A DNA stretch of 64,000 bases. Origin: Microbacterium imperiale. GTDB taxonomy: Bacteria; Actinomycetota; Actinomycetes; Actinomycetales; Microbacteriaceae. A program made the position numbers and the translations under genes. The stretch is from assembly GCF_017876655.1 (NCBI RefSeq), contig NZ_JAGIOK010000001.1:2170001-2234000 (forward strand), read 5' to 3'. The notes under the pieces were generated by a model that was not told the origin of the DNA, ran no database searches, and saw nothing but the letters and a program-made list of their open reading frames with translations. Shown piece after piece: positions 1 to 64,000 of the stretch. Positions within the stretch are counted from its first letter, which is position 1, and every line of letters begins with the position of its first letter.

Positions 1-1077
1 GACGTCGGTGCCGTAGGTCGCCAGCGAGAACCACAGCGGCAGTCCGCGCGGGCGGCGGGTGAGGTGCACGGCGTAGTCGGACGGGCTCCAATCGCCGGTC
101 TCGGTGAGCGTGTCGAGGTATTCGGCGTGCTGCGTGTGGGCGCGCCGTCCGAGCTCGGGGTCGCGGTAGATCAGCGCGCACGCGTCGAACGGTGCGAACA
201 GCCACTTGTGCGGGTCGACGATGACCGAGTCGGCGTGCTCGACGCCCGCGAAGCGGTGCCGTGCGACCGGCGAGAGCATCGCGGCGAGACCGTACGCCCC
301 GTCGACGTGCAGCCAGACGCCGTGCTCGCGGGTCACCGCGGCGACTGAGGCGACGTCGTCGACGATGCCGAAGTTCGTCGACCCCGCCGTCGCGACGACC
401 GCGAACACGCTGTCGCCGTGCTCCTCGAGCGCCGCGCGGACGGCCTCGCCGCGCAGCATCCCGTCATCGGCGACGGGAACCGCCACGACCTCGACGTCCA
501 TGACCCGCGCCGCCGAGGCGATCGACGAGTGCGCCTCGGCACTGCACACGACACGCCACCGGTCCGGACGGATGCCGCGCTCGCGAGCGGTCTCGCGCGC
601 GGCGACGAGTGCCGACAGGTTGCCGAGCGTCCCGCCCTGCACGAACACCCCGCCGGCGCTCGCCGGCAGCCCGAACTCGTCGGCGAGCCAGCGCAGCACC
701 TCGTTCTCGGCGTGCACGGCGCCCGCACCCTCGAGCCAGGATCCGCCGTACAGCGCGCTCGCCGAGACGACGACGTCGAACGCCGCCGCGGCCTTGGAGG
801 GCGCGCTCGGGATGAACGACAGATACCGCGGGTCGTCCGTCGAGATGCAGGACGGCGCGAGGATGTGCTCGAAGACGCCGATGGCCTTCCGCGCGCCGAT
901 GCCGCGCTCGTCGATCGTGCGGCCGGTGAGGCGACGCAGCTCGGCGGGCGGCAGCGGCTTGTCGAGCGGATTGTTCTCCGCGAGCAGGCGCTCGCGCGAG
1001 TAGTCGAGGACGAGGTCGACGATCGCTCGCGTCTCGTCCGTGACGTCGTGCATGCGGGCCGGGAAGCGCTCGGTCAT
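1..1077 (-). CDS. Pyridoxal-phosphate-dependent group II decarboxylase (partial, C-terminus outside window)
   Basis: Reading leftward from an ATG at 1077, the frame stays open to the window edge (about 359 codons) and encodes a fold-type I PLP enzyme of the aromatic-L-amino-acid/glutamate decarboxylase group. Family marks are the PLP-lysine motif VDPHKWLF near residue 290, the upstream HVDGAYG segment (cofactor aspartate), and the N-terminal SFIPSAPSKAA region. A good ribosome site (AGGAGG) precedes the ATG. These enzymes decarboxylate amino acids to amines in the cytoplasm; the substrate cannot be told from sequence. The gene lies 38 bases downstream of the amidase and is probably the last gene of an operon started by the agmatine deiminase, which hints at amine metabolism. 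About 100-150 residues are missing at the C-terminus. Confidence 0.85.
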   Translation of the reverse strand, partial: MTERFPARMHDVTDETRAIVDLVLDYSRERLLAENNPLDKPLPPAELRRLTGRTIDERGIGARKAIGVFEHILAPSCISTDDPRYLSFIPSAPSKAAAAFDVVVSASALYGGSWLEGAGAVHAENEVLRWLADEFGLPASAGGVFVQGGTLGNLSALVAARETARERGIRPDRWRVVCSAEAHSSIASAARVMDVEVVAVPVADDGMLRGEAVRAALEEHGDSVFAVVATAGSTNFGIVDDVASVAAVTREHGVWLHVDGAYGLAAMLSPVARHRFAGVEHADSVIVDPHKWLFAPFDACALIYRDPELGRRAHTQHAEYLDTLTETGDWSPSDYAVHLTRRPRGLPLWFSLATYGTDV

Positions 1078-1115
1078 GGGTCCTCCTGGGTCCGAGGGTA
1101 GTTCGTGGGGTGAGG

Positions 1116-2837
1116 TCAGGTCAGGGGCGGTGTGCGCGGCGGTGCGACCCGGCGCGGCGCGAGCGCCTCGATGGCGGCGCCGAGGCGCAGCAGCGCGTTG
1201 TCGTCATAGGCGCGGCCGGCGATCGTCAGGCCCACCGGCATCCGGATGTCGTCGAGCACACCCATCGGCACCGTCACCGTCGGGATGCCGAGGTGGCGGA
1301 TGGCGAGGTTGCCGTTGGCGATCCAGGTGCCGTTGCGCCAGCCGAGGTCGGCCGACGCGGGGTCGACGTCCATGTCGGCGGGGGCGACGTCGGCGACCGC
1401 GGGGAAGACGACGGCGTCGAGGCCGGCGGCATCCATCCACTCCTCGAGGTCGATCCGGCGGGTGCGCTCGAGTCCGCGCAGCCCCTCTTCGAGGTGCGGG
1501 ATGTCGCGCAGTGCGGTGTCGGGATGGGCGGCGACCCACGCCGGGTAGAGGGCGATGTCGTCGTCGAAGCCCGTGTAGCGGTCGGGCAGGGCACCCTCGG
1601 GGTGCGGGAAGATGCGCGCGCCGTCGACTCCGGCCAGACCCGGGAAGGCGGGGTCGCCGTTGGCGCGCAGGAAGTCGTCCCACGCCCAGGCCGACAGGTC
1701 GACGATCTCGCGGCGCAGATACTCGGGGCTCACGCGCCCGTTCGTCGCGATCGAGCCGGCGCCCGGGCGATCGTTCTCGTAGCGCGAGACGACGGGGAAG
1801 TCGGTCTCGATGACCTCGGCTCCCGCGGCTTCGAGCTCGGCGCGCAGCGATCGCCACAGGGCGAGCACGGTCGGGCGGGTGTCGATGCGCCGGCCCGTGG
1901 GCCCGCCGATCCCGGGCGATGCTGCCGTACCGGCGTCGGCATCCGCATTGATGTACATGCGGGGAATGCCCAGACGCCGACCGGACAGCGCGCCGCGAGC
2001 GGCTGGGGCGTCCGCGACGGCGAGGTCGCCGTAGCGTCGCGGACGCACCTCCGAGGCGCGGGGCAGCGTGAGCCAGGGCTGTGCACGCCAGAAGTCGCCG
2101 CGAGAATCGGGGTCGTCGGCGACGACGGCGTCGAGCACCGCGAGCAGATCGGCCATCGTACGGGTGTGCGGGACGACGACATCCATCGTGGGGACGAGCG
2201 GCCAGTTGCCGCGGACCGAGATGACCCCGCGCGACGGGGTGTAGGCGCACAGGGCGTTGTGCGATGCCGGACCGCGGCCGCTCGACCAGGTCTCTTCGCC
2301 CAGTCCGAAGGCTGCGAAGCTCGCCGCGGTCGCGGTGCCCGACCCGTTCGACGACCCCGATGCGAACGGGGCGGTCAGGTACTCGGCGTTGTAGGGGCTC
2401 TCGGCGCGACCGTAGAGGCCGCGCTGCATGCCGCCGTTCGCCATCGGCGGCATGTTGGTCAGCCCGAGGCAGATGGCGCCGGCCGCGCGCAGCCGCTCGA
2501 TCGTGAAGGCGTCGCGCTGAGCGACGAGCTCGGCGAAGGCGGGGCTCCCCGCGGCGGCGGTGAGCCCGCGGACGAGGTAGCTGTCCTTCGCCGTGTACGG
2601 GATGCCGTCGAGGGGACCGCGGGACTCGCCGCGAGCCCGCCGGGCGTCGGATGCCGCGGCTTCGGCGCGCGCGTCGGGGTTGCGCACCACGACGGCGTTG
2701 AGGGCCGTGGGCGTATCGGGTCCGTCGTAGGCCTCGATGCGGGCGAGGTAGGCCTCGACGAGCCCGACGGCCGTCGCCTCGCCGCGCGCCAGCGCCGCCC
2801 CAAGCTCGCCGATCGTCGCCTCGGTGACCTCGATCAC
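1116..2837 (-). CDS. Amidase-signature family hydrolase
   Basis: This 573-residue protein starts at a GTG that overlaps the agmatine deiminase stop (GTGA). It has the amidase-signature layout: a lysine in PYTAKDS near residue 75, then the serine-rich SGSSNGSGTA, then SSGRGPAS, where the family normally has GGSIRIPA. All three catalytic positions (Lys, cis-Ser, nucleophile Ser) look preserved, but the last motif is unusual and the middle of the protein is longer than in GatA-type amidases. Such enzymes hydrolyse amides to a carboxylic acid and ammonia. From its position between an agmatine deiminase and an amino-acid decarboxylase, it may act on a carbamoyl or acyl amine, but that is inference. 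An allophanate-hydrolase-like or peptide-amidase role is also possible. Confidence 0.85.
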   Translation of the reverse strand: MIEVTEATIGELGAALARGEATAVGLVEAYLARIEAYDGPDTPTALNAVVVRNPDARAEAAASDARRARGESRGPLDGIPYTAKDSYLVRGLTAAAGSPAFAELVAQRDAFTIERLRAAGAICLGLTNMPPMANGGMQRGLYGRAESPYNAEYLTAPFASGSSNGSGTATAASFAAFGLGEETWSSGRGPASHNALCAYTPSRGVISVRGNWPLVPTMDVVVPHTRTMADLLAVLDAVVADDPDSRGDFWRAQPWLTLPRASEVRPRRYGDLAVADAPAARGALSGRRLGIPRMYINADADAGTAASPGIGGPTGRRIDTRPTVLALWRSLRAELEAAGAEVIETDFPVVSRYENDRPGAGSIATNGRVSPEYLRREIVDLSAWAWDDFLRANGDPAFPGLAGVDGARIFPHPEGALPDRYTGFDDDIALYPAWVAAHPDTALRDIPHLEEGLRGLERTRRIDLEEWMDAAGLDAVVFPAVADVAPADMDVDPASADLGWRNGTWIANGNLAIRHLGIPTVTVPMGVLDDIRMPVGLTIAGRAYDDNALLRLGAAIEALAPRRVAPPRTPPLT

Positions 2838-3889
2838 TCGAGTCCCCCCGAGTCGACCCGGGGGAGGGCCGGCTGCTGCTGCGTGATGCAGTGGATGCCG
2901 CCGCCGCGGGCGAACAGCGGACGCGCGTCGACTGTCACGACGCGCCGGCCCGGGTAGGCGTCGGCGAGGGTGCCGCGCGCCCGGTCGTCGGCGTGCGGGT
3001 CGCCGAATCCGCACGCGATGACTCCGCCGTTGACGACGAGGTGGTTGACGTAGCTGTAGTCGACGAAACCCTCGGCATCGCGCAGCTGCGCCGGGGCGGG
3101 CAGGTCGATGACCTCGAGGCGCCGGCCGGCGGCATCCTCCGCTTGCGCGAGCTCGGCGCGAAGCCGGGGGATGACCGCGTGGTCGGGGTGCGCCGGGTCG
3201 GGCTGGGCGTGCAGCAGCACGCGTCCGGGGCTGGGGAAGGTCGCGACGATGTCGATGTGCCCGTTGGTGCCGAACTCGTCGTAGTCGCGTGTGAGCCCGC
3301 GCGACAGCCAAATCGCTCGCTCCGCGCCGAGCGTGCGGAGCATCTCGGCCTCGACGCGGGCGCGGTCGGCGAAGGGGTTGCGCCGAGGGTCGAGCTGCAC
3401 CGTTTCGGTGAGCAGCACGGTGCCCTCGCCGTCGACGTGGATGCCGCCGCCCTCGTTGACCAGCACCGAGCTGACGAGCTCAGCGCCGACGTGGGCCGCG
3501 ATGGTGCGGGCATGCTCGGCCGAGAGCCGCCACTCGGCCCAGTCGGGCGCGCCCCAGCCGTTGAAGATCCAGTCGACGGCCCCGAGGGCGCCGGGGCGTT
3601 CGTCATCGATGACGAAGGTCGGGCCGTGGTCGCGCATCCAGAACTCGTCGACCGGAGCCTCGAGCTGGGTGATCCCGTCGCCGAGCATGGCACGGGCGCG
3701 AGCCGTCTCGCTCGGGTCGACGAGCATCGAAACGGGCTCGAACTCGGCGACGGCATGGGCGACGGCGGTCCAGGCGGCGTATCCCTCGGCGCGCTCCGCC
3801 TCGGTCTCGCCGAGGGTGACGCCCGCGCGGGGGAAAGCCATCCAGGTGCGTTCGTGCGGCGCGGTCTCGGCCGGCATTCTCCACGCCAT
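2834..3889 (-). CDS. aguA: Agmatine deiminase / peptidyl-arginine deiminase family protein
   Basis: The 351-residue protein matches the AguA (PAD-like) family throughout: PAETAPHERTWMAFP at the N-terminus, an FWMRDHGPTFV segment with catalytic Asp/His, EGGGIHVDGEGT in the middle, and the terminal GGGIHCITQQQP carrying the catalytic Cys. Length is close to the usual ~360. The expected reaction is agmatine to N-carbamoylputrescine plus ammonia. It is the first gene of a leftward operon with the amidase and the decarboxylase, and is divergent from a TetR regulator. A perfect palindrome lies 19 bases upstream of its ATG and probably controls it. AguB-type N-carbamoylputrescine amidohydrolases belong to the nitrilase family, and none is seen here. 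Confidence 0.88.
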   Translation of the reverse strand: MAWRMPAETAPHERTWMAFPRAGVTLGETEAERAEGYAAWTAVAHAVAEFEPVSMLVDPSETARARAMLGDGITQLEAPVDEFWMRDHGPTFVIDDERPGALGAVDWIFNGWGAPDWAEWRLSAEHARTIAAHVGAELVSSVLVNEGGGIHVDGEGTVLLTETVQLDPRRNPFADRARVEAEMLRTLGAERAIWLSRGLTRDYDEFGTNGHIDIVATFPSPGRVLLHAQPDPAHPDHAVIPRLRAELAQAEDAAGRRLEVIDLPAPAQLRDAEGFVDYSYVNHLVVNGGVIACGFGDPHADDRARGTLADAYPGRRVVTVDARPLFARGGGIHCITQQQPALPRVDSGGLE

Positions 3890-3907
3890 TGCGGTCCCTT
3901 CGAAAAG

Positions 3908-3923
3908 TTGATCGCTTGATCAA
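3908..3923. promoter_or_regulatory. Palindromic operator, probable TetR site
   Basis: TTGATC-GCTT-GATCAA is a perfect 6+4+6 inverted repeat. It lies in the 62-base gap between the divergent aguA-like gene (starts 3889) and the TetR gene (starts 3952), so a bound repressor could shut both promoters. TetR proteins usually bind 15-20-base palindromes near their own gene; assignment to this regulator is inferred from position. Confidence 0.65.
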
Positions 3924-3951
3924 TTTCTCGGAAGCGTACAGACTGACGGTC

Positions 3952-4575
3952 ATGCCGTCAAAGGATTCCCCGGTACGCACCCGCCTGAGCGGGTCCGAAC
4001 GGCGCGCGCAGATCTCCCGTGCGGCCGAGGAGCTCGCCCGCCGACAGGGACTCGACGCCGTGACGCTGCGCGCCGTCGCGGCAGAGGTGGGCGTCGGCTC
4101 CGCCCTCGTCGCACATCACGCGCCGAGCATGGACGAGGTCGTCGCCGACGCGTTCGAGGCGATCGTCGCCGCCGAGCTCGCCGACCTCGAGCGGCTGCGC
4201 GACGCGCACGCCGACCCGGTCGCGCTCGTCCGCGAGCTGCTGGGCACTCTCCTCGACGGCTCGCGGTCGGACGTCACGCTCATCTGGGTGCAGTCGTGGG
4301 CGCTCGGCGGGCGCAACGACACCCTCGCCGCGCGCGTGCGCGCCCAGATGGACGCCTGGACCGACTTCCTCGAGGACATCGTCCGGCGCGGCACCGCGGC
4401 GGGGCGGTTCCGCGTCGAGGACGCCGGTGCCGTCGCGGCGCAGCTGCTCGGCATGATCGACGGGCTCAACGCCCACGCCCTCGTGTCGTGGCGCGACGCG
4501 GCCGGGCGCATCGCGCTGATGTCGACGGCCCTCGAGGCCATGCTCGGGCTCGACGCCGGCGACCTCAGCCGCTGA
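3952..4575 (+). CDS. TetR family transcriptional regulator
   Basis: This is a 207-residue protein with an N-terminal TetR helix-turn-helix: RAQISRAAEELARRQGLDAVTLRAVAAEVGVGSALVAHH at residues ~15-55. A ligand-binding helical domain follows, in which a tryptophan-containing helix and RVEDAGAVAAQLLGMIDGL resemble the C-terminal dimer region. I chose the ATG at 3952 because the 21 extra codons of the longer frame run through the palindrome at 3908-3923. It is divergent from the deiminase-amidase-decarboxylase operon, which it probably represses, perhaps with a polyamine-related ligand. The ligand is a guess. Confidence 0.85.
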   Translation: MPSKDSPVRTRLSGSERRAQISRAAEELARRQGLDAVTLRAVAAEVGVGSALVAHHAPSMDEVVADAFEAIVAAELADLERLRDAHADPVALVRELLGTLLDGSRSDVTLIWVQSWALGGRNDTLAARVRAQMDAWTDFLEDIVRRGTAAGRFRVEDAGAVAAQLLGMIDGLNAHALVSWRDAAGRIALMSTALEAMLGLDAGDLSR

Positions 4576-4683
4576 CGGCCCGCGCAGGTCACCGCCTCGC
4601 ACAGCTCCGCCGCATTCTCAAGCGCCTCGGCCCGCAGCGGGTGCCGGGCCTACGGTGAGACCATACGCGGGGAAGGATCGTCG

Positions 4684-5343
4684 ATGACACACCGAGCACT
4701 CGTTCTGACCGGGTCGGGACGGTACGCCGACCCGTGGCATCCGTTCGCCGAGGTGGGTGCCGAGGTCGCCGACATCCTCCGTCACCGGGGGTGGGATGTC
4801 GCCGTCTCGGACGACGTCGACCAGGGCATGGCCAATCTCGACGGCTACGACCTCGTCGCGGTCTGCGCGGGAGACCCGTGGCGGGAGGGGACGCGCGGAG
4901 CACCCCCGGCGGCGGTCGCCGGATTCGCCGCGGCGCTCGAGCGCGGAATCGGTGTGCTCGCGATGCACTCCGCCGTCTCGTCGCTGCGCGACTATCCCGA
5001 GTGGGCGTCCGCGCTCGGCGCGATCTGGCTGCCCGAGCTGTCGTACCACCCGGAGGCGGGCGAGATGACCGTGCAGGTCGAGCCCGATGCGGTGCCCGCC
5101 GAGGTGCCGGTGACCTTCCACACGCACGACGAGCGCTACTGCGCGCTGCAGCGACTGGGCCACCGCACCGTCGTGGCCTGGCACGAGGGCGACGGTGCGA
5201 AGGAGGCCGCCGCGTGGGTGCGCGAGTTCGGCGGCGGCCGCATCGCCGTCGACGTCCTCGGGCACGACGCCCGGGCCCTCGAAACGTCGGGTCACCGCTC
5301 GCTGATCGCGGCGCTCGCGGCCTGGGCGGTCGCGTCGAGCTGA
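4684..5343 (+). CDS. ThuA-like domain protein
   Basis: The 219-residue protein has the ThuA fold signature (a class I glutamine-amidotransferase-like alpha/beta fold): ALVLTGSGRYADPWHPF at the start, GIGVLAMHSAVSS in the middle, YHPEAGEMTVQV, and a terminal GGGRIAVDVLGHDARALE with HRSLIAALAAWAV. Related proteins occur with sugar utilisation genes, but the biochemical function of most is unknown. The catalytic Cys of true amidotransferases is not present. The ATG follows a purine-rich site (GGAAGG), and a TACGGT -10-like element lies about 30 bases upstream. It is convergent with the chelatase gene, with 16 bases between the stops. No operon partner is visible. Confidence 0.75.
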   Translation: MTHRALVLTGSGRYADPWHPFAEVGAEVADILRHRGWDVAVSDDVDQGMANLDGYDLVAVCAGDPWREGTRGAPPAAVAGFAAALERGIGVLAMHSAVSSLRDYPEWASALGAIWLPELSYHPEAGEMTVQVEPDAVPAEVPVTFHTHDERYCALQRLGHRTVVAWHEGDGAKEAAAWVREFGGGRIAVDVLGHDARALETSGHRSLIAALAAWAVASS

Positions 5344-5359
5344 CGCTTGCGCGCGTCGG

Positions 5360-6043
5360 TCAGCGGGCGGCGGCGCGGTAGCGCTCCACGATGACGGCGG
5401 CGACGGCATCTTCGGGAGCCAGCGGCGGCGTAACGACGTCGGCCCCGCCTGCCGCGATGACGCCGGCGAAGTGTCCCGGTGCGAGCACGTAGCTCGCCGC
5501 GAAGACGCGCTTCGCCCCCGCCTCGCGGGCGGCGCTGACGGCCTCGGCGATACGGGTGCCCGCCCCCGCAGCGAATCCCGTGGTCACGGGCCGGCCGAGC
5601 CGTGCCGCGAGCAGCTCGGCCATCGCCGCGACGTCCACGGCGGCCGCCGGGTCGGACGACCCCGCTGCGGCGAGGACGACCGCGTCGGTGGCCGCGTCCA
5701 GCCCCGCAGCGTGCAGCCGCTCGGCGAGCAGTTCGGCCAGCAGCGGGTTCGGACCGAGGGCGGCCGTCGCGACGCACGGCCCCGGCGCAGCCGCCACAGC
5801 ACGGGCGATGTCGACGCGCGTGTGGAACCCCGTCGACAGCAGCACCGGGACGACCACGGATGCCGCGCCCGCGGGCACCGCCGCCACGACGGCGTCGATC
5901 TCGGGCTCCTGGACGTCGACGAACGCCTCGTCCACGCGGACCTCCGGCAGCATCGCGCGCACGCGGTCGACCAGCGCCGAGATCGCGGCGCGTCCCTCGA
6001 GTGAGCTGGTGCCGTGCGAGCAGGCGATGAGGATCGGGTTCAC
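5360..6043 (-). CDS. Sirohydrochlorin chelatase (CbiX/SirB-like)
   Basis: The 227-residue protein begins ILIACSHGTSSLEG, the histidine motif that opens CbiX/SirB chelatases, and repeats the half-domain (ATLGPNPLL-type helix, then a second domain with a FAAGAGTRI segment and ASYVLAPGHFA carrying the second conserved His). This family inserts Fe2+ or Co2+ into sirohydrochlorin. As the last gene of the nir-siroheme operon it most likely inserts iron to finish siroheme, the cofactor of NirB. Its ATG overlaps the stop of the HemD-like gene (ATGA at 6040-6043), so the two are probably translationally coupled. Confidence 0.85.
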   Translation of the reverse strand: MNPILIACSHGTSSLEGRAAISALVDRVRAMLPEVRVDEAFVDVQEPEIDAVVAAVPAGAASVVVPVLLSTGFHTRVDIARAVAAAPGPCVATAALGPNPLLAELLAERLHAAGLDAATDAVVLAAAGSSDPAAAVDVAAMAELLAARLGRPVTTGFAAGAGTRIAEAVSAAREAGAKRVFAASYVLAPGHFAGVIAAGGADVVTPPLAPEDAVAAVIVERYRAAAR

Positions 6044-7185
6044 GGCATCCCTCCGGCGGGTACGACGTCGAGGCGGTAGCCGCGCTTGACCACGGTGCGG
6101 ATGAGCGTCGCCGAGCCGAGGGCGTCACGCGTGCGCGCGATGGCGACATCGACCGCGTGGTCGCCCGCCGCCGAACGGGGGAGGACGCGCTGCAGATCGG
6201 CGCGGCTGACGACGCCGCCGGCCGCGGTGAACAGCGCATCGAGGATGAGCATCGAGGTCGGCGACAGCGGGATCGCCCGGCCGTCCAGCACGGCGGCCGA
6301 ACTGCGCAGCTCGAGCCGGCCCGCCGGTGTCGGGAGCGAGGGGGCATGGCCCCCGCCGAAGTGCGTCACGACCGCCCGGACCAGCGAGCCGAGGCGGCCG
6401 CGGTCGGCGATGAGCGGCTCGACTCCGGCATCGCGGATCGGTGCCGCCGTGATGGGACCGACCGCCGCGAGCAGCAGGCGACGAGCGTGCGCGCGTCGCA
6501 GGATGTCGTCGAGGGCGCCTTCGCGCCGAGCGGTCGCCATCCATTCCGCGGCGCCGGGGGCCGAGGTGAACAGCACGGCGTCGACTTCTCCCCGCGCCGT
6601 CGCGATGACCGACCGGGCGACCTGCGCCGGGTCGGGCGGCGGGCCCCAGCGGTACACGGTCAGGCTGACCACGTCGGCTCCCGCCTCGGTGAACAGCTCG
6701 TCGAGCCCGTCGGAGCCCGACCCGTGGTGCTGCACCGCGACGCGGCGCCCCCGCACCCCCTCGGCCAACAGGAACTCGCCCAGCTCGCCCGACGTCTCGG
6801 ACTCGGCCACCCAGTCGGCGATGAGGCCCGCCTGCTGGATCGCGCCGCGGGCCTTGGGGCCGCGCGCGACGATCTGCGCCCCGCGGAACGCGGCGTGGAG
6901 GTCGTCGAGCTGGCCCGCCTCGTCGGCTGCTTCCATCCAGCCGCGGAACCCCACGCCCGTCGTGACCACCACGACGTCGGGCGGCCGCGCGATTAGCGCC
7001 CGGGTCGCCGACATCAGTGCCTCGTCGTCGATGTGCGAGACGATGCTGAGCGCGGGGGCGTGGCGGACGGCCGCCCCGTGGCGTTCCAGAGCCGTCGCGA
7101 GCTCGGTCGATCGCCGGTCGACGGCGATGACGACGGTGCACCCGCCGAGGGCGGCCGAGAGCGCGGGACGGACGGACTGGTTCAC
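6040..7185 (-). CDS. Uroporphyrinogen-III synthase-like protein with C-terminal winged-helix DNA-binding domain (NnaR-like)
   Basis: The 381-residue protein begins at a GTG overlapping the preceding stop (GTGA). Residues ~15-265 form a HemD domain (VVVVTTGVGFRGW; VDAVLFTSAPGAAEW; LLLAAVGPITAAPIRDAG). Residues ~285-378 form an OmpR-type winged helix (LSPTSMLILDALFTAAGGVVSRADLQRVL; HAVDVAIARTRDALG; IRTVVKRGYRLD). The same two-domain layout is known in NnaR, an actinobacterial activator of nitrate/nitrite assimilation that acts with GlnR. Its place inside the nir operon fits that role better than housekeeping haem synthesis, but a dual role cannot be excluded. Whether the HemD half is still enzymatic cannot be judged here. 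Confidence 0.85.
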   Translation of the reverse strand: MNQSVRPALSAALGGCTVVIAVDRRSTELATALERHGAAVRHAPALSIVSHIDDEALMSATRALIARPPDVVVVTTGVGFRGWMEAADEAGQLDDLHAAFRGAQIVARGPKARGAIQQAGLIADWVAESETSGELGEFLLAEGVRGRRVAVQHHGSGSDGLDELFTEAGADVVSLTVYRWGPPPDPAQVARSVIATARGEVDAVLFTSAPGAAEWMATARREGALDDILRRAHARRLLLAAVGPITAAPIRDAGVEPLIADRGRLGSLVRAVVTHFGGGHAPSLPTPAGRLELRSSAAVLDGRAIPLSPTSMLILDALFTAAGGVVSRADLQRVLPRSAAGDHAVDVAIARTRDALGSATLIRTVVKRGYRLDVVPAGGMP

Positions 7186-8411
7186 CGGGTGACGCGCTCC
7201 CGATCCGATGCAGCGGTCAGCAGCAGGTCGGCGCGCGCCACCTCGCCGATCACGATGACCGCCGGGTTCGCGACGCCGGCGGCCGCGGCATCCCGCTCGA
7301 CCTCGGCGAGCGTCGAGTGGGTGGTGCGCTGCTGCGGCGTGTGCCCCCGCTCGACGATCGCGACCGGGCGCGAGCCGGGGGCTCCGGCCTCGCGGGCGGC
7401 GGCGACGATGCGCGGCAGCGCCGCGACACCCATGAGGACGACGGTCGTGATGGTGTCGTCGCCGAGCGCTGCCCGCGTCGACGCCGAGACGGCGCCCTGG
7501 CCGTTGGCCACGTGGATCCCGGCGGACACCCCACGATGCGTGACCGGGATGCCCGCGGCCTGCGGCACCGAGACGACGCTCGTCAGCCCGGGCACGACCT
7601 CGACGGCGACGCCGGCGGCGTGGCACGCGGCCACCTCTTCGCCGCCTCGGCCGAACACGAACGGGTCGCCGCCCTTGAGGCGGACCACGCGCTTTCCGGC
7701 GCGCGCGTGGGCGACGAGGAGCGCGTTGATCTCGTCCTGCGTCACCGGATGGTGGCCGGGGCGCTTGCCGACATCGATGATCTCGACGTCGGGCTCGAGC
7801 TCGTTCAGCACGTCGGTGGGACCGAGGCGATCGGCGACGACGACATCCGCCTCGGCGAGCAGTCGCCGTCCGCGCACCGTCATGAGGTCGGCCGGCCCGG
7901 GGCCGCCGCCCACGAGATCGACCCGACCCCCGCCGCGTCGGCAGCGGCGCAGCGGAAGCGTTCCGGCGCGCAGCGCGTCGGCGATCGCGTCGCGCAGGCG
8001 CACGGCCCGGCGGGGATCGACGCCGGCGTCCGAGGCCACGCCGACGAGGACGTCGCCGCTGCGCGTCTCGGCCGTCAGGCGCGCCGAGCCGTGGGCCCCG
8101 TCGGAGGTGTTGACGCAGAACACGCGCCGGCTCTCGCACCACGCGGCGACGGCGGTGTCGACGCGCGGGTCGCCGGTCGCGGAGTGCACGAGCCATGCGC
8201 CCGCGATGTCGTCCGACCGCACGCGGCGTGCGTGCCACGTGAGCCCGTGCGTCGTGACGGCTCGGCGCATCTCGTCGCCCAGCTCGGGTGAGACGACGTG
8301 GATGTCGGCCCCCTCGTCGATGAAGCGGCCGACACGGCGGGCCGCGACGGCGCCGCCGCCGACGAACAGGACGCGGCGGCCGGTCAGCGACAGTCCGAGC
8401 ATGGTGGTCAT
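7182..8411 (-). CDS. cobA: Siroheme synthase: precorrin-2 dehydrogenase fused to uroporphyrinogen-III C-methyltransferase
   Basis: The start is the ATG at 8411, which overlaps the nirD stop (ATGA), giving 409 residues. Residues 1-150 are the CysG N-terminal NAD-binding domain (RRVLFVGGGAVAARRVGRFIDEGA). Residues ~160-400 are the SAM-dependent methyltransferase (VDLVGGGPGPADLMTVRGRRLL; VVRLKGGDPFVFGRGGEE; PGLTSVVSVPQAAGIPVTHRG; VVLMGVAALPRI). Together these methylate uroporphyrinogen III at C2 and C7 to precorrin-2 and oxidise it to sirohydrochlorin. The separate chelatase two genes downstream would complete siroheme, so the CysG chelatase step is probably not needed here. It lies between nirD and the HemD-like regulator. 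Confidence 0.92.
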   Translation of the reverse strand: MTTMLGLSLTGRRVLFVGGGAVAARRVGRFIDEGADIHVVSPELGDEMRRAVTTHGLTWHARRVRSDDIAGAWLVHSATGDPRVDTAVAAWCESRRVFCVNTSDGAHGSARLTAETRSGDVLVGVASDAGVDPRRAVRLRDAIADALRAGTLPLRRCRRGGGRVDLVGGGPGPADLMTVRGRRLLAEADVVVADRLGPTDVLNELEPDVEIIDVGKRPGHHPVTQDEINALLVAHARAGKRVVRLKGGDPFVFGRGGEEVAACHAAGVAVEVVPGLTSVVSVPQAAGIPVTHRGVSAGIHVANGQGAVSASTRAALGDDTITTVVLMGVAALPRIVAAAREAGAPGSRPVAIVERGHTPQQRTTHSTLAEVERDAAAAGVANPAVIVIGEVARADLLLTAASDRERVTR

Positions 8412-8788
8412 GCGACACCTCCGACGCGGATGAAGACCGTTCCGGCGTCGACCGCCACGGGCCACACCCGCAGCGCGACCGGCTGCTTGCCCTGAGCGTC
8501 GAGGCACGCCCCCGTGCGCAGATCGAAGACCTGCTTGTACATCGGCGAGGCGACGGTCGGAGCGTCGCCCCGGGTGCCGACGATGCCGCGCGACATCACG
8601 TTCGCGCCGCTGTACGGATCGAGGTTGGATGTCGCGTGCACGCGGCCGTCGTGCAGCAGGAAGAGAGCGATCTGCTCATCGCCCAGCAGCGCCGCGCGGC
8701 CCCGCTCCACCTCGAGGTCGGCCATGCGGCACACGGCCGTCCACGCCGATCCACGCGTGCGCGCCGGCGTCTGGTCGATCAGGGTCAC
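8408..8788 (-). CDS. nirD: Nitrite reductase (NADH) small subunit NirD
   Basis: The 126-residue protein starts at a GTG overlapping the nirB stop (GTGA). It has the NirD fold, a Rieske-like domain without the Rieske Cys/His ligands: WTAVCRMADLEVERGRAALL, IALFLLHDGRVHATSNLDPYSGANVMSRGIVG, and VASPMYKQVFDLRTGACLD. It partners NirB in the cytoplasmic assimilatory nitrite reductase. Length is slightly above the usual ~108. It sits between nirB and the siroheme synthase with four-base overlaps on both sides, the tightest coupling in the operon. Confidence 0.93.
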   Translation of the reverse strand: MTLIDQTPARTRGSAWTAVCRMADLEVERGRAALLGDEQIALFLLHDGRVHATSNLDPYSGANVMSRGIVGTRGDAPTVASPMYKQVFDLRTGACLDAQGKQPVALRVWPVAVDAGTVFIRVGGVA

Positions 8789-11358
8789 CGCCGCACCTCC
8801 AGGGTCGTGCCCGCGATGAGCACGCGGTCGTCCGCACGCTCGTCCGCCGTCGCCGGGCGCGGCTGTCCGCGCTCGACGGTGTAGGCCAGCGAGGGATCGG
8901 GCGTCGTCGGGGCGTTGACGAACGAGGCGAACCGGCGCAGCTTGTCGGGGTCGGCGAGGGTCGCCGCCCACTCGTCCTCGTACGCGTCGATATGCCGCGC
9001 CATGGCGGCATCGAGGTCGGCGCAGATGCCGAGCGCATCGTCGAAGATGACGGCGCGCAGCCCGTCGATGCCGCCCTCGAGGTCTTCGAACCACGGAGCC
9101 GTGCGCTGCAGTCGGTCGGCCGTCGAGATGTAGTACATGAGGAAACGGTCGATCGCGGTGAGCAGGGCGTCGTCGTCGAGGTTCTCGGCGAGCAGCACCG
9201 CGTGCCGCGGCGTGAACCCGCCGTTGCCGCCGACGTAGACGTTCCACCCGGTCTCGGTCGCGATGACCCCGACGTCCTTGCCGCGGGCCTCGGCGCACTC
9301 GCGCGCGCAGCCCGAGACGCCGAGCTTGAACTTGTGCGGTGCGCGCAGTCCTCGGTATCGCAGCTCGAGGCGCACCGCCATGCCGACGGAGTCCTGCACC
9401 CCGTACCGGCACCACGTCGACCCGACGCACGACTTCACGGTGCGCAGCGACTTGCCGTACGCGTGTCCGGACTCGAAGCCGGCGTCGACGAGCCGCCCCC
9501 AGATCGCGGGCAGCTGTTCGAGGCGGGCGCCGAAGAGGTCGATGCGCTGTCCGCCGGTGATCTTCGTGTACAGGTTGAAGTCCTGCGCGACCTGCGCGAT
9601 CACGAGAAGCTTCGCGGGCGTGATCTCGCCCCCCGGGATGCGAGGGACCACCGAGTAGCTGCCGTCCTTCTGCATGTTCGCCATGACGTGGTCGTTCGTG
9701 TCTTGCAGGGTGGCGTTCTCGCCGTCGAGCACGTGGCGGCCGGTGAGGGTCGACAGGATGCTGGCGAGCGCGGGCTTGCAGATGTCGCACCCGCGGCCCG
9801 TGCCGAAGCGCTCGATCACGGCGCTGAACGTCGTCAGGCCCGATACCCGCACGGCATCGAAGAGCTGCCGGCGCGACAGGTCGAAGTGCTCGCAGAGCGC
9901 GTTGCTGACCGTCGCGCCCGACTTCGCGAGCTCGGCGCCGACGAGCTTCTTGATCATCGGTACGCACGAGCCGCAGGCCGCCCCGGCTTTCGTGCAGGCC
10001 TTCACCGCGGCGACATCCGTGCATCCCTCGTCGTGGACGGCCGAACGGATGCCGCCGGCGGTGACGCTGTTGCACGAGCAGACGAGGGCCGCACCGGGCA
10101 GCTCGCCGGTGGGGGCGGCGACGCCGCCGTCGGGCAGCAGGTATGCGGCCGGGTCGCCGCCGAGCGCGCCGCCCACGAGGGGACGCAGCGACCCGTAGGC
10201 CGACGCGTCGCCCACGAGGATGCCGCCGAGCAGCGTCTTCGCGTCGTCCGAGAGCACGAGCTTCTTGTAGACCCCGGCGACGGGGTCGGCGTAGACGACG
10301 TCGAGCGCGCCGGGCGTCTCGGCGAACGCATCGCCGAAGCTCGCGACATCCACGCCCGACAGCTTGAGCTTGGTCGACAGGTCGAAGCCGCCGAAGGCGG
10401 CCTCGAGCCCGAGCAGACGCGTCGCGGCGACCTCGGCCATCGCGTAGCCCGGTGCGACGAGCCCGACGCACTGCCCGCCGAAGCTCGCCACTTCGCCGAT
10501 CGCGAGGATGCGGTCATCCGAGGTGTCGCAGCGCTCGTCGATCACGACGCCGCCGCGCGGATCGACGGTCAGGCCCGCGCCCCGTGCGAGCTCGTCGCGG
10601 GGCCGGACGCCGACGGTGAAGACGACGACGTCGGTGTGCTCCCACGTGCCGTCGCGGAACTCCAGGCCCACGACCTGTCCGCTGCGATCGGCGTCGAGCC
10701 GCGTGGTCAGCGAGGACGTCCGCACCCCGATGCCGCGTGCCGTGATCAGGCGGCGCAGCGCGTCGCCGGCCGGGAGGTCGAGCTGCGCCGACATCAGCCT
10801 GTCGGAGGACTGCACGACGGTGCAGTCGACGTCGAGACCCTGCAGGGCGCCGGCCGCCTCGAGGCCGAGCAGGCCGCCGCCGATGACGGTTCCGGTGAGC
10901 CGCCGGCCGAGCTCGGCCGAGCGTCGCTGCACGAACGCCTCGAGGGCTTCGACGTCGTCGAGGGTGCGGTAGACGAAGCAGCCGTCGTGGTCGTAACCGT
11001 CCACCGCCAGTCGGGCCGCGTACGAACCCGTTGCGAGCACGAGCCGGTCGTAGCCGATGCGCTCGCCGGTGTCGGTCAGCACCTCTGCGGTCTCGCGGTC
11101 GATGCGGGTCGCCGTGCGGCCCCGCAGAAAGCGCACGCGCTCGTCGTCGAGGGGTGACCGGTCGAGCTCGAGGTCCTCCGCGGAGGCGCCCGCGAAGAAC
11201 GAGGTCAGCCCGACCCGGTCGTACGGGTGGCGGGGCTCATCCCCCACGATCGTGACTCGCCACGTGTCGCCCGCCCGGCTGAGGAGGCTCTCGACGAAGC
11301 GGTGAGCGACCATGCCCGCCCCGACCACCACGACGTGCGCGGGACCGGTGGGGCTCAT
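8785..11358 (-). CDS. nirB: Nitrite reductase (NADH) large subunit NirB
   Basis: The 857-residue protein reduces nitrite to ammonium with NADH. In order: an FAD/NAD-binding oxidoreductase (VVVVGAGMVAHRFVE at residue 8; GTVIGGGLLGLEAAGAL; ILAIGEVASF), a BFD-like [2Fe-2S] domain near residue 424 (CSCNSVTAGGIR, then CGSC), nitrite/sulfite reductase ferredoxin-like domains, and the siroheme/[4Fe-4S] cysteines CVGSTWC (~643) and CARECAE (~681). The ATG at 11358 was chosen because the dinucleotide-binding motif follows directly; 24 upstream in-frame codons are ignored. A GlnR-like box sits 45-60 bases upstream, so control by nitrogen supply is likely. All expected cofactor motifs are intact. Confidence 0.95.
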   Translation of the reverse strand: MSPTGPAHVVVVGAGMVAHRFVESLLSRAGDTWRVTIVGDEPRHPYDRVGLTSFFAGASAEDLELDRSPLDDERVRFLRGRTATRIDRETAEVLTDTGERIGYDRLVLATGSYAARLAVDGYDHDGCFVYRTLDDVEALEAFVQRRSAELGRRLTGTVIGGGLLGLEAAGALQGLDVDCTVVQSSDRLMSAQLDLPAGDALRRLITARGIGVRTSSLTTRLDADRSGQVVGLEFRDGTWEHTDVVVFTVGVRPRDELARGAGLTVDPRGGVVIDERCDTSDDRILAIGEVASFGGQCVGLVAPGYAMAEVAATRLLGLEAAFGGFDLSTKLKLSGVDVASFGDAFAETPGALDVVYADPVAGVYKKLVLSDDAKTLLGGILVGDASAYGSLRPLVGGALGGDPAAYLLPDGGVAAPTGELPGAALVCSCNSVTAGGIRSAVHDEGCTDVAAVKACTKAGAACGSCVPMIKKLVGAELAKSGATVSNALCEHFDLSRRQLFDAVRVSGLTTFSAVIERFGTGRGCDICKPALASILSTLTGRHVLDGENATLQDTNDHVMANMQKDGSYSVVPRIPGGEITPAKLLVIAQVAQDFNLYTKITGGQRIDLFGARLEQLPAIWGRLVDAGFESGHAYGKSLRTVKSCVGSTWCRYGVQDSVGMAVRLELRYRGLRAPHKFKLGVSGCARECAEARGKDVGVIATETGWNVYVGGNGGFTPRHAVLLAENLDDDALLTAIDRFLMYYISTADRLQRTAPWFEDLEGGIDGLRAVIFDDALGICADLDAAMARHIDAYEDEWAATLADPDKLRRFASFVNAPTTPDPSLAYTVERGQPRPATADERADDRVLIAGTTLEVRR

Positions 11359-11402
11359 GTCGCGACCGTACGCGCGGGAGGTTGCCACCGCGTCAGGGGC
11401 GT

Positions 11403-11418
11403 GTTTCGCGTTGTTTAC
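11403..11418 (-). promoter_or_regulatory. Putative GlnR box upstream of nirB
   Basis: On the minus strand this reads GTAAA-CAACGC-GAAAC. It matches the actinobacterial GlnR consensus gTnAc-n6-GaAAc at all but one of the defined positions and has the exact 5-6-5 spacing. It lies 45-60 bases upstream of the nirB ATG, in the 75-base gap after the nitrite channel gene. This suggests nirB has its own nitrogen-controlled promoter as well as read-through. Binding is inferred, not shown. Confidence 0.6.
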
Positions 11419-11433
11419 GGAGCGGGCCACGGG

Positions 11434-12336
11434 TCACACCCGGGACGTCTCGGGCTCGACGGCGGCGGTGGCTGCGGCGGCATCCGTCGGCGCCGGGCTC
11501 GTCACGGTGCGGGCCCGCTTCGAGGCGCGGATCCGTCGCGGCGAGGCGGGCCGGCCGTAGGTGAGGTACAGCGGGATCGCGACGAAGACGAGGCCACCGA
11601 CGAGGTTGCCGAGCACCGTGGGGATCTCGTTCCAGATCAGGTAGTCCATGATCGTGAAGTCGCCGCCGAGCAGCAGGCCCGAGGGGAACAGGAACATGTT
11701 CACGATCGAGTGCTCGAAGCCCATGAAGAAGAAGAGCATGATCGGCATCCACATCGCGACGATCTTGCCGATGACGTCCTTCGAGATCATCGCCAGGACG
11801 ACGCCGGTGGCGACCATCCAGTTGCACAGCACGCCGCGGATGAAGAGCGTCAGCATGCCCGCGGCGCCGTGGTCGGCGTAGCCCACCGTGCGCCCCTCGC
11901 CGATGTGTCCGATGGCCTCGCCGACCTCGTTCGGCGGCGTCGAGAACCCATACGTGACGACGATCGCCATGAGCACCGCCACGGTGAACGCGCCGATGAA
12001 GTTGCCGAGGAACACCAGCCCCCAGTTGCGCAGGATGCCGCCGAGCGTCACCCCCGGCCGGCGGTCGAACCACGCCAGCGGTGCGAGCACGAAGACCCCG
12101 GTGAGCAGGTCGTAGCCGAGCAGGTACAGCATGATGAAGCCGATGGGGAAGAGCACCGCCCCGAGCAGCGGGCTGCCGGTCGTCACCGAGACGGTGATGG
12201 CGAACGCGGCGGCGATCGTGAGCACCGCGCCGCCCATGATGGATCGGACGAGGGTGTCGCGGGTCGAGAGCATGACCTTCGACGCACCCGCGTCGATCAC
12301 GGTCTGCACGAGTTCGGTGGGCTTGACGTAGGACAT
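11434..12336 (-). CDS. Formate/nitrite transporter family channel
   Basis: The 300-residue membrane protein has six hydrophobic segments and FNT family signatures: GNFIGAFTVAVL, RGVLCNWMVATGVVLAM, and FEHSIVNMFLFPSGLLLGGDF. The C-terminal ~35 residues are basic then Ala/Thr-rich and probably cytoplasmic. The FNT group includes FocA, NirC and HSC. As the first gene before nirBD in a leftward operon it most likely imports nitrite. A strong ribosome site (GAAGGAGG) precedes the ATG. A weak GlnR-like box is ~92 bases upstream. Confidence 0.9.
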   Translation of the reverse strand: MSYVKPTELVQTVIDAGASKVMLSTRDTLVRSIMGGAVLTIAAAFAITVSVTTGSPLLGAVLFPIGFIMLYLLGYDLLTGVFVLAPLAWFDRRPGVTLGGILRNWGLVFLGNFIGAFTVAVLMAIVVTYGFSTPPNEVGEAIGHIGEGRTVGYADHGAAGMLTLFIRGVLCNWMVATGVVLAMISKDVIGKIVAMWMPIMLFFFMGFEHSIVNMFLFPSGLLLGGDFTIMDYLIWNEIPTVLGNLVGGLVFVAIPLYLTYGRPASPRRIRASKRARTVTSPAPTDAAAATAAVEPETSRV

Positions 12337-12427
12337 TGGCGTCCTCCTTCGGTCGAGAGCCGGTGGGTATGGTGCTCGACGCTAGAGGCGGGGTGTTTCC
12401 CCGTCGGTCTCGCTGATCGTCCGTTCC

Positions 12428-12443
12428 GTTACCTCTTTCTCAC
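12428..12443 (-). promoter_or_regulatory. Possible degenerate GlnR box upstream of the nitrite channel gene
   Basis: The minus strand reads GTGAG-AAAGAG-GTAAC, with the 5-6-5 spacing of GlnR boxes but two or three departures from the consensus. It lies 92-107 bases upstream of the FNT channel start and also upstream of the divergent MOSC gene. Support comes mainly from the better box at 11403 in the same operon. Confidence 0.3.
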
Positions 12444-12501
12444 TTCGCGCGCTCGCCGGTTGTGAGATCGACGACGGGCGCCGGTGGTGCAGAGTAGCGG
12501 T

Positions 12502-13299
12502 GTGCCCGTCGTCTCCGCCCTGTACCGCTACCCCGTCAAGGGCTTCACGCCCGAGGAACGCGACGAGCTCGTCGTCCAGGCCGACGGCCGCATCGCCGGC
12601 GACCGCGTGCTGGCCTTCCGCTTCGCCGACGCGGTGGAGCCCGAGGATGCCGACGGCCTCGAGTCGTGGCCGAAGAGCCGGGGCCTCGCGCTCATGGACT
12701 TCCCGGCGCTGGCTCGCGTTGCGCTGACCTTCGACTCCGGCGAGCGTCGCCTGCGGCTGAGCGTCGACGGCAGCGTGCTGGCCGAAGCGGCCCTCGACGA
12801 TGCCGGCCGGCGCGAGCTCGAGAAGGCGATCACCGCGTTCGTGCAGGAGTCGGGCGACGCGCGACGGCTCGACCGCGAGGGCGTGCTGCCGCTGCGACTC
12901 GTCGGCGACGGCGCGACCTCGCGCTTCCAGGACCGCGCCCGCGGCTACGTCTCGCTGCACGGAGAGGCCTCGGTCGCGAAGGTGGATGCCGCGGTGCCGG
13001 CCCCCGTCGACAGTCGCCGGTTCCGCTCGAACATCGTCATCGCGGGTGTCCCACCCTGGGACGAGCTGGCCTGGCGCGGCCGCATCCGGATCGGCGAGGT
13101 CGCCTTCGACGTGCAGAAGCCCATCGGGCGGTGCGCCGCGATCATGGCCAACCCCGACACGGGCGAGCGCGACGCCCGGCTGCTGCGGGTGCTGACGACC
13201 GAGTTCGATCAGGCCGAGCCGACCCTCGGCATCCTGCTCCTTCCCGCCGCCGGCGGGGGAGTGGTGCGGGTCGGCGACGAGGTCGCGGTCGAGGGCTGA
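12502..13299 (+). CDS. MOSC domain-containing protein
   Basis: The protein of about 265 residues has the MOSC N-terminal beta-barrel (VSALYRYPVKGFTPEE near the start) and a MOSC domain with the conserved cysteine in KPIGRCAAIMANPDTGERD (~residue 215), the position used for sulfur or molybdenum-cofactor chemistry in this family. The substrate is unknown; relatives include YiiM/YcbX and mARC. I prefer the GTG at 12502, which is directly followed by the conserved core; a GTG at 12484 would add six codons. There is no ribosome site, so translation may be leaderless. Divergent from the nitrite operon, it could be linked to molybdoenzyme metabolism, but no nitrate reductase is visible. Confidence 0.85.
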   Translation: MPVVSALYRYPVKGFTPEERDELVVQADGRIAGDRVLAFRFADAVEPEDADGLESWPKSRGLALMDFPALARVALTFDSGERRLRLSVDGSVLAEAALDDAGRRELEKAITAFVQESGDARRLDREGVLPLRLVGDGATSRFQDRARGYVSLHGEASVAKVDAAVPAPVDSRRFRSNIVIAGVPPWDELAWRGRIRIGEVAFDVQKPIGRCAAIMANPDTGERDARLLRVLTTEFDQAEPTLGILLLPAAGGGVVRVGDEVAVEG

Positions 13300-13338
13300 A
13301 CCGGGGCGGGGTGGCGCCGGGAGGAAGGTGGCCACTCG

Positions 13339-13785
13339 GTGCCCCTCGCCGTCGTTGGACAGAAAGGCTCCGTCGGCAGACGACAACCGTCATGAACCTG
13401 GCAGCCGTTCTGTCCAGCAACGCCCGCGTCCTCGTCGCCGACGTCGACCCGCAGCGAAGCGCTACCGACTGGGCTGGGGCCGGCGGCGACTGCGTGCCCT
13501 TCGACTTCGACACGGCAGAGAACCCGCAGGTGCTCGCGAATCTCCGGAACGAAGCGCGACCCGTCCGCGGTCAGGCCTAAGGACGACGCCCTCGAAATGC
13601 TCGACGAAATGAACCTGGCGCACTTGCGCGGCGTCATCCGCGAGTAGGTGATGCACGCCGACGCGCCCCTGACCGGCGTGGTGGTCACCACCTACCCGCG
13701 CAGCCGAGCACCGGCCGACGGGATCGACGACTACAAAGACCTGGCCCTGGAACTCACGAGCCTCTGGGCCGGTGCTGCCAGTCGC
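13339..13785 (+). pseudogene. Broken parA-like ATPase
   Basis: A GTG at 13339 after GAGGAAGG opens MPLAVVGQKGSVG, the first half of a ParA Walker A. At 13378-13379 one base appears lost; restoring an A gives KGSVGKTTT, and the next frame continues TVMNLAAVLSS, ARVLVADVDPQRSATDWAG. This is the ParA beta-strand with the catalytic Asp. The match fades after 13555. A later segment (DDALEMLDEMNLAHLRGVI, an in-frame stop at ~13646, then DAPLTGVVVTTYPRSRAP and IDDYKDLALELTSLW) may be the C-terminal remnant. The middle ParA motif (DTPG) is missing. So there is a frameshift, a stop and an internal deletion. It probably came from a plasmid or integrative element; its tail overlaps the end of the ABC-F gene. 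Confidence 0.7.
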
Positions 13786-15401
13786 AACGAGGGCCAGCCG
13801 TCGACGTCGCGGAGAAGCTGGCGGTCGTGGGTGGATACGATCACAGCCGCTTGGGTGGCGTTGAGCGCGTCGGTCAGTTCGTCGACGAGCGCGATCGAGA
13901 GGTGGTTGCTCGGTTCGTCGAGCAGGAGCACGTGCGGCTTGGTGGCGAGCACCAGGGCCAGGTCGAGACGACGTTGCTGGCCCATCGACAGCTCACCTAT
14001 CCGTTTGCCCGACTCGCGGGCGCGAAGGAGCCCGAGCTGCGACAGACCGACGGCCTCGCTCGCCTGGACGGTGCCGGCCGCCACGAGTGTGTCGACGTAG
14101 GCCGCGTACACCTCGCTTGCGCGGCGATCCAGCGGCAGCGCGGTCTCCTGATGGAGGAACGCAAGCCGGACATGCGATGGACGACGAACGCTGCCCGTGT
14201 CCGCGTGCAGATCACCCGCTGCAACGCTCAATAGAGTGGACTTCCCGGCCCCGTTGGGTCCGGTTACGACCAGACGCCCCCGGTGCGCCAGCGAGAGCGT
14301 CACCGGGCGCGTGAGCCTGCCGGCCACGGTCACCTCATCCACACTCAGCAGCACCGCTCCGGTTCGCGTCGCGAGGTCCGGGAAGCGGAACACTTGCGGC
14401 GGCTCGGGGACGGTCACCGCGTGCGCTTCGAGCTGTTCCTGCCGGCGGTGCACACTCTGCACGAGCCCGCCCGCGCGCGTCGCCCGTCCGTGCTTGTTGG
14501 TTCCCTTCTCTGGCCGCCAGCCCGAGACGAGACGGTTCTGCGCTGAGCTGAGACTGTCCTGCAGTCGCCCGAGCTCGGTCTGCTGTCGCTCGTATTCTTG
14601 CTCCCACCTTTCGCGCTCCGCGCGCCGGCCTTCCCGGTAGCCGGCGTAGCCGTTGCCGTACACGCGCACCCGATCGTCGGGGGTTGGGTCGAGGTCGACG
14701 ATCGTCTCCGCGACGTCGGATAGCAGCGCGCGATCGTGGGTGACGACGACCACGCCGCCCTTGCGCGACCGCAGTTGCGCGGTCAGGAACTCGAGCCCGC
14801 TCCTGTCGAGATGGTTCGTCGGCTCGTCGAGCAACAGAAAATCGTCATCGGCGCCGAGCAGGCACGCCAAGCGCACCCGGTACCGCTGCCCGACGGAGAG
14901 GTCGTGCAGTCGGCAGGCGGGATCGGTTTCGGCGTCAAGCGCTTCCAGCGCGATCTGCACCCGCCGTTCGGCGTCCCACGCATCGAGGACTTCTGCGTGC
15001 TCCAGAGCGGCGGCATATCGCTCCTCAGCTCCGGTGACGCCCGCCGAGAGTGACGCCGCGGCCGAATTGAGGGACGCCAGGGCGGCCAGCGGCTGCGCGA
15101 TCGCTTCCGCGACCGCCTGGCCCACAGTTCTGTCGTCGCCGCTCGGCATTTCCTGTTCGGCTATGCCGAGCGTCCCGAGTCGCTGCACTACTCCGCTGTC
15201 CGGGGCAAGAGCGCCGCTGAGGACGTGCAGGAGCGTCGACTTACCCCGGCCGTTCTCGCCCACGATCGCTACGCGCGAGGTGGCCGTGATCGTGAGGTCA
15301 ACGTGGTTGAGGACGGGGGTGGCTCCGCGCATCACAGAGACGTCGGACGCGATGAGCTGCGCGTGATGGCGCGCGGGTAGAGGGGTCTTGAGGGAGAGCA
15401 T
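13731..15401 (-). CDS. ABC-F ATPase, antibiotic-resistance (ribosome protection) type
   Basis: The 556-residue protein has two ABC domains and no membrane segments. Domain 1: Walker A GENGRGKST (~residue 48), signature LSVGQRYRVRLA, Walker B FLLLDEPTNHLD. Domain 2: Walker A GPNGAGKST (~363), signature LSMGQQRRLDLALV, Walker B VLLLDEPSNHLS. Between them is a charged linker of roughly 80 residues (RRAERERWEQEYERQQTELGRLQ). This matches actinobacterial TlrC/OleB-like ABC-F proteins, which displace macrolide, lincosamide or pleuromutilin drugs from ribosomes; housekeeping EttA-type ABC-F proteins differ in linker. The last ~20 residues read into the parA remnant on the other strand, so the native C-terminus may have been lost. 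An unusually long leader precedes the ATG, which has a GGAGG site. The drug class cannot be told. Confidence 0.85.
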   Translation of the reverse strand: MLSLKTPLPARHHAQLIASDVSVMRGATPVLNHVDLTITATSRVAIVGENGRGKSTLLHVLSGALAPDSGVVQRLGTLGIAEQEMPSGDDRTVGQAVAEAIAQPLAALASLNSAAASLSAGVTGAEERYAAALEHAEVLDAWDAERRVQIALEALDAETDPACRLHDLSVGQRYRVRLACLLGADDDFLLLDEPTNHLDRSGLEFLTAQLRSRKGGVVVVTHDRALLSDVAETIVDLDPTPDDRVRVYGNGYAGYREGRRAERERWEQEYERQQTELGRLQDSLSSAQNRLVSGWRPEKGTNKHGRATRAGGLVQSVHRRQEQLEAHAVTVPEPPQVFRFPDLATRTGAVLLSVDEVTVAGRLTRPVTLSLAHRGRLVVTGPNGAGKSTLLSVAAGDLHADTGSVRRPSHVRLAFLHQETALPLDRRASEVYAAYVDTLVAAGTVQASEAVGLSQLGLLRARESGKRIGELSMGQQRRLDLALVLATKPHVLLLDEPSNHLSIALVDELTDALNATQAAVIVSTHDRQLLRDVDGWPSLRLAAPAQRLVSSRARSL

Positions 15402-15571
15402 TCGTATCCTCCGGAACGACGCACCGCACGGCTGAGAAGCGTGCGCGGGTGCGCAAGATGACGGCGACCCGTGCAGGGTCGAGGACGAGCGGCCGCCGCA
15501 GGCTCGGATGACTCAACGAGCGCGGTAAGCCTCACTCAGCCGTCACAGGAAGTACAAATGCACGTTTCAAG
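15402..15571 (-). promoter_or_regulatory. Leader of the ABC-F gene: possible -35 box, upstream ORF and two hairpins
   Basis: Reading leftward, TTGAAA at 15570-15565 is a possible -35, and 17 bases later TGTGAC is a weak -10. A short ORF starts at GTG 15535 with MRLTALVESSEP and overlaps the ABC-F start in another frame; a TTG at 15516 opens a second frame with ILRTRARF. Between them and the ABC-F ATG lie two small hairpins, GACCC-tgcac-GGGTC and TGCGC-accc-GCGCA. Antibiotic-inducible ABC-F and erm genes often use drug-stalled leader peptides to relieve attenuation, and Arg-rich motifs favour macrolide stalling. That reading is inference. Confidence 0.4.
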
Positions 15572-15690
15572 GGTAGGCGCGATCCGCGCCGCTATGCAAC
15601 AGCGCGAGACCTTGTAGGTTTCCGCGATCGCTCGAAACTGATCGATTTCGGCACGGCTGGCGAGCAGCTCCGTCGGACGCGACCGGTGGC
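15542..15690 (-). pseudogene. Degenerate coding remnant of unknown origin
   Basis: One minus-strand frame gives PTELLASRAEIDQFRAIAE, TYKVSRCCIAARI and CICTSCDG, then a stop. The first part looks like the C-terminal helix-turn-helix tail of a larger cytoplasmic protein (the ELL...FA...GVSR...R pattern seen at the end of ImmA/IrrE-type proteins), but upstream it runs into unrelated repeat DNA with no start. No function is claimed. It adds to the evidence that the 13.3-16.1 kb stretch is a scar of inserted DNA. Confidence 0.25.
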
Positions 15691-15702
15691 CGCGTCCCTT
15701 TC

Positions 15703-15727
15703 GCATTGGAGGGGCTGACGGGAATCG
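15703..15727. repeat. 25-bp direct repeat of the tRNA-Gly 3' end (copy at 16101-16125)
   Basis: These 25 bases are identical to 16101-16125, which contains the CCA end, the 3' acceptor strand and part of the T-arm of the downstream tRNA-Gly gene. The copies are 398 bases apart, flank the 60-bp tandem repeats, and the bases just outside (ccggtggccgc) are also similar. A tRNA 3'-end duplication is the classic footprint of site-specific integration (attL/attR), but local slippage or duplication could also explain it. Confidence 0.75.
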
Positions 15728-15730
15728 TCC

Positions 15731-16030
15731 CCACCGCCTCCTCCACGCATCGCTGCGCGCTGCGCGGAGCCTCGGGCGGCGTGGGCCCACCCACCGCCTC
15801 CTCCACGCATCGCTGCGCGCTGCGCGGAGCCTCGGGCGGCGTGGGCCCACCCACCGCCTCCTCCACGCATCGCTGCGCGCTGCGCGGAGCCTCGGGCGGC
15901 GTGGGCCCACCCACCGCCTCCTCCACGCATCGCTGCGCGCTGCGCGGAGCCTCGGGCGGCGTGGGCCCACCCACCGCCTCCTCCACGCATCGCTGCGCGC
16001 TGCGCGGAGCCCCGGGCGGCGTGGGCCCAC
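15731..16030. repeat. Tandem repeat, five 60-bp units
   Basis: Five units start at 15731, 15791, 15851, 15911 and 15971. Units 1-4 are identical; unit 5 has one difference (gcctcggg becomes gccccggg). Each unit ends in the perfect palindrome GTGGGCCCAC and contains ctgcgcgctgcgcgg, so each can fold into a hairpin; CCACCGCC at the start can pair with GGCGGCGTGG. Because 60 is a multiple of 3, all frames stay open and give false low-complexity ORFs. The array lies just past the 3' end of tRNA-Gly. The 15402-16104 stretch otherwise holds only the ABC-F leader and a coding remnant. Confidence 0.95.
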
Positions 16031-16104
16031 CCGCGAGCGAGTCGGTTCGGACGGCAACACCGCGAATGCCCCGCCGCGCGGCCGGTGGCCGCCCGTCGGG
16101 GCAT

Positions 16105-16178
16105 TGGAGGGGCTGACGGGAATCGAACCCGCGCTATCTGCTTGGGAAGCAGATGTTCTGCCATTGAACTACAGCCCC
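16105..16178 (-). tRNA. tRNA-Gly (anticodon CCC)
   Basis: Read leftward from 16178: acceptor strand GGGGCTG pairs perfectly with CAGCCCC, discriminator T, and CCA is encoded. The anticodon arm is TCTGC-TTCCCAA-GCAGA, placing CCC at positions 34-36. The T-arm has TTCGATT between GCGGG and CCCGT, and the D-arm is GTTC-AATGGCA-GAAC. Length 74 with CCA is normal for tRNA-Gly. A TAAGCT -10-like element lies ~23 bases upstream on the minus strand (16206-16201). Its 3' end is duplicated at 15703. Confidence 0.95.
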
Positions 16179-16271
16179 GCGCACCCTGAGGTGCTCGGTC
16201 AGCTTACCCCACAGGTGCCGGACCGCCGGAAGCTGGGCCGCCCTCACCGGCCCCGCTTCCCGGCCCTGCGC

Positions 16272-18551
16272 TCACCGTTCGATCGCGACCTCCACGATCC
16301 GGCGGTCGGCGGCGGTGACGCGGTGGACGTCGCCGACGAACTCGAGCGCCGCCTCGGTCTCGCGCTCCGCACAGGACGGCCCGACCCACAGCTCGATGGC
16401 GCCGGGCTCGACGATCCGGGTGCCCTCGCGCCCGGTGAACGCGAGGCGCGCGGTGGGCACATCGAACGCGACGGTCGCCTCGGCACCGGCATCCAGGTCA
16501 ACGCGGGCGAAGCCGAGCAGCTGCGCGACCGGTCGCGTGACACTAGCGTGCACATCGCGGGCGTAGAGCTGCACGACGTCGGTGCCCGCGCGCTCGCCGG
16601 TGTTCCGCACCCGGACGCGCGCCGTGAACGAGCCGCCTGCTGTCACTGAGCCCGTGACCGTCAGGCCGTCGCGTGCGAAGGACGTGTAGGTCAGCCCGTG
16701 CCCGAAGGGAAGCGCCGGAGTGCTGTCGGCACTCGTGATCTCGGTGGGGCCGCCCAGGATCGGGTGCAGGTAGCTGTAGGGCTGCGCGCCGGCGGAGCGG
16801 GGGAGCGAGACGGGCAGATGCCCCGACGGCGAGACCTCGCCGGTCAGGATCGCCGCGATCGCGGATCCGCCCTCCTCGCCGGGGAAGAACGCCTGCAGCA
16901 CCGCAGCTGCGGCGCCGTCGCCCGACAGGGCCCAGTCGATCGCGTAGGGGCGGCCGGTCAGCATCACGAGCACGACGGGCGTCCCGGTGGCGATGAGGCG
17001 TTCGACGAGCTCGCGCTGCACGCCCGGCAGCTCGAGCGACGCGACGTCGTTGCCCTCGCCGACGGTGCCGCGCCCGAACAGCCCGGCCCGGTCACCGACG
17101 ACGACGATCGCGACCTCGGCGGCGCGCGCCGCGTCCTCCGCCTCGGCGAAGCCGCTGCGATCGTCGCCCTCCGCATCGCAACCGCGCACGACCGTGACCT
17201 CGGCTTCGGGAAGGGCCGACGAGAGGGATGCCGCGAGCGTGGGGATCTCGAAGCCCATCGGCACGCCGGGGTGGTGAGCCAGCACGTGGTTGGCGAACGA
17301 GTAGCAGCCCATCAGGGCTTCGGCGCTGTCGGCATTCGGACCGATCACCGCGACGCGGCGCGGCGCGGCGAGCGGAAGCACGCCGTCGTTGGTCAGCAGC
17401 ACGACGGACTCCTCCGCGAGTCGGCGTGCGACCGCGCGGTGCTCGGGCGAGTCGAGGTCGACGTCGGTCGGCGGTGCGTCGAAGGTCTCGTCGAGCAGAC
17501 CGAGCTCCTCCTTCTGCGTCAGCACGCGGCGCACCGCCCGGTCGATCACGGCCTCGTCGACGAGGCCCGCGCGCACCCGCTCGGCCAGCGGCGCCGTGAA
17601 CGCGTCGCCGGTGGGCAGCTCGACGTCGATGCCGGCCTCGAGGGCGAGCTCTGCCGCCTCGCCGCGGTCGCGGGCGACCGCGTGCATCGTGTGCAGGAAG
17701 GCGACCGAGAAGTAGTCCGACACGACCGTGCCGTCGAACCCCCACGCATCGCGCAGGATGCCGGTGAGGTAGGCGGGGGTCGCGCCGACCGGCATCCCGT
17801 CGATCTCGGCGTACGAGTTCATGACCGACCGCACGCCGCCGTCGCGCACCGCCATCTCGAACGGCGGCAGGAAGACATCGGCGATCTCGCGCGGCCCCGC
17901 GTGCACGGGGGCGTGATTGCGTCCCGACTGCGAGCCGGAGTAGCCCACGAAGTGCTTGAGCGTCGCGTGCACCCCCGTGCTCTGCAGCCCGCGGACGTAC
18001 GCCGTGCCGAGCACGCCGACGACGTACGGGTCCTCGGCGATGCACTCGTCGACGCGTCCCCATCGCGGGTCGCGGATGACGTCGAGGACGGGCGCGAGCC
18101 CCTGATGGATGCCCAGCTCGCGCATCGAGGCGCCGATGAGGGCGCCCATCTCTTCGACGAGCTCAGGGTCGAACGACGCGCCCCAGGCCAGCGGCGTGGG
18201 GAAGGTCGCCGCCTGCCACGCGGCGAGCCCGGTCAGGCACTCCTCGTGCACGAGCGCGGGGATGCCCAGGCGCGTCTCGCGGACGAGTCGGCGCTGCTCG
18301 TCCCACAGCCAGGCGGCGCGCTCGACGGGATCGACCGGGCGCGTGCCGTAGACCCGGGTGAGCTGCCCGAGACCGTGGACGGTGGCGTCGGCGTACGCGG
18401 TCGACGAGGCCATCTCGCCGGCCATGGGCGCGACGACCTCGTCGCCCTGGTCGACCCAGAAGCCCACGAGCTGGGCGAGCTTCTCGTCGAGGGTCATCCG
18501 CGCGATCAGGTCGGTGACGCGCGTGGAGACGGGGATATCGGTCAGAGTCAC
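16272..18551 (-). CDS. Glycoside hydrolase family 3 beta-glucosidase/beta-xylosidase
   Basis: The 759-residue protein follows GH3 order: an N-terminal TIM-barrel with DEKLAQLVGF, QGLAPVLDVIRDPRWGR, TLKHFVGYSGSQSGRNHAP and the nucleophile motif GTVVSDYFSV (Asp ~276); an alpha/beta sandwich (SVVLLTNDGVLPL, VAVIGPNADS, ELPGVQRELVERLIATGTPVVLV); and a C-terminal FnIII-like domain (LPFGHGLTYTSF, VRVRNTGERAGTDVVQLYARD). There is no signal peptide, so it acts in the cytoplasm on imported oligosaccharides. It is the last gene of the operon, 25 bases after the second permease. Beta-glucosides or xylo-oligosaccharides are the likely substrates; sequence does not decide which. Confidence 0.92.
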   Translation of the reverse strand: MTLTDIPVSTRVTDLIARMTLDEKLAQLVGFWVDQGDEVVAPMAGEMASSTAYADATVHGLGQLTRVYGTRPVDPVERAAWLWDEQRRLVRETRLGIPALVHEECLTGLAAWQAATFPTPLAWGASFDPELVEEMGALIGASMRELGIHQGLAPVLDVIRDPRWGRVDECIAEDPYVVGVLGTAYVRGLQSTGVHATLKHFVGYSGSQSGRNHAPVHAGPREIADVFLPPFEMAVRDGGVRSVMNSYAEIDGMPVGATPAYLTGILRDAWGFDGTVVSDYFSVAFLHTMHAVARDRGEAAELALEAGIDVELPTGDAFTAPLAERVRAGLVDEAVIDRAVRRVLTQKEELGLLDETFDAPPTDVDLDSPEHRAVARRLAEESVVLLTNDGVLPLAAPRRVAVIGPNADSAEALMGCYSFANHVLAHHPGVPMGFEIPTLAASLSSALPEAEVTVVRGCDAEGDDRSGFAEAEDAARAAEVAIVVVGDRAGLFGRGTVGEGNDVASLELPGVQRELVERLIATGTPVVLVMLTGRPYAIDWALSGDGAAAAVLQAFFPGEEGGSAIAAILTGEVSPSGHLPVSLPRSAGAQPYSYLHPILGGPTEITSADSTPALPFGHGLTYTSFARDGLTVTGSVTAGGSFTARVRVRNTGERAGTDVVQLYARDVHASVTRPVAQLLGFARVDLDAGAEATVAFDVPTARLAFTGREGTRIVEPGAIELWVGPSCAERETEAALEFVGDVHRVTAADRRIVEVAIER

Positions 18552-18576
18552 GGTCCGTGCTTTCTGTGGTGGGGGA

Positions 18577-19473
18577 TCAGCCCTTGACGGCGCCGGTGAG
18601 ACCGCCGACGATGCGGCGCTCGAACAGGCTGAAGAACGCCAGGGCGGGGAGCATCGACAGCGAGGTGAAGGCGAGGACCTTCGCGGTGTCGACGGAGTAC
18701 TGCGACGAGAAGGCCTGCACGCCGAGGGGCAGCGTGAACGTCGCCTCGTTGTTGAGGATGAACAGGGGCAGCAGGTAGCTGTTCCAGCTCGCGATGAACG
18801 CCAGGATGCCGACGGTGATGACGCCCGGGATCGACAGGGGCAGCACCATCCGCCAGAAGAACGACAGCCGGCCGCATCCGTCGATGAACGCCGCCTCTTG
18901 GATCTCGTCCGGGATGGCGCGCAGGAACGGCACCAGGATGATGATGGTCATCGGCAGTGCGAACGCGATCTGCGGCAGGATGACGCCCGCGAGCGAGTTC
19001 ATCAGACCGAGGTCGCGGATGACGATGTAGAGAGGCGTGATCGCGACGGTGATGGGGAACATCAGGCCCGACGCGAACACCGCGTACAGCACACCGCGTC
19101 CGCGGAACCGGTAGCGGGCGATGACGTAGCTGGCCATGAGGCCCAGGACGACCGCTCCGGCCGTGGTCGAGAGGGCGGCGATGGTGGAGTTGAGCACCTG
19201 CTGCCAGAACTGCGACCCGGTGAGGACCGCGAGGTAGTTCTCGATGTTCCACGGTGCCGGCCAGCCGGCGGGGTCGACCGTGATCTGCGCGTTGCTGCGG
19301 AAGCCACCGATGATGATGTACAGCACCGGCGCGAGCATGAGTGCGATCGTCACGAGGGCGACGAAGTAGACCAGGGGGCTGCCCCAGGGCAGGCGCTCCT
19401 TGCGGCGGCCGCGACGACCGGTCGGTGCGGGTGCGACGATCGCGCGGGTGGCGGGGGAGGTCAGAGCGGTCAT
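18577..19473 (-). CDS. Carbohydrate ABC transporter permease (MalG-type)
   Basis: The 298-residue inner-membrane protein has six predicted transmembrane helices and the permease loop EAAFIDGCGRLSFFWRMVLP (EAA...G type), plus the start pattern VYFVALVTIALMLAPVLYIIIGGFRSNAQI typical of CUT1 MalG/LacG subunits. The ATG at 19473 overlaps the stop of the MalF-type gene (ATGA). No ATPase gene is present; CUT1 importers in actinobacteria commonly borrow a shared MsiK-type ATPase coded elsewhere. The neighbouring GH3 gene suggests uptake of oligosaccharides. Confidence 0.92.
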   Translation of the reverse strand: MTALTSPATRAIVAPAPTGRRGRRKERLPWGSPLVYFVALVTIALMLAPVLYIIIGGFRSNAQITVDPAGWPAPWNIENYLAVLTGSQFWQQVLNSTIAALSTTAGAVVLGLMASYVIARYRFRGRGVLYAVFASGLMFPITVAITPLYIVIRDLGLMNSLAGVILPQIAFALPMTIIILVPFLRAIPDEIQEAAFIDGCGRLSFFWRMVLPLSIPGVITVGILAFIASWNSYLLPLFILNNEATFTLPLGVQAFSSQYSVDTAKVLAFTSLSMLPALAFFSLFERRIVGGLTGAVKG

Positions 19474-20489
19474 CGTTCCTGCTTCCCTTCGGTGATGGCC
19501 CCCGCCGTGTCGCGGCGCAGCACGTAGCGCTGGTACACGATGGCGACGACGAGCGAGATGAGGAAGATCACGACGGCGACGGCGTTGCCGTATCCGTAGC
19601 TGCCGGCGTTGCGGCCGTTGACGACCATGTAGGTGGCCATCGTCGAGGTGCCGGCCGTCGAGGCGACGTACTGGCCCCAGATGATGTACACGAGGTCGAA
19701 CAGCTGCAGCGCGCCGATGATCGACAGGAACGCCCAGATGCGCAGGGTGGGTGCGAGCAGCGGCAGGGTGATGCGCCAGTGCGTCTGCCAGTACCCGGCG
19801 CCGTCGAGGGCGGCCGCTTCGTAGAGCTCCTCGGGGATGCCCTGCAGGCCGGCGAGGAAGAGGATGACGGCGAAGCCGACGTACTTCCACGTGAGGATGC
19901 CCATGAGGGTCCAGATCGCGATGGACGGGTCGGCGATCCAGTCGCGGGTGAGGGCGCCCAGACCCAGCTGCTCGAGAGCGCCGTTGAGCGCGCCCTGCGT
20001 CTGCAGCATGAGGCCGAAGCCGGTGCCGACGACGACCTCGGCGATGACGTAGGGGACGAAGATGAGCACCCGGATCAGCGACTGACCGCGCATGCGGCGG
20101 TTTAGCAGAAGCGCCAGGAGCACCGCGACCGGGCCCTGCAGCACGAGCGAGGCGATCACGATGACGGCGTTGTGGCTGAGCGCCTCGACGAAGGTCGGGT
20201 CGGTGAGGATCGTGATGTAGTTCTGCAGACCGACGAATTCGGTGGGCGGGCCGTAGCCCTGCCACCGGAAGAACCCGTAGTAGGCCGCCATGACGACGGG
20301 GAAGATGACGAACCCGACGAACATCACCAGCGCGGGGCCGACGAGCACCGCGACCTCGAGGCGTCCCGACCAGCCCAGGCCTCGGCGGCGCCGGGAGGGC
20401 GGGGGCGTCGTGGTGACGCCCCCGCCCTCCCGGGCCGCGAGATCCGAACCGGTGGCGGTGTCCGCCACGGCTGTCTCGCTGATCGACAT
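19470..20489 (-). CDS. Carbohydrate ABC transporter permease (MalF-type)
   Basis: The 339-residue protein starts at ATG 20489. A ~45-residue Thr/Pro/Arg-rich cytoplasmic tail precedes six membrane helices (VAVLVGPALVMFVGFVIFPV first). The EAA loop is EELYEAAALDGAGYWQTHWR. It matches the CUT1 MalF/LacF subunit and pairs with the MalG-type gene, with which it overlaps by four bases. It begins nine bases after the stop of the solute-binding protein gene. Confidence 0.92.
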   Translation of the reverse strand: MSISETAVADTATGSDLAAREGGGVTTTPPPSRRRRGLGWSGRLEVAVLVGPALVMFVGFVIFPVVMAAYYGFFRWQGYGPPTEFVGLQNYITILTDPTFVEALSHNAVIVIASLVLQGPVAVLLALLLNRRMRGQSLIRVLIFVPYVIAEVVVGTGFGLMLQTQGALNGALEQLGLGALTRDWIADPSIAIWTLMGILTWKYVGFAVILFLAGLQGIPEELYEAAALDGAGYWQTHWRITLPLLAPTLRIWAFLSIIGALQLFDLVYIIWGQYVASTAGTSTMATYMVVNGRNAGSYGYGNAVAVVIFLISLVVAIVYQRYVLRRDTAGAITEGKQER

Positions 20490-20497
20490 GGTTTCGG

Positions 20498-21802
20498 TCA
20501 GCCCTTCTTCGCGGCGTCGGAGACCGACTGGATCATCTGCTCGGGCGAGCTCTTGCCCGCGAGCAGGTCGACCACCGCGACGTTCAGCGCGTTGCCGACG
20601 TTCTGGCCCAGCACGGTGTCGAGCCACTGCGACACGAACGGCGCCTTGTTGTAGGCCGCGAGGACGTCCTGCAGGTACTCCTCCTCGACGGCGCCCTGAG
20701 CGACCGAGTTCACCGGCGGCGCGTTGAACGCCTTGTAGTACGCCTCCTGCTGCTCGGAGGTGGCGAGGAAGTTGAGGAAGTCGGCGCACTCCTTCGGGGC
20801 CTTCGCCGAGCAGGAGTAGCCGTCGACGCCGCCCATGATCGAACCGGGCTCACCCGCACCGCCCGACAGCTCGGGGAACGGGAACCAGGCGAGGTCGGGC
20901 AGCGGCTGCTCGTCGGGCGTCAGCGACGCGATGACACCCGGGTTCCAGGCGCCCATGAGCTCCATGCCCGCCTGGTGGTTGGCGATGAGGCCGGCGCTGC
21001 TGCCGGCACCCTGCTGCGCCGAGGTGGTGAGGAAGCCCTCGTTGAACGGCTGCGACTCGGCGAAGTCGGCGAGGTCTTCGGCGGACTTCAGCCAGCACTC
21101 GTCGCTGAAGTCCTTCGAGTCGCCGGTCGCCTCGATGGTCTCGGCGCTGCACTCGCGCAGCGCGAAGTTGTAGAACCAGTGCGCCGCGGGCCAGGCATCC
21201 TTCGCGCCGAGCGCGATGGGGGCGATGCCCGCGTCCTTGAGCTGACCGACCGCGGCCTCGAGGTCCTCGATGGTCGTGGGGGTCTCGGTGATGCCGGCCT
21301 GCGTGAACAGGTCGGAGCTGTACCAGAACCCGCTGGGGAGCACCGCGAGCGGCATCGCCCACACCTTGTCCTGGTAGGTCTCGGCCTTGAAGGATCCCTC
21401 GGAGATCTCCTCCTTGGCGGTGTCGCCGATCAGGTCGGTGAGATCCATCAGCTGGCCGGCCTGCACCATCGCCGCCATCTTGCCGCCGCCGCGCTGCAGG
21501 AAGATGTCGGGCGGGTCGCCGGCGTTCAGCGCGGTCTGGAGCTTGCCGTCCATGTCCTCGTTCTGCACGGACTGCATCGTGATCTTGACGTTCTCGTTCT
21601 CGGCCTCGAACGCCGCGATCGCGTCCTTCCAGAACTCCTGGCCGGGGCCGGTCGTCGAGTTCTGCCAGAGGGTCATCTCGACGGTGCCGTCGGCGCTGCC
21701 GCCGTCGCCGCCGCTGCTGCAGGAGGTGAGGGCCAGGGCGCCCACCGCCAGGATCCCCGCCGTGACGGCGGCCTTGCGGCCGACCGTGGTCATGCGTGCC
21801 AT
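20498..21802 (-). CDS. Extracellular sugar-binding lipoprotein of ABC transporter (family 1)
   Basis: The 434-residue protein starts at ATG 21802. It has a lipoprotein signal peptide with lipobox LTSC (mature Cys ~residue 28) and a Gly/Ser linker, then a family 1 solute-binding fold (TVEMTLWQNSTTGPGQEFWKDAIAAFEAEN, GDPPDIFLQRGGGKMAAMVQAGQLMDLTD, GVDGYSCSAKAPKECADFLNFL). It should be anchored outside the membrane and deliver sugar to the two permeases. It is first in the operon; two palindromes in the upstream gap probably bind the divergent LacI regulator. Confidence 0.93.
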   Translation of the reverse strand: MARMTTVGRKAAVTAGILAVGALALTSCSSGGDGGSADGTVEMTLWQNSTTGPGQEFWKDAIAAFEAENENVKITMQSVQNEDMDGKLQTALNAGDPPDIFLQRGGGKMAAMVQAGQLMDLTDLIGDTAKEEISEGSFKAETYQDKVWAMPLAVLPSGFWYSSDLFTQAGITETPTTIEDLEAAVGQLKDAGIAPIALGAKDAWPAAHWFYNFALRECSAETIEATGDSKDFSDECWLKSAEDLADFAESQPFNEGFLTTSAQQGAGSSAGLIANHQAGMELMGAWNPGVIASLTPDEQPLPDLAWFPFPELSGGAGEPGSIMGGVDGYSCSAKAPKECADFLNFLATSEQQEAYYKAFNAPPVNSVAQGAVEEEYLQDVLAAYNKAPFVSQWLDTVLGQNVGNALNVAVVDLLAGKSSPEQMIQSVSDAAKKG

Positions 21803-21918
21803 GTGATTCCTTCTCTCTTCGTTGAGTGGACATCTGCCGGTGAACACGGCCGCGCGGGTGATCGGGATCACGGAGCGACGGTGCTCGGTGTCGTCGGACT
21901 CGCTGGTGCTGTCGGACA

Positions 21919-21931
21919 CCGAAAGTTTCGG
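21919..21931. promoter_or_regulatory. Palindromic operator 1, probable LacI-family site
   Basis: CCGAAA-G-TTTCGG is a perfect 13-base palindrome embedded in a longer imperfect one (gtcgg...ccgac). It sits between the divergent sugar-binding protein gene and lacI, about 117 bases upstream of the former, so it is well placed to control the transport operon. Confidence 0.5.
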
Positions 21932-21953
21932 CCGACAACAAAGAGGTGTCAAA

Positions 21954-21967
21954 CGTTTTCGAAAACG
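21954..21967. promoter_or_regulatory. Palindromic operator 2, probable LacI-family site
   Basis: CGTTTTC-GAAAACG is a perfect 14-base palindrome with a central CG, the usual form of LacI/GalR operators, followed by another CGGTTTCC half-site. It lies 26 bases upstream of the lacI-type ATG and probably mediates autoregulation and repression of the divergent operon. Confidence 0.6.
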
Positions 21968-21993
21968 GTTTCCATTGGCATTAGCATGCGACC

Positions 21994-23016
21994 ATGACGC
22001 GGAACCGGCCGACCATCCACGACGTCGCCGCGCGCGCCGGCGTCTCGGTCTCGACCGTGTCGAAAGCGGTGAACGGGCGATACGGCGTCGCGACCGCGAC
22101 CGTGGACGTCGTCATGGCCGCCGTCGCAGACCTCGGCTACGAGTCGAGTCTCATCGCGAGCAGCATGCGGTCGCGCTCGACCGGGGTCATCGGCGTTCTC
22201 GTCGCCGACTTCGAGCCGTTCAGCGCCGAGATCCTCAAGGGCGTCGGCGATGCGCTGCGCGACACCAGCTACGACCTGCTCGCGTATTCCGGCTCGCGGG
22301 GAGACGAGGAGGGGTGGGAGCGCCGGTCGCTGTCTCGCCTGAGCGGCACACTCATCGACGGCGCCATCATGGTGACCCCGACGGTCGTGAAGGCCGGTGC
22401 CGACGTCCCGCTCGTCGCGATCGACCCGCATACGGGGCCCGCGGACGTCCCGACCGTCGAGAGCGACAGCTACGGCGGCGCGCGCGAGGCGACCGCCTAT
22501 CTCGTCGCGCTCGGGCACACGCGCATCGGCTACATCGCCGGTCGGGCCGATCTGCGCTCATCGATCGCGCGGGATGCCGGCTACCGCCGGGCCCTCGCCG
22601 ATGCCGGCATCCCGTTCGATCCGAGGTTCGTCGGTGCCGGCCGCTATCGCGAGGCGACCGTGCGCGAGGTCGCGATCGACATGCTCTCGGCGCCGGATCG
22701 TCCGACGGCCGTGTTCGCGGCGAACGACGTGTCGGCGATCGCCATCGCGCAGGTCGCGGCGGAGCTCGGCCTCGCGGTTCCGGGCGACCTGTCGATCGTC
22801 GGATTCGACGACATCCCCGAGGCCACCCGGTTGCCGACCGCTCTGACCACGGTGCGCCAGCCGATGGGCCGCCTCGGCGCCGCCGCCGTCGAGCTGCTGC
22901 TGACGCTCATGCGGGGTGAGACGCCCGCGACGACCCACGTTCGGCTGCCGACCAAGCTCGTCCTGCGGCAGACGACCGCGCCGCCGCGTCCCGGGTCCGA
23001 GGCGGCACGGGCCTAG
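21994..23016 (+). CDS. LacI family transcriptional regulator
   Basis: The 340-residue protein has a LacI helix-turn-helix at the N-terminus (TIHDVAARAGVSVSTVSKAVN, then hinge helix IASSMRSRSTGVIGV) and a periplasmic-binding-like sugar domain (IGYIAGRADLRSSIARDAGYRRAL; AVFAANDVSAIAIAQVAAELGL; PGDLSIVGFDDIPEATRLPTALTTVRQP). It is divergent from the sugar importer/GH3 operon, with two palindromes between, so it probably represses that operon until the sugar is present. Its stop codon overlaps the -10 element of dcd. Confidence 0.93.
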   Translation: MTRNRPTIHDVAARAGVSVSTVSKAVNGRYGVATATVDVVMAAVADLGYESSLIASSMRSRSTGVIGVLVADFEPFSAEILKGVGDALRDTSYDLLAYSGSRGDEEGWERRSLSRLSGTLIDGAIMVTPTVVKAGADVPLVAIDPHTGPADVPTVESDSYGGAREATAYLVALGHTRIGYIAGRADLRSSIARDAGYRRALADAGIPFDPRFVGAGRYREATVREVAIDMLSAPDRPTAVFAANDVSAIAIAQVAAELGLAVPGDLSIVGFDDIPEATRLPTALTTVRQPMGRLGAAAVELLLTLMRGETPATTHVRLPTKLVLRQTTAPPRPGSEAARA

Positions 23017-23025
23017 GCTGTCAGC

Positions 23026-23631
23026 GTGCTGCTGAGTGATCGCGACATCCGTGCCGGAATCGATCAGGGACGCATCGGTCTCGACCCGTGGGACCCCTCG
23101 ATGGTGCAGCCCTCGAGCGTCGACGTGCGCTTGGACCGGTACTTCCGGCTGTTCGACAACCACAAGTACCCCTTCATCGACCCGGCGCAGGACCAGCCCG
23201 AGCTGACGCGGCTGATCGAGGTCGACCCGGATGAGCCGTTCATCCTGCACCCCGGTGAGTTCGCTCTGGGATCGACGTTCGAGCAGGTGCGCCTGGCGGA
23301 CGACGTCGCCGCACGCCTCGAGGGCAAGTCGTCCCTCGGGCGCCTCGGCCTCATCACCCACTCCACGGCCGGGTTCATCGACCCCGGATTCTCGGGGCAC
23401 GTGACCCTCGAGCTCGCGAACGTCGCGACCCTGCCGATCAAGCTGTGGCCGGGCATGAAGATCGGCCAGCTCTGCTTCTTCCAGCTGACCTCGGCCAGCG
23501 AGAACCCGTACGGCTCGGGCCCGTACGGCAATCGCTACCAGGGGCAGCGGGGGCCGACGGCATCCCGGTCGTTCCAGAACTTCCACCGCACCGACGTCGG
23601 CACCATCGACGCGGGTTCGCGCGGCGCCTGA
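23026..23631 (+). CDS. dcd: dCTP deaminase
   Basis: The 201-residue protein matches Dcd throughout: [69 protein letters not shown] with the catalytic Glu and Arg, and IGQLCFFQL. The long insert and C-terminus resemble the actinobacterial bifunctional dUMP-forming type, but this needs checking. It acts in the cytoplasm to supply dUTP/dUMP for thymidylate. No ribosome site precedes the GTG; a TAGGCT -10 element ends six bases before it, so the mRNA is probably leaderless. Confidence 0.95.
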
Positions 23632-23636
23632 GACGC

Positions 23637-23679
23637 CGAGGCCCCCGACCGACGGCGGATGCCGCGGGCCGAGGGCTCG
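23637..23679. terminator. Imperfect hairpin between convergent dcd and MarR-like genes
   Basis: A GC-rich stem starts CGAG-CCC and closes GGG-CTCG, with several mismatches, around a small inner hairpin gcgg-atg-ccgc. It fills the gap between two convergent stops and could end both transcripts. There is no T-tract, so it would be a weak intrinsic terminator at best. Confidence 0.35.
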
Positions 23680-23688
23680 ATGGTGCGA

Positions 23689-24309
23689 TCAGGCGGCGTC
23701 GCGACCGGCGCGGAAGCCGGCGGTGAAACCGCGCTCGAAGGCGCGCTCTCCCCGGTGGTGCTCTCCCCGGTGGTGCGGGTGCTCGCCGTGCATCTCGTGA
23801 TGCGCTTCCCCGCCGCGGTGGCTGCCGCAGCGGCCGCGGGGTGCGGCTCCGAAGCCCCGGTGTCCGCGCGGTCCGAAGCGGCGAGGCGCCGACTCGTCCC
23901 ACCCGAGCTCGCGGGCGATCGTCTGCAGCGTCGCGAGGGTCGCGGCGAGATCCGCCTCGGGGACGGCGTCGCTCACGCGGCCGTGCACGCCGTCGACGAG
24001 GGCTTGGATGCGCTCGCGCTCCGCGCGCCCCCGGTCGCTGATGCGCCACTGGCCGTCGGCCTCCTCGACCCAGCCGCGAGCGGCGAGGGAGCGGACCCGC
24101 TTGCCGCCCTGCTGCACCCGCTCGGCGAGAGCGGGGGCGTCGAGCCTGCCCGCGACGACGTTGAGCACGGCCCAGTCGCGGCGATCGAGTCCTTCCGGGG
24201 CCAGCGCGCGGTCGAGCTCCGCCGCGAGGGCCGAACCGGCGGCGCGGGCCCAGAAGGCGAGCGTGCGGTGACGGGTGGCGGCATCCTGTGTGGTCTGTTC
24301 GGTGGTCAT
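23689..24309 (-). CDS. MarR/PadR-like winged-helix regulator with His-rich C-terminal tail
   Basis: The 206-residue protein has a winged-helix N-terminal domain (RRDWAVLNVVAGRLDAPALAERVQQGGKRVRSLAARGWVEEADGQWRISDRGRAERERI). Its C-terminal tail has histidines spaced by Gly/Glu/Arg (HRGGEAHHEMHGEHPHHRGEHHRGE), which is outside the normal MarR domain and resembles metal-binding tails. It is divergent from a second MarR-like gene whose N-terminus is also Gly/His-rich. A shared operator between them is likely. The ligand is unknown; Ni, Co, Zn or Cu sensing is a reasonable guess by analogy with His-rich regulators such as YqjI. Confidence 0.75.
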   Translation of the reverse strand: MTTEQTTQDAATRHRTLAFWARAAGSALAAELDRALAPEGLDRRDWAVLNVVAGRLDAPALAERVQQGGKRVRSLAARGWVEEADGQWRISDRGRAERERIQALVDGVHGRVSDAVPEADLAATLATLQTIARELGWDESAPRRFGPRGHRGFGAAPRGRCGSHRGGEAHHEMHGEHPHHRGEHHRGERAFERGFTAGFRAGRDAA

Positions 24310-24391
24310 GGTGTTTCCTTCCGTGGGCCGGTCGATCCGACCCGATGTATGTCCTTTTGCATGCATATGCACTATGACATGGAGGGAAATG

Positions 24392-24407
24392 CATGTCAAG
24401 CGACATG
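24392..24407. promoter_or_regulatory. Palindromic operator between the divergent MarR-like genes
   Basis: CATGTC-AAGC-GACATG is a perfect 6+4+6 inverted repeat, 13 bases upstream of the right-hand gene. A further GACATG half-site at 24376 and the TGCATGCATATGCA stretch at ~24358-24371 make this short gap (24310-24419) unusually rich in CATG half-sites and AT compared with its surroundings. It probably binds one or both flanking regulators. Confidence 0.6.
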
Positions 24408-24419
24408 TATCCTCGAGTC

Positions 24420-24947
24420 ATGCCCGCCCCAGACGACACCGAGATCGACGCCATCGCCGACGCCCTCGCCCGCTTGCGGGCGCTGCGCCGCCCCGGCGGG
24501 CCGGGAGGACCCGGGCGTGGACACCGGCACGGGCCGGGCGGTCACGGACACCGACCCCACGACGCACCTGACGCCTGGGATGGACCGCGCGCGGGCGGGG
24601 GACGGATGGCCGGTCTCGCGCGACTGCGCATGCTGGAGGCGCTCGAGGCGGCGACCCGTCCGCTCAGCGTCGGCGAGATCGGCGACGCGATCGGCGTCGA
24701 TCAGCCGCGTGCGTCGCGCCTGGTGCAGCAGGCTGCCGAGCTCGAGCTGGTGCGGCGCGAAGCCGATCCCGATGACGCGAGGCGTACCCGGATCGCGTTG
24801 ACCGACGCCGGTCGCCGGTTCGCCCAGGGTGTGCGCACAGAGCGTCGCGCGGCGCTCGGCGGAGCGCTCTCGGCGTTCAGCGACGACGAGCGCACCGAGT
24901 TGGCCCGCCTGTTGGGCAAGCTCGCCGACGCGTGGCCCCGCGACTGA
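24420..24947 (+). CDS. MarR family regulator with Gly/His-rich N-terminal extension
   Basis: I chose the ATG at 24420 (175 residues); an earlier ATG at 24393 lies inside the operator. After a helix (EIDAIADALARLRALRR), residues ~22-50 are Gly/Pro/His-rich (GRGHRHGPGGHGHRPHD). A MarR winged helix follows (LARLRMLEALEAATRPLSVGEIGDAIGVDQPRASRLVQQAAELELVRREADPDDARRTRIALTDAGRR). It forms a divergent pair with the histidine-tailed regulator at 23689, so the two low-complexity histidine regions lie on opposite ends of two related proteins. A metal-responsive switch is a plausible but unproven role. Confidence 0.75.
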   Translation: MPAPDDTEIDAIADALARLRALRRPGGPGGPGRGHRHGPGGHGHRPHDAPDAWDGPRAGGGRMAGLARLRMLEALEAATRPLSVGEIGDAIGVDQPRASRLVQQAAELELVRREADPDDARRTRIALTDAGRRFAQGVRTERRAALGGALSAFSDDERTELARLLGKLADAWPRD

Positions 24948-25061
24948 CGGGCGCGCGGCGCCGACGCGCTCGACGAGCTGTGCGATGCACGCCCCTCGCG
25001 TCGCGTCAAGCCGCGCCGTCGTTTTGCGAATGCTCAGGAAGATCTCGGTACGCTGTCAGCT

Positions 25062-25124
25062 GGTGAGCCGGGAAGTCTGGTCGGCATTGTCGTCCGACCC
25101 ATCCCGGAGATCTCTGTGCTCACC
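25062..25124 (+). ncRNA. Structured RNA leader A, upstream of mrpA (riboswitch-like)
   Basis: Three nested helices can be drawn by hand: P1 GGTGAG (25062) with CTCACC (25119), P2 CCGGG (25068) with CCCGG (25103), and P3 GGTCGG (25079) with CCGACC (25094). AAGTCT is unpaired between P2 and P3. A TACGCT -10-like box at 25049-25054 would start the RNA almost exactly at P1. The core 25067-25087 is identical over 21 bases to 32280-32300 in front of another gene, where the same three helices form from different flanking bases. About 60 bases separate the element from the mrpA GTG. I could not assign a known class. The rest of the 24948-25183 gap shows nothing else. Confidence 0.65.
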
Positions 25125-25183
25125 CGTACTTCTCATCACGCCTGCGCTCGTGCGCGAGTCCCTGCCGAGGCCGAGGACTCCTC

Positions 25184-27973
25184 GTGATCCTCGTCGCGGC
25201 CGTGGCTGCATGCTGGCTGCTCGTCGCGCTCTCACCGCTGATCGTGCGTCTCACGGGGCGCTTCGCCGGCTGGCCACTCGCTGGCGGGCTCCTCGCCGTG
25301 CTCGGCATCGTCCTCGCCGCCGGCAGCGGCGGACCCGGAGTGCGCGAGTCGGTCCCGTGGATCCCCGCGCTCGACATCGCGCTGCGCCTGCGCCTGGACG
25401 GGCTGGCCCTGCTTTTCGCGGTGGTGGTCCTCGGGATCGGCGCCGTCGTGCTCGTCTACTCGAGCTCGTACCTTCGGCAGCCGCGCTCGCCGGGCTTCTA
25501 CGGGCTGATGACGGCTTTCGCCGCCGCGATGCTCACGCTCGTCCTCGCCGACGACCTCGTCGTCCTGTTCGTCGCGTGGGAGCTCACGACACTCTGCTCG
25601 TATCTGCTCATCCTCCGGTCCGGTCCGCAGGCCCGTGACGCCGCCACCCGCACCCTTCTCGTGACGGCGGCGGGCGGACTCGCGCTGCTCGCCGCGGTGG
25701 TGACCGTCGCGGTCCACACGGGCACGACCGACCTGACGGCCGCGCTGGCTCACGAGGCCTGGCGCCAGGATGCTGCTTTCGCGGGCATCGTCGCGGCACT
25801 CGTTGCCGTCGCCGCCATGACCAAGTCCGCTCAGTTCCCCTTCCACGCGTGGCTCCCGGACGCCATGGTCGCCCCGGCGCCCGTGAGCGCCTACCTGCAC
25901 GCCGCGGCGATGGTGAAGGCGGGTATCTACCTGCTCCTGCTCTTCGCGCCCGCGGCATCCCACTCGCCGCTCTGGAGTCCGCTGCTGATCGCGGTCGGCC
26001 TGTGGACCGCCGTCATGGGGGCGTTCTTCGCCCTGCGCCGCGGCGACATGAAAGAGCTGCTGGCATATTCGACGATCAGTCAGCTTGGCCTCCTCGTCGC
26101 CGTCATCGGCGTGGGCACCCCGACCGCGATGCTCGCGGCGAGCACGCACGTCGTTGCCCACGCGCTGTTCAAGTCCGCCGCGTTCATGGGCGTGGGTCTG
26201 CTCGAGAAGCGGACCGGCACCAGGCTCCTCTCCGAGCTGCGTGGCTCGTGGCCGGCACTGCGCTGGGATGCGGCGATGCTCATCCTCGCGGCGGTGAGCA
26301 TGGCGGGGGTCCCGCCGCTGCTCGGGTTCATCAGCAAGGAACTGCTGCTCGACTCGTTCCTCACGGCGGGCCCGGCTGCGGTGTCGTGGATGCTGGCGCT
26401 GACCGCGACCGCAGGAGCCGTCTTGACCGTCGCATACAGCGTGCGGATGATCCTGCCCCTGCTGCCGGGCCGCCGCGCCGCCGACGCCCGAGTGCCCGAG
26501 GGTGTCGCGCCCTGGCGGACCACGCGGACCATGTCGATGGCCGTCGCCGTTCCCGCACTCGTCGGCCTCTTCGGCGGTCTCGCGGCCCCGGTCCTGGATC
26601 CGCTCGTGGTCCCGGCTGCGGCGGTCGCCGCCGCAGTGCCCGCGTCGGGCGTCTCGGGGATCTACCTGTGGCACGGCGTCAACGCCGCTCTGATCCTGTC
26701 GGTCACGGCGATCCTCATCGGAACCGCCGTCGGCATCCGCACGCGAGGGTTCACCCCCGCCGCGCGGGCCGCACGGTTCTCGGGCGTCATCGCGGTGCAG
26801 CGCGCACAGGAGGGCATCATCGCCGCCGGTCGGCGCGTCGGCGACCTCACGCGATCGGACGCTCCGGCGACGAATCTCGTCGTGCCGGTCGCACTCATCG
26901 GCGTCACCGCCGTCGGTCTGCCGACGCTGTGGCGCGGATGGCCCCGCTACGACGAGCCCTTCCTGATCCTCGACTTCCTGCTTCTGCTGCTCGTGGCGTG
27001 CGGCGTGATCGCCGTCGCCGTGGCCACCCGCCGGCTGACCGCCATCATCGCGGTCGGTGTCGCCGGCTTCGCGGTCGTGCTGTGGTTCCTCGTGCTGGGC
27101 GCCTCGGATGTCGCCGTGACGCAGCTGCTCGTCGAGATCCTCACCGTTGTCGTGATGGTCCTGGTGCTGCGGCGCATGCCTCGTCGATTCCCGAGAGTAC
27201 GTCCGGCTCGGCGCGCCGGCGCGGTGATCGCCGCAGTCGCGGCCGGCTGCGCCGCGACCCTCGCGACCCTCGTCTTCACCGGTCATCGCGAGATCTCCGA
27301 CGTCGCTGCGTTCTTCCTCCGCGAAGCCGAGTCGCTGACAGGCGGAACCAACATCGTCAACACGATCCTGGTCGACTTCCGAGCCCTCGACACCCTGGGC
27401 GAGCTGGTCGTGCTGGCCATCGCCGCGGTGTCGATCACGGTCCTGCTGGACGCGCGGCAGGCGGTGGACCGCTCGGTTCCGCGTCCCGCCTCGCGCACGC
27501 TCGCCAGTGCGCGGGCCAACGCCGTGATCCTCCGCACGGCCGGCCGCCTCATCGCCCCGGTCATGGTCGTCGGATCGGCGTACGCGCTGCTGCGCGGGCA
27601 CAACGATCCCGGCGGAGGCTTCATCGCCGCGCTCATCGGGGCGGCAGCCATCGCCCTGATCTATCTCGCGGCGCCGAGCGACGAGATCCCCCGTATCGAG
27701 CGCTCGTATCTGGCGATCGCGGGCGCCGGCATCGTGGTGGCCGTGGGCACCGGGCTGCTGGGTCTTCTCGACGGCTCGTTCCTGCGTCCGCTGCACATCG
27801 ACATCGGCGCCGTGCACACCACGACGGCGCTCGTGTTCGACCTCGGCGTGTACCTCGCCGTTTTCGGCGTCATCCTCGCCGCCATCAACCGTCTCGGCCT
27901 GTCGCCCTCGGACGAGCCCGCGCGGCGCGAACGCCGGCGTCATACCCGCTCTCCAGAAAGGAGCGCACGATGA
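25184..27973 (+). CDS. mrpA: Na+/H+ antiporter subunit A, fused with subunit B (MrpA/B)
   Basis: The 929-residue polytopic membrane protein begins at GTG 25184. Residues ~100-400 are the proton-translocating NuoL-like domain (LVVLFVAWELTTLCSYLLI, KSAQFPFHAWLPDAMVAPAPVSAYLHAA, AGIYLLLLF, MKELLAYSTISQLGLL). Residues ~620-690 are an MrpA C-terminal region, and ~775-905 match MrpB (MVVGSAYALLRGHNDPGGGFIAALIGAA, DIGAVHTTTALVFDLGVYLAVFGVIL). No separate mrpB follows, so A and B are fused, as in other actinobacteria. The complex exchanges cytoplasmic Na+ for H+. The stop overlaps the mrpC ATG. A structured RNA leader lies upstream. Confidence 0.93.
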   Translation: MILVAAVAACWLLVALSPLIVRLTGRFAGWPLAGGLLAVLGIVLAAGSGGPGVRESVPWIPALDIALRLRLDGLALLFAVVVLGIGAVVLVYSSSYLRQPRSPGFYGLMTAFAAAMLTLVLADDLVVLFVAWELTTLCSYLLILRSGPQARDAATRTLLVTAAGGLALLAAVVTVAVHTGTTDLTAALAHEAWRQDAAFAGIVAALVAVAAMTKSAQFPFHAWLPDAMVAPAPVSAYLHAAAMVKAGIYLLLLFAPAASHSPLWSPLLIAVGLWTAVMGAFFALRRGDMKELLAYSTISQLGLLVAVIGVGTPTAMLAASTHVVAHALFKSAAFMGVGLLEKRTGTRLLSELRGSWPALRWDAAMLILAAVSMAGVPPLLGFISKELLLDSFLTAGPAAVSWMLALTATAGAVLTVAYSVRMILPLLPGRRAADARVPEGVAPWRTTRTMSMAVAVPALVGLFGGLAAPVLDPLVVPAAAVAAAVPASGVSGIYLWHGVNAALILSVTAILIGTAVGIRTRGFTPAARAARFSGVIAVQRAQEGIIAAGRRVGDLTRSDAPATNLVVPVALIGVTAVGLPTLWRGWPRYDEPFLILDFLLLLLVACGVIAVAVATRRLTAIIAVGVAGFAVVLWFLVLGASDVAVTQLLVEILTVVVMVLVLRRMPRRFPRVRPARRAGAVIAAVAAGCAATLATLVFTGHREISDVAAFFLREAESLTGGTNIVNTILVDFRALDTLGELVVLAIAAVSITVLLDARQAVDRSVPRPASRTLASARANAVILRTAGRLIAPVMVVGSAYALLRGHNDPGGGFIAALIGAAAIALIYLAAPSDEIPRIERSYLAIAGAGIVVAVGTGLLGLLDGSFLRPLHIDIGAVHTTTALVFDLGVYLAVFGVILAAINRLGLSPSDEPARRERRRHTRSPERSAR

Positions 27974-28329
27974 TCCTCGCTCTCACCATCGGCGTGCTCG
28001 TGGCCGGGGCGGTGTATCTGCTGATGCAGAAGGACCGGCTGCGCGTCATCCTCGGCTTCGTCCTGCTCTCGCACGCGGTGAACCTGCTCCTGTTCAGCGC
28101 CGGCGGCATCGACTCGCGCGCCGAGCCGTTGGGCGGTTCACTCGACCCTTCGACCACCGCCGACCCGCTGCCCCAGGCGTTCGTGCTGACGGCGATCGTC
28201 ATCGCTTTCGCCATCACGATCTATCTCCTGGTGCTCGCGGTGACGGGCGATCCGTCCGAGGACGCGGAGCCGGAGGGTGCCCCCTCTCCGACCCGGTCGC
28301 GGCAGCGCGTGGGGGGAGGGGAGTCATGA
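27970..28329 (+). CDS. mrpC: Na+/H+ antiporter subunit C (MrpC, NuoK-like)
   Basis: The 119-residue protein has three membrane helices and NuoK-type patterns (VAGAVYLLMQKDRLRVILGFVLLSHAVNLLLFSAG; DPLPQAFVLTAIVIAFAITIYLLVL). A short charged Pro/Arg tail follows. It begins inside the mrpA stop (ATGA) and ends inside the mrpD start, so translation is probably coupled. It is part of the membrane-embedded Mrp core. Confidence 0.92.
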   Translation: MILALTIGVLVAGAVYLLMQKDRLRVILGFVLLSHAVNLLLFSAGGIDSRAEPLGGSLDPSTTADPLPQAFVLTAIVIAFAITIYLLVLAVTGDPSEDAEPEGAPSPTRSRQRVGGGES

Positions 28330-29834
28330 ACGCATCGCTCCTGCCCCTCATCGTCGCGATACCGCTGCTGGCCGCCGGGGTCGCGGCCTTCGCGCGCCGT
28401 GACCGACCGTGGTCCCGCGTCCTGCTGCTGACGGTGCTGACCGGGAACATCGTCGCCGCGGTGGCGCTGGTGGTCGCGACGGCCGACGGCAGCGTGCTCG
28501 CGCACGGCGTCGGCGGCTGGCCCAACGGCATCGCCATCCCTTTCGTGGCCGACGCCCTCTCCGCCCTCATGCTCACCGTGGCCGGCGCGCTGACCCTCGT
28601 GTGCGTGGTCTTCGCGATCATCGCCGACACCGGTCGGCACCGGTTGTTCGCCGCTCTCGTGCTGGTCCTGACCGCGGGGGTGAACGGTGCCCTGCTCACG
28701 GCCGATCTGTTCAACCTGTTCGTCTTCATCGAGGTCATGCTGCTGCCCTCGTACGGCTTGCTCGTGCTGGCGCGGCAGGGGCGCGGCACGGTCGAATCCG
28801 TCACCGGATCGCGGCTCTACGTCACCTTCAACCTGTTCGTCTCGACGGTCTTCCTCGCCGGAGTGGCGCTGGTCTACGGAGTCGCCGGCACGGTCAACCT
28901 CGCCGAGCTGGCGGGCGCCGCGCAGGAGTCGGGACTCGTCGCCGCGGCGCTGGGCGTGTGCCTCTTCGCGCTCGCGATGAAGGCGGCCGTCGTTCCCGTC
29001 CACGGCTGGCTGGCCCGGGCGTATCCCTCGACATCCCCCGCGATCACGGCCCTGTTCTCGGGCCTGCACACGAAGGTGGCCATCTACGCGATCTACCGGA
29101 TCTATGCCGTCGGCTTCGAGGGCGACCGGACGTACCTGTGGATCGGGATCGTCGCCTTCAGTGCCACCATGGCGGTCGGCGTGCTGGGTGCGGTGGGGGA
29201 GAGCCGGATGCGGTCGGTCCTGGCCTTCCACATGGTGAGCCAGATCGGCTACATCCTGCTGGGCGTGGCGCTGTTCACGCCGCTCGGACTGGCGGCGGGC
29301 ATCTTCTACCTGCTGCACCACATGATCGTGAAGGCGTCGCTGTTCCTCTCGGCGGGCGCGATCGAAACGCGCTTCGGCACGGACCGTCTCGATGAGCTCC
29401 GTGGCCGGATCGGGCGCGAGCCGGTGCTGATGGTGGCGTTCGGCGTGGCGGCGCTCTCGCTGGCCGGCATCCCGCCCTTCTCCGGGTTCTTCGCCAAGCT
29501 GACCTTGCTGATGGCCGCCATCGACGCGGGCGAGATCGCCGCGGCGGTGGTCGCGATCGCCGTCAGCCTCATCACACTGCTGTCGATGCTGAAGATCTTC
29601 AACGCGGTGTTCGCCCCCACGGTGACCGGTCTGGATCCGCAGCCGTCCGGAACGGCCGCGGTGGCCGTGCGGGAACGTGCGGCGACGCGGACGAGTCTGG
29701 CCGCTCCTGCTCTCGTGCTCGCCGGTGTCACGGTGGCCCTCGGCTTCGGCGCTCAGGGACTGTTCGCGTTGGCCGAGGTCGCCGCCGCCGGCCTGCTCGA
29801 CACGTCCGGCTACGTCAGGGCGGTGCTCCCGTGA
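28326..29834 (+). CDS. mrpD: Na+/H+ antiporter subunit D (MrpD, NuoN/M-like)
   Basis: The 502-residue protein has about 14 membrane helices and proton_antipo motifs: LFNLFVFIEVMLLPSYGLLVL, KAAVVPVHGWLARAYPSTSPAITALFSGLHTKVAIYAIYRIY, SQIGYILLGVALF, and SLAGIPPFSGFFAKLTLL. MrpD is one of two proton-channel-like subunits of the seven-subunit antiporter. It overlaps mrpC and mrpE by four bases each (ATGA/GTGA). Confidence 0.93.
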   Translation: MNASLLPLIVAIPLLAAGVAAFARRDRPWSRVLLLTVLTGNIVAAVALVVATADGSVLAHGVGGWPNGIAIPFVADALSALMLTVAGALTLVCVVFAIIADTGRHRLFAALVLVLTAGVNGALLTADLFNLFVFIEVMLLPSYGLLVLARQGRGTVESVTGSRLYVTFNLFVSTVFLAGVALVYGVAGTVNLAELAGAAQESGLVAAALGVCLFALAMKAAVVPVHGWLARAYPSTSPAITALFSGLHTKVAIYAIYRIYAVGFEGDRTYLWIGIVAFSATMAVGVLGAVGESRMRSVLAFHMVSQIGYILLGVALFTPLGLAAGIFYLLHHMIVKASLFLSAGAIETRFGTDRLDELRGRIGREPVLMVAFGVAALSLAGIPPFSGFFAKLTLLMAAIDAGEIAAAVVAIAVSLITLLSMLKIFNAVFAPTVTGLDPQPSGTAAVAVRERAATRTSLAAPALVLAGVTVALGFGAQGLFALAEVAAAGLLDTSGYVRAVLP

Positions 29835-30193
29835 TCGGCCGCATCATCTCGCTCCCGCTGCGCGCTGCGTGGTTCACGCTGTGGTTCGCCGGTCAGCTCC
29901 TGACGTCGTCCGTCTCCGTGATCGGCGACATCCTCAGCCCGGGACTGGCTGCCACACCGCGCGTGGTGCGTCTGCCGCTCGGGTCGGCCGGCGACGCGCA
30001 CGTCACCGCGATCAGCGTGCTGATCACCTTGACCCCCGGCACGCTCGTGCTCGGCGTGGTCGAGAGCGAACGCAGCGGCCGGACCCTGCTGGTGCACACG
30101 CTCTACCACCCGGACAGCGGTGCGGCCCTGGCCGCCCTGAGCGACATGGACCGACGCATGACGCGGGCGGTCCGGCTGAGAGGAGACGCATGA
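29831..30193 (+). CDS. mrpE: Na+/H+ antiporter subunit E (MrpE)
   Basis: The 120-residue protein starts at GTG 29831 within the mrpD stop. It matches the MnhE family: an N-terminal hydrophobic stretch (LRAAWFTLWFAGQLLTSSVSVIGDILSP), then ITLTPGTLVLGVVESERSGRTLLVHTLYHPD. It is shorter than MrpE of Bacillus (~158), lacking the first membrane helices, which is usual in actinobacterial operons. Its stop overlaps the mrpF ATG. Confidence 0.85.
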   Translation: MIGRIISLPLRAAWFTLWFAGQLLTSSVSVIGDILSPGLAATPRVVRLPLGSAGDAHVTAISVLITLTPGTLVLGVVESERSGRTLLVHTLYHPDSGAALAALSDMDRRMTRAVRLRGDA

Positions 30194-30447
30194 ACCTGCT
30201 CGACATCGCCGCGGCCGCGTGCGCGGTCGCGATGATCGCCTCCGTCGTGCACATCGTGCGCGGGCCGACCCCCGCGGATCGGGTGATCGCCGCCGACCTG
30301 CTCACCTTCAGCCTGGTCGGCCTCGTCGCGGTCGTCGGTGTGCGCCTCGCCCGCGACGGCACCTTCGACCTCGTTCTGGTCGCCACCCTCGTCGCGTTCC
30401 TCGCGGCGATCTCGCTCGCCCGTGCACTGACAGGGGGACGGCGATGA
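30190..30447 (+). CDS. mrpF: Na+/H+ antiporter subunit F (MrpF)
   Basis: The 85-residue protein has three membrane helices and the MnhF pattern VHIVRGPTPADRVIAADLLTFSLVGLVAVVGVR with DLVLVATLVAFLAAISLARAL. It starts in the mrpE stop and ends in the mrpG start. It is a small subunit of the antiporter. Confidence 0.9.
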   Translation: MNLLDIAAAACAVAMIASVVHIVRGPTPADRVIAADLLTFSLVGLVAVVGVRLARDGTFDLVLVATLVAFLAAISLARALTGGRR

Positions 30448-30785
30448 TCGTCCTCGAGATCATCGGGCAGGTGCTCGCCGTCATCGGCGCGCTCGTGCTC
30501 GTCGTCGCGGCGATCGGTCTGCGCCGCTTCCGCGACCCCTACGCGGGTATCTCCGCCGTCGCGACGGCCGCGGGCCTCGGCGTGACCTTCATCACGGTGG
30601 GCGCGGTGATGCAGCTGCCGACGGTCGACAACATCGTGAAGGTGGTCCTGGCGGTCGCGCTGCAGCTGATCACGTCGGCGGTCGCGGCGATCGTGATCGC
30701 CCGGGCGGCCGTGAACTCCGGCCACGCCTTCAGCCCGGGAACCGACGCGGCCGCGCTCGATCCGGCCGACGACGATGACCTCTGA
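30444..30785 (+). CDS. mrpG: Na+/H+ antiporter subunit G (MrpG)
   Basis: The 113-residue protein has three membrane helices and the MnhG signature VLVVAAIGLRRFRDPYAGISAVATAAGLGVTFITVGAV. Its acidic C-terminus (DPADDDDL) is cytoplasmic or exposed. It is the last gene of the mrpACDEFG set, followed 12 bases later by trkH, probably in the same transcript. Confidence 0.9.
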   Translation: MIVLEIIGQVLAVIGALVLVVAAIGLRRFRDPYAGISAVATAAGLGVTFITVGAVMQLPTVDNIVKVVLAVALQLITSAVAAIVIARAAVNSGHAFSPGTDAAALDPADDDDL

Positions 30786-30797
30786 CGCCCGGCACGG

Positions 30798-32204
30798 GTG
30801 CGAAGGGTGATGACCGGCACCGGTGCCGTCGCGATCAACCCGGCGACACGTGTCCTGCGGCGTGGTGCCGGGTGGGTGGGAGATCTCACCCGGCGGTCGC
30901 CCGCCCGGGCCGCGATCGCGATCTTCGTCGTCGCAGGGCTCGGCTTCACGCTGCTGCTGCGTCTTCCCGCGGCGGCCGCCGACGGTCGGGCGACGCCGTG
31001 GGCCGATGCCGTCTTCACCGCGGTCTCGGCGATCACCGTCACCGGACTGACGAGCGTCGACACCGCGGAGCACTGGTCGGCGTACGGCAAGGTCGTCATC
31101 CTCTTGGCGATCCAGACCGGGGGGCTCGGCATCGTGACGGTCGCGCTGCTGTTGGCCCGTGCGGTCACTCGGCGGCTCGGACTGGGCAGCAGGCTCTTCG
31201 CCCAGCAGGCGATCGGCGCGCCGCAACTCGGCGAGGTCAAGGACCTGCTGCGCATCGTCGTCGTGACGACGTTCGTGATCGAGGGCGCCATCGCCATCGC
31301 TCTGGCCCCCTCATTCATCACGGCGGAGGGGTGGGCGCGGGGTGCTTGGTCGAGCGTTTTCTACGCGGTGTCGGCGTTCAACAACGCGGGCTTCAGCGTG
31401 CATGCCGGCGGCGTCGCCGCCTTCGGTCATCACCCCGGCATCCTGATCCCGCTCACCGTCGCGGTGCTCATCGGGAGTCTGGGGTTCCCCGTCTACCTGA
31501 ATCTGCTGCACGCGCGATGGACGCGCAAGCGATGGACGCTGCACACCAAGCTGACGCTCATCACGACCGGCATCCTGTTCGTCGTCGGCGCCGCGGGATG
31601 GGCGGTGACCGAATGGGGCAATCGGGCGACGATCGGCGACCTGCCCGTCGCGGAGCGCGTGGGCAACGCCCTGTTCGCCTCGGCGATGATGCGGTCCGGC
31701 GGCTTCGCGATGATCGACCCCGCCGATTCCACGTCCACCACCTTGCTGCTGACCGACGCCCTCATGTTCGTCGGCGGCGGATCGGTGTCGACGGCCGGCG
31801 GCATCAAGGTCACCACACTCGCCGTGCTCTTCCTCGCGATCGTCGCCGAGGCCCGCGGTGTGCCCCACGTCACCGCGGCCGGCCGCACGATCGCGACCGG
31901 CGTGCTTCGCGTCGCGATCTCCGTCACGTTCCTCGGTGCCACGCTCGTGCTCGGCGGCGCGGGACTCATCACCCTCGTCAGCGACGCGCCCCTGGACCGC
32001 ATCCTGTTCGAGGTCATCAGTGCGTTCGCGACCTGCGGGCTCTCGGTGGGGTTGTCGGCCGAACTGGGGCCGTTCGGCATGTACGTCCTCTCGGCGCTGA
32101 TGCTCGTTGGCCGGGTCGGGCCGATCGCGCTGGCCACCTCGCTGTCGGTACGGCGACGCAACATCCGGTTCCAGCTTCCCGAGGAGCGGCCGATCGTCGG
32201 GTGA
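30798..32204 (+). CDS. Trk/Ktr-type potassium uptake membrane protein (TrkH/KtrB)
   Basis: The protein of up to 468 residues has four pore-loop repeats of the TrkH/KtrB family: SAITVTGLTSVDT, SAFNNAGFSVHAGG, MRSGGFAMID, and SAFATCGLSVGLSAELG, with MLVGRVGPIALATSLS near the end. It should import K+ using the ion gradient. Starts at GTG 30798 or ATG 30810 are both possible; neither has a clear ribosome site. The gating partner TrkA/KtrA is not adjacent: the next gene is unrelated. Placement directly after the Mrp antiporter links K+ uptake with Na+ efflux. Confidence 0.92.
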   Translation: MRRVMTGTGAVAINPATRVLRRGAGWVGDLTRRSPARAAIAIFVVAGLGFTLLLRLPAAAADGRATPWADAVFTAVSAITVTGLTSVDTAEHWSAYGKVVILLAIQTGGLGIVTVALLLARAVTRRLGLGSRLFAQQAIGAPQLGEVKDLLRIVVVTTFVIEGAIAIALAPSFITAEGWARGAWSSVFYAVSAFNNAGFSVHAGGVAAFGHHPGILIPLTVAVLIGSLGFPVYLNLLHARWTRKRWTLHTKLTLITTGILFVVGAAGWAVTEWGNRATIGDLPVAERVGNALFASAMMRSGGFAMIDPADSTSTTLLLTDALMFVGGGSVSTAGGIKVTTLAVLFLAIVAEARGVPHVTAAGRTIATGVLRVAISVTFLGATLVLGGAGLITLVSDAPLDRILFEVISAFATCGLSVGLSAELGPFGMYVLSALMLVGRVGPIALATSLSVRRRNIRFQLPEERPIVG

Positions 32205-32274
32205 CACGCCAGGGCCCTGCCAAGCCGCGAGACGGTGTGGCATAGGGTGATCAGGTCCGAGCGCGAATCGGGCA

Positions 32275-32329
32275 GGTGCGCCGGGAAGTCTGGTCGGCAT
32301 GACGCTGACAGCTACCCAGGAGAGACACC
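32275..32329 (+). ncRNA. Structured RNA leader B, directly before the gene at 32330 (riboswitch-like)
   Basis: Same architecture as the element at 25062: P1 GGTG (32275) with CACC (32326), P2 CCGGG (32281) with CCC-a-GG (32315), P3 GTCGGC (32293) with GCTGAC (32304, one G-U pair), and the unpaired AAGTCT between P2 and P3. The 21-base core 32280-32300 is identical to the other copy, while the pairing strands outside it differ. The ribosome site AGGAG (32318-32322) overlaps P2, and P1 closes directly against the GTG start, so folding would hide the initiation region. A TAGGGT -10-like box is at 32243-32248. Unknown class. Confidence 0.65.
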
Positions 32330-32821
32330 GTGAACCCTCGCATCGCCGTCGCCGGCGACCGCCCTCAGCCGCTCGGCTCCGCCATCGACACCATCGCGCA
32401 GAGCGGGGAACCGACCTGCCTGCTGTGGTTGATCGACCTCAGCGCCGAGACGAGCGCACGCCGCGTCCGCGCCGAGCTGAAGAGCCGGTACGCCGACATG
32501 CTGGCGCACGCGGCGAGTCTCACCGCGTTGCGCCACCTCATCATCCTGTGCCTGCACGACGAGAGCATCGCCGAGCGCAAGGTGCACGCCGCGGGAGCCG
32601 CGTTCGCCACCCGCCTGCATGCGGAGCTGGAGCGCGCCCGGGGCCGGTACGTCGACGTCGCCGTCATCGACATCAGCGCCTGTCGCGACACCCGTCGCCT
32701 GCTCGACCGCGTCGAGGAAGCCGCGGATCAGCCCGCAGGGCCCGCCGGCAGCGTCGCGCTGACCTGGCGGGAGATCCGCGACCGCACGATCCATGCGGCC
32801 GCGGCCGCGGCCGAGTACTGA
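32330..32821 (+). CDS. Protein of unknown function under the structured leader
   Basis: The 163-residue protein starts at GTG 32330 next to leader B. I do not recognise the family. It is cytoplasmic (no signal peptide or membrane helix) with an alternating alpha/beta look: TCLLWLIDLS, LRHLIILCLHDESIAERKVHAAGAAF, then RGRYVDVAVIDISACRDTRRLLDRVEE, and an Ala-rich end. Two beta-strand-like segments end in Asp (LLWLID, VAVID). It lies between trkH and the BCCT transporter gene. It is not TrkA/KtrA: there is no GxGxxG Rossmann motif. Its leader suggests it takes part in the same ion or osmotic response as mrp. Confidence 0.7.
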   Translation: MNPRIAVAGDRPQPLGSAIDTIAQSGEPTCLLWLIDLSAETSARRVRAELKSRYADMLAHAASLTALRHLIILCLHDESIAERKVHAAGAAFATRLHAELERARGRYVDVAVIDISACRDTRRLLDRVEEAADQPAGPAGSVALTWREIRDRTIHAAAAAAEY

Positions 32822-32909
32822 CCCCGCCGGGCGCTTACCCTCTCTCGGGCCTGCGGGCAAGCCGCGGAGCGCACTTGGCCGGATGCTGTACGCCTGCGAC
32901 CCTTGTCTG

Positions 32910-34576
32910 GTGAGTTCCGAGAATCAGCCCTCCGCCGCCGAGCGGATCGCATCCGTGACCACCGGCCGCACCATTGCCCCCTGGGTGTTCTGGCCGGCGG
33001 CCGTCGTCATCGTCGGCTTCAGCGCGTTCGCCATCATCTTCCCCGAGACTGCGGAGACGTTCTTCGGCGCCATTCAGACCTCGGTCGTCGACTCGTTCAA
33101 CTGGTACTACGTGCTCATCGCCGCGTTCTTCGTCGGCTTCGCGATCTTCGTGGGCTTCAGCCGCTTCGGAGACATCAAGCTGGGGCGCGATGACGACGAG
33201 CCCGAGTTCTCGACCGGCTCCTGGTTCGCGCTGCTGTTCGCCGCGGGGATGGGTATCGGCCTCGTCTTCTACGGCGTCAGCGAGCCCCTCAGCCACTTCG
33301 TCGACCCCCGCCCGGGCGTCACCGGCACGGAGCAGCAGCTCGCGCAGGGGGCCCTGACGCAGACCTATCTGCACTGGGGCGTCCACGCGTGGGCGATGTA
33401 CGTCGTGGTCGGCCTTGCGCTCGCGTACGCGATCCACCGTCGTCGCCGGCCCATCTCGATCCGCTGGGCGCTCGAGCCCCTGCTGGGCAACCGTGTCCGC
33501 GGCGCTGCGGGAAACGTCATCGATGCCGTCGCGCTCGTCGGCACCCTCTTCGGCGTCGCGACCTCGCTCGGCCTCGGGGTCATGCAGATGGGGTCGGGGC
33601 TGGAGTCCGTCGGCTTCCCCGAGATGAACGACCTCACCCTCATCGGCCTGATCGCGATCATCTCCGTTCTCGTGCTGTTCTCGGTGCTCTCGGGTGTGAC
33701 CAAGGGCATGAAGTGGCTGTCGAACTTCAACCTGATCGTCGCCGGTCTGCTGCTCCTGTTCCTCCTCGTCGTCGGTCCCACCCAGTTCCTGCTGCGCGAA
33801 TGGGTGCAGTCGATCGGTGCGTACATCCAGGACTTCGTCGGTCTGTCGTTCACCGTCAGCGCCCTGCAGGGTACGGCCGGTGAAGAGTGGCAGGCGGCCT
33901 GGACGTCGTTCTACTGGGGCTGGTGGATCTCGTGGGCGCCCTTCGTCGGCATCTTCATCGCGCGCGTCAGCAAGGGACGCACCGTGCGGCAGTTCGTCGC
34001 CGGCGTCCTGCTGGTGCCCACGCTGATCGGCATCCTGTGGTTCGCCGTCCTGGGCGGATCGGCGCTGTACCGCGAGCTGCAACAGCCCGGCTCCATGCTC
34101 GCGTCCGACGGATCGGTCGACCTGCAGGGCGCCCTGTTCCAGCTGCTCTCGTCGGTGCCGGCGGGGGCGTGCTGACCGTCGGCGCCATCGTGCTCATCGC
34201 GGTGTTCTTCATCACGTCCGCCGACTCGGGCGCGCTCGTGATGGGCATGATCGCCACCGGTGGCAACCCCGAGCCGCCGCGCTGGGTGCGCACGTTCTTC
34301 GTCCTCACCACGGCGACGCTCGCGAGCGCGCTGCTGATCGCCGGCGGGCTGCAGGCGCTGCAGACGGCCGCGATCCTCATCGCCCTGCCGTTCTCGGTCG
34401 TGATGCTGCTCATGTGCTGGTCGACCGTCCTCGCGTTCCAACGCGAGCGGCGGGCGTACGCGCGCGCCGAGCGGGCGCAGTTCATCGAGCGCATCGGCGA
34501 CCACTACGGTCTCGAGGTCGAGGAGCCCAACGAGCGCGGGGTGCGCTTCCCCTGGATCGGCGGCAAGCGCACCTGA
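32910..34576 (+). pseudogene. BCCT family transporter (betaine/choline/carnitine), frameshifted
   Basis: From GTG 32910 the frame encodes a BCCT protein (WYYVLIAAFFVGFAIFVGFSRFGDIKLG, GMGIGLVFYGVSEPLSHF, WGVHAWAMYVVVGLALAY, WGWWISWAPFVGIFIARVSKGRT) but stops at 34175 after LLSSVPAGAC. The family continues in another frame from VLTVGAIVLIAVFFITSADSGALVMGMIATGG to KRT at 34576. The break is in a G5 run at 34163-34167; one extra G would restore VPAGGVLTVGAI and a normal ~555-residue protein. So it is either a recent pseudogene, a phase-variable homopolymer or a sequencing error. BCCT carriers import compatible solutes under osmotic stress, fitting the neighbouring ion transporters. Confidence 0.85.
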
Positions 34577-34619
34577 CCGGGCGGGCGGGGAAGGACCCGG
34601 GCCCGCCTAGGCTGGACGG

Positions 34620-35066
34620 ATGCCTCCGGTCTCCTTCGCCCGCCTGATCGACGTTCCCGCCGAGACGCTCTACCGCCTGATGTGGTTGCGCGTCAGCGTC
34701 TTCGTCGTCGAGCAGCGCGCCGCCTACCCGGAGCTGGACGGGCGCGACCTCGAGCCCGACACCGAGCTGTTCTGGGCCGAGGAGGACGGTGAGGTCGTCG
34801 CGACACTGCGGCTGCTGCGCGACAGCGATGCCGCCCGCATCGGGCGGGTGGCGACGGCCGAGGCGGCGCGCGGACACGGCCTCTCGGCGCAGCTCATGCG
34901 TGCCGCCGTCGAGCGTGCCGAGGAGCGCTGGCCGGGCACCGCGATCGATCTCGACGCGCAGAAGCATCTGGCCCCCTGGTACGCCCGCTTCGGGTTCGAG
35001 ATCAGCGGCCCGGAGTTCTCGGAGGACGACATCCCGCACGTGCCCATGCGGCGCGCCGCCGTCTGA
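34620..35066 (+). CDS. GNAT family N-acetyltransferase (ElaA-like)
   Basis: The 148-residue protein matches the ElaA branch of GNAT: LYRLMWLRVSVFVVEQRAAYPELDGRDLEP at the N-terminus, LFWAEEDGEVVATLRLL, the acetyl-CoA loop IGRVATAEAARGHGLSAQLMRAAVERA, and DLDAQKHLAPWYARFGFEISGPEFSEDDIPHVPM. The substrate is unknown. A TAGGCT element ends six bases before the ATG with no ribosome site, so it is probably leaderless and singly transcribed. It is convergent with the MFS gene, with 20 bases between the stops. Confidence 0.88.
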   Translation: MPPVSFARLIDVPAETLYRLMWLRVSVFVVEQRAAYPELDGRDLEPDTELFWAEEDGEVVATLRLLRDSDAARIGRVATAEAARGHGLSAQLMRAAVERAEERWPGTAIDLDAQKHLAPWYARFGFEISGPEFSEDDIPHVPMRRAAV

Positions 35067-35086
35067 GCGACCGGACGCTCAGCGGA

Positions 35087-36541
35087 TCAGCGGATGCCGG
35101 CCTGCTTCGGCAGCCGGACGAACAGCAGCAGGATGAGCCCGAGCGTCAGGACGACCGCGATGCCCAGGACGCCCCAGATGATCGCACCGAACCACCCGAT
35201 GAACAGCGCCCACATCAAAGGTGACAGGAAGCTGGCCACCCGGCCGGTCGTCGCATAGAGTCCGAAGATCTCGCCCTGCATGCCGGGCGGTGTGACCCGC
35301 GCCAGCAGCGAGCGGCTCGCCGCCTGCGCCGGTCCGACGCAGGCCGAGAGCACGAGGCCCGCGATCCAGAACACGATCGACCCGGCGTCCTGCAGGACGA
35401 ACAGCAGCACGGCGACGGCGATGAGCCCCGACAGCGTCGCGATGATCACCGACCGCGCGCCGAAACGGTCGTCGAACCGGCCGGCCACGATCGTCGAGGC
35501 TCCCGCCACGAGGTTCGCCGCGATGCCGAAGATCATGACCTCGGTCGCCGAGAAGCCGAAGGCCCGGGCTGCGAGCACCCCGCCGAAGGCGAAGACGCCC
35601 GCGAGGCCGTCGCGGTAGACGGCGCTCGCGAGCAGGAACCAGAACGTGGGCCGCTGCGTGCGGTACAGGCGCGCGATGTCCTTCACGAGGTGCACGTACC
35701 CGGCGAGGAAGCCGACCTTCGTCGCGCCGGCGGGTGCCGGGCTCTCGGGGACGTTGAGAAGCAACGGGATCGCGAACACGAGCGTCCACACGCCGCACCC
35801 GACGGCGATGAGGCGGTAGGCGAGACCGTCGCTGGTGTCCATGCCGAACCAGTCGACGAACGTGAGCGCGACGACGATCGCGAGCGCGATGATGCCGCCG
35901 ATGTACCCGAGGCCCCAGCCGAGCCCGCTCACGCGGCCGATCGTGCGGGGGGTGGAGACCTCGACGAGCATCGCGTTGTAGTTGACGCCGGCGATCTCGG
36001 ACACGACCGCGCCGAGTGAGAGCACGATCGCCCCGTACCAGAAGTACGCCGGATCGGCGAAGGTGAAGAACAGCGCGAACTGCAGCAGGGCGAGCAAGAC
36101 GGTGAAGACGCCGAGCCAGCGCTTCTTGCGGCCCGAGCGGTCGGCGGTCTGTCCGAGGACGGGCGCGAGCAGCAGGATCAGGATGCCGGCGGCGGTCGAG
36201 GCGACGCCGTAGCCGCTGGCCAGGTCGGCCAGTGCCGCCTCTTTGATCGGGTCGCTGTCGGGCAGGGCAGCGACGTCGGCGGGCAGGAACCAGTCCGACA
36301 CGAGGAACAGCGACGCGAAGACGAAGGTCAGGATGACCGAGTTGAACGGCTGCGTCGCCCAGTCCCACAGTGCCCACGAGACGACGGCGCGGCGCGGCAC
36401 CGGGCGTTCGGCATCCTCTCGCTCGCGCAGGTCGGCGATGCGTCCGAGCGCCTGCGTGTCGGCGGTGGTCGGCGGGGCCGGCACGCCGGGCGCGGTCGCC
36501 CGCGGAGTGCCCTCACCGGGTGGGTTCGTCTCGGGTGACAT
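35087..36541 (-). CDS. MFS transporter (UMF1/Atg22-like)
   Basis: This is a 484-residue membrane protein from ATG 36541 (TAGCGT ends seven bases before it). After a ~50-residue Pro-rich tail come 12 membrane helices: ALWDWATQPFNSVILTFVFASLFL opens helix 1, as in the UMF1 family (W-x-x-Y/W-D-x-A/G-x-x-x-F pattern). Later segments are GLGYIGGIIALAIVV, FWFLLASAVYRDGLAGVFAFGGVLAA and GPAQAASRSLLARVTPPGMQGEIFGLY. UMF1 members may export amino acids or other small molecules; the substrate is unknown. The left end is convergent with the GNAT gene. Confidence 0.88.
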   Translation of the reverse strand: MSPETNPPGEGTPRATAPGVPAPPTTADTQALGRIADLREREDAERPVPRRAVVSWALWDWATQPFNSVILTFVFASLFLVSDWFLPADVAALPDSDPIKEAALADLASGYGVASTAAGILILLLAPVLGQTADRSGRKKRWLGVFTVLLALLQFALFFTFADPAYFWYGAIVLSLGAVVSEIAGVNYNAMLVEVSTPRTIGRVSGLGWGLGYIGGIIALAIVVALTFVDWFGMDTSDGLAYRLIAVGCGVWTLVFAIPLLLNVPESPAPAGATKVGFLAGYVHLVKDIARLYRTQRPTFWFLLASAVYRDGLAGVFAFGGVLAARAFGFSATEVMIFGIAANLVAGASTIVAGRFDDRFGARSVIIATLSGLIAVAVLLFVLQDAGSIVFWIAGLVLSACVGPAQAASRSLLARVTPPGMQGEIFGLYATTGRVASFLSPLMWALFIGWFGAIIWGVLGIAVVLTLGLILLLFVRLPKQAGIR

Positions 36542-36667
36542 GCGGGGCACGCTAGGTCCTCTTCGTGAACAACGGGTGCCGCCCGTCCCGGCCGTCGCAT
36601 CGTCGCGACGGGGTCAGCGTATCCGCCGGGGCTCCCGGATGCGGGTGCCGGTGCCGCGTGCGTCGAT

Positions 36668-37390
36668 TCAGTCCGTGTGGCGCGCGAAGCGATAGCCGAT
36701 CCCGCGGACGGTCTCGACCCAGCGGCCCGAGCGGCCGTCGTCGCCGAGCTTGCGGCGAAGGTTCATCATGTGCACCTCGACGGCGTGCAGATCGTGCGCG
36801 CTGACGTGCTCACCGCTCGTGCCGCTCTGACGCCGCAGCATGAGCGCCATCCATGACTTCTCGATGACGTCGCCGGGTCGCTGCATGAGCGCCTGCAGAA
36901 CATCGAATTCCGAGCGCGTCAGATCCAGCAGCTCGCCGTCCAGCTCGACGCGCCGCGACGCCGGATTGAGTCGCAGCGGACCCGCCTCGAGCCACGCGGG
37001 CGCGGCGGGCTCGTCCGACCGGATGCTGCGCGGCCGGCGCATCAGCGCATCGATGCGTGCACGCAGCTCGTAGGGGCGCCAGGGTTTGACGACGTAGTCG
37101 TCCGCGCCGCTGCGGAAACCTTCGACCGTGGCGGTCTCATCGCCGACCGCGCTGATGATGAGGATGTAGCCGTCGTGGAAGGAACGGATGCGGCGCACGG
37201 CCTCGAAGCCGTCGATGCCGCCGAGCATGACGTCCACCGTCGTCAGCTCGGGGCGGAGAAGCCGCACGGCGTCGACGCCGGAGGCGCCGTCGCGGAACGC
37301 GTGGACGTCGAACCCGTGCTGCTCGAGGGTCTGGGTCAGCAGGTGGCGCAGGTCGTCGTCATCCTCGATGACGACGACGGTGCGCCTCAT
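36668..37390 (-). CDS. OmpR-family response regulator, no adjacent kinase
   Basis: The 240-residue protein has a receiver domain (VVVIEDDDDLRHLL; phospho-acceptor Asp in LTTVDVMLGGIDG; Thr/Ser region ILIISAVGDETATVEGF; Lys in DDYVVKPWRPYELRARI) and an OmpR winged helix (LDLTRSEFDVLQALMQRPGDVIEKSWM; VEVHMMNLRRKLGDD; WVETVRGIGYRFA). The usual DLMLP around the Asp is replaced by VDVMLGG, and KPW replaces KPF. No histidine kinase gene is nearby, so it is an orphan here. It lies divergent from the dnaK promoter region, about 320 bases away. Confidence 0.9.
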   Translation of the reverse strand: MRRTVVVIEDDDDLRHLLTQTLEQHGFDVHAFRDGASGVDAVRLLRPELTTVDVMLGGIDGFEAVRRIRSFHDGYILIISAVGDETATVEGFRSGADDYVVKPWRPYELRARIDALMRRPRSIRSDEPAAPAWLEAGPLRLNPASRRVELDGELLDLTRSEFDVLQALMQRPGDVIEKSWMALMLRRQSGTSGEHVSAHDLHAVEVHMMNLRRKLGDDGRSGRWVETVRGIGYRFARHTD

Positions 37391-37587
37391 GATCGTCTCC
37401 CGGCGCGCGGGAACGCTCGACGACCAGCCACCACGGGCTCGAGATCGTCGAGAGGCGAGTTCGGGTTCACGCTTCTTGACATCGGTGGCCTCAGCATATT
37501 TTCCGAGCCTGGGAGTATCACCAGATGACGGCCTGGAAACCCTCAGGTTTCACTCAACGCCTCATCACCTCCGCAAGGCTGGCGAAA

Positions 37588-37608
37588 GTTGATAGCAGTG
37601 CACTCAAG
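37588..37608 (+). promoter_or_regulatory. Degenerate HAIR element (second HspR site) in the dnaK promoter
   Basis: GTTGATA-N7-ACTCAAG has a perfect right half and a 4/7 left half of the HAIR consensus CTTGAGT-N7-ACTCAAG. It lies just upstream of the -35 box. With the better site at 37641 it would let HspR bracket the promoter. The remaining 37391-37587 stretch shows no gene or clear element. Confidence 0.5.
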
Positions 37609-37613
37609 TTCGT

Positions 37614-37640
37614 TTGACACTCGCAAACCGTCGGCGTATC

Positions 37641-37642
<2 letters not shown>
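37614..37642 (+). promoter_or_regulatory. Sigma-70-type promoter of the dnaK operon
   Basis: TTGACA at 37614-37619, a 17-base spacer, and TATCCT at 37637-37642. This is the best consensus promoter in the window. The -10 overlaps the HAIR element at 37641, so HspR binding would block polymerase. The dnaK start codon is ~72 bases downstream. Confidence 0.75.
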
Positions 37643-39583
<1,941 letters not shown>

Positions 39584-39585
39584 CC

Positions 39586-40197
39586 ATGACCAACAAGGAC
39601 TTCGAAGAGCCCAACGGCAACGACGAGGTCCTCGGCGAGGAGGGGTCGGAGGCGCGAGTCTCCGGCCCTGACGCGCAAGAGGACACCAGCACCGAGGCGC
39701 CGGCCGACGACGAGCTGACGATCGACGACATCCTCGGTGCGGCCCAGTCCGACGAGGCGGCGGTGGCCGAGGCGCCGGCCGAGGAGCACGACCTCCTCCT
39801 CGACCTCAAGCGTGTGCAGGCCGAGTACGCCAACTACCGTCGGCGCACGGAGGAGCAGCGCGATGTGGAGATCGAGCGCGCGAAGGGTTCGGTGGCCAAG
39901 GGGCTGCTGCCCGTGCTCGACGACCTCGACCGCGCGGGCAAGCACGGTGACCTCGTCGAGGGCTCGCCGCTGGCCGCCATCGCCGAGAAGCTCCGGGGCG
40001 TCGTCACGCGGCTGGGCGTCGAGACCTACGGCGCAGCCGGCGAGGCGTTCGACCCGCAGCAGCACGAGGCCATCTTCCAGGCGCCCACTCCGGGCACCAC
40101 CGAGCCGACGATCCTCGAGGTCGTCGAGGTCGGGTATCGCCTCGGGAGCATTGAGCTGCGTCCGGCGAAGGTCGTCGTCGCCGTGCCGGCCGAATAG
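39586..40197 (+). CDS. grpE: Nucleotide exchange factor GrpE
   Basis: The 203-residue protein has a ~60-residue acidic disordered N-terminus, the long coiled-coil helix (LLLDLKRVQAEYANYRRRTEEQRDVEIERAKGSVAKGLLPVLDDLDRA) and the beta domain (GAAGEAFDPQQHEAIFQAPTPGTTEPTILEVVEVGYRLGSIELRPAKVVVA). It releases ADP from DnaK. The order dnaK-grpE-dnaJ-hspR is the standard actinobacterial one. Confidence 0.96.
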   Translation: MTNKDFEEPNGNDEVLGEEGSEARVSGPDAQEDTSTEAPADDELTIDDILGAAQSDEAAVAEAPAEEHDLLLDLKRVQAEYANYRRRTEEQRDVEIERAKGSVAKGLLPVLDDLDRAGKHGDLVEGSPLAAIAEKLRGVVTRLGVETYGAAGEAFDPQQHEAIFQAPTPGTTEPTILEVVEVGYRLGSIELRPAKVVVAVPAE

Positions 40198-40208
40198 GAG
40201 GCATCCAT

Positions 40209-41213
40209 ATGGCCAGTCAGGACTGGTTCGACAAGGACTTCTACAAGGTGCTCGGCGTCGCGAAGGACGTCTCGGACACCGACCTGAAGAAGACCTACCG
40301 CAAGCTCGCGCGCACTTACCACCCCGACTCGACGCAGGGCGATCCTGCGGCCGAGGCCAAGTTCAAGGAGATCAGCGAGGCCTACTCGGTGCTTTCCGAC
40401 AAGGAGCAGCGGGCCGAGTACGACCAGATCCGGGCGATGGGTTCGGGCAATGCCCGCTTCACCGCGGGCGGCCAGGGCGCCGGCGGGTTCGAAGACGTGT
40501 TCAGCGCCTTCAACCAGGGCGCACGCGGCGGCGCCGGCGCGCGCGGTGCGGACTTCGACGACATCTTCGCGATGTTCAATCAGCAGACCGGACGCTCCGG
40601 GCGCTTCGGGTCGGGCGGCTTCGGCCGCTCGACCGGGGGCTTCCAGGGCTTCGGCGGCCCGCAGCGCGGTGCCGACGTGACCGCGCGCACGACGCTCGAC
40701 TTCGCCACGGCCGTGCGCGGCGACACCGTCACGCTGCAGGGCGAGGACGGCAAACCGTTCAAGGTGAAGGTGCCCGCCGGCGTCGCGGACGGCCAGAAGA
40801 TCCGGCTCCGCGGCCGCGGGCGGCCCTCGCCGGACGGCGGCGAGGCGGGCGACATCGTCGTGTCGGTCACCGTGCGTCCGCATCCCGTGTTCACCCGCGA
40901 CGGGCTGAACCTGCGCGTCGTGGTGCCCGTCACCTTCACCGAGGCGGCGCTGGGTGCGACCATCGAGGTGCCCACTCTGGGTGGCGACCCCGTCAAGCTG
41001 CGTGTGGCTCCGGGCACCCCCTCGGGCCGCGTGCTGCGAGTGAAGGGGCGCGGTGTGAGCACGGCGAAAGGCACCGGCGACCTGCTCGCCGAGGTGCAGG
41101 TGGCCGTGCCCGCCCACCTCGACGAAGACGCCCGCGCCGCGCTCGAGCGCTTCGCCGAGCTCGAACCGAAAGAGAATCCCCGCGCCGACCTCATGAACAA
41201 GGCGCGGACCTGA
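40209..41213 (+). CDS. dnaJ: Co-chaperone DnaJ lacking the zinc-finger domain
   Basis: The 334-residue protein has a J-domain at residues 5-75 with the HPD motif (~38: LARTYHPDSTQGD), a long Gly/Phe-rich region (FEDVFSAFNQGARGGAGARG to ~150) and the C-terminal beta domains (TTLDFATAVRGDTVTL; VKVPAGVADGQKIRLRGRGRPS; HPVFTRDGLNL). The four CxxCxGxG zinc-binding repeats are absent, as in the CbpA/type II form and in several actinobacterial operon-linked dnaJ genes. A second full-length dnaJ may be encoded elsewhere. It stimulates DnaK ATPase. Confidence 0.94.
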   Translation: MASQDWFDKDFYKVLGVAKDVSDTDLKKTYRKLARTYHPDSTQGDPAAEAKFKEISEAYSVLSDKEQRAEYDQIRAMGSGNARFTAGGQGAGGFEDVFSAFNQGARGGAGARGADFDDIFAMFNQQTGRSGRFGSGGFGRSTGGFQGFGGPQRGADVTARTTLDFATAVRGDTVTLQGEDGKPFKVKVPAGVADGQKIRLRGRGRPSPDGGEAGDIVVSVTVRPHPVFTRDGLNLRVVVPVTFTEAALGATIEVPTLGGDPVKLRVAPGTPSGRVLRVKGRGVSTAKGTGDLLAEVQVAVPAHLDEDARAALERFAELEPKENPRADLMNKART

Positions 41214-41299
41214 CCCGGTGCTTCGGCCCGCTGCGCCCGGACTGCCCGGCGGCGCAGTGGGTCGGAGCCCCCGCATCCGACTTCCGGAGGTGAGATCCC

Positions 41300-41767
41300 A
41301 TGAGCGACGACGCCATCGACGAGGACGCGCCGATCTTCGCGATCGCCGCTGCCGCCGAGCTCGCCGGCATGCACGCGCAGACCCTGCGCCAGTACGACCG
41401 GCTCGGACTCGTGGTGCCCGGGCGCACGCAGGGCGGGTCGCGGCGGTACTCGCTGCGGCACATCCGGCAACTGCGCGAGGTCGCGCGGATGTCGGCCGAG
41501 GGCATCAGCCTGCCGGCGATCACGCGCATCCTCGAGCTCGAGAACGAGGTGGCGGGGCTGCGCCGTGAGAAGCGCGAGCTCGAGCAGCGGTTGCGCGACG
41601 AGCTGCAGCAGCGACCCGGAGCCCGCGTGTTCGCCGCCGGCGCTACGGGAGCGGTCGTCACCCTGCGCCACGGGGCGCGCGTGCGCCGCGCCACCGAGAT
41701 CGTGCTCTACCGGCGCCCGACCGACCCGGCGCCCGCTGACGAGCCCCGGGCGACCCCCCCGCGGTGA
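41300..41767 (+). CDS. hspR: Heat shock repressor HspR (MerR family)
   Basis: The 155-residue protein has the short MerR helix-turn-helix of HspR (FAIAAAAELAGMHAQTLRQYDRLGLVVPGRTQGGSRRYSLRHIRQLREVARMSAEGISLPAITRILELENEVAGLRRE), followed by a coiled-coil and a basic tail. It represses the dnaK operon and, from matching boxes, clpB in this window. It lies 86 bases after dnaJ, in the same direction. DnaK is a known co-repressor of HspR in Streptomyces. Confidence 0.95.
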   Translation: MSDDAIDEDAPIFAIAAAAELAGMHAQTLRQYDRLGLVVPGRTQGGSRRYSLRHIRQLREVARMSAEGISLPAITRILELENEVAGLRREKRELEQRLRDELQQRPGARVFAAGATGAVVTLRHGARVRRATEIVLYRRPTDPAPADEPRATPPR

Positions 41768-41790
41768 GCGCCCGGCGATAGCCTGACGGC

Positions 41791-42999
41791 GTGAGACAGA
41801 AGGCCGTGCCGCACCCCGAACCCGTTCCCGGCGTGACCCCTGCCGCCTCCGGCGGTCTGCCGCCGATGCTCCGCATCCTCGTCGGACTCGCCGCCGCCGT
41901 CATCGTTCTCGCCGGTCTGTACGCGGCGCGCGAGATCGCCGGACCCCTGCTGCTCGGCGCGGTCATCGTGATCATCTGCCACCCCGTGCGCCGCCCCCTC
42001 GAGCGCCGCGGCTGGCCGAGCTGGGCCGCCACCACGGCGGTGATCGCGGTGGCCTACCTCATCCTCGCCGCGCTCGCCGCGATGCTCGCCTACGCGGGCG
42101 TGCAGTTCACGCGTCTGGTGACCGACTCGACGCCGCAGCTGCGCGCGACGGCCGACGCCGTCCTGGACTGGCTGCAGGCGATCGGCTTCGAGCAGCAGGT
42201 CGCCGACGCCGCGGCATCCGTCCTGCAGCCCGGCACCCTCGCGTCGTTCGCGACGTCGCTGGGCTCGAGCGTGCTGTCGGTGCTGACGGCGTTCTTCTTC
42301 GTGCTCGCCTATGTCATCTTCATGGCCGCCGACGGGGCGCGGTACGCGCGCGCCGAGGCGACCTTCGGCGAGCGTGCGCGTCCGACGATGCAGCGCTTCC
42401 GCGCGTTCAACCACGGCGTGCGCACGTACTACGTCGTCAATGCGAGCTTCGGTGCCGTCGTCGCGATCATCGACGGACTGGCCCTGTGGGCACTGCAGGT
42501 GCCGGCGCCGGTGGTCTGGGCCGTCCTCGCGTTCGTCACCAACTTCGTCCCGAACATCGGCTTCGTCCTCGGTCTCGTGCCGCCTGCGCTCCTCGCGCTG
42601 GTCGTCGGGGGCTGGCCACTCATGCTGATCGTCATCGCGATCTACTGCGTCGTCAACGTCACGCTGCAGGTGATGATCCAGCCGAAGTTCGTCAGCGACG
42701 CCGTCGACCTGAGCCTCACGCTGAGCTTCTTCTCGGTCATCTTCTGGACGTTCGTGATCGGCCCGCTGGGCGCGATCCTGTCCATCCCCCTGACCCTCCT
42801 GGTGCGCGCCCTCGTGTTCGAGTCCGATCCCGGCGCGGGATGGATGCGGTGGCTGTCGGGCGACCGGCAGGCTGTGCCGCGATTCGCCGAGCCCGAGCCC
42901 GCTCCGCCCGCCCCGACTCAGGCCGGCGGCAGGCGCAGGGTGTTCGACTTCTCGTCGAGCGTCAGATCATCGACCACGCGCAGCGACCGCGCGAGGTGA
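41791..42999 (+). CDS. AI-2E family transporter (PerM-like permease)
   Basis: This is a 402-residue protein with ~8 membrane helices and the family motifs RRPLERRGWPSWAATTAVIAVAYLIL, FFFVLAYVIFMAADG, VPAPVVWAVLAFVTNFVPNIGFVLGLVPPALLAL and IGPLGAILSIPLTLLVRALVFESD. Despite the name, members vary in substrate; some are Na+/H+ antiporters. A TAGCCT element ends six bases before the GTG, so it is probably leaderless and independent of the dnaK operon. Its last 82 bases overlap the converging gene at 42918, and the overlapping tail is low-complexity. Confidence 0.87.
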   Translation: MRQKAVPHPEPVPGVTPAASGGLPPMLRILVGLAAAVIVLAGLYAAREIAGPLLLGAVIVIICHPVRRPLERRGWPSWAATTAVIAVAYLILAALAAMLAYAGVQFTRLVTDSTPQLRATADAVLDWLQAIGFEQQVADAAASVLQPGTLASFATSLGSSVLSVLTAFFFVLAYVIFMAADGARYARAEATFGERARPTMQRFRAFNHGVRTYYVVNASFGAVVAIIDGLALWALQVPAPVVWAVLAFVTNFVPNIGFVLGLVPPALLALVVGGWPLMLIVIAIYCVVNVTLQVMIQPKFVSDAVDLSLTLSFFSVIFWTFVIGPLGAILSIPLTLLVRALVFESDPGAGWMRWLSGDRQAVPRFAEPEPAPPAPTQAGGRRRVFDFSSSVRSSTTRSDRAR

Positions 43000-43511
43000 T
43001 CGAGTTCGTCGAGCACGGTGCCGACGCGCTCGCGGTCGCTGCAGACGGCCGACAGGGTCACGAGGTGCGTGCCGGTGTCCCACGTATACGACACGAACGG
43101 CGGCGTGCGCGGGTCGGGCGGCAGCGTCATGACGAGCTTCTCGCCGCTGCCCAGGTAGGGCGATCGGAAGTCCTCGGTGTCGTCGTACTCCATCGGCATC
43201 ATCGCCCGCGCGGTGCGCAGCTGCGGAGTCGCCTCCTGCACCTGCGCGAGGACCACCAGCAGCTCGGGGTCGGCCTTCCACATCCACGCGCGCACGCGGC
43301 CGCCCGCGCGGCGCATGAGCATCGGCACAGCCTGGCTCGCTGCCCACGCCGCGAACCGGCCGCCGGGCCGCGGGGCACCGCCGATGGCGGCGTTCGCCTG
43401 GCCCAGCAGCATCCCGATCGCGCGCTTGCGGGCGCGGCGCCCGGCGAAGCCGAACGATTCGGTCACGGGCACCCAGCGGGCGGGGTCGGCATCGGCTTCG
43501 AGACGGGCCAT
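42918..43511 (-). CDS. Conserved hypothetical protein (actinobacterial)
   Basis: This is a 197-residue cytoplasmic protein that I do not recognise as a characterised family. Visible features: a basic region FGFAGRRARKRAIGMLLGQ, MWKADPELLVVLAQVQEATPQLRTARAMMPMEYDD, and a C-terminal half with alternating strands (PFVSYTWDTGTHLVTLSAVCSDRERVGTVLDELDHLARSLRVVDD). A TAGGCT element ends six bases before the ATG, supporting a real, leaderless gene. It converges on and overlaps the AI-2E permease gene. Confidence 0.65.
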   Translation of the reverse strand: MARLEADADPARWVPVTESFGFAGRRARKRAIGMLLGQANAAIGGAPRPGGRFAAWAASQAVPMLMRRAGGRVRAWMWKADPELLVVLAQVQEATPQLRTARAMMPMEYDDTEDFRSPYLGSGEKLVMTLPPDPRTPPFVSYTWDTGTHLVTLSAVCSDRERVGTVLDELDHLARSLRVVDDLTLDEKSNTLRLPPA

Positions 43512-43672
43512 GCCCCCAGCCTAGGGATGCCGCCTGTGCGTCCGCCCCTCCGTGGCCGGTTTGGTCTCTCCCGGCGGTGCCTCCGGGGGGCGCATCGGGC
43601 CCTCGGGTAAGCTCGGGGCCGCCGCGACGGCCACAGCCGCCGGCACGCCGCCGTACAGATTGGGCCTGACCC

Positions 43673-44887
43673 GTGACCGAATCCACGACGACCGAGGGTG
43701 TTCCCGCCGCCCGTTCGCGCGCACCTCTGACCATCGTGATGGGCGCCGACACCTTCGCCCCCGACGTCAACGGCGCCGCCCGCTTCGCCGAGCGCCTGTC
43801 GGCGGGGCTCGCCGCGCGCGGACACGACGTCCACATCGTCACGCCGAGCGTGAAGCACTCGCAGTCCGGCACCTTCACCGAGAACATCGAGGGTGTCGAT
43901 CTCACCGTCCACCGGCTGCCGGGGTGGCGCTGGTACCCGCACGACTGGCTGCGGTTCGTCCTGCCGTGGCGCTCGAAGCACTACGCCCGCCGCGTGCTCG
44001 ACGAGGTCAAGCCCGACGTGGTCCACAGCCAATCGCACATCGTGATCGGGCGCGGGCTGACGCGCGAGGCCCGCAAGCGCGGCATCCCGGTCGTCGCGAC
44101 CAACCATGTCATGGCCGAGAACGTCATCGATTTCACGACGCTGCCGCCCTTCCTCGACAAGATCATCATCAAGCTCTGCTGGGACGACGCCCGGCGCACG
44201 TTCGAGATGTCGCGCGCCGTGACGACGCCTACGCGCAAGGCGGCCGAGTTCCTCGAGAGCACGATCGACATCTCGGGCGTCATCCCCATCAGCTGCGGCA
44301 TCGACAAGCGCAACTACACCCCCGACCTCACGCCCCGCGAGCACCGCCGCGTCCTCTTCGTCGGCCGCCTCACGACCGAGAAGCACGTCGAGGTCACCCT
44401 GCAGGCGGTGGCCAAGCTCGCGCCCGAGCTGGACGTGCACTTCGACATCGTCGGGGGCGGCGACCAGCGGCGGAACCTCGAGCAGACGGCGCAGCAGCTC
44501 GGCATCACCGACCGCGTGACCTTCTACGGGCGCACCGACGAGGCGCAGCTGCGCGCGGCTTACACGCGCGCCGACGTCTTCGCCATCGCGTCGATCGCCG
44601 AGCTGCAGTCGATCGCGACGATGGAGGCCATGGCGTCGGGGCTGCCGGTCGTGGCGGCCGACGCCGTCGCGCTGCCCCACCTCGTGCAGTCGGGCGTCAA
44701 CGGGTACCTGTTCGAACCGGGCAATGTCGACGACCTCGCCGACAAGCTGCGGCGCGTGCTCACAGCCTCACCCGAGGAGTACCTGCGGATGCAGCAGGCG
44801 TCGCTCGACGGCGTCGAGATCCACGACATCGAGCGCACCCTCGACACGTTCGAGAAGCTCTACCGCGGCGAGCCGCTCGACGCCTGA
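43673..44887 (+). CDS. Glycosyltransferase family 4 (mannosyltransferase-like)
   Basis: The 404-residue GT-B enzyme starts at GTG 43673. N-terminal half: MGADTFAPDVNGAARFAERLSAGLAARGHDVHIVTPS and DVVHSQSHIVIGRGL. C-terminal half: VLFVGRLTTEKHVEVTLQAVAKLAPE, FYGRTDEAQLRAAYTRADVFAIASIAELQSIATMEAMASGLPVVAADAVALPHLV, the GT4 nucleotide-sugar site with the EX7E-type acid pair. The closest groups are GDP-mannose-dependent phosphatidylinositol/diacylglycerol mannosyltransferases, so a role in glycolipid or lipoglycan assembly at the membrane is likely. A TAAGCT -10-like box is ~65 bases upstream. A second GT4 gene follows after two bases. Confidence 0.87.
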   Translation: MTESTTTEGVPAARSRAPLTIVMGADTFAPDVNGAARFAERLSAGLAARGHDVHIVTPSVKHSQSGTFTENIEGVDLTVHRLPGWRWYPHDWLRFVLPWRSKHYARRVLDEVKPDVVHSQSHIVIGRGLTREARKRGIPVVATNHVMAENVIDFTTLPPFLDKIIIKLCWDDARRTFEMSRAVTTPTRKAAEFLESTIDISGVIPISCGIDKRNYTPDLTPREHRRVLFVGRLTTEKHVEVTLQAVAKLAPELDVHFDIVGGGDQRRNLEQTAQQLGITDRVTFYGRTDEAQLRAAYTRADVFAIASIAELQSIATMEAMASGLPVVAADAVALPHLVQSGVNGYLFEPGNVDDLADKLRRVLTASPEEYLRMQQASLDGVEIHDIERTLDTFEKLYRGEPLDA

Positions 44888-44889
44888 CG

Positions 44890-45996
44890 ATGCGCCTCTT
44901 CTTCGACGCGCGCTACATCCGCACGGACTTCCACGACGGCATCAGCCGGTTCTCGCACGAGCTCGCGCACGCCGTGTACATCGCCGCCCCGAAGGCGGGG
45001 GTCGAGGTGACCTTCATCGTGCACGACCCGGCACAGGTGGCTTTCCTGCCCGAGGGGGCGCCGCACGTGACGCTGCACGCGCCGACGTCGGTGCTCGAGC
45101 CCGTCGCGGCGCTGCGTCTGAACCGGCACCGCCCCGACGTGGTGTACTCGCCGATGCAGACGATCGGTGCGCTCGGTCGCCGCTTCGCGCTCATCCTCAC
45201 GCTCCACGACACGATCTACTACCGGCACCGCACACCGCCGCGCGACCTGCCGTGGTTCGTGCGCCTGGGGTGGCGACTGTTCCACCTGTCGTACGCGCCG
45301 CAGCGGGCGACGCTCAACGCGGCCGACGTCGTCGCGACGGTCAGCGAGACGAGCAAGCGGCAGTTCGCCGACGTGAAGCTGACGAAGCGCGAGGTGGTCG
45401 TGCTGCCCAACGCCCCGCAGCGGCTGGCCGACCTGATGCCGGCGGGGGCGATGCCGGGGGCGGCCGCGCCGCGCAACATCGTCTACATGGGCTCATTCAT
45501 GCCCTACAAGAACGTCGAGACGCTCGTGCGCGCGATGCAGTGGCTTCCCGGGCGCACCCTTCACCTGCTGAGTCGGATCTCGCCGGCCCGCCGCGCCGAG
45601 CTCGAGAGCCTCGCGCCCGACGATGCGCGCATCGTCTTCCACGGGGGAGTGACGGATGCCGAGTACGCGGCGCTGCTGGCGGATGCCGGGGTGCTCGCGA
45701 CGCTGAGCCTCGACGAGGGATACGGGCTGCCGATCGCCGAGGCGCTCGCGCTGGGCGTGCCGGCCGTCGTGAGCGACATGGAGATCTTCCACGAGGTCGG
45801 CGGCGGCGGTGCGCGCTACGTGCCCGCGCGCGACGCGCGGGCGTTCGCCGCAGCGGTGGAGGCCCTCGACGACGACGACGTCCGGGCTCGGACGGTGGCG
45901 GCGGGGCGCGCGCACATCTCCCGGTTCACGTGGGAGGAATCGGCGGCCCGACTGCTCGCGGCTTCGCGGCGGGCGCTCGAGCTCCGCTCCCGCTGA
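44890..45996 (+). CDS. Glycosyltransferase family 4
   Basis: The 368-residue GT-B protein starts at ATG 44890, two bases after the previous stop, and so is co-transcribed with the first GT4 gene. Motifs: FFDARYIRTDFHDGISRFSHELAHAV (N-terminal, like WbaZ/ExpE7-type mannosyltransferases), LILTLHDTIYYRHRTPP, VLPNAPQRLADL, NIVYMGSFMPYKNVETLVRAM, and LATLSLDEGYGLPIAEALALGVPAVVSDMEIFHEV with the conserved E...E. Donor and acceptor are unknown; it probably extends the same glycolipid or polysaccharide as its neighbour. Confidence 0.87.
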   Translation: MRLFFDARYIRTDFHDGISRFSHELAHAVYIAAPKAGVEVTFIVHDPAQVAFLPEGAPHVTLHAPTSVLEPVAALRLNRHRPDVVYSPMQTIGALGRRFALILTLHDTIYYRHRTPPRDLPWFVRLGWRLFHLSYAPQRATLNAADVVATVSETSKRQFADVKLTKREVVVLPNAPQRLADLMPAGAMPGAAAPRNIVYMGSFMPYKNVETLVRAMQWLPGRTLHLLSRISPARRAELESLAPDDARIVFHGGVTDAEYAALLADAGVLATLSLDEGYGLPIAEALALGVPAVVSDMEIFHEVGGGGARYVPARDARAFAAAVEALDDDDVRARTVAAGRAHISRFTWEESAARLLAASRRALELRSR

Positions 45997-46142
45997 CGCC
46001 CGGGTGCGACGCCGTCATCGGGCAGGCGTGATGGGTCCGTCGCGACGGGGCGGTAGCCGTCCCGCATCGTGATGACGAGCGTTCCGGACGCCGCGGCCAG
46101 CGCGGCGAGGACGATGATTCCGAGAAGCAGTGCAGCGGTCAT
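45816..46142 (-). CDS. Small single-pass membrane protein
   Basis: The frame from ATG 46142 gives MTAALLLGIIVLAALAAASG, one clear membrane helix, then TLVITMRDGYRPVATDPSRLP. Small actinobacterial membrane proteins with a single helix followed by an RDGY-R-P-T motif are common, which supports the first ~45 codons. The rest (to residue 108) overlaps the glycosyltransferase on the opposite strand and is low-complexity, so the true stop may differ or the tail may be non-functional. It is divergent from the GlxA-type regulator. Function unknown. Confidence 0.45.
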   Translation of the reverse strand: MTAALLLGIIVLAALAAASGTLVITMRDGYRPVATDPSRLPDDGVAPGRQRERSSSARREAASSRAADSSHVNREMCARPAATVRARTSSSSRASTAAANARASRAGT

Positions 46143-46213
46143 GGCGGAAACGCTACGATGGTCGTCATCCTGCCGCGTCTGGCAGTCGGGACATCTTCCG
46201 GAGGAAATCTGCC

Positions 46214-47233
46214 ATGCACACCGTCGCCTGCGTTGTTCAGCCCGGTTTCGCGCCGTTCGAGTTCGGGCTCGCGTGCGAGGCCTTCGGGCTCGACCGCAGC
46301 GATGAGGGCATCCGCAACTTCGACTTCCGCATCGTCACCCCCGATCCCGGCGCGGTCGACGCGAACCTGCCGTTTTCGATCAACGTCGACGCCGACCTCT
46401 CGTTCGCCGATGAGGCCGATCTCGTCGTCATCACGCCGATCCCGCGGGAGCAGTGGGATGCCGTCGACGAGCGCGTGACCGCGGTCGTGCGCCGTGCCGT
46501 CGCTCGGGGTGCGTGGGTGCTGACCGTCTGCAGCGGCGCGTTCGTCGTCGCGGCGTCCGGGGTGCTCGACGGCAAGCGCGCGACGACCCACTGGCGCTAT
46601 GCCGAGACGATGGCCCGGATGTATCCGGAGATCGACGTCGACCCGGACGTGCTGTACGTGCAGTCGGGGCGCATCATCACCTCGGCCGGCACCGCCGCCG
46701 GGCTCGATGCGTGCCTGCACCTGCTGCGTCTCGAGCTGGGCGCCGAGGCGGCCAACACGATCGCGCGCCGGATGGTCGTGCCGCCCCTGCGCGACGGCGG
46801 CCAGGCGCAGTTCATCGCGCGCCCGCTGCCGGAGGCGGCGTCGCTCTCGCTCGCCCCCATCACCGACTGGATGATCGAGAACCTGGACCTCGATCTGTCG
46901 GTCGACCTGCTGGCGGCCCGCGCGCACATGTCGCCGCGCACCTTCGCCCGCCGGTTCAAGGCCGACTACGGCACCACGCCGGCGGCGTGGCTCGGGCGTC
47001 AGCGCATCCTTCGGGCTCAGCGCCTGCTCGAGCAGACCGACCTCGGCCTCGAGCAGGTCGCAGCGGACAGCGGCTTCGGCTCGGCGTCGGTGCTGCGACA
47101 GAACTTCGCCCGCGCGCTCGGTCTGAGCCCGTCGGCGTACCGGGCGCGCTTCGCCTGCACGCCCGAGGCGGTCGCAGCAGCCGGTGCCGAGCGCCCCGAC
47201 GTTGCGCGGATCGCCGAGCCCGTAGCGTCCTGA
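46214..47233 (+). CDS. GlxA-type transcriptional regulator (DJ-1/PfpI domain plus AraC helix-turn-helix)
   Basis: The 339-residue protein starts at ATG 46214 after GGAGGAAA. Residues 1-180 are a DJ-1/PfpI-like domain ([22 protein letters not shown]; nucleophile-elbow [23 protein letters not shown]). Residues ~215-315 are the AraC double helix-turn-helix ([84 protein letters not shown]). The Cys of the elbow is kept. Targets and ligand are unknown. The upstream gap has a TACGAT -10-like box and a CTGCC-N6-GGCAG inverted repeat at 46170-46185. Confidence 0.9.
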
Positions 47234-47249
47234 CGGCGTCGGTGATAAA

Positions 47250-47270
47250 CTTGAGTCAGCAAGGCTCAAG
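47250..47270 (+). promoter_or_regulatory. HAIR element (HspR site) upstream of clpB
   Basis: CTTGAGT-N7-GCTCAAG matches the HspR consensus at 13 of 14 defined positions; the flanking AAA/TTT extends the palindrome to 47247-47273. It lies 28 bases upstream of the clpB ATG, placing clpB in the same heat-shock regulon as dnaK. Confidence 0.9.
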
Positions 47271-47297
47271 TTTAAGCCGAGAGATTTCAGGAGAACC

Positions 47298-49517
<2,220 letters not shown>

Positions 49518-49541
49518 TCGCGGCGCGTCGGCGTCCGCTTC

Positions 49542-49594
49542 CGCCGGAACCGATCTCCTCGGGCGCAAGCCCCGCGGGGCGATCGGTTCCGGCG
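49542..49594 (+). terminator. Long perfect inverted repeat after clpB
   Basis: CGCCGGAACCGATC (49542-49555) and GATCGGTTCCGGCG (49581-49594) form a perfect 14-bp stem around a 25-base loop that can itself pair (cggg...cccg). It starts 25 bases after the clpB stop and ends 15 bases before the next start. There is no T-run, so it may be a weak or Rho-aided terminator. Confidence 0.6.
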
Positions 49595-49609
49595 TGGAAG
49601 CATAGGGGC

Positions 49610-50437
49610 ATGCGCACCGTACGGGCCCTGTGGGGCGCCTCCCATCCCGGACCGGCGCTCGTCGTCACGACCCTCTCGCTCGCCCTCGGCCTCGCCGCGG
49701 GCCTCGAGCCGTGGCGCGTCGTGGTGCTCGTCGCTGCCGTGCTGTTCGGCCAGCTGTCGATCGGCATCTCGAACGACGCGATCGACCGCGAGCGCGACCG
49801 CGCGGTGGGCCGCCGCGACAAGCCGCTCGTGCGCGACGAGGTGTCGAACCGGACGGCGTGGACGGCGGCGATCGGCTCGGTCGTCGTCGCGCTCGCACTG
49901 TCGGTGCCGCTCGGATGGGGGATGCTGCTGGCGCACATCGTCACGATCGGCGCGGGCTGGGCGTACAACGTGGGGCTCAAGGGCACCGCGGTGTCGATCG
50001 TCCCGTTCATCGTGAGCTTCGGGCTCTTCCCCTCGCTCGCCACCCTCGCCGCTCCCGAGCCCGAGCTGGCCGCCCCGTTCGCGGCCCTCGCCGGCGCCGC
50101 GCTCGGCTCGGCTGTGCACTTGACCAACGTGCTGCCCGACCTCGACGACGACCGGGCCACCGGAATCCGCGGACTGCCGCACCGGCTCGGTGCGACGGCG
50201 TCGGTGCTCGTCGCGGTGGCGGGCGTCGTCGTCGCGGCGCTTGCGGTCGTGCTCGGCGGCGGCGGCGACGGCCTGCTTCCGTGGCTCTTCTTCGCCGCCG
50301 TGGTCGCCCTGGCCATCGCCGTCGTCGTACGGATGCGGCTGCGCGGGCCCGATCGCACCGGTTTCCGCCTCGTCATGGCGGCCGCGCTGCTGCTGGCCGT
50401 CCAGCTCGTGGTCACGGCCGGCGCACTCGCCGCCTGA
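49610..50437 (+). CDS. UbiA-family prenyltransferase
   Basis: The 275-residue protein starts at ATG 49610 and has eight to nine membrane helices. The UbiA family's two Asp-rich motifs are present: SNDAIDRERDRAVGRRDKPL (NDxxDxxxD, ~55) and NVLPDLDDDRATGIRGLPHRLG (DxxxD, ~180). It should transfer an isoprenoid from a diphosphate to an aromatic or lipid acceptor in the membrane. It faces the convergent monooxygenase-methyltransferase-type III PKS operon, 31 bases away. Prenylation of a phenolic or quinone product is possible; menaquinone-type or other roles are also open. Confidence 0.88.
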   Translation: MRTVRALWGASHPGPALVVTTLSLALGLAAGLEPWRVVVLVAAVLFGQLSIGISNDAIDRERDRAVGRRDKPLVRDEVSNRTAWTAAIGSVVVALALSVPLGWGMLLAHIVTIGAGWAYNVGLKGTAVSIVPFIVSFGLFPSLATLAAPEPELAAPFAALAGAALGSAVHLTNVLPDLDDDRATGIRGLPHRLGATASVLVAVAGVVVAALAVVLGGGGDGLLPWLFFAAVVALAIAVVVRMRLRGPDRTGFRLVMAAALLLAVQLVVTAGALAA

Positions 50438-50468
50438 TCCGCGGCGCCGCCCGAGCCGGCACGCGGCG

Positions 50469-51620
50469 TCAGCGGGCGGCGGCGTCGAGCCCCATCGCGT
50501 ACGCATGCGGGACGAGTGATCCCGTCGCCGCCAGAGCCGCGCCCAGCGTGCGTCCGCGCAGGGCGTGGGTCGCGGCGCTCACGGGGCGGCCGAGGCGCAT
50601 GTTGACCGCCGCCATCCGCCCCGCCGTGCGGGCCGACCGCAGCCGCTCGCGCTCCCAGCGGGTGAGCGCCGCGGCCGGCTCGACCCCGGTGCGGATCCAC
50701 TCCGCGAGCAGAGGCGCCAGGGTGACGGCATCCAGCAGGCCGAGGTTCATGCCCTGTCCGCCGATGGGGCTGATCTCGTGCGCGGTGTCGCCGATGACGA
50801 CGAGGCGGCCGCGGCGCATCGCGGGCGCGAGCACGCGACGCACGCGGAAGCCGGTGGCGCTCGTGAGCGTCTCGGCGGCGTCGGCCTCGCCGCGCTCACG
50901 CAGCGCTGTGCGCAGTCGCGCGAGCCGGGCGTCGGGCTCATCGGCGGCGGGATGGTCGGCGACGGCATCCCATGCGACGAAACGTCGACGTCCGCCCGGA
51001 AGGGGGAACGACTCCAGCACGCCGGCAGCGGCGAGGTGGACGACGGCGGTGTCGGCGTCGGGCCGGTCGGGCACGTCGGCGTCGCTCATGAGGTAGCGGT
51101 CGGGGTAGCTCGTGCGGCGCACCGCGCCCGCACGGAAGACGAGGTCCCGCGCGCCGACTCCGGCGGCCACCACCACGATCGGGGCGCGCAGCTCGTCGTC
51201 GCCGCGCGGGCCGGTGACGCGCACCCGGACGTCCGCGTCGCCGGCACGCACCGCCGTGACGGCCGTTCCCCGCCGGGGGGCGGGCGCGCCGACGGCGAGC
51301 GCGGCCTCGGTTCGCGCCTGCGGGAGCGTCGCGACGTAGGGATGCCGCACCGACAGCCTGTCGAAGCGCACGACCCCCAGCAGCGCGCCGTCGCTGCGCG
51401 CTTCGCCGCGCGACACCCGCACGGCGTCCGCGAGGATGCGGTCGGTCGCGCCGCCCGCCTCGAGGGCGGCGAGCACCGGCGCGTGCAGGCCGATGGCGCG
51501 CGACCCGTCACCGGCGTTCGGTCGCCGCTCGACGATCTCGACGTCGACCCCGCGGCGGGCGAGCTCGGCCGCCAGCGTGGTTCCCACGGGACCCGCGCCG
51601 ATGACGATGACCTCAGGCAC
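50469..51620 (-). CDS. FAD-dependent aromatic monooxygenase/oxidoreductase of the type III PKS cluster
   Basis: The 383-residue protein starts at GTG 51620 (a TAGGCT element ends six bases before it). It has the group A flavoprotein monooxygenase marks: VIVIGAGPVGTTLAAELARRGVDVEIVERRP (FAD-binding GxGxxG), IVVVAAGVGARDLVF in the DG-motif region, and RLVVIGDTAHEISPIGGQGMNLGLLDAVTLAPLL (GD motif). It overlaps the methyltransferase stop by eight bases. In the known srsABC cluster of Streptomyces griseus an equivalent enzyme hydroxylates alkylresorcinols to quinones; the same job here is inferred from gene order. Confidence 0.87.
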   Translation of the reverse strand: MPEVIVIGAGPVGTTLAAELARRGVDVEIVERRPNAGDGSRAIGLHAPVLAALEAGGATDRILADAVRVSRGEARSDGALLGVVRFDRLSVRHPYVATLPQARTEAALAVGAPAPRRGTAVTAVRAGDADVRVRVTGPRGDDELRAPIVVVAAGVGARDLVFRAGAVRRTSYPDRYLMSDADVPDRPDADTAVVHLAAAGVLESFPLPGGRRRFVAWDAVADHPAADEPDARLARLRTALRERGEADAAETLTSATGFRVRRVLAPAMRRGRLVVIGDTAHEISPIGGQGMNLGLLDAVTLAPLLAEWIRTGVEPAAALTRWERERLRSARTAGRMAAVNMRLGRPVSAATHALRGRTLGAALAATGSLVPHAYAMGLDAAAR

Positions 51621-52311
51621 GACCCGAGCCTACGGCGAGCAGCCGGAACGGCGCCGGGCGCAGCACATGCCAGGTGCCGTGGCGGGCGAGCGACAGGCGC
51701 AGCTCGGGTGCCCGGTAGCTGCGACGGATCGAGCGCAGCCCGTCGGTGCGCAGGAACGTGCCGCGCTGCAGCGGAAGGATCCCGGCGGCGTAGAGGGCGT
51801 AGGCGGTGCGGCCGCGCTCGATGTCGGCGTGCAGCACGAGACCGGTCGACAGGGCGAGCGAGTCGTCGAGGAACGAGCGCAGCTCGGGCTCGCCGAGGTG
51901 GTGCAGCACGTGGTTGGAGATGACCGCGTCGAAGCGCTCGCCGGTCGCACGAAGCGCGGTGGAGTCGGTGCTGCGGAACTCCACGCCCGGGCGGGCGCGC
52001 TCGCGCGCGACGGCGAGAGCCCGTGGGTCGGGGTCGATGCCGAGCCACTCGACGCGCAGGCCGTCGCGCTCGGCGAGGCCGGCGAGGCGCGCCGTGACGT
52101 CGCCACCGCCCGAGCCGATGTCGAGCACACGCGCCGGACGGTCGAGACGGGCGAGGGCGGGTCGCAGGTGCCGTCGCCAGACCGTGCCCCAGCCGCTGAC
52201 GGCGCGATTGACGACGTCGAAGCGTCGCAGCGTGGCCGCCAGCGCGACCGGATCGCAGTCCGGATCGTCCATCAGCTCGCGCAGGTCGACGTCGCGGTGC
52301 CTCAGGTCCAC
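51613..52311 (-). CDS. SAM-dependent methyltransferase of the type III PKS cluster
   Basis: The 232-residue protein starts at GTG 52311, which overlaps the PKS stop by 10 bases. The class I motif is VLDIGSGGGDVTARLAGLAERDGLRVEWLGIDPDP (~75-110), then FDAVISNHVLHHLGEPELRSFLDD. It is the second gene of the three-gene leftward operon PKS-methyltransferase-monooxygenase. By analogy with SrsB it may O-methylate a resorcinol or a related phenolic product. Overlaps on both sides indicate translational coupling. Confidence 0.86.
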   Translation of the reverse strand: MDLRHRDVDLRELMDDPDCDPVALAATLRRFDVVNRAVSGWGTVWRRHLRPALARLDRPARVLDIGSGGGDVTARLAGLAERDGLRVEWLGIDPDPRALAVARERARPGVEFRSTDSTALRATGERFDAVISNHVLHHLGEPELRSFLDDSLALSTGLVLHADIERGRTAYALYAAGILPLQRGTFLRTDGLRSIRRSYRAPELRLSLARHGTWHVLRPAPFRLLAVGSGRA

Positions 52312-53498
52312 GACGCGACGGGCTCGGTCAGGGCGGCATCGGCGTGCACGGGTTCGAGGTTCGCGACGCCGGCCGTGAGCAGTGCCGCCTCCATCGTGAG
52401 GCCGGGCCCGAAGGCGAGCGTGGCGATCGTCTCGCCGTCGCGCAGGTCGTCGCCCTGCAGCAGCGAGCGCAGGATGAACAGGATCGTCGCGCTCGACATG
52501 TTGCCGTAGTCGCGCAGCACCGCCCGGGATGTCGCGAGCGCGTCGGCGGGCAGTCCGAGTCCCGCCTCGACCCGGTCGACGACCGCGCGGCCGCCGGGGT
52601 GGACCGCCCACGTGTCGACCGACGCTCCGCCGAGGAAGCCGTCGACGGCATCCCGGATCTCACGCCCGATGATGCGGGGCACCTCGGCGGAGAGGACCAT
52701 CTCGAAACCGGCGTCGCCGATGGTCCATGTCATGTCGCGTTCACCGTCATCGGTGACCGCGGTGGCGAACCGCTCGAGGTCGAGCCAGCGCTCACCGCGC
52801 CGGGACGGGTCGGCGCTCACGACCGCTGCGGCCGCGCCGTCGGCGAAGAGCGACGCGGCGAGGATCTGATCGGGATCGTCGGCGACGCGGAAGTGCAGCG
52901 TGCACAGCTCGGCGCAGACGACGAGTACGACCGCCTCGGGCTGCGCCGCGCACATGCGGGCCGCTGCGCGCAGGGCCGGCACGGCGGCGGCGCACCCGAT
53001 GAAGCCGAGGTGGTAGCGCTCGACGCTCGTGGGCAGGCCGAGGTCGCGCACCAGGCGGTAGTCGGGTCCGGGGGCGAACATCCCCGTGCACGAGACGGTG
53101 ACGACGTGGGTGACGTCGGCGGGATCGACGGATGCCTCAGCGAGCGCTTGTCGCGCAGCGTCGGCGAACAGCGCGGGGGCCGTGGCGATGTACGTGTCGT
53201 TGCGGGCGCCCGTCGGCGGCGACAGCAGGCGGCCTGCGTCGTCGACGACCGGCAGGCGCTCAGCGGCGGTCGCCGGGTCGTCGGCGAGGGTGGCCGTGCT
53301 GCGACCCGCGAGGGCGTCGGCCAGTTCCGTCAGCACGGTGTGCCGGGTCTCGATGGCGGAGGCGTCGAACGCGGCGCGGACGAGTCGTTGCGAGAGTCGA
53401 CCGATGCCGGGCTGCGACGCGAACAGATCGCGCACGGCGTCCTGTTCCAGCACGGCCGGCGGCACAGCGGTGCCGATCGACAGGATTCGGGCGGTCAT
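52302..53498 (-). CDS. Type III polyketide synthase (chalcone/stilbene synthase-like)
   Basis: The 398-residue protein of the thiolase-fold chalcone synthase family has all three catalytic residues: Cys in YHLGFIGCAAAVPALR (~168), His in TWAVHPGGRAVVD (~299) and Asn in DYGNMSSATILF (~331). The C-terminal TIATLAFGPGLTMEAALL is the usual GxGPG active-site segment. It condenses a starter acyl-CoA with malonyl units; alkylresorcinols or alkylpyrones are the usual bacterial products. It is first of the operon with a methyltransferase and flavin monooxygenase, the same set and order as srsABC. The product is unknown. Confidence 0.93.
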   Translation of the reverse strand: MTARILSIGTAVPPAVLEQDAVRDLFASQPGIGRLSQRLVRAAFDASAIETRHTVLTELADALAGRSTATLADDPATAAERLPVVDDAGRLLSPPTGARNDTYIATAPALFADAARQALAEASVDPADVTHVVTVSCTGMFAPGPDYRLVRDLGLPTSVERYHLGFIGCAAAVPALRAAARMCAAQPEAVVLVVCAELCTLHFRVADDPDQILAASLFADGAAAAVVSADPSRRGERWLDLERFATAVTDDGERDMTWTIGDAGFEMVLSAEVPRIIGREIRDAVDGFLGGASVDTWAVHPGGRAVVDRVEAGLGLPADALATSRAVLRDYGNMSSATILFILRSLLQGDDLRDGETIATLAFGPGLTMEAALLTAGVANLEPVHADAALTEPVASWT

Positions 53499-53579
53499 GC
53501 TTGACGATAACCGGCCGCGGGGGTCTCACGGGCGGTACTGTCGCACGACCCGGGTGTCGTCTATGGTGCGGATGCACGA

Positions 53580-53610
53580 GCGCCCCGCGAGCCAGGGCTC
53601 GGCGGGGCGC
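53580..53610 (-). terminator. GC-rich hairpin downstream of the nitroreductase gene
   Basis: GCGCCCCGC-GAGC pairs with GCTC-g-GCGGGGCGC (one bulged G) around CAGG: a 13-bp stem. It lies 18 bases past the nitroreductase stop and upstream of the PKS promoter, so it would separate the two leftward units. Confidence 0.6.
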
Positions 53611-53627
53611 TGCGCGGTGTGGACCGG

Positions 53628-54209
53628 TCAGTCGTCGATCAGCACCGACTCGGCGACGGGGCGACGCGTCCGGGGCGAGAGCTCGCGCTCGCGGACGGCG
53701 GCGGGAGCGGCATCCACGTCGCCGAGGTCGCCGACCGCCATGACCGTGATCGGCACGAGGGGCGCCTCGATGCCGAGCTGCTCGGCGAGGACGACCGGGT
53801 CGAAGCCCGTCATCTGGTGCGTGTACAGGCCGGCGGCGTGCGCCTGCACCGTGAAGTGCGCGGCCGCCTGCCCGAGGTCGTACAGGGCGGTGGGCACAGG
53901 CTTTCCGTCGATCTCGGTCTGAGCGACGAAGACGATGAGGGCTCCGGCCGGGCCGGCCCAGGCCTTGTTGAAGTCGACGAGAGCCGAGACGACCTTCTCG
54001 TGCGTCGCGGTGCCGCGGCGGGCGACGACGAAGCGCCACGGCTGGGCGTTGAACGCCGACGGAGTCCAGCGTGCCGCCTCGAGCGCGCTCGCGAGAGCGT
54101 CGTCATCGACGGGCGTGACGTCGTCGTACAGGCGGGTGCTCCAGCGGGCGGCGAGGATGTCGAGGATCGGGGCGTCGGTGTCGGCGACGCGCTCTTCAAC
54201 GAGGGACAT
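53628..54209 (-). CDS. Nitroreductase family oxidoreductase
   Basis: The 193-residue FMN-dependent protein has family patterns ILDILAARWSTRLYDDVTPVDDDALASALEAARWTPSAFNAQPWRFVVARR (FMN-binding Arg/Ser at ~24-28 and SAFNAQPWRF) and LYDLGQAAAHFTVQAHAAGLYTHQMTGFD. Members reduce quinones, nitroaromatics or other electrophiles with NAD(P)H. The physiological substrate is unknown. It is transcribed alone, with hairpins on both sides. Confidence 0.9.
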   Translation of the reverse strand: MSLVEERVADTDAPILDILAARWSTRLYDDVTPVDDDALASALEAARWTPSAFNAQPWRFVVARRGTATHEKVVSALVDFNKAWAGPAGALIVFVAQTEIDGKPVPTALYDLGQAAAHFTVQAHAAGLYTHQMTGFDPVVLAEQLGIEAPLVPITVMAVGDLGDVDAAPAAVRERELSPRTRRPVAESVLIDD

Positions 54210-54306
54210 GGGTTTCTCCGGTTCGTTCGGCGGACAGCGGCGGACGCCATCGTCCCGTCACCGCAACGACGCGGCATCCCTCCTCATTCCCCGAACACGC
54301 GCGAAA

Positions 54307-54353
54307 GTGGCGCCGGGCGGCAGTCCCTGGCGGGATGCCGCACCCGGCGCCAC
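54307..54353 (-). terminator. Hairpin downstream of the ABC-2 permease gene
   Basis: GTGGCGCCGGG (54307-54317) and CCCGGCGCCAC (54343-54353) form a perfect 11-bp stem with a 25-base loop. It sits 22 bases beyond the permease stop and upstream of the nitroreductase start. Confidence 0.65.
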
Positions 54354-54375
54354 CGTCGCGGCGAGGGGCGCGGGC

Positions 54376-55464
54376 TCAGCGGCGCAGCGCCTCGGCGAGC
54401 TTCACGCGGGCGCCCATGCGCAGCAGCGAGTTCTCGTAGATCTTCGCGCCCACGAGGATCGCGCCGACGCAGGTCACGAGCAGGATCGCGAGCGAGAGCA
54501 GCGGCTCCCACCACAGCGCGTCGCCGAGGAACAGGCGCATCGGCATGCCGACGGGCGCCGAGAAGGGCACGTACGACATGATGCCGAGGATCAGCGGGTT
54601 GTCCCAGGCGAAGATGACGAGGAAGTACGGCGCCATGACCAGCATGAGCAGCGGCGTCGTCGTCGCGCCGATGTCCTCCTGACGCGAGACCATCGCGGCG
54701 GCCGCCGCGAACAGCGACGCCAGCAGCACGAACCCGAAGAGGAAGAACACCGCGAACCAGGCGATGGGGGCGCCGATGCCGGTCAGCAGCTCGGTCTGGT
54801 CGGTCACCGTGAGGCCGACGACCGCCACCGCCGCCAGGATGAGGATCTGCCCCATCGCCAGCACCGTGTTGCCGATCACCTTGCCCGCCAGCAGGGCCCG
54901 GACGGGAACCGCCGAGATCAGCAGCTCCACGACGCGGGTCTGCTTCTCTTCGACGACCGACTGGGCGATGGTCGCACCGAAGATCTGCGCCGAGATGAAG
55001 AACACCGCGCCGAAGCCGATCGCGACGATGTACCCGAGGAAGCCCGCGTCGCCGGAGGGGTCGAGCAGCTCGACGGGCGGCAGCTGCGCGAGTGAGAGCA
55101 GGATCGTGTTCGACACCGAGGTGTCGCCGATGACGACGAAGCCCACCGGCGAGGCGCTGTCGGCGACGATCGCGGCGTCGACGTCGCCGTCGCGCACGGC
55201 GGACTCGGCCGCGGCCCGGTCGGCGACCTCCTGCAGCTCGAGCCCCGGTGTGCCCTCGACGTAGGTGGCGGCGTCGGCGCTCACGGCGACCGGCGCACCG
55301 CTGTCGTTGCCGGCCGAGAAGCCGCCCCACACCACGAGGGCCAGGGCGCCGAGGAAGAGGATCGCGAACGAGATGACGAACGACTTGCTGCGCAGCTTCG
55401 AGCCGATCTCGCGCTCGGCGACGAGCCAGGTGCTCTGGGCGAATGAGGGGGATGCGGCGCTCAC
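54376..55464 (-). CDS. ABC-2 type exporter permease (NatB-like)
   Basis: The 362-residue protein has an N-terminal helix after WLVAEREIGSKLRSKSFVISFAILFLGALALVVWGG, a large extracytoplasmic region (~55-170), then about five helices: FLGYIVAIGFGAVFFISAQIFGATIAQSVVEEKQTRVVELLISAVPVRALLAGKVIGN, with the ABC-2 EEK-RVVE motif, and YVPFSAPVGMPMRL. It overlaps the ATPase gene by four bases. NatAB-type systems export Na+ or other small solutes; the substrate cannot be told here. Confidence 0.9.
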   Translation of the reverse strand: MSAASPSFAQSTWLVAEREIGSKLRSKSFVISFAILFLGALALVVWGGFSAGNDSGAPVAVSADAATYVEGTPGLELQEVADRAAAESAVRDGDVDAAIVADSASPVGFVVIGDTSVSNTILLSLAQLPPVELLDPSGDAGFLGYIVAIGFGAVFFISAQIFGATIAQSVVEEKQTRVVELLISAVPVRALLAGKVIGNTVLAMGQILILAAVAVVGLTVTDQTELLTGIGAPIAWFAVFFLFGFVLLASLFAAAAAMVSRQEDIGATTTPLLMLVMAPYFLVIFAWDNPLILGIMSYVPFSAPVGMPMRLFLGDALWWEPLLSLAILLVTCVGAILVGAKIYENSLLRMGARVKLAEALRR

Positions 55465-56357
55465 GGGGCGACCTCCTGGATGACTTCGGTGAAGATCTGG
55501 GCGAGGGAGGGATGCCGCGGCGTGAAGCTCGCCACGTCACCCTGATCGACCGCGCGGCGCAGGACGCGCTGCGCGGTCTCGTCGGCGTCGACGTCGAACA
55601 GCGCGTAGCCGCCGTCGAACTCGATCACCGTGACGCCCGGCTCGGTGCGCAGCCAACCGGCGTCGCCGGTCGAGACGAGCTCGTAGCGGTGGCCCTGGTG
55701 CTGCCGGCGCAGGCCCTCGCGGGTGCCTGCGGCGCGGATCGTGCCGCCGGCGATGATGACGAGGTCGTCGCACAGACGCTCGACGACGTCGAGCTGGTGG
55801 GACGAGAACAGCACGCCGACGCCGCTCGCGGCTCGTGTCTGGAGGACTCCCGCGACGACGTCGACCGCGATCGGGTCGAGGCCCGAGAACGGCTCGTCGA
55901 GGATCAGCACCTGCGGGTCGTGGACGAGCGCCGCAGCGATCTGCGCGCGCTGCTGGTTGCCGAGGGAGAGGGTCTCGATGTTGTCGTTCAGGCGCTCGCC
56001 GAGGCCGAGCTCTTCGAGCAGCGACCGGGCGCGCGTCGTGGCGTCGGCCTTCGAGAACCCGTGCAGCCGGGCGAGGTAGACGATCTGCTCGAGCACCTTC
56101 ATCTTCGGGTACAGACCGCGCTCCTCGGGCATGTACCCGAACCGGCGACGGTCGGCCGCGGTGAGCGGTGCGCCGTCGAGCGTGACGCCGCCGGCGTCCG
56201 CCGACAGCACCCCGAGCATGATCCGCATCGTCGTGGTCTTGCCCGCGCCGTTCCCGCCGACGAAACCGGTCAGGCGCCCGTCGGGCACCCGGAACCCCAC
56301 GTCGTCGAGCACGCGGTGCGTGCCGTAGCTCTTGGTGATGCCGCTCAGTTCGAGCAT
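55461..56357 (-). CDS. ABC exporter ATP-binding protein (NatA-like)
   Basis: The 298-residue ATPase has Walker A FVGGNGAGKTTTM (~38), Q-loop FGYMPEERGLYPKM (~73-88), signature LSLGNQQRAQIAAAL (~128) and Walker B VLILDEPFSGLDPIAVDVV. The ~80-residue C-terminal extension is typical of drug/ion exporters. It starts from an ATG with AAGGAGG. It pairs with the permease that follows. Confidence 0.93.
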   Translation of the reverse strand: MLELSGITKSYGTHRVLDDVGFRVPDGRLTGFVGGNGAGKTTTMRIMLGVLSADAGGVTLDGAPLTAADRRRFGYMPEERGLYPKMKVLEQIVYLARLHGFSKADATTRARSLLEELGLGERLNDNIETLSLGNQQRAQIAAALVHDPQVLILDEPFSGLDPIAVDVVAGVLQTRAASGVGVLFSSHQLDVVERLCDDLVIIAGGTIRAAGTREGLRRQHQGHRYELVSTGDAGWLRTEPGVTVIEFDGGYALFDVDADETAQRVLRRAVDQGDVASFTPRHPSLAQIFTEVIQEVAP

Positions 56358-56408
56358 TCCGCCTCCTTGTCCGATGCTTCAACGCTAGGGATCGGGCGGG
56401 TGCGGACA

Positions 56409-56475
56409 CCTCCCCCCTGCGGCGGATCTCCGGGCGGCGGCGCCCGCCGGGCGGGGGAGGACCGGAGGGGGGAGG
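56409..56475 (-). terminator. Long GC-rich hairpin between two ABC operons
   Basis: CCTCCCCCC (56409-56417) pairs with GGGGGGAGG (56467-56475), and inside it CTCCGG (56428) pairs with CCGGAG (56462). It lies 16 bases past the stop of the iron ABC ATPase gene and upstream of the NatA-like gene, so it should end the siderophore operon. Confidence 0.6.
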
Positions 56476-56491
56476 CTCGGTGAGGAGGGCG

Positions 56492-57255
<764 letters not shown>

Positions 57256-57259
<4 letters not shown>

Positions 57260-58311
57260 GAGCGCCGCCTCCGTCGCGCGAGCAGAGCCATGAAGACGGG
57301 GACGCCGACGAGCGCCGTCCCGACCCCGACGGGCAGCGGTGTCGGCGAGAAGACCACGCGCGAGCCGGCATCCACCCACACCATGAACAGCGCGCCGATG
57401 ATCGCCGTCGCGGGGATCAGCCGGTGGTGCCGTGACCCCACGACCAGGCGGGCGGCGTGCGGGAGGACGAGTCCGACGAAGCCGATGGCGCCCGCGACGC
57501 TCACGAGCGTCGCGGTGATGAGCGCGGTCGACAGCAGCAGGACGGTGCGCGTGGCGCGGACGTGCACCCCGAGAGATGCAGCGACCTCGTCGCCGAAGGC
57601 GAACGCGTCGAGGGCATGCGCGTAGCGCAGGCACACCACCGAGCCGAGGGCCACGACGATCACGCACAGCTGGACGTCGTCCCACCGCACCCCCTCGAGC
57701 GACCCGAGCAGCCAGAACATCACGCCGCGGGTCTCGTCGGAGTCGGCGAATGCGAAGACGATGAGCGAGGTCAGGGCGGAGAACAGCTGCGTGCTCGCGA
57801 CACCGGCGAGCACGACGCGGTCGTTCCCGCCGCCCGACAGGCGCGCCAGCAGCAGCACGAGTCCGAAGGCGAGCAGGGCGCCGATGAAGGCACCGCCCGA
57901 GACGCCGAGCGCGGCACCACCGAGGCCCAGGATGCCGATCGCGACCGCGCCCGTGGACGCGCCCGACGAGATGCCCAGGATGAACGGGTCGGCGAGGGGA
58001 TTGCGCAGCAGCGACTGCATGATGACGCCGCAGAGCCCGAGCCCCGCGCCGCACGCGGCGGCCACCAGGGCGCGGGGCAGCCGCTCCTCCCACACGATGG
58101 CGTCCTTCGCGACGCGGACGGGGATGTCGGTGAGCCCGAGGTGGTTGGTGACGATGTCGCGGACGTTGACGAGCAGGATGTCCGCCGGGCCGAGCGTGAT
58201 CGCAGCGCCCACGGATGCGAGCAGCAGCAGGGCGCCGGCGGCGAGCAGGCCCGCTGTCGCCAGAACGCGCGTGGAGCGCGGGCTCACAGCTCGTCGCGAT
58301 GCGCGCGCCAC
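57256..58311 (-). CDS. Iron-siderophore ABC importer permease (FecCD family)
   Basis: The 351-residue protein has ~9-10 membrane helices and FecCD signatures: WEERLPRALVAAACGAGLGLCGVIMQSLLRNPLADPFILGISSGASTGAV, and SVAGAIGFVGLVLPHAARLVVGSRHHRLIPATAIIGALFMVWVDAGSR. Only one permease is present, so it probably works as a homodimer. It overlaps the binding-protein gene by 28 bases and the ATPase gene by four. Confidence 0.93.
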
Positions 58312-59327
58312 CAGGCCTCGATCTTCTCGAGGCCGTCGACGAACCGGATGGACGGGTTCAGCTCGGCGCCGTGCAACGCGATGTACCGCTCGTTCTGCAC
58401 GGCATCCATCGTCCGGGTCAGCGGGTCGGACTCGAGGAAGGCGATCTTGTCGTCGAGGCGGTCACCGGGGAAGCGGTCGCGCTGCAGGTCGCCGAGAACC
58501 AGCACGTCGGGATCCCGCGCCACGAGGTTCTCCCACGTCGTCGCCGGCCAGTCGTCGGTGAGGTCGGAGAAGACGTTGTCGAAGCCCGTCGTCGAGGCCA
58601 GCAGGGCAGCCGAGCCCAGGCCTCCGGCGACGTAGGGCGTCTTCGTGTCGGCGAACCAGAACGCGACGCTCGCCCCCGCGGCATCCATCTCGTCCGTCGC
58701 GGCCGCCGCGCGCGCCTGCAGGTCGGCGATCAGCGCGTCGGCGCGGTCGGACACGTCGAAGATCTCGCCGAGCTCGGCGATCTCGTCGTACAGGGCGTCG
58801 ATCGTGAGGGGTGTCGTGCGCGTGCCGCCGCCGTTGACGCTCTCGCCGTTGTCGCAGTCGGTGGGGGAGAGGTAGCTGGGGATGCCGGTCTCGGCGAAGC
58901 GAGCGCGCTCCGCGACGCCGCCCGCCGCGAAGTGCCGCCCGAACGAGGCCGTCACGAAGTCGGGATCGGCGCCGAGGACGACCTCGTACGTCGGGGCATT
59001 GTCGGCCAGGCGGGGCACCGCGGCGTTGGCCTCGGCGAGCGCGGGCAGGATCGGGTCGGTCCACGAGGCCGTGCCGACGATCCGGTCGGCCAGGCCCAGC
59101 GATAGCAGGATCTCGGTCGAGTTCTGGTCGAGCGACACCACGCGCTGCGGTGCGCTCTCGATCGTCACCTCGGTGCCGCAGTTGTCGATCACGAGCGGAT
59201 AGGTGGTCGTGCCCGCCCCGGGTTGCACCGCCGCCGCCCGGTCGACGGCCTCGGACGCTCCGCACGCGGTGAGCGCGAGGGCGATCGCCGGGGCGAGGAC
59301 GAGGCTGAGGGCGACGCGAGGGCGCAT
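58284..59327 (-). CDS. Iron-siderophore-binding lipoprotein
   Basis: This is a 347-residue protein from ATG 59327 (AGGAGA site). The signal peptide ends in lipobox LTAC (Cys ~22). The mature part matches class III periplasmic binding proteins: VIDNCGTEVTIESAPQRVVSLDQNSTEILLSLGLADRIVGTASW, VVLGADPDFVTASF, and WENLVARDPDVLVLGDLQ. It should capture a ferric siderophore or haem outside the membrane for the FecCD/FecE-type importer that follows. A DtxR/IdeR-like box overlaps its promoter, so iron repression is expected. Confidence 0.92.
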   Translation of the reverse strand: MRPRVALSLVLAPAIALALTACGASEAVDRAAAVQPGAGTTTYPLVIDNCGTEVTIESAPQRVVSLDQNSTEILLSLGLADRIVGTASWTDPILPALAEANAAVPRLADNAPTYEVVLGADPDFVTASFGRHFAAGGVAERARFAETGIPSYLSPTDCDNGESVNGGGTRTTPLTIDALYDEIAELGEIFDVSDRADALIADLQARAAAATDEMDAAGASVAFWFADTKTPYVAGGLGSAALLASTTGFDNVFSDLTDDWPATTWENLVARDPDVLVLGDLQRDRFPGDRLDDKIAFLESDPLTRTMDAVQNERYIALHGAELNPSIRFVDGLEKIEAWWRAHRDEL

Positions 59328-59390
59328 GGCGGTCTCCTGAAAAAGCGAGGCATCGGTGAGAGGCGGGCGCACGCGGGCGGTGCGGCTCAC

Positions 59391-59410
59391 CAAGGATAGC
59401 CTTACCTGCC
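59391..59410 (-). promoter_or_regulatory. Putative DtxR/IdeR iron box upstream of the siderophore operon
   Basis: The minus strand reads AGGTAAGGCTATCCTT within the site, which matches about 13 of 19 positions of the IdeR/DmdR consensus (TTAGGTTAGGCTAACCTAA) with the central AGGCTA kept. It includes TATCCT, a -10-like element, about 65 bases upstream of the binding-protein ATG, so an iron-loaded repressor would block the promoter. Confidence 0.65.
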
Positions 59411-59469
59411 TCGTCGGTTCGACGCTGAGCGTTCATCCCACGGCTAGGTGCGCGGCCTATGATGCGCGG

Positions 59470-60810
59470 GTGACGTCTGAACCGGCCGCCCCCCGCCGAA
59501 CGACGCGCCGAGAGCGGCTCGCCGCGTTCGGTCGAACCCGACGCGGTGTCGTGACCGGCTTCGTCGGCCTGCACGTCGCCTATATCGTCGCCCTCCTGCC
59601 CCTCATCGTCACCGGTGGAACGGAGGGCGATCTGCCGCTGTACCGCCAGTGGGCTCAGGATGCGGTGCAGGGCACGTGGCCCATCATCGACTTCCCATGG
59701 GTGTACCCGGCGGGCGCCTTGATCCCGATCGTCGGCTCGATCGCGCTCGGGCCGTATCTCTACCAGCTCGTGTGGCTGATCATGATGGCGGCGGCCAACT
59801 GGCTCGCGCTCGCCGCGATCTCCGGGGCCCGCCTGCAGCGGCGGAGCGCGTACCCCGCCGCCTGGTACTGGCTGCTCAGCGTCTTCCTGCTCGCGCCCGT
59901 CTCGATGCTGCGGCTCGAGGGCGTCGCCGCGCCGCTCGCGATCGCCGGCCTCGTCTGGGTGTCGCGCCGCCCGGTCGTCGCGGGGGCGCTCATCGCCCTC
60001 GCGACCTGGATCAAGGTCTGGCCGGCCGCCATCGCCGCCGCCGTCGTCGCCGTGTGCCGCAGCCGCTGGTGGGTCGCACTGGGCGGACTCGGCGCGAGCA
60101 CCCTCATCATGGTGGCGGTCGTCGCCGCGGGCGGTGCGTCGAACCTCTTCAGCTTCCTCACGATCCAGGGCCAGCGCGCGCCGCAGCTCGAGGCTCCCGT
60201 CGCCACCCCCTGGGTCTGGGCGACGATCTGGGAGATGCCGGGCGCCCGCATCCGCCAGAACTACGAGCTCGCGACGCGCGAGGTCATCGGCCACGGCGCC
60301 ATGGCCGCCGGCGAGATCGTCGGCTGGCTGATGATCGTCGCCTTCGTCGCTATCGCGCTGCTGCTGATCCGTGCGCGGATGACCTGGGTTCGCGGTGCCG
60401 CGCGCATGGACATCGCGGAAGGTCAGCTGGTCGTCCTGGGGGCGTTCGCGCTGACAGCCGCCCTCATCGTCTTCAACAAGGTCGGCTCGCCGCAGTACAT
60501 GCTGTGGCTCGCGCCGATCGTGACCGTCGGGCTGCTGGTCGATCCGCAGCGGTGGCGCACGCCCGCCATCTGGATGGCGATCACGAGCTTCCTGACCACG
60601 CTCGTCTTCCCGATCTTCTACATGCCGCTCGTTCGCGCCGACCCGTTCGCCGCCAGTCTGCTGCTGGCGCGCAACGCGCTCCTCGTGGTGCTGTTCGTCT
60701 GGAGCGTGCAGGCCCTGTGGCGCGTGGCCCGCGCCCGCCGTGCCGACGAGGTCGCCCCGGCAGTGCCGGCGACGCGTCCGTCGCGCTCGCGCGTCTCCGA
60801 CCCCGCCTGA
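59470..60810 (+). CDS. Multipass membrane glycosyltransferase-like protein (GT87/DUF2029-like)
   Basis: This is a 446-residue protein with ~10-11 membrane helices. Features typical of polyprenyl-phosphate-sugar-using GT-C enzymes: an acidic loop after helix 1 (GGTEGDLPLYRQWAQDAVQGTWPIIDFPWVYPAGALIP), ALATWIKVWPAAIAAAV, and KVGSPQYMLWLAPIVTVGLL. Donor and acceptor are unknown; such enzymes build cell-envelope glycans in actinobacteria. TATGAT ends six bases before GTG 59470, indicating a leaderless mRNA, which is why I did not use the longer frame from 59356. Confidence 0.75.
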   Translation: MTSEPAAPRRTTRRERLAAFGRTRRGVVTGFVGLHVAYIVALLPLIVTGGTEGDLPLYRQWAQDAVQGTWPIIDFPWVYPAGALIPIVGSIALGPYLYQLVWLIMMAAANWLALAAISGARLQRRSAYPAAWYWLLSVFLLAPVSMLRLEGVAAPLAIAGLVWVSRRPVVAGALIALATWIKVWPAAIAAAVVAVCRSRWWVALGGLGASTLIMVAVVAAGGASNLFSFLTIQGQRAPQLEAPVATPWVWATIWEMPGARIRQNYELATREVIGHGAMAAGEIVGWLMIVAFVAIALLLIRARMTWVRGAARMDIAEGQLVVLGAFALTAALIVFNKVGSPQYMLWLAPIVTVGLLVDPQRWRTPAIWMAITSFLTTLVFPIFYMPLVRADPFAASLLLARNALLVVLFVWSVQALWRVARARRADEVAPAVPATRPSRSRVSDPA

Positions 60811-60832
60811 CGCGCACAAGCGGCGCGGCCGG

Positions 60833-61534
60833 TCAGGCCAGACCGTTGCGGTGCGCGAAGACGACGGCTGCGACCCGGTCGCGCGCGCCCAGCTTGATGA
60901 GGATGTTCGACACGTGCGTCTTCACCGTCGCGTCGCCGATGAAGAGCTCGCGCGCGATCTCCGCGTTGCTCAGCGCGCGGGCGAGCAGGCGCAGCACTTC
61001 GGCCTCGCGGTCGGTGAGCCCGTGATCCGCCGCTGACGCCGCGGGTGTCGGTGGGGATGCCGTCGGTGCGGATGCCGTCGGCGCGGGCTCCTCTCCCGCC
61101 CCCGCGAACCGCTCGATCACGCGCCGCGTGACCTCGGGCGCCAGCAGCGCGTCGCCGGCGGCGGCGACGCGCACCGCGGCGGTGAGCTCTTCGGGGCCGG
61201 CGTTCTTGAGCAGGAATCCGCTCGCGCCGGCCTGCAGCGCCTGGAACAGGTAGTCGTCTCGGTCGAAGGTCGTCACCACGACGACAGCGCTCGTGTTGCT
61301 CGGTTCGGCGACGATGCGGCGTGTGGCCTCGAGGCCGTCCATCCCGGGCATCTGCACGTCCATGAACACCACGTCGGGGCGCAGGCGGGCGACGGCGTCG
61401 AGTGCCTGCGCACCATCGGCCGCCTCGCCGATGACGGCGATGTCGCCCGCGGCCTCGAGGATCATGCGGAATCCCGCTCGCATCACCGCATGATCGTCGA
61501 CGAGCAGCACCGTGAGCGGCGCCGCGCCGCTCAC
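60833..61534 (-). CDS. NarL/LuxR-type response regulator
   Basis: The 233-residue protein starts at GTG 61534, overlapping the kinase stop (GTGA). Receiver: VLLVDDHAVMRAGFRMIL, phospho-Asp in VVFMDVQMPGMDG (~55), TTFDRDDYLFQALQAGASGFLLKNA. Pro/Thr/Ala-rich linker (~140-160). LuxR helix-turn-helix: LTDREAEVLRLLARALSNAEIARELFIGDATVKTHVSNILIKLGARDRVAAVVFA. It is the partner of the kinase upstream. Targets are unknown. Confidence 0.94.
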   Translation of the reverse strand: MSGAAPLTVLLVDDHAVMRAGFRMILEAAGDIAVIGEAADGAQALDAVARLRPDVVFMDVQMPGMDGLEATRRIVAEPSNTSAVVVVTTFDRDDYLFQALQAGASGFLLKNAGPEELTAAVRVAAAGDALLAPEVTRRVIERFAGAGEEPAPTASAPTASPPTPAASAADHGLTDREAEVLRLLARALSNAEIARELFIGDATVKTHVSNILIKLGARDRVAAVVFAHRNGLA

Positions 61535-62841
61535 GCGAGCACCCCGCGGTCGTCGGCGGTCTCGCCGGCGCGGTCGTCGGGGACGGGCGTCGCCGCCCCG
61601 GCGGGGACGCGCGCCCGCACGAGGAAGCCCCCACGCGGCCGGGGCGCCGCCTCGAGCCACCCGCCCGAGGCGGCGGCGCGCTCGCGCATGCCCACGAGGC
61701 CGAGGCCCGGCGTCCCGCCGTAGCGCACGCGCCCCTCGTTGCCCACCTCGAGCTCGATCTCGTCGCCGTCGTAGCGCAGCCGCACGTCGGCGCGGGCCTC
61801 GGGGCCGCCGTGGCGTCGAGCGTTCGTCAGCGCCTCCTGGGCGATGCGGTAGAGGTTCACCTGCGCGACGTCGGATGCCGCAACCGGCGTCCCTACGACG
61901 GAGAAAGTCGTCGGCATCCCGTTCTCGTTCGCATACCGCACGAGCTCGCCGATGGCGTCGAGCCGCAGGGTCGAGGCGCCGGGGGCGGCGGCATCCGTCG
62001 TCCGCAGGGTCTCGAGCAGCTGCCGCAGTTCGACCAGCGACGCACGAGCGGACTCCTCGACGCCGGCGAGGGCCCGACGCGCCGCCTCGGGGTCGCGGTC
62101 GAGCACCGTGCGGGCGGCGCCGGCCTGCACGCCCATCGCCGAGACGTGGTGCGCGACGACGTCGTGCAGCTCGCGCGCGATGCGGACGCGATCGAGGGCG
62201 ACCGCCTGCGCCGCCGTGAGCTCGCGCTCGCGCTCGAGCTCGCGGGTGCGCTGCTCGAGCATCTCCCGGCTGCGGGCGCCGGCGTACGCACGCTCACCGA
62301 ACGCGAACGCTCCGGCGAAGAACACGACGTTGAAGAGGAACTGGAGCATCATCATCGCCGCGACCGGGGAGAACAGCGAGAACTCCGCCGCCGTCTGCTC
62401 GCCCTCGGCTCCGGTGGCCTGGAACATCGAGACCATCAGCCAGATGAACATCCCGACGATGACGATCACGCGGACGACCATGGCGCGCCGACGGTCGGCG
62501 ACCCAGGCGCCGACCGAGTACATCGCGATGAACAGGGCGATGCTGCCGACGTAGAGCTCGGGGATCAGCGCCGACATCCCGACGAAGTAGACGATCGCCA
62601 CGACGATGAGCGTGATCTCCGGCATCCGGCGACGGAGGGCCAGCGGAACGGTGAGCGCGACGGAGTAGAGCAGCCCCCAGCCCAGGTGCGGGGTGTCCTC
62701 GCCGAACACGCCGGCGACCTGACCGAGCCACGTGCTGAGGATCGCGCCGACGAGCAGCGCGCCGGCGAGCCAGAGGTCGTTGCGCAGCTGTTCGGGCGTC
62801 GGTGCGATGCGGCCGTCGGAAGCGGGAGAGGGCGCGGACAT
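61531..62841 (-). CDS. Sensor histidine kinase (NarX/DesK-type, HisKA_3)
   Basis: This is a 436-residue protein from ATG 62841 (TAGCGT ends seven bases before it). Five or so membrane helices (residues ~25-190) form an integral sensor with little extracellular part. Then comes a coiled linker, HisKA_3 with the phospho-His in VRIARELHDVVAHHVSAMGVQAGAAR (~224), and a HATPase domain (NLYRIAQEALTNARRHG; GTPGLGLVGMRERAAASGG). It forms a two-component pair with the following response regulator. The signal is unknown. Confidence 0.93.
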   Translation of the reverse strand: MSAPSPASDGRIAPTPEQLRNDLWLAGALLVGAILSTWLGQVAGVFGEDTPHLGWGLLYSVALTVPLALRRRMPEITLIVVAIVYFVGMSALIPELYVGSIALFIAMYSVGAWVADRRRAMVVRVIVIVGMFIWLMVSMFQATGAEGEQTAAEFSLFSPVAAMMMLQFLFNVVFFAGAFAFGERAYAGARSREMLEQRTRELERERELTAAQAVALDRVRIARELHDVVAHHVSAMGVQAGAARTVLDRDPEAARRALAGVEESARASLVELRQLLETLRTTDAAAPGASTLRLDAIGELVRYANENGMPTTFSVVGTPVAASDVAQVNLYRIAQEALTNARRHGGPEARADVRLRYDGDEIELEVGNEGRVRYGGTPGLGLVGMRERAAASGGWLEAAPRPRGGFLVRARVPAGAATPVPDDRAGETADDRGVLA

Positions 62842-62916
62842 GCCGTCCACGCTACGGGGCCGGCCGCCGCGCGACATCCCCCGTCCGGGGGAGCGGGGCG
62901 TCCGTTCCGGGGCGCG

Positions 62917-63756
62917 TCAGAAGATCATCGGGCGATCGTCGTCGTCGCCGGCGTCGATGTCGAGGTCGACGACGACCGGGACGTGGTCGCTGGGCGCCTC
63001 GCCCTTGCGCTGGTCGCGGTGGATCGCCGCGGCCGTGACCGCGTCGGCGAAAGCGCGCGATCCCAGGATGAAGTCGATGCGCAGCCCCTCGTTGCGGGGG
63101 AACCGCAGCTGCTTGTAGTCCCAGTACGTGAAGCCGGTCGGCACGAGCGGGCGCACGGTGTCGGCGAGCCCGGCGTCGAGCAGTGCCTGGAAGGCCGCGC
63201 GCTCGGGCGGCGAGACGTGGGTCGTCACGCCCTCGACGAGGGTCGGGTCGCCGACATCCTCGGGTGTGGGGCAGATGTTGAAGTCGCCGGTGAGGGCGAG
63301 CGGCAGGTCGGGGTCGGCGGCGAGGGTATCGCGCGTGTACTGCTCGAGCGCCTGCAGCCAGTGCAGCTTGTAGACGTAGTGCGGGTCGTCGAGCGAGCGG
63401 CCGTTCGGCACGTACAGGCTCCACACCCGCACCCCGCCGACGGTCGCGGCGATCGCGCGGGCCTCGCGCGGGGCATCCGGTCCTTCATGGCCCTTGAGGA
63501 AGCCCGGCATGCCGGGGAAGCCGATCTGCACGTCCTCGAGGGGCTCGCGGCTGGCGATCGCGACCCCGTTCCACTGGTTCAGTCCGTGCAGCTCGACGTG
63601 GTACCCGGCGGCCTCGAACTGTTCGAGCGGGAACTGCTCGGGCTTGCACTTGATCTCCTGCATCGCCAGGACGTCGACGTCCTCGTTCACGGCGAAGCCG
63701 ACGATGCGGTCGACGCGAGCGCGGATCGAGTTCACGTTCCAGGTGGCAAGACGCAT
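62917..63756 (-). CDS. xth: Exodeoxyribonuclease III
   Basis: The 279-residue exonuclease-endonuclease-phosphatase protein has RLATWNVNSIRARVDRIVGF, DVLAMQEIKCKPEQFPLEQFEAAGYHVELHGLNQWNGVAIASREPLEDV (catalytic Glu), ALTGDFNICPTPEDV, GFTYWDYKQLRFPRNEGLRIDFIL, and the terminal SDHVPVVVDLD catalytic His. It repairs abasic sites and trims 3' blocks in DNA. TAGGCT ends six bases before the ATG, so the mRNA is probably leaderless. It is divergent from the phosphoesterase. Confidence 0.95.
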   Translation of the reverse strand: MRLATWNVNSIRARVDRIVGFAVNEDVDVLAMQEIKCKPEQFPLEQFEAAGYHVELHGLNQWNGVAIASREPLEDVQIGFPGMPGFLKGHEGPDAPREARAIAATVGGVRVWSLYVPNGRSLDDPHYVYKLHWLQALEQYTRDTLAADPDLPLALTGDFNICPTPEDVGDPTLVEGVTTHVSPPERAAFQALLDAGLADTVRPLVPTGFTYWDYKQLRFPRNEGLRIDFILGSRAFADAVTAAAIHRDQRKGEAPSDHVPVVVDLDIDAGDDDDRPMIF

Positions 63757-63819
63757 GCCCCCAGCCTATTCGCCGCCTCGGACCTCGCCCGGCCCGCGGC
63801 ATCCGGATAGCGTCGGGGG

Positions 63820-64000
63820 ATGGCCACGCGACTGCTGCTGCTAGCCGACACCCACATCCCGGGGCGGGCCCGAGCGCTGCCCGACGCCGTGCTCGCCGCC
63901 GCCGACGCCGCCGACCTCATCGTGCACGCGGGCGACTGGGTCGCGGCATCCGTGCTCGACGAGCTCGAGCGCCACGGCGAGGTGCTCGGCGTCTGGGGCA
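63820..64000 (+). CDS. Metallophosphoesterase (YfcE-like), partial at window end
   Basis: The first ~60 codons from ATG 63820 read ATRLLLLADTHIPGRARALPDAVLAAADAADLIVHAGDWVAASVLDELERHGEVLGVWG. They contain the first two metallophosphoesterase motifs (ADTH and HAGDW) of the YfcE/MJ0936 phosphodiesterase group; the N-H and GH-H motifs lie beyond the window. TAGCGT ends six bases before the start. The substrate is unknown. Confidence 0.85.
   Translation, partial: MATRLLLLADTHIPGRARALPDAVLAAADAADLIVHAGDWVAASVLDELERHGEVLGVWG

Follow-up and report, generated by a model that had tools for sequence, protein, structure and literature searches.

We found that a 24-nt core, with the consensus GGNGNGYCGGGAAGNCUGGUCGRC, lies ahead of genes for unrelated ion-transporter families in Actinomycetota and in some Chloroflexota. 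Computation established its conservation, the coupled changes in its stem, its position and orientation, its gene associations and the complementarity of the leader to the core, and the core is almost certainly a structured cis-regulatory RNA. It probably acts as an ON riboswitch that senses Na+ directly, a proposal in which the choice of ligand is the least secure step.

Two copies of the core were located in the window, by which we mean the whole stretch of 64,000 nucleotides analysed from Microbacterium imperiale. The original prediction reported 21 identical bases common to both leaders (25067-25087 and 32280-32300), and a check of the window sequence placed them at exactly these positions. 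A 20-mer taken from them had two exact matches in the window versus 0.01 expected from 100 shuffles. The features of the two copies were as follows.

25049..25054, + strand: -10-like hexamer TACGCT of copy 1, predicted from sequence, 7 nt before the first G of the core
25062..25085, + strand: 24-nt core of copy 1, GGTGAGCCGGGAAGTCTGGTCGGC; stem 25067-25070 with 25082-25085, loop 25071-25081
25094..25124, + strand: putative competing region of copy 1, from its sequence, the CGACC enrichment in leaders and the competing fold
25094-25099, + strand: CCGACC of copy 1, able to pair with core GGTCGG
25106-25109, + strand: Shine-Dalgarno-like GGAG of copy 1, from sequence
25118-25124, + strand: GCTCACC of copy 1, able to pair with core GGTGAGC
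25116..25187, + strand: candidate 23-codon leader ORF with a GTG start, from translation of the sequence; its TGA overlaps the mrpA GTG start
25184..27973, + strand: MrpA/MnhA-type Na+/H+ antiporter subunit, first gene after copy 1 (PF00361, PF04039, PF20501, PF13244)
30798..32204, + strand: TrkH-type cation transporter (PF02386), upstream neighbour of copy 2 and not its downstream gene
32275..32298, + strand: 24-nt core of copy 2, GGTGCGCCGGGAAGTCTGGTCGGC; stem 32280-32283 with 32295-32298, loop 32284-32294
32304..32329, + strand: putative competing region of copy 2, from sequence, with GCTGAC (32304-32309), Shine-Dalgarno-like AGGAG (32318-32322) and CACC (32326-32329)
32330..32821, + strand: 163-aa protein, first gene after copy 2 (BLAST clusters, Pfam/NCBIfam)

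The gene contexts had been described correctly, with the Mrp/Mnh subunit after copy 1 and TrkH and a BCCT transporter (PF02028) near copy 2. The pairings proposed at the outset could also be drawn, GGTGAGC with GCTCACC and the CCGACC pairing in copy 1, GGTG with CACC and the GCTGAC pairing in copy 2. A whole-genome search located a third copy on the minus strand (contig position 1565361-1565372) before nhaA, the product of which is an NhaA antiporter (PF06965). The three genomic copies, all sharing the one core, precede NhaA, the Mrp/Mnh operon and the 163-aa protein encoded between TrkH and BCCT. Neither Pfam nor NCBIfam gave a match for the 163-aa protein; in Leucobacter a relative (L123) is also downstream of a core and adjoins a TrkH gene with a core of its own. 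In the sequence upstream of copy 2, no clear -10 hexamer was seen at the usual spacing. The 23-codon leader ORF of copy 1 may be translated, in which case the nearby start would be its own. Compared with shuffles, leader stability gave z = -2.42 (63 nt) and -1.51 (81 nt) for copy 1, and z = -1.94 (55 nt) and -1.17 (71 nt) for copy 2, so that thermodynamic stability of the two window leaders was on its own weak evidence for a structured RNA.

The covariance model R1 drew on 31 relatives, both window copies among them. It matched 217 of 296 sampled genomes of the class Actinomycetes, with 1 to 11 matches each, at the loose threshold of E<=0.1, where some of the weakest matches may be chance. At E<=0.001, R1 matched 81 of the 296 genomes sampled from the phylum and, in Chloroflexota, 13 of the 201, and some of the Chloroflexota copies precede NhaA-like, exchanger-like and CitMHS-like proteins (named by eye). 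A GTDB pattern scan with four stem positions left free matched at least 119 stretches; the 80 matches listed included Streptomyces, Nocardia, Mycolicibacterium, Amycolatopsis, Frankia, Micromonospora, Agromyces and Arthrobacter, together with an Acidimicrobiaceae MAG, a Solirubrobacterales MAG and two Chloroflexi MAGs. A whole-library Rfam scan of the window returned only a tRNA above the gathering score, the two window leaders gave nothing at E<=5, and scans of relatives gave only weak matches to unrelated families (3 + 1), none of them on the core. The model search of actinobacterial genomes and the comparison with all Rfam families were among the checks proposed with the original prediction, which had called the leaders regulatory RNAs and a compact sensor of a cation or osmotic signal of no known class. 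This part of it was upheld by the compensatory stem changes, the gene associations, the occurrence in two phyla and the lack of an Rfam match. The accessible text of five papers (PMC9646797, PMC9337991, PMC11109978, PMC8632094, PMC6429828) contained no description of the motif; subscription papers and preprints fell outside that search, and an earlier description may exist. The best reading is that the element belongs to no Rfam family tested and represents an undescribed class.

The core hairpin has a stem of four pairs, GYCG:CGRC, closing an 11-nt purine-rich loop, GGGAAGNCUGG. We searched 299 genomes of the family with a pattern in which the stem positions of two pairs were free, except that the last base could not be T. 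The pattern matched 193 of the 299 genomes, and a reversed pattern used as control had 1 match among those listed. Among the 150 rows listed from a larger set, 146 were Watson-Crick paired (108 GCC/GGC, 33 GTC/GAC, 5 GCT/AGC), one was GCT/GGC with a G-U pair, and three were unpaired. In the same 150 rows the most variable pair showed 3 non-pairs versus 56 expected under independent variation, and the next most variable 3 versus 14. In the GTDB-scan set all 128 stems among the matches listed were paired, 126 of them as GCC/GGC; this stem barely varies, and most compensatory changes therefore come from one family. Across 63 distinct cores, double changes were found at three of the four stem pairs (18 cells), and 0 of 500 shuffles did as well. 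Since 55 of these 63 rows had been selected for a paired stem and 8 added without that demand, their 99.2% pairing is partly by construction; the GTDB-scan set and the family pattern search are the freer tests. The compensated forms stand before NhaA in 21 of 21 (GTC/GAC), 5 of 5 (GCT/AGC) and 1 of 1 (ATC/GAT) cases, the TCC/GGA form precedes an ABC ATPase, and the single GGC/GCC copy (L259) has no recognised target gene downstream. A swap test of loop base 15 gave no consistent support.

For the gene survey, 5 of 313 matches were rejected for an incomplete Watson-Crick stem (L222, L223, L254, L275, L294), leaving 308 copies with a full one. L222 and L223 are viral contigs that fit the pattern in the loop yet lack the stem; they were put down to chance, and a phage origin was set aside with them. 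L275, which as judged by eye has an NhaA-like ORF downstream, and L294 are likely to be genuine members; both were restored for the pair count, together with six loop variants. L005 and L013, without a paired stem, and L034, with a different loop, were excluded by hand. The collected copies are an uneven sample, as relatives and multi-copy genomes were deliberately fetched. Ion-transporter families follow 229 of the 308 copies: NhaA (181), CPA exchangers (28), Mrp (8), NhaB/CitMHS (8), Na/Ca exchanger (2) and TrkH (2). The other targets were CBS proteins (11), ABC ATPases (8), alpha/beta hydrolases (5), DUF2254 (4), STAS (3), PPDK-like proteins (3), an unnamed membrane protein (3), the 163-aa family (2) and two further pairs, and 36 of 308 fell in no named group. 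Gene labels are those of single-linkage BLAST clusters, named through Pfam/NCBIfam hits of one to five members each. The label KimA-like, applied to one group, has no Pfam support, and a NatA-like ABC identity is a guess from one ATPase cluster. Among the matches listed from the GTDB scan, NhaA followed 73 of 129 copies and CPA 13 of 129. The hydrolase, PPDK-like and DUF2254 targets have no evident link to Na+, and some copies precede the regulators STAS, SpoIIE and PP2C.

We then compared the leaders behind the core with shuffled leaders. CGACC, the complement of core GGUCG, was present in 86 of 191 dereplicated leaders versus 18 in shuffles, often just upstream of the Shine-Dalgarno site as judged by eye, and was missing from more than half of the 191. 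In free ViennaRNA ensembles of 193 leaders, core GGUCG paired with the leader at 0.77, versus 0.50 when the leaders were shuffled, and the core took part in a larger fraction of the Shine-Dalgarno pairing (0.43 versus 0.27). Overall pairing of the Shine-Dalgarno window was the same as in shuffles (0.59 versus 0.60), and the core hairpin was nearly absent from the free ensemble (0.01). Forcing the hairpin in 240 leaders cost 9.85 kcal/mol versus 5.70 with shuffled leaders, and opened the Shine-Dalgarno window in 147 of the 240, a modest change in mean unpaired probability from 0.42 to 0.48. The original prediction had placed the conserved structure in three helices, P1, P2 and P3, and here it did not stand: the conserved, covarying part is the 24-nt hairpin core, whose short stem within the shared bases cannot coexist with P2 and P3. 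The P1 arm, in which the 5' GGNGN strand would pair with the start-codon region, scored well against shuffles, but a swap test of the variable bases of the core failed to support it (0.694 versus 0.681, p 0.08). The P1-P2-P3 rod is better explained as a predicted competing fold that would pair the core with the leader and the ribosome-binding region.

A different competitor was seen in Chloroflexota, where 11 of the 14 copies found were folded. In L320 to L323, L326 and L327 the partner of core strand GGAGUGCCGGG is a CCCGGCACUCC-like strand with a U-rich tract behind it, and 0 to 2 of 200 shuffles gave equally stable terminator-like hairpins. L318, L319 and L324 form similar hairpins from other parts of the core, with 7, 1 and 11 of 200 shuffles equally stable. 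A terminator scan with a loop limit of 8 bases found none in L322. In the other two of the 11 folded copies, L313 and L317, no terminator was seen and the core hairpin itself folds. Since many of the folded copies look closely related, we counted them as about three independent cases. Two kinds of competitor set against one hairpin point to the same logic, in which the gene would be ON when the hairpin is formed.

From these results we infer the pocket, the polarity, direct sensing and the ligand of a riboswitch-type cis-regulatory RNA that would sit at the 5' end of Na+-extrusion mRNAs. The sensor would be the 24-nt core hairpin GYCG:CGRC; the ion pocket would be formed by its purine-rich loop of 11 nt, possibly joined by the 5' GGNGN strand. 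In the absence of ligand the core would pair with its own leader. The actinobacterial competitor would be a CGACC-type strand together with the Shine-Dalgarno region, both pairing with the core's loop and 3' stem strand (NCUGGUCG) and so lowering translation; in some Chloroflexota the core strands would pair with a strand preceding a U tract to form a terminator. Ligand binding would stabilise the hairpin, break the competitor and turn the transporter gene ON, the polarity expected if Na+, the most likely ligand, induces its own export. It is doubtful, though by no means fanciful, that the structured RNA is instead read by a salt-sensing protein or another RNA, in which case the hairpin would be a binding site rather than an aptamer. 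The very small size of the core counts in favour, its coupled stem changes and conserved loop would fit a protein-binding hairpin equally, and the copies preceding STAS, SpoIIE and PP2C are in keeping with such a reader; the same protein would however be required in two phyla whose cores are identical and whose competing structures differ.

The proposed ion-sensing riboswitch is provisionally assigned to Na+ on the basis of its target genes. Na+ is the substrate common to the NhaB, Mrp, CPA, NhaA and Na/Ca exchanger families, which favours it as the ligand. Antiporter families also serve pH homeostasis, and an osmotic or K+ signal would go well with the contexts of TrkH, the BCCT side and STAS/SpoIIE. 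It is nevertheless unlikely, given the shared substrate, that the same RNA switch answers to alkaline pH, Li+, K+, c-di-AMP or an osmolyte. NhaA, the largest gene group here, is also that of the Li+ riboswitches, but these classes never precede nhaB in the accessible text of PMC9646797, and NhaB among the present targets argues against a pure Li+ sensor.

The position of the core was examined in 227 copies. In 115 of them exactly 7 nt separate the end of a TANNNT hexamer from the first G of the core, in 163 the spacing is 5 to 9 nt, and this fixed spacing suggests that the core probably forms the mRNA 5' end. In NhaA copies the start codon follows the stem at a median of 37 nt. Orientation was counted in the 268 copies flanked on each side by 900 nt or more: a transporter of the reference set reads away from the core in sense in 218 and in antisense in 9, of which 4 have both. 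This count leans to sense because the reference proteins had themselves been chosen from the sense side downstream. A DNA operator, bound by a dimeric transcription factor at a partly symmetric 19-mer just after the promoter, would account for the fixed distance to the -10 hexamer, for the partial dyad symmetry about the variable centre base and for the rarity of G-U pairs (1 of the 150 rows listed). It is very improbable all the same, in that half-sites recognised symmetrically should vary independently, whereas mixed stems were nearly absent and the stems were coupled in a way that a dimeric DNA-binding protein would not be expected to produce; the strictly asymmetric inner loop, the one-sided orientation and the leaders complementary to the core also speak against it. 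That the core is a chance match or a copied promoter fragment without function can safely be dismissed, for although the folds of the two window leaders are little more stable than shuffles, the contrast between pattern and reversed pattern, the gene context conserved over two phyla, and the spread and coupled stem changes already contradict it.

According to the abstract of PMC9337991, selective sensing of Na+ had been demonstrated for only one bacterial protein before the Na+-I riboswitch. An RNA element in 217 of 296 sampled Actinomycetes genomes, tied to several unrelated Na+ exporter families, would make the sodium sensing of this phylum directly testable, give structural biology and biosensor design a very small ion aptamer, and bring several unnamed genes into a salt regulon. 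Chances are evenly balanced for the fullest form of the proposal, a phylum-wide, undescribed Actinomycetota class of Na+ riboswitches, in which an aptamer of about 24 nt is the exact mRNA 5' end, one strand doubles as sensor hairpin and as anti-ribosome-site or terminator strand, and several unrelated Na+ transporter families, in some lineages also STAS/SpoIIE stress regulators, are controlled. If true, Actinomycetota would have in this element a general sodium sensor, one that some Chloroflexota share.

As in riboswitches generally, we found a conserved 5'-leader structure with compensatory helix changes, and coherent downstream genes over a wide phylogeny. The preQ1-type riboswitches have a very small aptamer tied directly to the expression platform; the core is alike in size, but differs in sequence and target genes, and has no Rfam match. 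The Na+-I riboswitch (DUF1646 motif, RF03071 'Sodium') is likewise a leader RNA before Na+ transport genes with proposed ion sensing, and is described in the accessible part of PMC9337991 from Firmicutes, Proteobacteria, Acidobacteria and Verrucomicrobia. Its two extended stems contrast with the one short hairpin of the core, and RF03071 had no match in the whole-library scans and 0 matches in the M. imperiale genome, the control genome of Lactococcus lactis being positive. The Li+-I (nhaA-I) and Li+-II (nhaA-II, RF03038) riboswitches are ON switches before nhaA, as the core here also precedes nhaA; in the accessible text of PMC9646797 they come from Proteobacteria only, and the core, unlike them, also precedes NhaB, Mrp, CPA and others. 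RF03038 had no match in the whole-library scans, and a search of the M. imperiale genome was also empty, but the controls likewise gave none; nhaA-I (Li+-I / Na+-II) had no whole-library match, a result that counts only if the library includes this family. The Na+-II riboswitches, which the same source gives as rare nhaA-I variants and Na+-sensing leader RNAs (PMC9646797), have the nhaA-I architecture, to which the core had no match in the whole-library scan. Though a member of no family tested, the element would, by analogy, work like the Na+-I and Li+ riboswitches.

Divergent core pairs were found among the stretches collected from other genomes, with one core on each strand and each core located upstream of a separate gene:

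L123 (Leucobacter), 3653-3825, both strands: divergent core pair, with genes for TrkH and a relative of the 163-aa protein
L076, 1512-1637, both strands: divergent core pair, with genes for an exchanger and an ABC ATPase
L298, near 1724, both strands: divergent core pair

The core was also followed by genes encoding STAS and SpoIIE proteins in three collected stretches (L300, L196, and L211), which hints that salt-stress sigma-factor control may be part of this gene set.

In five stretches (L250, L252, L258, L292, and L297) CGGG or CCGG replaced CUGG in the loop while the stems were paired, and these variants may represent a subclass with changed specificity or else matches by chance. Two viral contigs (L222 and L223) fitted the loop pattern with the stem unpaired, and were set aside as chance matches.

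Within the window, two short back-to-back genes lie upstream of the Mrp operon (23689-24947), and judged by eye they look like putative MarR-type regulators. The BCCT-type transporter downstream of the second core (32793-34576) appears to be split: one reading frame covers 32793-34175, a second one overlaps it and covers 33887-34576, and the coding frame looks broken near 34170, which could reflect gene decay or an error in the sequence.
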